A program made the translations under genes and the position numbers. The notes beneath the pieces were generated by a model that was given only the letters and a program-made list of their open reading frames with translations, was not told the DNA's origin and ran no database searches. From positions 1 through 24,667 of IMG/VR virus record IMGVR_UViG_3300021437_000080: DNA of 24,667 nt; one strand, 5' to 3'. Numbering within the stretch: the stretch's first letter is position 1; each line of letters begins with the position of its first letter. This document shows positions 1 through 24,667 of the stretch, one piece after another. This stretch comes from a virus.

Positions 1-611
1 TAGTACAGGTCTTCTAGTTGGTCTTTGGTGATCTTTTCAGTGAACACGCCCTGATCTACATGGGCAGGCTTAGTATCGCCACCAATGGATCGTCGTGATT
101 CGTTGTTGAATATTACTTCTGCTGCGTCAGCATCGTCGTTGTCTTCAGGATCGTTGTTGGCAACAACTCCCAACATGGCTTGAGCTACTTGTCGTTTAAG
201 ATAAGCCAGTGCCTCACCAAATCGTTGTAGGTCTGACTTAGCCCCTGTATACCCAGGTATTATAAGGCGATTTTTACAGCTGATCTCTTGCCCGCTCGAA
301 TGCCCAAGCGTAGAATACAGAAATGTTGTACCGTCTTCGTCACGCGGCTCTTGTATAAAGACAAGGCCATTGTTAGCCAGCGCTTGGTTGGTAGCCTTCT
401 GGATGATGTCCAAGTCAGCATAGACTTGCTTGTTGAACGAATTCTCGCGGTTGAATCTGACGTTCTTGTAAGCCAGCTTTGCTTGTGCTAATGCAGCATA
501 CAGCTCTGCTTTTTGTGGTTTATTTTCTTTAACGGGAGTCTTGAGATACTCCAGGTCCTTACGCAGATCGTCTAATTTCTCTAATATCTTTAACAGCTCG
601 ATCGATTCCAT
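1..611 (-). CDS. ERF-family single-strand annealing recombinase (copy 1), truncated by the window edge
   Basis: The reading frame is open for 203 codons from the ATG at 611 to the left edge, with no stop seen. AAGGAG sits a few bases before the start. The product resembles ERF-superfamily single-strand annealing proteins, which pair complementary DNA strands during phage recombination or genome circularisation. Visible hallmarks are an N-terminal helix with 'ALAQAK' (residues 40-45), 'ADLDIIQKAT' and 'NNGLVFIQ' (65-87), and the core helix 'FGEALAYLKRQVAQAMLG' (131-148) followed by an acidic stretch rich in Asp. The last visible residues (ITKDQLEDLY) match the start of the C-terminal domain seen in copy 2 (2608-3174), so perhaps 45-50 residues are missing. 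It is clearly homologous to copy 2. Family assignment is from motif recognition; activity is inferred. Confidence 0.8.
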   Translation of the reverse strand, partial: MESIELLKILEKLDDLRKDLEYLKTPVKENKPQKAELYAALAQAKLAYKNVRFNRENSFNKQVYADLDIIQKATNQALANNGLVFIQEPRDEDGTTFLYSTLGHSSGQEISCKNRLIIPGYTGAKSDLQRFGEALAYLKRQVAQAMLGVVANNDPEDNDDADAAEVIFNNESRRSIGGDTKPAHVDQGVFTEKITKDQLEDLY

Positions 612-638
612 TACTATCTCCTTTTTAGTCGGCTTAGC

Positions 639-666
639 AGATTATACCAATACACATGTTGGTCAA
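639..666 (-). promoter_or_regulatory. Leftward promoter before ERF copy 1
   Basis: On the minus strand, TTGACCAACA (657-666) is followed after 10 bases by TATAATCT (639-646). This gives TTGACC with TATAAT at 14 bases or TAATCT at 16 bases. The same two blocks occur 11 bases apart in the leftward promoter at 3460-3488. It lies 28 bases before the ERF start codon. Transcription activity is inferred. Confidence 0.55.
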
Positions 667-670
667 ATCA

Positions 671-757
671 TCACCTGCCTATTTTGATCGTTTTCTCTAG
701 CCATAGATAGATTAACACGGCAATGAGTATGCCTAGTATGTATGCCCAGCTGTCCAT
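671..757 (-). CDS. Small single-pass membrane peptide, 28 aa
   Basis: This short leftward gene starts at ATG 757 behind AAGGA with a 7-base gap and ends in TGA at 671. The peptide is MDSWAYILGI followed by a hydrophobic helix (LIAVLIYLWL) and a basic tail (EKTIKIGR), so it looks like one membrane helix with the charged end inside the cell. It sits between ERF copy 1 and a two-helix membrane protein, in the same direction. No family is recognised. Small phage membrane peptides can act as holin regulators or in superinfection exclusion, but nothing here decides this. Confidence 0.55.
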   Translation of the reverse strand: MDSWAYILGILIAVLIYLWLEKTIKIGR

Positions 758-802
758 ACGTTTTCCTTGAAGTAATGTGATAACGATGCTTACTTATTAT
801 CG

Positions 803-1030
803 CTATTTTTTTTGTTTTATTTTGTAGATGATGTAGTCATATAAGACCCATGCTATTAATAACATTATTATTGCCGTCAGTTCATACTTAGAACACTTTC
901 TTAGTGCTCCCAGAACGCTTGTGCTTTTGTCAAACCCTAAAAGGAGCAACGCGATGTTAATACAATTGAATGTGAGAATAGAAATAAAAACATTTTCAGT
1001 CATGTGTTTTAAGCGTTTTATGTAGCTCAT
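803..1030 (-). CDS. Small two-helix membrane protein, 75 aa
   Basis: The start ATG at 1030 is preceded by AGGAG with a 6-base gap. Two hydrophobic segments are visible: residues about 14-34 (VFISILTFNCINIALLLLGF) and about 49-69 (ELTAIIMLLIAWVLYDYII). Between them is a short charged loop with KSTSVLGALRKCSK, and the tail is lysine-rich (YKIKQKK). This predicts a hairpin in the membrane with both ends inside. It belongs to the leftward run of accessory genes between the two ERF genes. A holin-like or exclusion role is possible but unsupported; no family is recognised. Confidence 0.65.
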   Translation of the reverse strand: MSYIKRLKHMTENVFISILTFNCINIALLLLGFDKSTSVLGALRKCSKYELTAIIMLLIAWVLYDYIIYKIKQKK

Positions 1031-1051
1031 TGCTTGCTCCTGTTGAGGTTC

Positions 1052-1080
1052 AAATAACCAGCGTAGCCCATCGGTTATTT
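1052..1080. repeat. Inverted repeat between two leftward genes
   Basis: AAATAACC (1052-1059) and GGTTATTT (1073-1080) are perfectly complementary around a 13-base loop. The repeat lies in the gap between the 239-aa and 75-aa genes. On the transcribed strand there is no T-run after it, so a classical terminator is not supported. Confidence 0.4.
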
Positions 1081-1097
1081 ATCTAGTTTAAGTGATA

Positions 1098-1817
1098 TTA
1101 AGGCAAGAAAGGGATAGCGGCGAAGAAAGTTCCTGCTCCTATCGAGACACTTTCTATTCCCGTAACTAAGCCACCTACAGCTGAAAGGGCCCCTACACTT
1201 GCAGTAGCAGTTTGGGTAACTACAGCCGTTGCTGCAGCTGATTCTGCAACCATTAATGAAGCGCTTGTAAGAGCAGTAGCTTCAACAGCTGCTGAACCTA
1301 TAACTCCTACTTCAGCAGCTGCGCTGAATGCACTAAAGCCGGCGGCTACGGCTGGGCTTGCTGCAGCAACCGAAGCTGTTGCGGCTCCAATGATGCCAGC
1401 CCAACATAGAAATTTAGTTACACCATAAGCGATAGCGCCCGCTACCGGTCCACCGCCACGCAATCTAAAGTTCAAATCTAGCTTATAAGAACCATCAGAA
1501 CTTTGATTTAGCATGAAGTATCCATCACACTCATGTAGCACTTGTCTAATTTGCTCTTGTGAGATTCCACGCAGTTCTTTGCTGATATCATAGTTCTCTA
1601 TCTTGGTGATTTTTCCACCTCTCAATGCATAAAAATTCTGTCCGTGGTGAAAGAGTTGGACATCTGATAGAGCTCTACGACTAACGATTGCTTCTGGAGA
1701 AATAATAAGAGCGCCTGTGGCAACTACTTTAAATATAGGTTTTGCAATAGTCGCTGCTTGTCCAGCAAACAATGGTGATATGCATAATAATAATGATGAA
1801 AGTATCTTGCTTTTCAT
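1098..1817 (-). CDS. Secreted protein with long Ala-rich hydrophobic C-terminal half, 239 aa
   Basis: I chose ATG 1817, which is preceded by AAAGG at 8 bases. A longer frame from TTG at 1859 has no better ribosome site and would place 14 residues before the signal peptide. The N-terminus (MKSKILSSLLLCISPLFAGQA) is a typical signal peptide with likely cleavage after AGQA. Residues about 20-115 form a soluble section. From the Gly-rich 'LRGGGP' onward, the rest of the protein is a chain of Ala/Val/Gly/Ser-rich hydrophobic segments broken by single acidic residues. This suggests an exported protein that associates with or inserts into a membrane. No family is recognised. It is an accessory gene inside the leftward recombination block. 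Confidence 0.7.
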   Translation of the reverse strand: MKSKILSSLLLCISPLFAGQAATIAKPIFKVVATGALIISPEAIVSRRALSDVQLFHHGQNFYALRGGKITKIENYDISKELRGISQEQIRQVLHECDGYFMLNQSSDGSYKLDLNFRLRGGGPVAGAIAYGVTKFLCWAGIIGAATASVAAASPAVAAGFSAFSAAAEVGVIGSAAVEATALTSASLMVAESAAATAVVTQTATASVGALSAVGGLVTGIESVSIGAGTFFAAIPFLP

Positions 1818-1900
1818 GAAGTTAACCTTTAGTTTGATTAAAATGTTACTGCCTACCAACGGGCTACGTTGATTGTTTGCTTCACTTCCTGCTGCCCTTT

Positions 1901-2329
1901 TTAGGTGAGCGTGCAGTGCTGGGTGTAGATATTGGCTACTCCCGCTTGCACATTCATTTCTGTTGGTGTAGGCACATGCATTGCAGCCCGTTGCGCTACC
2001 AATTGATCATACGTAAGCATTGTTGGGTAAGCATACGCATTTGGTAATGCATGAGGATGGATCACACGGTGCCTGTTGTTGATTCGTGGTGGTTGTATAT
2101 ACATTGGTACTGGTTGAGCCATTGGCTGTTGATAATACATTCTTGGGTCATACGTACCGACACAGGCATTCTTAGCCGCTACAACGATACGATTAACATT
2201 GCCGAGTGTATGCTCAACAGACTCTGGATTATTCACAAATAACTGAGCGGCTATCAAGGCACCAACGAGTGGTGACTTAACAACAACTGCTCCTGTCGCG
2301 CATGCGCAAAATAACGTAAACATAGACAT
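1901..2329 (-). CDS. Membrane-anchored protein with Pro/His/Tyr-rich tail, about 140 aa
   Basis: Two start codons lie six bases apart (2329 and 2323). The GGGGG just before 2329 touches that ATG and is better spaced for the ATG at 2323, so the product probably starts MFTLFCACATGA. The first 35 residues are hydrophobic (signal or anchor helix, GAVVVKSPLVGALIAAQLFV). A short helix follows, then a low-complexity stretch with 'YYQQPMAQPVPMYIQPP' and 'HRVIHPHALPNAYAYP'. The last third has TPTEMNVQAG. It lies between the 239-aa secreted protein and an 86-aa one. No family is recognised; an envelope location is inferred. Confidence 0.6.
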   Translation of the reverse strand: MSMFTLFCACATGAVVVKSPLVGALIAAQLFVNNPESVEHTLGNVNRIVVAAKNACVGTYDPRMYYQQPMAQPVPMYIQPPRINNRHRVIHPHALPNAYAYPTMLTYDQLVAQRAAMHVPTPTEMNVQAGVANIYTQHCTLT

Positions 2330-2347
2330 CCCCCGTCTTTTAAGTTC

Positions 2348-2608
2348 CTAATGTTTCCCCAGGACGGTATTTCTAGAGCTTGGTACCCTTACCCTGCTCT
2401 TATCAGTAGCCGCCTCGTACTGAACTCTTTTCCATATGAACCGCTCGCTCAAGACCACACGGGCTTGCCTGGTAAAAGGCGTCGCTGGTCTTATGCCTCT
2501 CGGTTCAGCAACCACTATACTGCGACCAACTATTCTAAATAATGGTCGTCGTTCGTCTCCTCCATACAACCCCACTGCCACCATAACCACCCCTAATAGT
2601 GCTTTCAT
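2348..2608 (-). CDS. Small basic protein with signal-like N-terminus, 86 aa
   Basis: The ATG at 2608 overlaps the stop of ERF copy 2 by one base (TGATG), and GGGAG lies 4 bases upstream, so translation is probably coupled to the recombinase. The first 15 residues (MKALLGVVMVAVGLY) are a short hydrophobic segment that could act as a signal or anchor. The rest is strongly basic, with many Arg residues and no recognisable motif. Its position directly after an ERF gene could mean a recombination accessory role. The hydrophobic N-terminus points instead to the envelope, like its downstream neighbours. Confidence 0.6.
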   Translation of the reverse strand: MKALLGVVMVAVGLYGGDERRPLFRIVGRSIVVAEPRGIRPATPFTRQARVVLSERFIWKRVQYEAATDKSRVRVPSSRNTVLGKH

Positions 2609-3174
2609 CAGACTCCCTTGAGCTTATTGATCAATTTTGACGCCATATCAAACGATAATTCTTCTAAGCTAGTTATACGCTCAGCTGCAAATATCTTTTG
2701 TCTAATGTCATCTTTGTTGGCAAGCAATCGATTTAAGAAGTTCACTTGCGGCTCTGTAGCCAGCTGAGGTTTCTGTTCTACTGAATCTGGATCCATACCA
2801 TCACCTTTGCCTAATCCCAGCATGCCATAGGCTTCGTATCTGCGTTGATAGGTAGTAGCTGATCCGTATGCCTGGTCTATTGAGCGTACGTTTTCTGGTA
2901 TGAGTAATGGTACTAATGCCGTGATCCATTGCCCTGAAGCGTGCATGATCTTGCTTTCCAACATGATCTGACCATTGAATATGGTTCTGTGCTGCATAAA
3001 GACGAGGCCATGATCCAGCAGGGCGTCTTCGGTGGCTTCTTTGATGGCGTCTGACGAGGCGTATTCTCCATAGTTACCTCGTACGTCTGCCTTGAGGGGT
3101 TTGAACTTCTTCTTTGCTTGCACAAGAGCTGCTACAAGCTCATTGATCTGCTCTGAGTGGAATCTATTTTCCAT
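2608..3174 (-). CDS. ERF-family single-strand annealing recombinase (copy 2), 188 aa
   Basis: The product matches ERF-superfamily annealing proteins. It has an N-terminal helix with 'LVAALVQAKKKFKPL' (13-27), 'YASSDAIKEATEDAL' (38-52), 'DHGLVFMQ' (54-61), and the signature 'QAYGSATTYQRRYEAYGMLGL' region (101-121) followed by an acidic patch. A C-terminal helical domain (about 136-185, starting LATEPQVNFLNRL) resembles tails found on other phage recombination proteins. Such proteins form rings that anneal single strands. The gene overlaps its upstream neighbour (3164-3421) by 11 bases and its downstream one by 1 base, so it is in an operon. The ribosome site before it is weak (GAAGAGA), consistent with coupling. 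It is a paralogue of the edge gene at 1-611. Confidence 0.88.
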   Translation of the reverse strand: MENRFHSEQINELVAALVQAKKKFKPLKADVRGNYGEYASSDAIKEATEDALLDHGLVFMQHRTIFNGQIMLESKIMHASGQWITALVPLLIPENVRSIDQAYGSATTYQRRYEAYGMLGLGKGDGMDPDSVEQKPQLATEPQVNFLNRLLANKDDIRQKIFAAERITSLEELSFDMASKLINKLKGV

Positions 3175-3421
3175 ATCTATCTCTTCTTTTGATTCGATCT
3201 ATGAATGACGCGGTGATTCTTTCTATCTCTTGTATGATCTCGTCGTAGTCAGTCGCATTCAGATTCGAAACATCATAAGCCTTGAACTTATCAAGAACGA
3301 GTTCCTCTGCTACGTGAATGCCTCTAAAGGCAGAATGGGATCTTCTTTGTAAATCGAGTGCTGTGTTTAAGCGCTCTTCAACTGCTTTGAGTTGGTAATC
3401 TGTCAGCTTTGCCTTATACAT
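3164..3421 (-). CDS. Small helical protein of unknown function, first gene of the leftward operon, 85 aa
   Basis: ATG 3421 is preceded by GGGAG at a 5-base gap. The protein is charged and predicted to be helical. A region with 'YDEIIQEIERITASFIDRIKRRDR' character closes it, and there are no cysteines and no membrane segment. It is the first gene behind the leftward promoter (3460-3488) and overlaps ERF copy 2 by 11 bases. By position it could be an early regulator or a recombinase partner. I see no clear HTH motif and recognise no family. Confidence 0.7.
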   Translation of the reverse strand: MYKAKLTDYQLKAVEERLNTALDLQRRSHSAFRGIHVAEELVLDKFKAYDVSNLNATDYDEIIQEIERITASFIDRIKRRDRYGK

Positions 3422-3447
3422 CGCATCTCCCGTTAGTTAACTCGCTG

Positions 3448-3476
3448 TTTACAACTATAAGATTATAGAATAATCT
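3448..3476 (+). promoter_or_regulatory. Rightward promoter before the HTH regulator
   Basis: TTTACA (3448-3453) and TAATCT (3471-3476) are 17 bases apart. The -10 element forms the right arm of the palindrome at 3460-3476, and the promoter faces the HTH gene at 3521. Activity is inferred from spacing and context. Confidence 0.5.
3460..3476. promoter_or_regulatory. Palindromic operator candidate between divergent promoters
   Basis: AGATTAT (3460-3466), three bases, then ATAATCT (3470-3476) form a perfect 7-bp-arm palindrome. Each arm overlaps the -10 element of one of the two divergent promoters, so one bound protein would block both. The adjacent HTH protein is the obvious candidate ligand; this is inference. 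Confidence 0.5.
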
Positions 3477-3488
3477 GTTGTTGGTCAA
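3460..3488 (-). promoter_or_regulatory. Leftward promoter of the recombination operon
   Basis: On the minus strand, TTGACCAACA (3479-3488) is followed after 11 bases by TATAATCT (3460-3467). This gives TTGACC with TAATCT at 17 bases or TATAAT at 15 bases. It is a near copy of the promoter at 639-666 and drives the gene starting at 3421 and those behind it. Confidence 0.6.
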
Positions 3489-3520
3489 TAGTGGAATGTG
3501 AAGATAAAAGGGAGAATGAT

Positions 3521-3766
3521 ATGAAAGGCACGATGAATTACGACGAGATATTATTGTCTGGCATTAGAAAATCGTTAATAGATATACGATGGCAGACAGG
3601 TATAACGTTCTTGGATTTATCCAAGGAGATAGGCATATCTCTTGTTTCCCTTCATGCATTCGTTAATGATCCAAATCGCTTGCCTCACCCAAGGACATGT
3701 GCCAAGCTCAAGTCGTTTGTTGATAACTTTTCGTCCAATAAGGCGGGAGATCGGGTAACAAAGTAA
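3521..3766 (+). CDS. Small HTH (XRE/Cro-like) DNA-binding regulator, 81 aa
   Basis: I chose ATG 3521 because AAGGGAG lies 6 bases before it. A longer frame from GTG 3491 has no ribosome site. Residues about 29-50 (ITFLDLSKEIGISLVSLHAF) fit a helix-turn-helix of the XRE/Cro type, with the hydrophobic and Gly positions expected of the turn. A third helix around 58-70 follows, then a polar tail. The length suits a Cro-like repressor with no separate oligomerisation domain. It lies immediately behind the divergent promoters and their palindrome, so autoregulation and control of the leftward operon are likely but inferred. Confidence 0.7.
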   Translation: MKGTMNYDEILLSGIRKSLIDIRWQTGITFLDLSKEIGISLVSLHAFVNDPNRLPHPRTCAKLKSFVDNFSSNKAGDRVTK

Positions 3767-3774
3767 GGAGCACA

Positions 3775-3894
3775 ATGAGAGTAGTAGTGTCAGCACCCTG
3801 TAACGTATGTGAACAGAACTATCCCATCGATACCCTTTTTCTGATATACGGCAAATTCTATTGCGAGATATGCAGAGAAGACATAGAAAAATAG
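3775..3894 (+). CDS. Tiny zinc-ribbon-like protein, 39 aa
   Basis: ATG 3775 is preceded by AAGGAG with a 4-base gap, and the frame ends at TAG 3892-3894. The product has two Cys pairs, CNVC (residues 9-12) and CEIC (30-33), separated by 17 residues containing aromatic positions, as in a minimal zinc ribbon. It follows the HTH gene by 8 bases and is probably co-transcribed. A metal-binding structural fold is inferred from the Cys spacing. Partner and function are unknown. Confidence 0.65.
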   Translation: MRVVVSAPCNVCEQNYPIDTLFLIYGKFYCEICREDIEK

Positions 3895-3904
3895 CAGGAT
3901 TCTA

Positions 3905-3933
3905 TTGACTGGCTCGATCGTTTGGAGTACAAC
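3905..3933 (+). promoter_or_regulatory. Possible rightward promoter before the replication gene
   Basis: TTGACT (3905-3910) and TACAAC (3928-3933) are 17 bases apart. The -35 is good and the -10 is weak. It would give a leader of about 150 bases containing the hairpin at 3966-3999. Confidence 0.3.
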
Positions 3934-3965
3934 TAAGACCGTTGAAATGATGAATTAAAAGCAAG

Positions 3966-3999
3966 AAAGCGATTCAGACCATTAGGCTTGAACCGCTTT
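3966..3999. repeat. Imperfect hairpin in the leader of the replication gene
   Basis: Bases 3966-3981 and 3984-3999 can form a 15-bp stem with two mismatches and one G-U pair around the loop ATTA; the outer part is AAAGCG...CGCTTT. A loose AT-rich stretch follows (AAATTTTATTTATG), so it could end the HTH transcript. It lacks a proper T-run and may instead be a regulatory or replication-related structure. The rest of 3895-4093 shows no gene. Confidence 0.35.
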
Positions 4000-4072
4000 A
4001 AAGCTGAAATTTTATTTATGCCTGAGTAATACGGATTGATCCCCCTGTTCCTCACACATAAACTAACACATT

Positions 4073-4094
4073 ATTATATAAAAATTATATAAAA
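4073..4094 (+). repeat. Tandem 11-bp AT-rich direct repeat ending at the start codon
   Basis: ATTATATAAAA occurs twice back to back (4073-4083 and 4084-4094). The last A of the second copy is the A of the start codon of the replication gene. It provides possible -10 elements (TATATA) very close to the start and contains no Shine-Dalgarno. Confidence 0.7.
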
Positions 4095-5413
4095 TGATAT
4101 CTAAAATATACCCTGAGAATTCTATAAGTCAAGAACTAAGCAAAGAATTAATATCGGATCCTAGAGGGTTCTTGTCAACTCGCTTGTCCCATTTGGAATT
4201 TCGCGTCTTCGAATATCTCTTTGGGTTGATCCAGGCGTACAAATACAACACCTATGTCTCGCAAGACACGGTAGCAAAGAAGCTCGGCTGCTCTCGTAAG
4301 TCCGTTAATGAAGCCATTGGACATCTACGTAAGCTGGGTCTTATCTCTACAACGTTCCGCTTCAATCAGACATGTTTGTACTATCTAAACACTTTCTTTA
4401 ATACAAAAGTAGCTCGCAAGAACTTGTCAGTATTTCTCAAATACTATGTTTCTTTGAGCCTCTCAATGTTGGTTTTTAAACCTGGGGTTACACAAGTTAA
4501 TATTAAGGAAGAGTTTATTATAAATTCGTATCCATGTTCGTTGTCTACTACCAGAGAGAGTTACAACTACGCGTATGCGCGCGCGAGGGGAACACGACAC
4601 GACGAACACGAAGTTGGACAAAAAGAGATACAAGAGGCGAGAGAAATCTTTCAATACGAAAACCGACGACGAAAAGGGAAGAAGATGGTAGATGAAGCAA
4701 AGAAATCCTTCCAGGATGAGTCTACGTACCCAGAGATACGCAAGTTGCAGGACACGTTACCGCTAACAACGCATGGCTTCGTTACACTTGCTGCATTCCC
4801 AGAGGGTGCAATTATCAAAGCGCAGAAGCACATCAAGCAGATCATCACTGCAAAGAAGCCGTTCTCGTATCTCATTTCCATGTGCAAAGCGTACTGCACG
4901 GAGAACAGCATCCCGGTGAACTGGCGCAAATATTATCTGCTCAAAGAGGCTCTCGCCGTTGGTGATAACGATCCCGTTGTTGATGAGCGCAAGATGAAGG
5001 CTCTGCAAGAGTTGGTGGAGAAAACCGACACATCGACTAAAAATAAAGAACCACAAAAACGGGAAGTCACAGACGCTGATTACCACAGTGCAGCCATCTA
5101 TAAAGATCCAAAGTATATCAACCTAACGCAGCCCCGTAAGCAAGAGACAGACTTTGAATGGGCAGAGAACGTAGAACGCTTAATCCACCAAAAGCTCAAG
5201 GCAGATCCAGAAGCGTTTGGCATGTTCAAGATACCGTACAACCCAAAGTTGGCATTGCTCGAAAGACCAGAGCGCATCAAAATACTCAAAGAACAACACC
5301 CAGACTGTACATGCCGCGATGAATGGAAACAAGAACTCGATATTCCCCTTTCTGGACCAGTCAAACAACAGCCCCTCTTTGACATGAGCTCATTGTTCAA
5401 AATGCCCTTGTGA
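4094..5413 (+). CDS. Replication-initiator-like protein with N-terminal winged helix, 439 aa
   Basis: Residues about 35-90 form a winged-helix domain, with the HTH section 'VSQDTVAKKLGCSRKSVNEA' followed by a helix ending 'LRKLGLIS'. This is typical of phage O-type and plasmid Rep initiators. A low-complexity Arg/Glu/His-rich linker (about 155-200) separates it from a C-terminal half with 'KAQKHIKQIITAKKPFSYLI' and a late Cys pair (CTC, near 407). Position supports a DNA replication role: after the HTH regulator and directly before a RusA-type resolvase. Unlike almost all neighbours it has no Shine-Dalgarno; a tandem AT-rich repeat abuts the ATG. The next in-frame ATG is far inside the folded region, so this start is the only sensible one. 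The replication role is inferred from architecture and context. Confidence 0.65.
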   Translation: MISKIYPENSISQELSKELISDPRGFLSTRLSHLEFRVFEYLFGLIQAYKYNTYVSQDTVAKKLGCSRKSVNEAIGHLRKLGLISTTFRFNQTCLYYLNTFFNTKVARKNLSVFLKYYVSLSLSMLVFKPGVTQVNIKEEFIINSYPCSLSTTRESYNYAYARARGTRHDEHEVGQKEIQEAREIFQYENRRRKGKKMVDEAKKSFQDESTYPEIRKLQDTLPLTTHGFVTLAAFPEGAIIKAQKHIKQIITAKKPFSYLISMCKAYCTENSIPVNWRKYYLLKEALAVGDNDPVVDERKMKALQELVEKTDTSTKNKEPQKREVTDADYHSAAIYKDPKYINLTQPRKQETDFEWAENVERLIHQKLKADPEAFGMFKIPYNPKLALLERPERIKILKEQHPDCTCRDEWKQELDIPLSGPVKQQPLFDMSSLFKMPL

Positions 5414-5460
5414 AATCCAATCCACCTCGCTATGATAAGCCAAAAACACACGGGAGAGGC

Positions 5461-5853
5461 ATGAAGTACATAATTGACGGAGCCCCAATTCCGCTCGCAC
5501 GTCCACGATTTGGTAATGGCAGGACATACGACACTCAGGCATCGCAGAAGAATGATTGTAGGGCAAATTTGGTGGCTTGCCGTGGAAGGGCAGAGCCACT
5601 CAACGGGCCGATTCACATGGATGTGGTGTTTTATATGCCAATACCCAAGTCGCTGTCGTCAGTTAAACAAAAGAACCTTGATCAAAAGCCCCACCACGTC
5701 AAACCAGACCTGTCTAACTTGATCAAATTCATAGAAGACTGCGCAAACGAAATATGCTTCGGCGACGATGCCACTATCTCATCAATTACAGCAAGAAAAA
5801 TATATGACGATTTTCCAAGAACCGAATTAACACTAACGGAGATAGTTTTGTGA
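5461..5853 (+). CDS. RusA-like Holliday junction resolvase, 130 aa
   Basis: I chose ATG 5461, with GGGAG 4 bases upstream. A longer frame from GTG 5410 would overlap the previous stop and add 17 non-conserved residues. The length matches RusA. The protein opens with 'IDGAPIPLARPRF', has a strand 'IHMDVVFYMP' (51-60), and then the active-site helix 'KPDLSNLIKFIED' (81-93) and 'FGDDATI' (100-106). RusA enzymes cut four-way DNA junctions with conserved Asp residues; D83 and D102/D103 are present. The second Asp of the usual D-x-D-N motif is Ser85 here. The enzyme would resolve replication or recombination intermediates before packaging. Confidence 0.8.
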   Translation: MKYIIDGAPIPLARPRFGNGRTYDTQASQKNDCRANLVACRGRAEPLNGPIHMDVVFYMPIPKSLSSVKQKNLDQKPHHVKPDLSNLIKFIEDCANEICFGDDATISSITARKIYDDFPRTELTLTEIVL

Positions 5854-6362
5854 AGAAAACCCCACAACGTAGCACGGGGCGTAAGAAGGCGCAAAAAAGT
5901 GAGATAGTGCCTTTTCAAGAAGAATATTATCGCGACATGTTCACCTTTCAGCTTGTCCCCGTCAGCGAAAAATATCTCCTGCGTATAGCAGAAGAATGGG
6001 TAAATTACACACTAGAGAATGAAGAGATTCTTACCAAGAATTCTTATCTTAACAAAAAGCGATTGCTGCGCGGGACGGTTGATCGCTGGATGGATAGGTG
6101 CCCGGAACTTAAGGAAGCGTTTGGATTTGTAACCCAAATACTGGCAGAGCGTAGAGAACAAGGTGCAACCAAGGGCAAGCTCTCTGAAAGCTGGGTAAAA
6201 TACAGCCATGTGCTTTATGATAACGAATACAGGGATCTCGAGACATGGCGTAACTCACTGAAAGAAAAAATAGCGGGAGCGGGCTCGACTAATGTTGTCG
6301 TCGAGATGAAGAAGTTCCCCGAAACTGATGTTGTACCGGCACGCACAAAGGAGAAAGAATGA
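5850..6362 (+). CDS. Probable terminase small subunit, 170 aa
   Basis: The GTG start overlaps the stop of the resolvase by 4 bases (GTGA), with GGAG 8 bases upstream. The N-terminus is very basic (KKTPQRSTGRKKAQK). Residues about 75-140 run 'DRWMDRCPELKEAFGFVTQ', then 'LAERREQGATKGKL', 'HVLYDNEYRDLETWR'. This resembles a class of phage small-terminase-like proteins in which an N-terminal DNA-binding part precedes a helix with RRE-x-G. Small terminases recognise phage DNA and regulate the large motor subunit. It lies two small genes before the large terminase, which supports the call. It could instead be another DNA-binding protein of the replication block. Confidence 0.55.
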   Translation: MKKTPQRSTGRKKAQKSEIVPFQEEYYRDMFTFQLVPVSEKYLLRIAEEWVNYTLENEEILTKNSYLNKKRLLRGTVDRWMDRCPELKEAFGFVTQILAERREQGATKGKLSESWVKYSHVLYDNEYRDLETWRNSLKEKIAGAGSTNVVVEMKKFPETDVVPARTKEKE

Positions 6363-6715
6363 AGAGACTATTGCTGACGCTACTGTTATTACCTCCTTTT
6401 CTGCGTGCTGAGAGATACTTTATTTTTCATGTCGGCAGCTACGACGCACTCAAATCAATCCCGGTACAGCTCTCTATGGAAAGCCTTAAAAACACCGGGG
6501 CTACGATTGTCTGGACAGAACGTCAAACCGTTATGTATGCACTCGTTGGCGTTACCTCGATCGTGGCCTCGTACTTTGCCTATAAGTGGTATCGCCACAA
6601 GACACGTAGAAGGTTATGCGCCGAATGCCTCTGCTGGGTATCCATATGCGACGCATCAAAAGAAGAGATATTAATAGACCAAGAACACTGTGCTTTTTGT
6701 TCAAAGAGGAACTAG
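6359..6715 (+). CDS. Membrane protein with cytoplasmic Cys-rich (zinc-ribbon-like) tail, 118 aa
   Basis: ATG 6359 overlaps the previous stop by 4 bases (ATGA). A signal-like segment (MKRLLLTLLLLPPFLRA, 1-17) is followed by about 40 residues likely outside the membrane. A transmembrane helix follows (about 58-76, VMYALVGVTSIVASYFAY), then a basic stop-transfer cluster (KWYRHKTRRR) and six cysteines, C87, C90, C92, C97, C111 and C114. The CxxC pairs C87/C90 and C111/C114 could bind zinc on the inner side. It sits oddly between terminase genes. A spanin, holin or exclusion function cannot be told apart from sequence alone. Confidence 0.7.
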   Translation: MKRLLLTLLLLPPFLRAERYFIFHVGSYDALKSIPVQLSMESLKNTGATIVWTERQTVMYALVGVTSIVASYFAYKWYRHKTRRRLCAECLCWVSICDASKEEILIDQEHCAFCSKRN

Positions 6716-6949
6716 ATGAACGAACCAAAAAAAACTATGGCACCACGACGCCAGACGTATGACGATCTTAAACAACGCATTGCCACATTAGAGGCATCAG
6801 TTCAATCTCACACGTTACAGATTAATAAGCTCCAAGCGTTTATGATGGAAAGCAAAAACAAGGAACGCATTGAATCCATGTCTTGTAAAGACGATTCATT
6901 CTTGTTTCGTCTTAAGTCGCTCTTTGGCGCACGCGCTAACGTTGAATAA
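6716..6949 (+). CDS. Small coiled-coil protein, 77 aa
   Basis: The ATG directly follows the previous stop codon, and AGAGGA lies 5 bases upstream. Residues about 16-50 show a heptad pattern (YDDLKQRIATLEASVQSHTL followed by QINKLQAFM), predicting a coiled coil. The C-terminus is basic with a short hydrophobic patch (FLFRLKSLFG). The stop is immediately followed by the large terminase start, so the two are translationally linked. It may assist packaging, but no family is recognised. Confidence 0.65.
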   Translation: MNEPKKTMAPRRQTYDDLKQRIATLEASVQSHTLQINKLQAFMMESKNKERIESMSCKDDSFLFRLKSLFGARANVE

Positions 6950-8314
6950 ATGAACATCGAGACACGCATCAAACTCGATAAGTTTACACCGCGTGACTTT
7001 CAGCTGCCGCTCTTTGATGCGATTGAGAACAAGGGCTATAAGCGCGTGCTCTGCTTGTGGCCCCGTCGCGCCGGCAAAGACGTATGCGCATTCAATCTCG
7101 CCATACGCGCTGCGCTACGTAAAACACAGACGATTTTTTACGTGTTCCCTACCTATAACTCTGGACGCAAGATTCTCTGGGACGCGATCACCAACGATGG
7201 CCTACGCATCTTAGACTATTGCCCACTCGAACTAGCCGATCGCAACGAACAGCTTATGCGCCTCCGTTTTAAGAACGGTTCAGTGCTTCAGGTCATCGGG
7301 TCTAATGATTATGATACGGCGCTCGTCGGTACCAACGCACAGTTCATTATCTTTTCTGAGTACGCGCTGCAAGATCCACGCGCTTACCAGTTTGCCCGTC
7401 CAATTCTAACAGCCAACGATGGGGTCGCGCTCTTTTTGTCTACACCTCGAGGCCGCAATCATCTCTATGATCTGTATCAAATCGCGCAGCATTCTCCCGA
7501 TGAATGGTTCTGTTACAAGCTTACCGTTGCTGATACGCAACACATTCGCATGGCAGATATTAAGCGTGAGATAGATCTTGGTGAACTGTCTGAAGGGATG
7601 GTACAGCAAGAATATTACACCAGCTTTGATCAAGGCCAGGACGGCTACTTCTACATGCGTGAGATCGATAAGATGCGTCTTGATGGACGTATCGGGATGG
7701 TGCCATGGGAGCCGCGATTCAAAGTGCATACGGCATGGGATCTAGGTATCAACGACCCGACGGTTATCATCTGGTTTCAGATCGTTGGCACCACGGTACA
7801 CGTTATCGATTACTATAGTGCGAGTAACAGATCTATAGATCACTTTGTCAACATTGTTCTCAATAAACCGTATGTGTATGGCCGCCATTTCCCACCTCAT
7901 GATATTATGGTCAGGGAGCAGGGATCGGGACTAACCAGACGGGAGATGTATAAGCAACTCGGTATCAACTTTTCTGAGGTTTATAAGTTAGATCTGCTTG
8001 ATGGTATTGAGTGTGTAAAATCGTCCATGGCGCGTATATGGATCGATGAGGTAAAATGCAAAGAGCTTATTCGTCACGTATCCAACTATCGCCAGGAATG
8101 GGATCCGGAGCGTAAGCGCTATAAAGCTATCCCCTTACACGATGATAATTCCCACGCGTCAGACGCGATGCGGTATCTGTGCGTCGCGCTTAAGAAGGCA
8201 TCGTTTGAGGGGACTACTCCAGATCAACTTGAGAAGCGATACCAAGAAGCTGTCTATGGATCACAGTCTAGTCTCCCTTCGTTTTTCAGGGATGAAGGGA
8301 ATGAATGGCGGTAG
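6950..8314 (+). CDS. Phage terminase, large subunit (packaging ATPase and nuclease), 454 aa
   Basis: This motor protein pumps DNA into the prohead and cuts it. The ATPase part shows a Walker-A-like loop 'WPRRAGKD' (37-44), the adenine/Q-type motif 'FTPRDFQLPLFD' (12-23), a Walker-B-like 'FIIFSEYAL' (132-140) and the coupling motif 'LSTPRGR' (163-169). The nuclease half has the RNase-H-like fold: 'TAWDLGINDPT' (261-271, D264), 'HVIDYYSAS' (284-292, D287) and 'NSHASDAMRYL' (400-410, D405). The length is normal and complete. The start directly follows the previous stop codon with no strong ribosome site, so coupling is likely. It overlaps the next small gene by 10 bases. Confidence 0.95.
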   Translation: MNIETRIKLDKFTPRDFQLPLFDAIENKGYKRVLCLWPRRAGKDVCAFNLAIRAALRKTQTIFYVFPTYNSGRKILWDAITNDGLRILDYCPLELADRNEQLMRLRFKNGSVLQVIGSNDYDTALVGTNAQFIIFSEYALQDPRAYQFARPILTANDGVALFLSTPRGRNHLYDLYQIAQHSPDEWFCYKLTVADTQHIRMADIKREIDLGELSEGMVQQEYYTSFDQGQDGYFYMREIDKMRLDGRIGMVPWEPRFKVHTAWDLGINDPTVIIWFQIVGTTVHVIDYYSASNRSIDHFVNIVLNKPYVYGRHFPPHDIMVREQGSGLTRREMYKQLGINFSEVYKLDLLDGIECVKSSMARIWIDEVKCKELIRHVSNYRQEWDPERKRYKAIPLHDDNSHASDAMRYLCVALKKASFEGTTPDQLEKRYQEAVYGSQSSLPSFFRDEGNEWR

Positions 8315-8496
8315 TAAAGGAATGCCGCGGTTTAACGATTCCACACTACTATTACGTAACGGAAATGCGCCTCAATCCCAGGTATGGAACTGATGAGTTA
8401 GAGCCTGAATTTGAGATCTTGCATGTTCTTGTTGAACGCGATAGGATATGCGCCGATTGCAGGACCTCGTTTTGTCGTACCGCTTTGCGACCGTGA
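8305..8496 (+). CDS. Small Cys-containing protein after the terminase, 63 aa
   Basis: ATG 8305 overlaps the end of the terminase gene by 10 bases, with AGGGA 4 bases before it. The protein has an aromatic N-terminal half (HYYYVTEMRL), an acidic middle and a C-terminal 'CADCRTSFC' cluster that could bind metal together with C7. It is the last gene before the terminator at 8517. Codon use resembles its neighbours. No family is recognised. Confidence 0.55.
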   Translation: MAVVKECRGLTIPHYYYVTEMRLNPRYGTDELEPEFEILHVLVERDRICADCRTSFCRTALRP

Positions 8497-8516
8497 TACC
8501 TTCCTCTTTTGTTACG

Positions 8517-8557
8517 CCTCCGTCTGGGATTCCCTACCCAGGCCGGAGGTCTTTTTC
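8517..8557 (+). terminator. Rho-independent terminator after the terminase operon
   Basis: CCTCCG (8517-8522) pairs with CGGAGG (8544-8549), with an inner CTGGG/CCCAG stem around the loop. TCTTTTTC follows directly. The gap 8497-8639 holds this terminator and the promoter at 8572. Confidence 0.85.
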
Positions 8558-8571
8558 TGGCTATCTATTTC

Positions 8572-8600
8572 TTGATATCTATGGTACGTAATTCTAGACT
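8572..8600 (+). promoter_or_regulatory. Promoter of the portal operon
   Basis: TTGATA (8572-8577) and TAGACT (8595-8600) are 17 bases apart. It lies just after the terminator and 40 bases before the portal gene, whose AAGGAGAG site is near 8626. Confidence 0.5.
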
Positions 8601-8639
8601 AGGTCTCTGTTAATCAACCGTTCAGAAGGAGAGATTCAC

Positions 8640-10664
8640 ATGCCTTTGTTCCCCCAGTTAGGGCCCCAATATTATGACGAAAGGGACAAGGGGATCTTGT
8701 CTCGGATGGAGGCCTTCTATGCCGAGTCGATAACCATCAACCAGTCCTATTGGGGAGAAGGTGATACAGACCATCGCTTCATGGCCGGCGATCAAACCCT
8801 CTGGAATGATCTTTATGGAAATCTCCCTGCTAATCGTCGTCGTCAGTTTTCGTTTAATCGTATCGCTCGCGTTATCAATCTTATCGATGGCTATCAACGC
8901 CGAAACAGAAAATCCACCATCGTCACAGGCGTAGAGAATGCCGATGACCTTACCGCCGATCAGTTCACTAAAGTGCTCATGTGGGTCAACCAACAGGAAG
9001 GCGTACTTGAGACCATATCCGATTCATTCCGAGGCTCTCTTATTGCTGGTATGAATCTGCTACATGTCTGGATGGATTATCGCACTGACCCAATAAGCGG
9101 TAATATACGTGTTGATAACTGCTCGTATAATAGCTTCTTAATCGATCCCTTTTTCAGGAAAAAAGATCTATCTGATTGTAACGCTATCTGGAAGCGCTCG
9201 TTCTTAACTAAGCGTGAATGCATATCTCTATTACCAGATTTTGAAGACCAGATCATCGGGCTCCAAGGCAACGACAACCGCGACGGTAAGTTCCAGTTTA
9301 TGCCAGAAAGTTACAACTATGGCATGAAGAACTTGCTGACCTATGATGAATATTACTATCGTGATTATCGCAAGCAAAAGATGCTCTGTGATACCGTTAC
9401 GGGTGAGACACTTGAATGGAAGTCGCAAGACGAAGATAAGCTCAAAGAGTTCTTGCGCGCTTATCCACAAGTGACGATGATCGAAGGAGAGATTCCAACG
9501 GTTAAGTTGGCTATCGTGGTGCAAGGCAAGGTCATGTATGATGGGCCACAGCCGATGGGGATCGATAACTATCCGTTCGTTCCAGTCTTTGCGTACTATT
9601 ATCCGGAGATGCCGTACTTCCCATGGCGTATTCAAGGTGTTGTCCGCGGGCTTCGTGACTCACAATACCTGTACAACCGTCGTAAAGCCATTGAGCTTGA
9701 TATCCTTGAGTCACAGATCAATTCTGGTTATAAGTACAAAGAGAATGCGCTCGTAAATCCAAAAGACATATTCTTGTCAGGTCAGGGCAGAGGGCTAGCG
9801 CTTAAAGAAGATGCGCAGATGAGTGATGTTGAACAGATATTACCGCCTGCCGTGCCTCAATCGATGATAGATCTATCACGTATTCTTGGTGAAGAGATAT
9901 CGCAAATATCTGGTGTTAACGAAGAATTACTCGGGTCTGCTGTTGATGATAAAGCTGGCATCTTATCCATGTTACGCCAAGGCGCTGGGCTTACTACGCT
10001 CCAGATTCTCTTTGATAATCTTGATCACGCCCAAAAACTACTTGGCAAGTTGATGATCGATCTGATACAGGCAAACTTCACACCTGGAAAAGTTAAAAAG
10101 ATCTTAGAAGGCGATGAGCCAACCGAGCAGTTCCATAACAAGGCGTTCGGTAAATATAATGCCGTTGTTGAAGAGGGTCTTAATACGACTACGCAAAAGC
10201 AGATGCAGTTTGCTCAGTTACTCCAACTTCGCGACACAGGGGTTCCAGTTCCTGATGACGTTCTGTTAGAAGCAAGCACGATGACCAACAAGCGTGATCT
10301 GATTGAAGCAATTTCCCAAGCACGCAATCAACAAGCGCAAGCACAGCAAGCACAAGCGGCTGCTCAGTCTGAACTTGTTGCTGCTCAAGCCGAAATGGCT
10401 CGAGCGCGTGCTGCAGCAGATCAAGGACTTAGCCTTGAACGTATTTCGCGTGTTGATGAAAATGAAGCACTTGCGATTGAGCGTAAAGCAAAAGCAGCCC
10501 ATGATGAAGACACAGCATTATTAACCCGCGTTAAAGCACTCAAAGAGTTAGAAGATCTTGATATTAGACATCTTGAGCGACTGATCGCATTATCGAACAT
10601 GCTCAAGGATGAGACAAAGATTCGTGAAGAAGAACAGGTCCCATCATCCCCGTTAGCGGCATAG
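8640..10664 (+). CDS. Portal protein, P22-like, 674 aa
   Basis: The portal forms a twelve-subunit ring at one capsid vertex through which DNA enters and leaves, and it binds the terminase and tail. The sequence shows the P22-type pattern: an N-terminal helix with 'NQSYWGEGDTDHRFMAGDQ' (34-52), 'FNRIARVINLIDGYQRRNRK' (72-91), and a central region with 'WRIQGVVRGLRDSQYLYNRR' (about 331-350). A later section has 'ISGVNEELLGS'. From about residue 560 the tail is Gln/Ala-rich and coiled-coil-like ('QAQQAQAAAQSELVAAQAEM'), as in the barrel helices of long podovirus portals. Its length fits P22-class portals. It starts a new transcription unit. Confidence 0.92.
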   Translation: MPLFPQLGPQYYDERDKGILSRMEAFYAESITINQSYWGEGDTDHRFMAGDQTLWNDLYGNLPANRRRQFSFNRIARVINLIDGYQRRNRKSTIVTGVENADDLTADQFTKVLMWVNQQEGVLETISDSFRGSLIAGMNLLHVWMDYRTDPISGNIRVDNCSYNSFLIDPFFRKKDLSDCNAIWKRSFLTKRECISLLPDFEDQIIGLQGNDNRDGKFQFMPESYNYGMKNLLTYDEYYYRDYRKQKMLCDTVTGETLEWKSQDEDKLKEFLRAYPQVTMIEGEIPTVKLAIVVQGKVMYDGPQPMGIDNYPFVPVFAYYYPEMPYFPWRIQGVVRGLRDSQYLYNRRKAIELDILESQINSGYKYKENALVNPKDIFLSGQGRGLALKEDAQMSDVEQILPPAVPQSMIDLSRILGEEISQISGVNEELLGSAVDDKAGILSMLRQGAGLTTLQILFDNLDHAQKLLGKLMIDLIQANFTPGKVKKILEGDEPTEQFHNKAFGKYNAVVEEGLNTTTQKQMQFAQLLQLRDTGVPVPDDVLLEASTMTNKRDLIEAISQARNQQAQAQQAQAAAQSELVAAQAEMARARAAADQGLSLERISRVDENEALAIERKAKAAHDEDTALLTRVKALKELEDLDIRHLERLIALSNMLKDETKIREEEQVPSSPLAA

Positions 10665-10673
10665 GAGAAGAGA

Positions 10674-10868
10674 ATGTTTTTAGAAGAGATCGTCAGGACG
10701 CAAGCAATAAGCAAAATAGAAGACTTTATTTCTCATGTTGAGGAAAAGGTAGAATTTGTTAATGTGAGCGACAACAAATGGCAAGTGATTATCAGCTTTG
10801 ACCTTGATGAAACGAATATGAACGCGGTTGAAAAAGAAGCCATAGCGGCACTTTTGAAATATTTATAA
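10674..10868 (+). CDS. Small acidic protein after portal, 64 aa
   Basis: ATAGGAGAAGAGA precedes ATG 10674, giving a good ribosome site. The protein has an N-terminal helix (FLEEIVRTQAISKIEDFI), a beta-strand pair (VEFVNVSDNKWQVIISFDL) and a C-terminal helix, so it looks like a compact alpha/beta domain. It lies 9 bases after the portal stop in the same operon. Function is unknown. Confidence 0.65.
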   Translation: MFLEEIVRTQAISKIEDFISHVEEKVEFVNVSDNKWQVIISFDLDETNMNAVEKEAIAALLKYL

Positions 10869-10871
10869 AAG

Positions 10872-10886
10872 CTCTAATGGTTAGAG
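10872..10886. repeat. Short perfect hairpin after the 64-aa gene
   Basis: CTCTAA (10872-10877) and TTAGAG (10881-10886) pair around a 3-base loop. No T-run follows. The 72-base gap has no gene. Confidence 0.35.
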
Positions 10887-10940
10887 GTACTATAAACCTT
10901 GCAGCACGAAAGTGGACTGCAGTAACTAGAAAGGCCTATT

Positions 10941-11336
10941 ATGGCAAAAAGACATCATCGCTCTCATCGTTCATCACGGCGTGAAGGTGCGTATGGTCAT
11001 TCTGATGTAGCATTCAAGCACAATCCTGATCGTTTCAATGATGAGCATCATCGTGAGCAAGAAGGTGTAATGGATGGCCATTTAATGCGTCTGTCTCGAG
11101 CTGAGATGTATGCTGGTATGGAACCACGCCGTCGCCAAGAGCTTGAAGATGCTGGCATGATTCATGAAGATCATCGCATGGTTGCTAACTTACCTCAAGA
11201 AGTGATCATGAAGCCTTACCCAAGAACTGGTCCTTATCTTCCAGAAGGTCTTGATGACACTATCGAAGGTGTTGACCGTCAGATGGATTATGATGATGAA
11301 CAACGTCGTCGTCATTTCTATCCAAAGAAAGTATAA
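10941..11336 (+). CDS. His/Arg-rich small phage protein, 131 aa
   Basis: The ATG is preceded by AGAAAGG, a modest ribosome site. The N-terminus is dense in His, Arg and Ser (AKRHHRSHRSSRREGAYGHS). A conserved-looking centre follows: 'MEPRRRQELEDAGMIHEDHR' (60-79) and 'MVANLPQEVIMKPYP'. It ends with an acidic/basic tail closing in FYPKKV. The central block is repeated in the next gene (11358-11561), so the two are tandem paralogues. The basic N-terminus suggests contact with DNA or a virion role, but no family is recognised. Confidence 0.7.
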   Translation: MAKRHHRSHRSSRREGAYGHSDVAFKHNPDRFNDEHHREQEGVMDGHLMRLSRAEMYAGMEPRRRQELEDAGMIHEDHRMVANLPQEVIMKPYPRTGPYLPEGLDDTIEGVDRQMDYDDEQRRRHFYPKKV

Positions 11337-11357
11337 CGTCTTCGTTATGGAGATCGT

Positions 11358-11561
11358 ATGAAGATACTGAAAGACATGGAACTTCATTTTGTGCGCAGCG
11401 CTAAAATCAGGGGTGAAAGCCTCGATCCACGACGCGCTCAAGAACGCGCTGACTTTGAGATGGTAAGTGAAGATCCGCGAGAGATTGCTAATCTCCCACG
11501 TCGTTTCCAGTCGCGCGAGTTTCCTAAAAAGGCGGGTCTCTTCTCGCCTGAATGGGAGTAG
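11358..11561 (+). CDS. Short paralogue of the preceding His/Arg-rich protein, 67 aa
   Basis: GGAG lies 5 bases before ATG 11358. The core 'LDPRRAQERADFEMVSEDPR' and 'EIANLPRRFQSREFP' aligns with 'MEPRRRQELEDAGMIHEDHR' and 'MVANLPQEVIMKPYP' of the protein encoded just upstream. It lacks the basic N-terminal extension and the acidic C-terminal tail. The pair looks like a tandem duplication followed by divergence. Function unknown. Confidence 0.65.
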   Translation: MKILKDMELHFVRSAKIRGESLDPRRAQERADFEMVSEDPREIANLPRRFQSREFPKKAGLFSPEWE

Positions 11562-11562
11562 T

Positions 11563-11712
11563 ATGCCAGTTATGCTACGATTCAAGGGCAAGCCAACAAA
11601 GATAGCCTACAAGGTGATGGGTAAGCCACAGAACTTTGTTGATGATAAGACGTTCAAAGACGTATACATCAATAGACGGCTTATTATGGAAGAAACTGCT
11701 CGAGTTCGTTAG
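11563..11712 (+). CDS. Small basic protein, 49 aa
   Basis: ATG 11563 lies one base after the preceding stop, with GGGAG 4 bases upstream. The same frame is open further upstream, but that section overlaps the 67-aa gene and has no ribosome site. The product starts MPVMLRFKGKPTK and is basic and soluble with no recognised motif. It is part of the run of small genes between portal and scaffold. Confidence 0.55.
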   Translation: MPVMLRFKGKPTKIAYKVMGKPQNFVDDKTFKDVYINRRLIMEETARVR

Positions 11713-11715
11713 TAC

Positions 11716-11752
11716 GATGGTGTGCCAGGTTAATCACCGCCGGCACACCATC
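11716..11752. repeat. Strong perfect hairpin without T-run
   Basis: GATGGTGTGCC (11716-11726) and GGCACACCATC (11742-11752) form a perfect 11-bp stem around a 15-base loop. No T-run follows; the next gene's AAGGAG starts within ten bases. It may stabilise or divide the transcript rather than end it. Confidence 0.7.
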
Positions 11753-11772
11753 CCCTGCCTAAGGAGAAGCGT

Positions 11773-12108
11773 ATGAGTAAGAAGAAGGCACATCCAAAGA
11801 AAAAGTCTGCACCTAAGAAAATAACCGTCGCCAAGGGTGTCAAAGTAGCTCGTGGCGTTGAAGAGAAGATGAGAGAGAAACCTGGATCTTCTAGCGCGGG
11901 TAAATATAAGCATGTCTCACCGAAGAAATTTGTTGGATCTGCTGGTGGCGCTAGCAAGTACTCATTTCCTGTGGCAGATTTGGCTCATGCACGTAGCGCA
12001 CTTTCTAGGGCTCATCTTGCTCCAAACCCTGAAGGAATTCGGGAAAAAGTGTATAGACTATATCCTGCGCTTAAGAAACGAGCCGCAAAACGACATAAAA
12101 AGGACTGA
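11773..12108 (+). CDS. Lys-rich small phage protein, 111 aa
   Basis: AAGGAG lies 6 bases before ATG 11773. The first 45 residues are Lys/Ser/Pro-rich and look disordered (SKKKAHPKKKSAPKK). Residues about 66-100 contain 'FPVADLAHARSALSRAHLAP' followed by 'EGIREKVYRLYPALKK'. This short helical module resembles small domains widespread in phage and bacterial proteins with the pattern 'HARSAL...I..K'. Strong positive charge suggests nucleic-acid contact, perhaps inside the capsid. The link to a named domain family (DUF6582-like) is tentative. Confidence 0.65.
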   Translation: MSKKKAHPKKKSAPKKITVAKGVKVARGVEEKMREKPGSSSAGKYKHVSPKKFVGSAGGASKYSFPVADLAHARSALSRAHLAPNPEGIREKVYRLYPALKKRAAKRHKKD

Positions 12109-12109
12109 G

Positions 12110-12424
12110 ATGGAAAAGAAAAAGTCAGGAGTTAAGCGTGTTGTTAAGCACCTTAAAAGAGACATTAAGTCTTTTAAAAAAGAAGCTGCAGAAGATCGCA
12201 AGCTCCTCAAAGAACTAAAACCTAAAAAAAAGCATGATCCTAAAAAGAAAAAGCCATCAAAGGGTAAAGCCAAGATAGAAAAAGTTTTACATGAATATAA
12301 AGAAGGCGAGCTCCACTCAGGTTCTAAAAAAGGGCCAAAAGTCACATCAAGGAAACAAGCGATTGCCATCGCCTTGTCTGAGGCACGCAAAGCTGGCGCC
12401 AAGATAAAGAAAAAAAAGAATTAG
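12110..12424 (+). CDS. Very Lys-rich protein with DUF6496-like C-terminus, 104 aa
   Basis: The start ATG 12110 follows the previous stop by one base; GGA in the end of that gene is the only ribosome site. A longer frame from 11912 overlaps the neighbouring gene and is rejected. About one third of the residues are Lys (34 of 104). The C-terminal part 'VLHEYKEGELHSGSKKGPKV' then 'SRKQAIAIALSEARKAGA' matches the short DUF6496-type module seen in phage and proteobacterial proteins. Function of that module is unknown; DNA binding is inferred from charge. The terminator at 12465 closes the operon. Confidence 0.75.
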   Translation: MEKKKSGVKRVVKHLKRDIKSFKKEAAEDRKLLKELKPKKKHDPKKKKPSKGKAKIEKVLHEYKEGELHSGSKKGPKVTSRKQAIAIALSEARKAGAKIKKKKN

Positions 12425-12464
12425 ACCCGTAGTTGATTGTTACTACTGTCTAGTGTCTCATTGT

Positions 12465-12492
12465 CCCCTCGTTGCTTGCGAGGGGATTTTTG
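12465..12492 (+). terminator. Rho-independent terminator after the small basic gene cluster
   Basis: CCCCTCG (12465-12471) and CGAGGGG (12479-12485) form a 7-bp stem with a 7-base loop, followed by ATTTTTGC. Confidence 0.85.
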
Positions 12493-12499
12493 CTATTAT
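12472..12499 (+). promoter_or_regulatory. Possible promoter overlapping the terminator
   Basis: TTGCTT (12472-12477) and TATTAT (12494-12499) are 16 bases apart, ahead of the gene at 12531. The -35 element would lie in the terminator loop and right arm. Confidence 0.4.
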
Positions 12500-12530
12500 G
12501 TGGCTAACAAATCATTACTAGGGAAGAGAT

Positions 12531-13025
12531 ATGAAGCGAGAAACTGTTGGCAAAGTTGCGACCGATCTTTTAGTTAAACAGCCAGAGACTACATCGCCAA
12601 TTGAACAGATGCGTGAGTCGCTCACTGATTACGAGAAGAACGTCATTGAGTGCGTTGAGCGTTACAAGAAGAGTTTTTATGGTGATTTCTATGTCGTCGT
12701 TCTTACTAAGAATGAAAGACTTTTAACAAACGTTTTCCGTAACTATTTTTTTGCTCGTACGTCATGCCCAACGCCAGAGTGGGACCAAACGGTCTATAAG
12801 TATAAGCGCAAGGACGATTCGCTCGTCTTTATGTGGACGGTTCCTTCTAAGGATGCATGTGAATACCTGCTGCGTAATGCCAACGATGTTGTTGAGTCAG
12901 AGCAGTTACTGCTGCGTTATGTCGTTGCCTTTAATGATGGTACCTTATTGCGCCTGGCTAAAGAACTTAATAACGAGAAAAAAGAGAGCGTCGAGTTACA
13001 GGGATTTACTTGGAAAGGTAGCTAA
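12531..13025 (+). CDS. Phage protein of unknown function upstream of scaffold, 164 aa
   Basis: AGGGAAGAG precedes ATG 12531. The centre reads 'YGDFYVVVLTKNERLLTNVF' then 'RNYFFARTSCPTPEWDQTVY' and 'LVFMWTVPSKDACEYLL'. It looks like a mixed alpha/beta fold with strongly patterned strands. Similar proteins with a 'SCPTP..DQTVYKY' core are familiar to me from head-gene regions of other uncultured phages, without assigned function. That memory cannot be checked here. Its stop overlaps the scaffold start (TAATG), so the two are coupled, hinting at a head-assembly role. Confidence 0.7.
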   Translation: MKRETVGKVATDLLVKQPETTSPIEQMRESLTDYEKNVIECVERYKKSFYGDFYVVVLTKNERLLTNVFRNYFFARTSCPTPEWDQTVYKYKRKDDSLVFMWTVPSKDACEYLLRNANDVVESEQLLLRYVVAFNDGTLLRLAKELNNEKKESVELQGFTWKGS

Positions 13026-13831
13026 TGAGTTTTGAGCTAAAATATGATGCCAATGGTGAAGTAATTCAATCAGCAGAACCGGCTGAAAACACCGCACCCG
13101 CAACACAAGAACAGCCTGTGTCCAATTCTGACAACGCGCTTGCAGATTTGGCTGCTCCAGAAGAGGCTGCACCACAAGCTCCTGTTGAAGAACCAAAAAG
13201 AAAACCAACTCCCCAAGAGTCATGGAAAATTGTCCGTGAGCGAGCAGAAGCGGCTGAGCGCAGAGCGGAAGAAGCTGAACGCCTCCTCCAACAGTACACA
13301 CGCACCGCCAACCAATCAGCACCAGAAAGCAATGAAGATCTAGATCTTTCCGTTGATGAAGATTCACTCGTTGAAGGCAAACACCTCTCTAAAGTCGCTA
13401 AAAAAATAAAACATCTTGAGCAACAGCTGCGCTCATACGAACAACAATCGGTTGTGGCATCGACTGAGCTCAAGCTTAAGGCGCAATACCCGGACTTTGA
13501 TAACATCGTTTCTGGTGAGAATTTGGCAAATCTGCGTGCGGCTTATCCGGAGATAGCTGCGACCATTAATTCGTCTAATGATCTGTATAGTAAAGCGGTG
13601 ACAGCGTACACCATGATTAAGAGACTGGGCATCGCCGATGTGCCAGGATATGAAGAATCAAAAGAAGTTGCGCGGCGTAATGCGTCTAAACCAAAGCCAT
13701 TGGCCAGCATCTCGCCACAGCAAGGTGATAGCCCGTTGTCAAAAGCGAATGCATTTGCTAATGGTAAGATGAGCGATGATTTGCAAAAGCAACTTTGGAA
13801 AGAGATGAATGATGCTCGCAAGAGTTATTAA
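13025..13831 (+). CDS. Probable capsid scaffolding protein, 268 aa
   Basis: The protein has the usual makeup of a scaffold. It has an acidic, Pro/Ala/Glu-rich disordered N-terminus (about 1-60), then a coiled coil ('ESWKIVRERAEAAERRAEEA', 65-84, continuing to about 92), a second helix pair (about 122-145), and a polar C-terminus with a basic helix near 'LQKQLWKEMNDARKSY'. It contains no cysteine. Scaffolds guide coat protein into proheads and leave before packaging. It lies after the portal and before the coat gene, which is the standard place, although two lysis-type genes intervene. Identity rests on composition and position, not on sequence homology. Confidence 0.7.
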   Translation: MSFELKYDANGEVIQSAEPAENTAPATQEQPVSNSDNALADLAAPEEAAPQAPVEEPKRKPTPQESWKIVRERAEAAERRAEEAERLLQQYTRTANQSAPESNEDLDLSVDEDSLVEGKHLSKVAKKIKHLEQQLRSYEQQSVVASTELKLKAQYPDFDNIVSGENLANLRAAYPEIAATINSSNDLYSKAVTAYTMIKRLGIADVPGYEESKEVARRNASKPKPLASISPQQGDSPLSKANAFANGKMSDDLQKQLWKEMNDARKSY

Positions 13832-13840
13832 GGAGCGGTT

Positions 13841-14182
13841 ATGCAAGCTTGGGAGAAGCAGTCGTTATTTGCGCTTAATGTCGCGGCGCTACTTAAGCAC
13901 ATTAATGAGAGCGGGATGTTGGTCACGCTTGGCGAAGCGTACAGGACTCCAGAGCAAGCCGAAATCTACGCCAAAGAAGGAAAAGGAATCGTAGACTCGC
14001 TCCATTGCAAGCGGTTAGCCATCGATATCAATCTTCTTGATAAGTGTGGCACGTACATCACTGACGTAAAAGAATATGAACCATTCGGTGTCTTTTGGGA
14101 AAGTCTGCACAAGTTTAATAGATGGGGTGGGCGTTTTAAGACACGCGTTGATGCGGATCATTTTGAGACGCAAGACCTTTAG
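13841..14182 (+). CDS. M15-type peptidase, probable endolysin, 113 aa
   Basis: AAGGAG lies 6 bases before ATG 13841. The product fits the short M15/VanY-like zinc peptidases that cut peptide cross-links in peptidoglycan (as in T5-type L-alanyl-D-glutamate endopeptidases). It has 'GEAYRTPEQAEIYAKEGKGI' (31-50), then 'SLHCKRLAIDINL' (53-65) with zinc ligands H55 and D62. It ends with 'RWGGRFKTRVDADHFET' (94-110), where D104 and H107 complete the site. There is no signal peptide, so release needs a holin or equivalent. It sits between scaffold and coat genes, followed by a small membrane protein. Confidence 0.85.
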   Translation: MQAWEKQSLFALNVAALLKHINESGMLVTLGEAYRTPEQAEIYAKEGKGIVDSLHCKRLAIDINLLDKCGTYITDVKEYEPFGVFWESLHKFNRWGGRFKTRVDADHFETQDL

Positions 14183-14199
14183 CTTCGGCTTCATTCTCG

Positions 14200-14245
14200 G
14201 CGGATCGTGGTTTTGCTTTTCCTTTTTGCATGTACCACGATCCGC
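14200..14245. repeat. Strong perfect hairpin without T-run, after endolysin
   Basis: GCGGATCGTGGT (14200-14211) and ACCACGATCCGC (14234-14245) form a perfect 12-bp stem with a pyrimidine-rich 22-base loop. No T-run follows on either strand. The rest of 14183-14320 carries no supported gene apart from the ribosome site of the next one. Confidence 0.7.
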
Positions 14246-14320
14246 GGAGTTACTCGTCTTGAGATTTTTCTTTTTCTATGTAATCGTATTCGTATAAACC
14301 TGTCTCTAAGGGAGGGATAT

Positions 14321-14578
14321 ATGAAGACGTTATACGCTTTATTAACCATTCTTACCCTTATCTTCCCTTACCCCATTACCGCCACTAATAGCCTTAAACT
14401 AACGCATAAAGAACAGCAAGAGCTCCTCATGCAAGAAGAGCGTGATAAAACGCGCATCAAGTTAGCCACCATCGGCGCAGTCGTTGTGTTAGGGAGCATT
14501 ATCGCTCTCAAGCAGAACGGACAACTCCCAGACATTGGGAAAATTGTTGCTTACCTTACTGGTAGTTTAGGCAAGTGA
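14321..14578 (+). CDS. Small membrane protein, candidate holin or spanin, 85 aa
   Basis: I chose ATG 14321, with GGGAGGGA 4 bases upstream. A longer frame from 14207 begins inside the hairpin loop and has no ribosome site. An N-terminal signal or membrane helix (MKTLYALLTILTLIFPYPI) is followed by a charged helical stretch ('LTHKEQQELLMQEERDKTRI'). A second hydrophobic helix (LATIGAVVVLGSIIAL) and a short polar tail come next. Two membrane segments and the position right after an endolysin fit a class II holin. A cleaved signal would instead fit a spanin-like protein. The sequence alone does not decide. Confidence 0.65.
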   Translation: MKTLYALLTILTLIFPYPITATNSLKLTHKEQQELLMQEERDKTRIKLATIGAVVVLGSIIALKQNGQLPDIGKIVAYLTGSLGK

Positions 14579-14585
14579 GAGGGAG

Positions 14586-14613
14586 TTGCCTTTTATAAAG
14601 TCATTGTTATGAT
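14586..14613 (+). promoter_or_regulatory. Promoter of the major capsid gene
   Basis: TTGCCT (14586-14591) and TATGAT (14608-14613) are 16 bases apart. The predicted start near 14620 would put the hairpin 14618-14646 at the very 5' end of the capsid mRNA. Confidence 0.55.
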
Positions 14614-14617
14614 TTGC

Positions 14618-14646
14618 AGGGAGCGCAATCTGAAGCTTCGCTCCCT
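14618..14646. repeat. Hairpin at the 5' end of the capsid leader
   Basis: AGGGAGCG (14618-14625) and CGCTCCCT (14639-14646) form a perfect 8-bp stem with a 13-base loop. A stem at the 5' end commonly protects an mRNA; it has no T-run and would not terminate. Confidence 0.65.
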
Positions 14647-14657
14647 TCAGTCTATCC

Positions 14658-14738
14658 GGACGCAAAGAGAGTTTCGTCCACTCCATTGACGAAAAAACGA
14701 GCCTCGTCAGCTTAAGAAACCGTATATTCTTTTAAGGA
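14658..14738 (+). promoter_or_regulatory. Structured leader of the capsid gene with alternative hairpins
   Basis: Segment 1 GGACGCAAA (14658-14666) pairs with segment 2 TTTCGTCC (14672-14679) with one bulge. Segment 2 also pairs perfectly (TTTCGTC) with segment 3 GACGAAA (14688-14694), and segment 3 (TGACGA, 14687-14692) pairs with segment 4 TCGTCA (14704-14709). So 1:2 plus 3:4 excludes 2:3. A further pair, CTTAA (14711-14715) with TTAAG (14732-14736), covers part of the AAGGA ribosome site (14734-14738). Pairings are visible in the sequence; a switching role is inference. Confidence 0.45.
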
Positions 14739-14744
14739 CACACT

Positions 14745-15692
14745 ATGCCTATAACAACGACTAGTGTTTTGCCTGCTCCGGTTCAACAAAGCTTCAGCTA
14801 CAAGTTACTTTCCGTACCAGTGCCAAACATGATTCACAAGATCCCTGCGATGAAGAAGAATATGCCTCGTAACGGTGGTACAACCCTTCGTATGCGTAGG
14901 TATAACCCCCTCAACACCGCAATGGTACCACTAGGAAATTCCGGTATCACTCCCCCTGCGCAAGCATTAACAGCTATTGATATCGATGCCACGATCTCGT
15001 TTTACGGAACCTACGTTCAGCTTAACGAGCAAGTGACCTTGCAAAACCAAGATCCAGTCCTCAATGAGTGTGCTGCTCGTCTTGGTGTTTCATTACGTCA
15101 AACAGAAGACCAGCTTACTCGTGACATGCTTGCAGCTACGGCTGGATTCATTAACTGTGTTGGTGGTGTGAACGGTGATAACCCAACAGAAATCACCCGT
15201 ACAGACGTTGATACCGTTGTCAGAACACTCTTGAACAACAATGCATACACCATCATGGATAACATTGAGGGTGAAGATAAGTTCGGTACAGCTCCAGTTC
15301 GTGATGCTTACTTTGCACTCTGCTCTACGCAATTGACTGGTAATCTTGATGCTGTTGCTGGATTCATCCAAAAGAACCAGTACCCATCTCCTATGAATGC
15401 TCTGCGTTCAGAATGGGGTGCTATTGGTAACCTTCGCTTCTTGGTTTCATCAATTGGTAGCTTCTTCCCAAATGCTTCGGCAAATGGCAACAACGTCTTC
15501 AATATCTTCTGTACTGGTATGGAAGCATATGCTTGCATTGAACAAGATGGCTACTCTGCAAGCTTCATTTACAGACCACCAATATACGATGGTCCACTAG
15601 CGTTGAACGCTTCGGTTGGTTACAAGTTTGCTGAGGTGCCTCGCATCACTAACGACTTGTGGGTAATCAACTTACGCGCAACATTAGCTTAA
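14745..15692 (+). CDS. Major capsid protein, N4-gp56-like, 315 aa
   Basis: The pattern fits the N4-gp56 family of HK97-fold coat proteins. It has an Arg-rich N-arm region ('NGGTTLRMRRYNPL', 43-56), then 'ATISFYGTYVQLNEQVTLQN' (82-101), 'DPVLNECAARLGVSLRQTED' (103-122) and 'LTRDMLAATAGF'. A domain that reads like the P-loop region follows, and it ends with a strand-rich C-terminus ('GYKFAEVPRITNDLWVINLR'). Length is normal for the family. The gene has its own promoter and structured leader, consistent with high expression. AAGGA is 6 bases before the ATG. The capsid is assembled on the scaffold encoded upstream. Confidence 0.9.
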   Translation: MPITTTSVLPAPVQQSFSYKLLSVPVPNMIHKIPAMKKNMPRNGGTTLRMRRYNPLNTAMVPLGNSGITPPAQALTAIDIDATISFYGTYVQLNEQVTLQNQDPVLNECAARLGVSLRQTEDQLTRDMLAATAGFINCVGGVNGDNPTEITRTDVDTVVRTLLNNNAYTIMDNIEGEDKFGTAPVRDAYFALCSTQLTGNLDAVAGFIQKNQYPSPMNALRSEWGAIGNLRFLVSSIGSFFPNASANGNNVFNIFCTGMEAYACIEQDGYSASFIYRPPIYDGPLALNASVGYKFAEVPRITNDLWVINLRATLA

Positions 15693-15701
15693 GGAGGTAA
15701 C

Positions 15702-16787
15702 ATGGACGGAACTATATTATCACAAGGTACGTTTACGGTTGGTGCTAACGTTGTACCGGTTAATATCCCAGTCCCATCAGGTGTTGATTGGGTGTCGGTT
15801 ATTAACTTAACCAACGTGGTACAAGCCGGTGGCGCTAACGCAGCTGGAATTAGATATTTCTGGCAGCTTGGTATGGCTAATGGCAGTGCTATTGTTGAAT
15901 ATTATGCCAACGGTGGTGCAGTTGTTACAGGCGATTACATCGTCCCAGGCGGTATCTCGTTGTATGATCCATCAGGACAGAATCCATTATCGCCAGCATT
16001 GAGTGCTCCACGTGCTACAACAGCAATGACCAACGCTACGCGCCCAGTTGTTAGCGCAGCTAATACAACCGGCTTGGTGGTTGGTAGTGTTGTACGTATG
16101 ACACTGACGGCTCAAGATGAAGTTGATAGCGTTGATATGGTTGTTGGTGCGGTTAACCCAGGCGTAAGCTTTACCCTGTTAACTGCTTCTAACGCAATGG
16201 CTAACGCTCAAGGCGCTATTGGTGGAGCCGGCTTCTATCAGATCGTTAACTATCCACCGTTGTTCTATCCACGTCGCTTGGTGATTACCAATATCACCCA
16301 GGCAGCGCTAGCGGTAGTAGCTACTTCAGTTGCGCATGGATTGACGGTTGGACAGCAAATACGCTTTACCATCCCTGCAACGAGCGGCATGGTACAGCTT
16401 AATGGCCAACAAGCAACCATTACTGCCATTATCGATGATTACACCTTCAACATAAACATTGATACAACAGCGTTTACAGCATTTACATTCCCAACTATTG
16501 CTCAGTTCCCTGCTACGTATCCTGTATTGGTTCCATTTGGTATGAATACAGGTGCAGCGCTGACGCTTGGTGGGCTGCAAGTGCCAACCATCGGTGGTGT
16601 TCAGATCTACGGAACGCAATCGGGTATCTTGGCTGATTCAACCGTTAATACCGGATTCTTGGGCATGACCCTTGGAACGGGTAGCGACGGCGCAATCAAT
16701 GGAGCTGCCATAAGCGGACCAGCTGGAACTAACCCCGGAGACTTTATCCTCTGGCGCGTTGGTAAATCATCCTTCGGCGGACAATAA
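15702..16787 (+). CDS. Structural protein with two small beta-rich FCCH-like modules, 361 aa
   Basis: GGAGG lies 4 bases before ATG 15702, nine bases after the coat gene. The protein is Gly/Ala/Thr/Val-rich with almost no charge, typical of a virion surface protein. Residues about 194-262 ('VITNITQAALAVVATSVAHG' then 'GMVQLNGQQATITAIIDDYT') resemble the small beta module called E1-FCCH-like in phage proteins. Residues about 114-160 look like a weaker first copy. The module recurs in the protein at 17314-17679. It could be a capsid decoration or head-completion protein; which one is not decided. Confidence 0.7.
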   Translation: MDGTILSQGTFTVGANVVPVNIPVPSGVDWVSVINLTNVVQAGGANAAGIRYFWQLGMANGSAIVEYYANGGAVVTGDYIVPGGISLYDPSGQNPLSPALSAPRATTAMTNATRPVVSAANTTGLVVGSVVRMTLTAQDEVDSVDMVVGAVNPGVSFTLLTASNAMANAQGAIGGAGFYQIVNYPPLFYPRRLVITNITQAALAVVATSVAHGLTVGQQIRFTIPATSGMVQLNGQQATITAIIDDYTFNINIDTTAFTAFTFPTIAQFPATYPVLVPFGMNTGAALTLGGLQVPTIGGVQIYGTQSGILADSTVNTGFLGMTLGTGSDGAINGAAISGPAGTNPGDFILWRVGKSSFGGQ

Positions 16788-16798
16788 GCATCTTAGCG

Positions 16799-16812
16799 TT
16801 AATGTACATTAA
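16799..16812. repeat. Perfect 14-bp palindrome next to a hairpin
   Basis: TTAATGTACATTAA is its own reverse complement. It directly abuts the hairpin at 16813-16832. It may be a protein-binding site or part of the same transcript structure. Confidence 0.5.
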
Positions 16813-16832
16813 GGGAGGGCGACGGCCCTCCC
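16813..16832. repeat. GC-rich hairpin between structural genes
   Basis: GGGAGGGC (16813-16820) and GCCCTCCC (16825-16832) form a perfect 8-bp stem with loop GACG. No T-run follows (GTTATAGC), so it may weaken read-through or mark an RNA processing site rather than end the transcript. Confidence 0.65.
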
Positions 16833-16855
16833 GTTATAGCGAAAGGTAGAGACGT

Positions 16856-17284
16856 ATGGCAATAAATAGTGGATTGGTTTCAACAAGCACCCCTACAAAA
16901 GTTCATGCATCTAAAAAGACTGCCAAAGAACTTCAATATATGAGAGATCGTGACCGAGAAATGGTACGCGGTATCTTTCGTTTCTTTGAAGTACCTGGTG
17001 GTACCATGGCATTCTCGTTTAGGAAATACAAGCAAGATGAAGTTGAGACGTACTCGTTTACTGACGGCGAGATTTATACTATTCCTCGTGGCGTTGCTCA
17101 TCATCTTTCGAATAACTGCTGGTATCCAGAACACAAGTACAAGATGGATGAAGGTGGCAAATCAACCGTGATGATCAGCAAGAAAGTGCGGCGTTGCACC
17201 TTTGAGCCGTTGGACTTTATGGACGTATCAGAGTTGCGTGAATTAACGCCAACCGATATAGAAACAGTAACAAGCGTGAAATAG
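16856..17284 (+). CDS. Small phage structural-region protein, 142 aa
   Basis: GAAAGG lies about 11 bases before ATG 16856, a weak ribosome site. The centre reads 'MVRGIFRFFEVPGGTMAFSF' (36-55), 'VETYSFTDGEIYTIPRGVAH' (62-81), 'CWYPEHKY', and ends with 'KVRRCTFEPLDFMDV'. This looks like a single beta-sandwich domain. I recall related sequences, with the 'DGE.Y..P.GVA.HL....WYP.H' pattern, among structural-module genes of other podoviruses, with no known function. That recollection is unverified. It sits between the decoration-like proteins. Confidence 0.65.
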   Translation: MAINSGLVSTSTPTKVHASKKTAKELQYMRDRDREMVRGIFRFFEVPGGTMAFSFRKYKQDEVETYSFTDGEIYTIPRGVAHHLSNNCWYPEHKYKMDEGGKSTVMISKKVRRCTFEPLDFMDVSELRELTPTDIETVTSVK

Positions 17285-17313
17285 CGCGTAAGTCTTTTAC
17301 CACAAGGGGATGT

Positions 17314-17679
17314 ATGCCTTATCAATGTTTCGCTCTTCGTAAGCCTGTTTATGGACCTGCTATGCGTCTTATTGCCTCTATAACGAACGCGAGAAATGCG
17401 CTAGTGACGACCACCTTTGAACATGGATACGTTGATGGTACGATCGTCCGTTTTGACATCCCTCCCGCATTAGGCATGATCCAGATTGATCAGATGACTG
17501 CTCCCCTTGTGGTAACAAGTCCTGTCTCGTTCGTCGTCCCTATTGATACAACAAATTTCACGCCGTTTTCTATACCGGTTGGGCTATCTCCACAGATTGA
17601 CGTGTGTGGGCTGGTAGTGCCTATTGGCGAGGTTGCTGAAACATTAAAAGCTTCGCTGGTAAATCAACTGCATTTTTAA
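17314..17679 (+). CDS. Small protein made of one FCCH-like module, 121 aa
   Basis: AAGGGG lies 4 bases before ATG 17314. Residues about 23-88 ('ITNARNALVTTTFEHGYVDG' then 'VRFDIPPALGMIQIDQMTA' and 'VVPIDTTNFTPFSIP') align with residues 194-265 of the protein encoded at 15702-16787. The C-terminal 'GLSPQIDVCGLVVPIGE' also parallels that protein's tail ('GMNTGAALTLGGLQVPTIGG'). It is thus a stand-alone copy of that module, probably a virion protein that binds the same partner or a neighbouring site. Confidence 0.65.
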   Translation: MPYQCFALRKPVYGPAMRLIASITNARNALVTTTFEHGYVDGTIVRFDIPPALGMIQIDQMTAPLVVTSPVSFVVPIDTTNFTPFSIPVGLSPQIDVCGLVVPIGEVAETLKASLVNQLHF

Positions 17680-17711
17680 TATGTTAGGATGAGAAAAATT
17701 AAGGAGAGTTT

Positions 17712-18866
17712 ATGCCAGCACCAGATAGCACGCTAGCGGCGATAGAGAAAAAGGTTAGGCGTCTTACTCGGTCACCTTCGACGGCACAACTTACCGATTT
17801 AGACCTGCAAGATTATATCAATACGTTCGTCGTATACGATTTCCCTGAGCACCTTCGCACGTTCAACCTGAGAAAAACCTTCACGTTTTATACCAACCCC
17901 TATCAAGACTCTTACCCAACCGATGAACTCTCGTTTGGTAACCCTGCTTTAAACCCAACCATCCTCAATAATCCACTCTATAACTTTCAGAACAACTATA
18001 TATCGGTGCACCCACCGGTTTATGTTGCTGGGTACCAAACGCTGTATACACAGTCTCGTGAGCAGTTCTTTGGGTACTACCCGAAGGTAAACTCTATCGC
18101 TTCTACCGGGTTTAATGGTGATGGTATTACTACTCTGTTTACGGGTGTTATTAATACGCAAGGTGCAATTATACCAAACACATTTAATCAGATTGTTGGT
18201 CTTTTGCAGAGAAATGTGCTCTTTGATTCAGCCGATACTAACTTAAACGGATTGTCACTCGTTGATATTCCCGTTATTAATGCGACTACAGGTAACCCTA
18301 CGGTTCTGGGAAATCTGTATGATCCCTCAAGCGGTGCTTACAAAACGGCGTTACTCTCTCCCCCTACGACGCCGTTCACCGCTCCTTTTGCTCCAGGAAC
18401 TGGTGTCATCAACTACGCGACGGGCGCTTATACCATTAATTTCACCGCAGCTCCTGGACCTAATCTTCCGATAAATAGCCAGACGGTTCCTCAGGTGCTA
18501 GGGCTTCCTCAGGCGGTTCTCTACTATGCAAACACATTCGTTGTTCGCCCACTACCTGATCAGGTATACAGTGTAAACATAGAAGTGTATCAACGCCCCG
18601 TATCGCTATTACAACAAGGCCAAAGTCCTGAGCTTGAAGAATATTGGCAATATATTGCCTATGGTGCGGCTAAAAAGATCTTAGAAGATAGAATGGATTT
18701 GGAATCGGTTGCCCTCTTGATGCCAGAGTTCAAGAAACAAGAATGCCTGGTGCTGCGTAGAACTATTGTTCAGTACACGAATGAGCGTACGGCTACTATC
18801 TACACTGAGCAGACAACGCCAACGACTGGTGGCTTTGGATGGGGTGGCGGCCAGGGTAACGCGTAA
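17712..18866 (+). CDS. Probable head-tail adaptor with inserted beta domain, 384 aa
   Basis: AAGGAG is 5 bases before ATG 17712. The N-terminus is helical ('LAAIEKKVRRLTRSPS' then 'QLTDLDLQDYINTFVVYDFP') and the C-terminus is helical too ('LEEYWQYIAYGAAKKILEDR' and 'MPEFKKQECLVLRRTI'), as in adaptors that bind under the portal. Between them, about residues 130-270, lies a Gly/Thr/Pro/Asn-rich beta region with 'GTGVINYATGAYTINFTAAP', resembling a decoration or adhesin-like insertion. The tail ends Gly-rich. Function is inferred from position after the head genes and before the fibre and hub genes. Confidence 0.55.
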   Translation: MPAPDSTLAAIEKKVRRLTRSPSTAQLTDLDLQDYINTFVVYDFPEHLRTFNLRKTFTFYTNPYQDSYPTDELSFGNPALNPTILNNPLYNFQNNYISVHPPVYVAGYQTLYTQSREQFFGYYPKVNSIASTGFNGDGITTLFTGVINTQGAIIPNTFNQIVGLLQRNVLFDSADTNLNGLSLVDIPVINATTGNPTVLGNLYDPSSGAYKTALLSPPTTPFTAPFAPGTGVINYATGAYTINFTAAPGPNLPINSQTVPQVLGLPQAVLYYANTFVVRPLPDQVYSVNIEVYQRPVSLLQQGQSPELEEYWQYIAYGAAKKILEDRMDLESVALLMPEFKKQECLVLRRTIVQYTNERTATIYTEQTTPTTGGFGWGGGQGNA

Positions 18867-18881
18867 TAAAGGAGAGAGGCG

Positions 18882-19436
18882 ATGGCCTATCAAAATGACA
18901 TACCTCAGGCCAACGATGAATTGGCTACATCACAAGATGACCTGCTTAATAATTTTGCAGCAATAGATACGTTCGTTAATGTAAACCATGTTGGCTTTAA
19001 TGGGGCAGATCAAGGTAAGCATGCACAGATAACGTTCCCGCTTGGACCTCTTGCTGGACAGCCATTTACGTATGCCGTTGGTGAGATAGGGCTTCAAAGC
19101 TTAAACCAACTGCCTACCTCAGTCCCCGATATCTGGATGAGTCGTGGAGCTTCAACAGCATTTCCTATAACAGGTGCGGCTATTTCTAACCCTGGATGGA
19201 GCTACTTACCGTCTGGCGTTCTTCTTAAGTGGGGAACCGTCGCGGTACCATCCGGGGGATCATATGCAATCGTATTTCCTGTTGCTGCAACTAATCCGGT
19301 GTATGCAAATGCTATCGTTGCTTTCTTAACTAACTACACCAACATAACTTCATATGTGGTGTCTTTGACTACAACAACGCTTACCATAAATACATCGGGA
19401 GCAGGGACTGTTGGCTATCTTGTTATAGGAGCTTAA
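18882..19436 (+). CDS. Probable tail fibre or appendage protein, 184 aa
   Basis: AAAGGAGAG precedes ATG 18882. The N-terminus ('IPQANDELATSQDDLLNNFA' and 'VNHVGFNGADQGKHAQIT') resembles attachment ends of short phage fibres. The C-terminus from about 110 is beta-rich ('WGTVAVPSGGSYAIVFPVA', then a Thr-rich strand) and closes in 'GYLVIGA', the kind of ending seen in fibre-tip domains. It may bind the host surface or act as a fibre adaptor. The stop is 1 base before the next gene. Confidence 0.6.
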   Translation: MAYQNDIPQANDELATSQDDLLNNFAAIDTFVNVNHVGFNGADQGKHAQITFPLGPLAGQPFTYAVGEIGLQSLNQLPTSVPDIWMSRGASTAFPITGAAISNPGWSYLPSGVLLKWGTVAVPSGGSYAIVFPVAATNPVYANAIVAFLTNYTNITSYVVSLTTTTLTINTSGAGTVGYLVIGA

Positions 19437-19437
19437 C

Positions 19438-21717
19438 ATGGCGTTTGATCGTTTTCTTATTGCCCCGTATGAGTCAGGTCTAGACACCTCACTGCGTCCA
19501 TTCTTAATTCCTGATGACGCGTTTGCAGAGCTCTATAATGCATATGTATTTCGTGGCAGAGTAAGAAAACGATTTGGCTCATTTTTAATGGGTTCTAATG
19601 CTGTTGTGTTTAATACGAGTCAACTTCTGTCTCGTCTTCGTATTCGTGTTGATACCACCAATGGTTCTGGTAATGCATCAGGATCTGTGCCAGGCAATAT
19701 ATTCAAGCGAGGACAACTCTTTTCTATAGGCACTGAAATATTCACCGTGCAGGCTACGGGTACTCCTGTGAATATGCTTACTACGGGTGCTTCGGTAACA
19801 CACACGTATAACACATCTACCGGTGCGTATGTGTTTGCCGGAGCAGCCGCTAATACGGCCGTATATTTCTATCCTGCTGAGCCGGTCATGGGCCTTTCTA
19901 TCTTTGAGAACGGTCCCGTTGCTAATCAGCCAACGTATGGATTCGATACGCAGTTTGCCTACGTATTTCAAGGTGGTGCATGGCAAGCGGCTGGCACTGG
20001 ATCATTGCCATTATGGCATGGCTCCAACACAGATTTTTTCTGGACAGAGACATTCCGTTATGAGGCGACACAAGAATCGATAGCAGCGTTCTTTGTGTCT
20101 AACTTTTTTGCAGTGAATCCAAATGGTGCCGTCAATGCTAACGATGACCCAATATGGTACTTGGCATCAGATACGAATACCTGGACGGCTTTTACACCAA
20201 CGGTGCTGACGGCAGGTAACTACATTTTAACCGCTCGTATTATCGTTTCTTTTAAAGGTCGCCTTGTATTACTTAATACGATAGAAGTAGATTCGAGTGG
20301 AACGACCAACAGCAACTTTGTTAATCGTTGTCGGTTTTCTCAAGTAGGCGATCCGACTGCTGCTAATGCGTATTTAGAGTTAACGCAAACGGGCGCATTA
20401 GGAGGCGGCGTAATAGACGCTCCAACAGCAGAAGCCATAGTGACTGCGGAGTTTATAAAGGATCGCTTAATCGTCTATTTTGAGCGCTCTACGTATGAAT
20501 TAGCGTTTACGCAGAACAATCTTGTACCGTTCGAATGGCGCAAGCTCAATACAGAGCTTGGGTCAGAGTCTACTTTTTCAGTAGTTCCCTTCGACCAAGA
20601 GGTACTCGCTATCGGTTCTACTGGTGTGCATTCATGTAATGGATCAAACGTAGTTCGTATCGACAATAAGATTCCTGATACCGTCTTTACCATAAAAAAT
20701 ACCAACTCAGCCACTGATCGCGTTGCTGGGATACGTGACTACTTTGCCGAAATGGTGTACTGGACATATCCATCAGACAATGCCGTGACTACCGATATCT
20801 ATCCCAACAAAGTACTTGTATTCAACTACAAGAATAGATCGTGGGCTCAGAATGATGATTGCATTACTACGTTTGGGTATTTTGAGCAGGGCTCATCGAT
20901 AACATGGGCTAACTCAGTAAATCAGACGTGGGCTCAATCCAATAACACATGGAACAGTGGATTACTACAAGCCCAAGCACGCCGCGTTGTTGCCGGTAAT
21001 CAACAGGGCTTCACGTTTATCATTCTGCCTGACTTAAGCCGTAATGCGCCGGTCATGCAGTTGAGCAACGTAACACTATCTGGTACTACATTGACTCTTC
21101 TCATCATTGATCATAACTTACAGGCAAGTAATGCTCCTGATAATGGTGATTATATCTGCATAGAAAACTGTGCCGGATCGGTTAATCTTAACGGTCTGAT
21201 ATTCCCGATCAATGCAATCTTAGACAAAGATCGAGTGCAAGTCATTGTTCCAACCGGGTTCACTCTTGGTGGTGCATATCGTGGTAGAGGTACTATAACT
21301 CGAGTGTCTAACATAAAGATTAAATCGAAGCAGTGGAACCCATACGATAAAGACGGTCAGAACGTGTATCTGGCAAAGATAGATTTTGCTGTCGTAAAAA
21401 CAGAATTTGGTGAGATCGTTGTAGATTATTTCCCTTCAGCAAGTCAGACTTCGATGTTGCGTGCAGGAGCAGCAACGACATCTATCATGGGAACGGGAGT
21501 TCTAGAAACTAAGCCATACCCAGTTGCTTTGTATCCGTTTGAGCAAGAACAAGATCGTCTATGGCATTCGGTGTACTTCCAGACGAGTGGTGAATGTATA
21601 CAGATCTATATGTACATGAACGATGCTGAAATGCGAACGCCAAACATTACCTGGTCAGACTTTGAGCTCGATGCAATGGTACTGTACACTCAAAGAACGT
21701 CAGCGAGACTGCAATGA
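19438..21717 (+). CDS. Probable tail hub protein (gp10-like), 759 aa
   Basis: The start lies 1 base after the preceding stop with GGAG 6 bases upstream. The N-terminus 'FLIAPYESGLDTSLRPFLIP' and 'NAYVFRGRVRKRFGS' is typical of large hub or stabilisation proteins of P22/T7-class tails. The body is beta-rich, with repeats of the type 'FIKDRLIVYFERSTYELAFT' and 'VLVFNYKNRSWAQNDDCITT' that suggest a propeller-like domain. Residues about 540-610 contain another FCCH-like stretch ('GDYICIENCAGSVNLNGLIF'). Hub proteins close the tail channel and anchor fibres. The gene overlaps the next by 4 bases. Confidence 0.6.
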   Translation: MAFDRFLIAPYESGLDTSLRPFLIPDDAFAELYNAYVFRGRVRKRFGSFLMGSNAVVFNTSQLLSRLRIRVDTTNGSGNASGSVPGNIFKRGQLFSIGTEIFTVQATGTPVNMLTTGASVTHTYNTSTGAYVFAGAAANTAVYFYPAEPVMGLSIFENGPVANQPTYGFDTQFAYVFQGGAWQAAGTGSLPLWHGSNTDFFWTETFRYEATQESIAAFFVSNFFAVNPNGAVNANDDPIWYLASDTNTWTAFTPTVLTAGNYILTARIIVSFKGRLVLLNTIEVDSSGTTNSNFVNRCRFSQVGDPTAANAYLELTQTGALGGGVIDAPTAEAIVTAEFIKDRLIVYFERSTYELAFTQNNLVPFEWRKLNTELGSESTFSVVPFDQEVLAIGSTGVHSCNGSNVVRIDNKIPDTVFTIKNTNSATDRVAGIRDYFAEMVYWTYPSDNAVTTDIYPNKVLVFNYKNRSWAQNDDCITTFGYFEQGSSITWANSVNQTWAQSNNTWNSGLLQAQARRVVAGNQQGFTFIILPDLSRNAPVMQLSNVTLSGTTLTLLIIDHNLQASNAPDNGDYICIENCAGSVNLNGLIFPINAILDKDRVQVIVPTGFTLGGAYRGRGTITRVSNIKIKSKQWNPYDKDGQNVYLAKIDFAVVKTEFGEIVVDYFPSASQTSMLRAGAATTSIMGTGVLETKPYPVALYPFEQEQDRLWHSVYFQTSGECIQIYMYMNDAEMRTPNITWSDFELDAMVLYTQRTSARLQ

Positions 21718-22235
21718 TACAACCAGCAAATAATGGTGCCTATGTACCTAATACGTATGTCTGGGACGTAGCACAGATACAGCAGCTAGATATTAATAGC
21801 GCAGAGTTTAAGGAACTTCTTGTTCGTCTTTATCAGAATCTTAGTGCGATGGCAACGGTGGTCAACATCAAGGATTCGGCATACTACGGATTGGCTGAGT
21901 TCGTCAATAGTCAGCTCTTTTTCCCTAATCCTTCATTAAATTCTACTACCACTGTAACAGCAGATTGGCGCAATGTTACGCGCTTGGTGATCAATTTTGG
22001 TGCATTGCCTAATACTGCCACAAAGTCGGTTGCTCATGGATTAACACCAACAGCATCATGGACGTTTACCCGTATTTATGCGACCGCTTCAGATACCACG
22101 GGCAAGAACTATCTGCCTATTCCCTCTACTCAGGCAAATTTGACGGTTAATGCTACGAATGTGAATATTACGACGACTGCCAACTTGACTAACTACAATG
22201 TATGTTACGTAGTACTTGAGTATTTAAAGTTATAG
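21714..22235 (+). CDS. Small tail-associated protein, 173 aa
   Basis: ATG 21714 overlaps the hub stop by 4 bases (ATGA), so the two are coupled. The N-terminal helix ('NSAEFKELLVRLYQNLSAMA', 29-48) is followed by a beta domain ('ADWRNVTRLVINFGALPNTA', then 'SVAHGL', 'TFTRIYATASDTTGKNYLPI') and ends 'NYNVCYVVLEYLKL'. It looks like a trimeric tail-fibre or hub-accessory protein. No named family is recognised. Confidence 0.6.
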   Translation: MIQPANNGAYVPNTYVWDVAQIQQLDINSAEFKELLVRLYQNLSAMATVVNIKDSAYYGLAEFVNSQLFFPNPSLNSTTTVTADWRNVTRLVINFGALPNTATKSVAHGLTPTASWTFTRIYATASDTTGKNYLPIPSTQANLTVNATNVNITTTANLTNYNVCYVVLEYLKL

Positions 22236-22244
22236 GAGATAGAT

Positions 22245-23198
22245 ATGGATGGATGGCAAGTACCTGCGGCACGAGCTGCGGGATATGGGGCATCGGGAGC
22301 ACTTGCAGGTGCACCGTTTGGTCCATTAGGAGCTTTAGTGGGTGGAGGAGCTGGATTGGCTGCAGGTGGAGTACAGGCATTAATAGAAAATTCTAGGAAG
22401 AAAAAAGCGGCCGCTGCAACAGGGACTGGTGAACTTGGCGGTGATCGTAAAGGCAGTTTCTGGTCTGGGTACAGCGATTATACAAAGCAGCTGCCAATTC
22501 TTTCTCCAGAACAGATTACTGCTATGAATGCATTGCTTCCTGGAACCGTTGAACAGCTCAGGGGGCAACAGTTTGATTTTAGCCCTATAGAAGAAAAGTC
22601 TCGTCGTGATTTTCAGAGATATACCGAGCCTGGTCTTGCAAATAGATTTGCTGCTTTCGGCGGTGGCACTAGTACTGACGCTTATCGTCAAGCATTAGCG
22701 TCTGCACGATCAGAGCATGAACTTGGGTTGGCTGGACTAAAATCGGAGTACGGACTCAAGCAGCAGACTCAGGCCCTTAATCTTTTAAACACCCTCCTCC
22801 AGCCTCAATATCAGAATTTGTATTTCCCGTCGACTCCTGGATTTGGCCAATCGTTTGCTGCTAATGCACTACCTCAACTGGCAAGTTCTGCGCTTCAGCA
22901 TGGTATTCCAGCTATAGCAGATTGGGCTTCAAGAAGACAGGCGACAGCACAACAACCGGTTCCAACTATGCCAACCGCTCCACAGTCCGCTGCGCCAACG
23001 ATTGCCCAAGCCGCAACTCCTCAGGGACAGGCCGTTCAGCAGCTTGCTCAGGCAGCTGCTCCAACTCCTCAGCTTGGTGGTGCTGGGACTACTCGTGGTA
23101 TATCGCCACTCGGTCGCGGTGCTTTAGGATTGGGTGCCGGGGCAGCAGGTGTAGCGCTTACAAATTTATTGGTTAATCAGATGCGAGGAGGTCAATAA
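22245..23198 (+). CDS. Putative ejection (internal virion) protein with glycine-zipper helix, 317 aa
   Basis: GGAG lies about 7 bases before ATG 22245. Residues 10-46 are a glycine/alanine zipper ('GYGASGALAGAPFGPLGALV' then 'GGGAGLAAGGV'), a type of segment able to insert into membranes. A helical middle follows ('YRQALASARSEHELGLAGLK'), then a Gln/Pro/Ala-rich linker, and a second hydrophobic segment near the end ('GALGLGAGAAGVALTNLLV'). Short-tailed phages carry such proteins in the capsid and eject them to form a DNA channel across the host envelope. This function is inferred from architecture and from its place at the end of the tail module. Confidence 0.6.
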   Translation: MDGWQVPAARAAGYGASGALAGAPFGPLGALVGGGAGLAAGGVQALIENSRKKKAAAATGTGELGGDRKGSFWSGYSDYTKQLPILSPEQITAMNALLPGTVEQLRGQQFDFSPIEEKSRRDFQRYTEPGLANRFAAFGGGTSTDAYRQALASARSEHELGLAGLKSEYGLKQQTQALNLLNTLLQPQYQNLYFPSTPGFGQSFAANALPQLASSALQHGIPAIADWASRRQATAQQPVPTMPTAPQSAAPTIAQAATPQGQAVQQLAQAAAPTPQLGGAGTTRGISPLGRGALGLGAGAAGVALTNLLVNQMRGGQ

Positions 23199-24454
23199 TG
23201 GCCGGTGTAGTAATAATGCCTCAACAGCAAACGCTCGCTCAACAACTTGGCACAGGTCTTGGTCAAGGATTAGGACAAGGATTGAGCTCTGGATTACAGC
23301 AGCTCGCCACACAGAAAATGGAACGTATGCACGCACGCCAAGCGTATGAAAGCAAGGTAAAAGGGTTGCGTGCTTTAGGAATTGCAGATGCAGAAGATCT
23401 GGCGCATCTAGATCCTAAGAGTCTCGAATATATCGTTCAACAAAAGATACAAGAGCCATCACGACAAGCCTATGCCCAATCACTTGCTTCTCTTTTGGGT
23501 GAACCGGCAGCGCAGTCGCCTGTGGCCGCTCCAATGGCCGCTCCCGCTCAGATGACCATAGACAATGCGTATATCCAAGATCTTGAAAAAGCGCTCGCGT
23601 CTCCTGAAATTTCATCGCAGTTAACGCCTGATCAACTCACTGATGCCCAACAGCAGTTAGAGCAGATGCGTAAACAAGTTGCTTCGTATCCACAGGCAGC
23701 TCCAGCAAAAGAGCCCCTCATAAAGCCAGGTCTTAACGAAAGACAGGCTACAGAGCTAGCAAAATTAGGCCTAGAGCAAAAGAAATTAGCTCGTGAGGAC
23801 AAGGCTGCAGCCGAGAAAGAACGTCGCGCTGCATTCAAGGAAACCAAGGCTGAGCGTAAAGCTATCATCGAAGAAGCTCGTGATGCTCGTGAAAGCATCC
23901 GTGATCTAGATCGTATGGAAGAGCTCGAGAAGGAAGGCAAGCTCGACACCCCTGGCTATACGGAGTTCTTGAAAAGATCCGGCCTTGATGTGCCAGCGCT
24001 TATGGAACCGGGAAGCGAAGAGTTCAACAAAATAGCTGCCAACTTCCAACGTGCCGCTAAATCGTACTTTGGTGGTCGTGTATCTAACTACGAAGTTGAG
24101 CAGTTCTTGAAGACTATACCTTCACTTAGCCAAAGCCCCGAAGGCCGCAAAAGAGTAATAGCCAATCTGAAATACATGAACAGGGGTAAGCTAGATACAC
24201 TTGATGCCTATAAGAAGGTCTTGGAGAAGAACAAAGGAGTGCCGCCGTTGGATCTTTTAGAACAGATAGAAGATCAACTTGAGCCAAGACGAGAAAAGTT
24301 AGCGGAAAAGTTTAAGGAAGATTTGGCCAAGCCAGTACCTAAAGGCCAGGAAGGATGGAAGACAGCGCTTCAAACGATAGGTGGTAGTGTTGTTGGTGTC
24401 CCAGGAACTATTCTTGGTGGCATCGGTAAGGTATTGGGAAAATTGGTTGGATAG
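23198..24454 (+). CDS. Putative second ejection protein with coiled coil, 418 aa
   Basis: ATG 23198 overlaps the previous stop by one base (TAATG), with GGAGG 6 bases upstream. The N-terminus is a Gly/Gln amphipathic run ('QQLGTGLGQGLGQGLSSGLQ', 14-33). A long charged coiled coil occupies about 175-250 ('LGLEQKKLAREDKAAAEKER'). A helical domain follows, with 'FQRAAKSYFGGRVSNYEVEQ'. The last 30 residues are a hydrophobic Gly-rich helix ('GGSVVGVPGTILGGIGKVLG'). This makeup fits an internal virion protein ejected with the DNA and able to touch membrane. Nothing enzymatic such as a transglycosylase motif is visible. Confidence 0.6.
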   Translation: MAGVVIMPQQQTLAQQLGTGLGQGLGQGLSSGLQQLATQKMERMHARQAYESKVKGLRALGIADAEDLAHLDPKSLEYIVQQKIQEPSRQAYAQSLASLLGEPAAQSPVAAPMAAPAQMTIDNAYIQDLEKALASPEISSQLTPDQLTDAQQQLEQMRKQVASYPQAAPAKEPLIKPGLNERQATELAKLGLEQKKLAREDKAAAEKERRAAFKETKAERKAIIEEARDARESIRDLDRMEELEKEGKLDTPGYTEFLKRSGLDVPALMEPGSEEFNKIAANFQRAAKSYFGGRVSNYEVEQFLKTIPSLSQSPEGRKRVIANLKYMNRGKLDTLDAYKKVLEKNKGVPPLDLLEQIEDQLEPRREKLAEKFKEDLAKPVPKGQEGWKTALQTIGGSVVGVPGTILGGIGKVLGKLVG

Positions 24455-24471
24455 AAACGTCTATATGCAAA

Positions 24472-24507
24472 AGCGCCGCTCAGGATTATTCACCTTGTAG
24501 CGGCGCT
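24472..24507. repeat. GC-rich hairpin closing the structural gene block
   Basis: AGCGCCGCT (24472-24480) and AGCGGCGCT (24499-24507) form a perfect 9-bp stem with an 18-base loop. It lies between the converging rightward structural operon and the leftward gene at 24531. No T-run follows on either strand, so any terminator would be atypical or bidirectional. Confidence 0.7.
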
Positions 24508-24530
24508 GAGTATATGAGTGCCTAGCTGTA

Positions 24531-24638
24531 TTAGTCCATCATTTTCGTGCGTCTATTAATTAACAGCAAGATCCATGCCACTGGGTGCAAAAATAACGGC
24601 CAGAATATAACGTACGCTATGAATTTAAATATGTTCAT
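24531..24638 (-). CDS. Small membrane peptide, 35 aa, leftward
   Basis: ATG 24638 is preceded on the minus strand by GGGGGA with a 5-base gap, and the frame ends at TAA 24531-24533. The peptide has one or two close hydrophobic stretches (FKFIAYVIFWPLFLHPVAWI then LLLI) and a basic end (NRRTKMMD), so it is a membrane peptide with the tail inside. It faces the structural operon and begins another leftward block beyond the window. It resembles the 28-aa peptide at 671-757 in size and layout, but not in sequence. Confidence 0.55.
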   Translation of the reverse strand: MNIFKFIAYVIFWPLFLHPVAWILLLINRRTKMMD

Positions 24639-24667
24639 TGTGTTCCCCCATAAATCCCAAGTCTTTG

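Follow-up and report, generated by a model that had tools for sequence, protein, structure and literature searches.

A conserved array of predicted tandem pseudoknots in the capsid gene leader of uncultured tailed viruses

Introduction

The MS2-type coat operator, which belongs to an RNA phage, is a single bulged hairpin located at the start codon. The put elements are hairpins that display a conserved sequence. The 5' structures that stabilise bacterial messages are usually plain hairpins and, in model mRNAs, one 5' hairpin is enough for protection. Secondary structure at the 5' end makes an mRNA more stable, since RppH and RNase E depend on 5' ends that are single-stranded; 5' roadblocks likewise confer stability towards RNase J1 (PMC3997798). 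Furthermore, bacterial RNase J1 is halted in vitro by a pseudoknotted RNA of viral origin (PMC5760640). The leader pseudoknot of gene 32 from T4 and RB69 is an autogenous translational operator (PMC3014915; PMC535899).

In the viruses examined here, a structured element made of tandem units almost certainly lies upstream of the gene encoding the major capsid protein (MCP). This work addresses its anatomy, its conservation and its location, and weighs the roles that it may play in the expression of the capsid gene.

The capsid gene and its leader in the window

The window, i.e. the whole stretch of DNA analysed (24,667 bases), corresponds to one virus record of IMG/VR. It encodes a terminase (phrog_2, phrog_2472), a P22-type portal (Pfam P22_portal, E=2e-73) and, at 14745..15692 on the + strand, the MCP (PHROG 1357 major head protein, E=1.2e-32; Pfam Phage_capsid_4, E=3.9e-6), whose gene is followed ~10 bases further by the next ORF. 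Two ORFs of the - strand, 3-611 and 2608-3174, carry motifs that are alike by eye (LVFIQ...SGQEI and LVFMQ...SGQWI) and possibly encode two ERF-type recombination proteins. For host assignment, only four genome-bin contigs were found, and they contradict one another.

The element is contained in the 166 bases that separate the end of a small ORF (14321-14578) from the capsid ATG (14745). Upstream of this small ORF, a strong 16-nt inverted repeat (14196-14249; 94% complementary, 22-nt T-rich loop) separates it from an endolysin-like ORF. All features of the leader lie on the + strand. A sigma-70-type promoter-like site (14586..14613; TTGCCT-16-TATGAT) gives a predicted +1 at ~14620 and precedes three predicted pseudoknot units, each made of two stems, S1 and S2. 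Unit 1 (14620..14650) would combine S1 14620-14625/14639-14644 (GGAGCG/CGCTCC) and S2 14630-14635/14645-14650 (CTGAAG/CTTCAG), both of which covary in relatives. Unit 2 (14658..14683) would combine S1 14658-14662/14675-14679 (GGACG/CGTCC) and S2 14669-14672/14680-14683 (GAGT/ACTC). Unit 3 (14687..14713), the weakest, would combine S1 14687-14691/14705-14709 (TGACG/CGTCA) and S2 14700-14702/14710-14712 (AGC/GCT), which a G-U pair can extend to 14699/14713. The S1 stems of units 2 and 3 are the two hairpins (segments 1:2 and 3:4) already reported in a preliminary description of this leader; the second helix of every unit, between the loop and the bases 3' of S1, was absent from it. Further downstream, AAGGA (14734..14738) is, as read from the sequence, the ribosome binding site of the capsid gene; an SD-like motif is found in 131 of the 134 leaders collected from relatives.

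Anatomy of the units

The assignment of each leader unit to the H-type pseudoknots, with the order S1-L1-S2-L2-S1'-L3-S2', is well supported: the loop of the S1 hairpin would pair outside itself, with the bases located just 3' of S1, and compensatory changes are found in both helices. S1 includes about 4-6 bp, usually 4-5, the inner two pairs being C-G and G-C, and sometimes harbours a one-base bulge. L1 (mostly 3-5 nt) starts with UA or CAA, S2 includes 3-6 bp, L2 (2-3 nt) usually has U as its last base, and L3 (0-2 nt) separates the 3' arm of S1 from the 3' arm of S2. The tandem copy number ranges from 2 to 8 units, with three in the window. Neighbouring units are often separated by 0-2 nt (108 of ~250 gaps), and the distance between the last unit and the ATG has a median of 43 nt (5-95% range 29-87).

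The base preferences of the core are also found by a search devoid of any motif bonus. Indeed, CG/CG inner pairs occur in 51 of 95 units and lie outside the top four in shuffles, A occupies position 2 of L1 in 57% vs 33%, and U ends L2 in 67% vs 32%.

The constant spacing of the stems suggests that S1 and S2 coexist in one molecule. As L3 is tight (only ~0-2 nt), the two stems may compete instead of coexisting, and two competing hairpins per unit would yield identical covariation.

Some variations on this anatomy were observed. The sequence of S1 varies according to the position in the array, with AGCG/CGCT in the first unit (36/78), GGCG/CGCC in the middle ones (52/110) and GACG/CGTC in the last one (40/78). 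In eight leaders (L090, L091, L099, L102-L104, L126 and L224), the L1 of single units holds extra hairpins, S1 and S2 being kept. In L278, a terminator-like hairpin is followed by TATAAT and, 6 nt later, by seven near-identical 24-nt units in direct tandem (4585-4790) and a diverged eighth one; the near identity of the seven units suggests that copy number changes through slippage or recombination.

Conservation of the units in relatives

A scan of IMG/VR with the capsid protein of the window gave 582 relatives, of which the best 80 were used, and scans with four more divergent capsid proteins supplied further relatives (the best 80 for each). Removal of duplicates left 134 distinct leaders, whose MCPs are ~63-100% identical; two of these (L195 and L227) proved not to be genuine leaders and did not enter the statistics. 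By eye, nearly all leaders carry 2-4 repeats of the form GACG-TAtc-GAG-tct-CGTC-ag-CTC.

The window taken alone stays within chance. The folding energy against shuffled sequence, a check proposed in the preliminary description, gives z = -1.34, with 15 of 200 shuffles equally good. Such a single-sequence energy is uninformative here since nested folding cannot display S2. The promoter match of the window is likewise ordinary, promoter-like sites being no commoner than in shuffles (3 vs 5.8).

Significance becomes high once relatives are added. A flexible caller identified 382 units in the 134 leaders vs 25-36 in dinucleotide shuffles and, at a stricter threshold, 307 units vs 9-13. Units were also anchored on their core only (CG-N-A...TCG), neither S2 nor the outer pairs of S1 being used in selection. 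In multi-unit leaders, the outer S1 pairs of these core-anchored units are complementary in 81% of cases with their own 3' arm vs 17.6% when 3' arms are swapped within the leader; for S2 stems reaching 4 bp or more, the corresponding values are 64% and 12.5%. As the swaps take place within one leader, base composition and relatedness of leaders are controlled.

Covariation was then examined in three gapless sets of equal loop length, which include 64, 49 and 35 non-redundant units and in which every column pair was tested. In all three sets, a strong Watson-Crick excess is found essentially only at the column pairs of S1 and S2, among them those of an alternative register of S2; z reaches 6.8 (D=9) and 6.2 (D=10), vs 2.0-2.5 for the best other column pairs. 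In alignment A2, covariation amounts to 0.585, whereas shuffling gives 0.205 (0/500) and sliding no more than 0.155, with 88 cells altered on both sides; these values are somewhat flattering, as A2 omits 8 of the 49 D=10 rows, removed by eye as off the plain register, whereas the test of all column pairs kept all rows. Globally, the same row of predicted units is kept through matched base changes in more than 100 related environmental viruses. The compensatory changes, set beforehand as a check, bear out the earlier proposal of a structured capsid-gene leader.

In the stems, G-U pairs do not outnumber A-C mismatches (17 vs 29 for S2), and neither strand is favoured. Covariation alone therefore can neither establish RNA transcribed from this strand as the molecule that folds nor tell RNA from DNA. 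This lack of G-U excess speaks for a DNA-level feature, such as an operator, a packaging site or a replication site. Such a feature is nevertheless highly improbable, since compensated pairing of variable sequence requires a folded single strand, and since the array keeps one orientation and a placement between promoter and ribosome site, its first unit being in register with +1.

The preliminary description had also proposed an alternative pairing (2:3) that would make the hairpins mutually exclusive, as in an attenuator. In the window, TTTCGTC (14672-14678) does match GACGAAA (14688-14694), but this pairing is not conserved: the 3' arm of S1 pairs over its full length with the 5' arm of the following S1 in 25.4% of 142 adjacent pairs vs 25.8% (sd 3.3%) at random. 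The match is a by-product of the GACG/CGTC arms shared by neighbouring units. Furthermore, the + strand of 13500-17000, and therefore the leader, carries no terminator-like site. On these two grounds, a transcription attenuator with exclusive hairpins was rejected.

Location of the array at the predicted transcription start

Of 124 leaders, 46 have a -10 hexamer (TATAAT-like, at least 5/6) that ends 5-6 nt upstream of the first S1, vs a background of ~1 per position. In the window, TATGAT ends at 14613 and S1 starts at 14620, which leaves a gap of 6 nt. If the usual spacing of sigma-70 promoters applies, +1 is predicted to fall on the first paired base, and the array would begin with the capsid mRNA itself. 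The earlier suggestion that the first hairpin occupies the very 5' end is reinforced by the recurrence of this -10 spacing in relatives; in the window, the hairpin at the predicted +1 is 14620-14644. Some relatives (L278, L012, L036 and L114) also carry a terminator-like hairpin just 5' of the promoter.

An RNA whose start coincides with the predicted transcript start, that is tied to a single promoter and that precedes a gene followed ~10 bases further by the next ORF might act like put, the nascent array contacting RNA polymerase and giving terminator read-through in the structural operon. We consider this very unlikely, as the stem sequences vary freely here, unlike those of put elements.

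The ribosome-site helix

In the window, CTTAA (14711-14715) can pair with TTAAG (14732-14736) to form a helix (14711..14736, + strand) whose 5' arm overlaps the 3' strand of the S2 of unit 3. The partial masking of AAGGA by this helix, noticed previously, does exist in the window, but it is a feature of a subset of leaders only. Indeed, an anti-ribosome-site helix of at least 6 bp is present in 27.6% of 123 leaders vs 5.9% when ribosome sites are exchanged (12.2% at most in 300 exchanges). In this subset, the ribosome site pairs with bases that lie both at the S2 3' arm of the last unit and beyond it, and the 5 bp of the window are among the shorter versions. The helix also occurs in compensated versions: CTTAAG/CTTAAG, CTTGAA/TTCAAG, CTTAGT/ACTAAG, TTTATAG/CTATAAA and CCTTAAC/GTTAAGG.

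Helices of at least 5 bp overlap the S2 of the last unit by at least 2 nt in 31 of the 49 leaders that have them. Because of this shared strand, the helix on the ribosome site competes with the last S2, and folding of the unit would open the site. The array could therefore be a ligand- or state-dependent translational switch, a reading that the overlap and the compensated helices favour. Such a switch is quite unlikely to be the main role, since the helix is missing from most leaders, e.g. from most of the unit-bearing L082-like lineage, and since the other units would be left unexplained.

Restriction to the capsid gene

The unit array is near-exclusive to the MCP leader. In 20 genome records (34-43 kb), the core pattern was found in capsid leaders plus three isolated places. 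In a separate count, the density of units is 9.7 per kb in leaders vs a background of 0.46 per kb per strand elsewhere. A 21-base pattern searched over all viral contigs matched 38 stretches. Among the 37 that were examined, a homologous MCP gene follows in 31; the remaining six look like chance matches, although one of them (L266) fits one complete unit. Seven distant phage regions, cultured or fecal and with MCPs ~25% identical, carry no array of units in the capsid leader; in the three of them that are annotated, the upstream gene ends shortly before the MCP gene.

A comparison with the 4227 families of Rfam gave nothing above the gathering threshold in the window or in 12 relatives, the sole match (E=7, other strand) being meaningless. 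Searches of the literature, in which the coverage of subscription papers was incomplete, found no description of the element.

The capsid gene itself shows another peculiarity. In many relatives (L059, L008, L042, L060 and L068), it is interrupted at ~codon 13, and other split points apparently lie near codons 98, 104-107, 117 and 144 (L243, L257, L264, L265, L271, L272, L275 and L278). L059 (1405-1974, with the MCP start near 2000) has an ORF that is LAGLIDADG-like by eye and a weak match to group I introns (19.7 bits, gathering 50). The MCP gene thus looks like an intron hot spot.

Possible functions of the array

A protective leader best accounts for the predicted placement at +1, the lack of any free 5' end, the serial abutting repeats and the confinement to the capsid gene. 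The preliminary description had raised feedback by coat or scaffold, as well as RNase III processing, as roles that such a leader might have. The main role of the array may therefore be that of a 5'-terminal structured leader that shields the capsid mRNA from 5'-end-dependent decay, a proposal to which we give somewhat less than an even chance. As the nascent mRNA leaves RNA polymerase, its first nucleotides would fold into unit 1, so that no single-stranded 5' end would be free. The later units, often directly abutting, would act as serial further roadblocks. Decay by RppH plus RNase E, or by the 5'-to-3' RNase J, would be slowed, and the capsid message would persist and be translated well at late stages of infection. 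In the subset of leaders that includes the window, the last unit would moreover compete with the ribosome-site helix, so that its folding would favour an open site.

An observation that counts against protection is that the strength of unit 1 barely exceeds that of the other units (mean score 24.9 vs 23.8). Furthermore, as one hairpin is enough in model mRNAs, the presence of several pseudoknots whose loop bases are conserved points to a more specific role, e.g. recognition by a protein. A more mechanical version, in which tandem mini-pseudoknots at +1, variable in number from one relative to another, would be the phage counterpart of exonuclease-resistant RNAs and would physically block both RNase J-type decay and pyrophosphate removal, is unlikely.

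Recognition by a protein would make the array an autogenous operator, whose units would bind the capsid protein, the scaffold or another phage protein, the copies giving avidity, and whose occupancy would repress or time the translation of the capsid gene. Indeed, the conserved core and loop (CG closing pairs, UA at the start of the loop, U before the 3' arm) associated with freely compensated stems resemble a recognised shape, the units are confined to one gene, and the leader pseudoknot of T4 gene 32 provides a precedent (PMC3014915). However, the end of S2 overlaps the ribosome-site helix in a subset only, the distance from the last unit to the ATG varies widely, and none of the ten window proteins searched is a recognised RNA-binding repressor. 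Such an operator is therefore rather doubtful as the main role, although the conserved loop bases, for which a specific fold or a bound protein is the better explanation, limit our confidence in protection of the message.

Whichever role it plays, this compact RNA element, new to Rfam and to the literature searched, is conserved in widespread uncultured tailed viruses and confined to the leader of the message that encodes the most abundant virion protein, a message that the array probably protects or regulates. If 5'-end protection is its role, these phages would use serial pseudoknots as mRNA armour; if it binds the coat protein, it would constitute an RNA feedback system in the capsid operon of a dsDNA phage.

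Comparison with known systems

The array shares with gene 32 of T4 and RB69 an H-type pseudoknot fold, predicted here, located in a phage mRNA leader, 5' of the ribosome site (PMC3014915; PMC535899). The two differ in architecture, since gene 32 encodes a DNA-binding protein and carries a single pseudoknot followed by an unstructured A+U-rich stretch, whereas the present leaders carry 2-8 tandem units from the predicted +1 and precede the gene of a coat protein. Like the predicted units, the xrRNAs of RNA viruses are pseudoknotted and sometimes in tandem, and one of them blocks RNase J1 in vitro (PMC5760640); they are, however, larger ring-like folds located in 3' regions of RNA-virus genomes, and the units match no Rfam family. 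As in MS2-type coat operators, the coat message might be read by its own coat protein, which is proposed only; unlike them, the array is made of predicted tandem units and belongs to dsDNA tailed phages. As a protective leader, it would resemble the 5'-terminal stabilisers of bacteria, in which structure at the 5' end of the mRNA leaves RppH and RNase E without the single-stranded end that they need (PMC3997798), but here this place would be taken by tandem pseudoknots that are conserved by compensation across a virus family.
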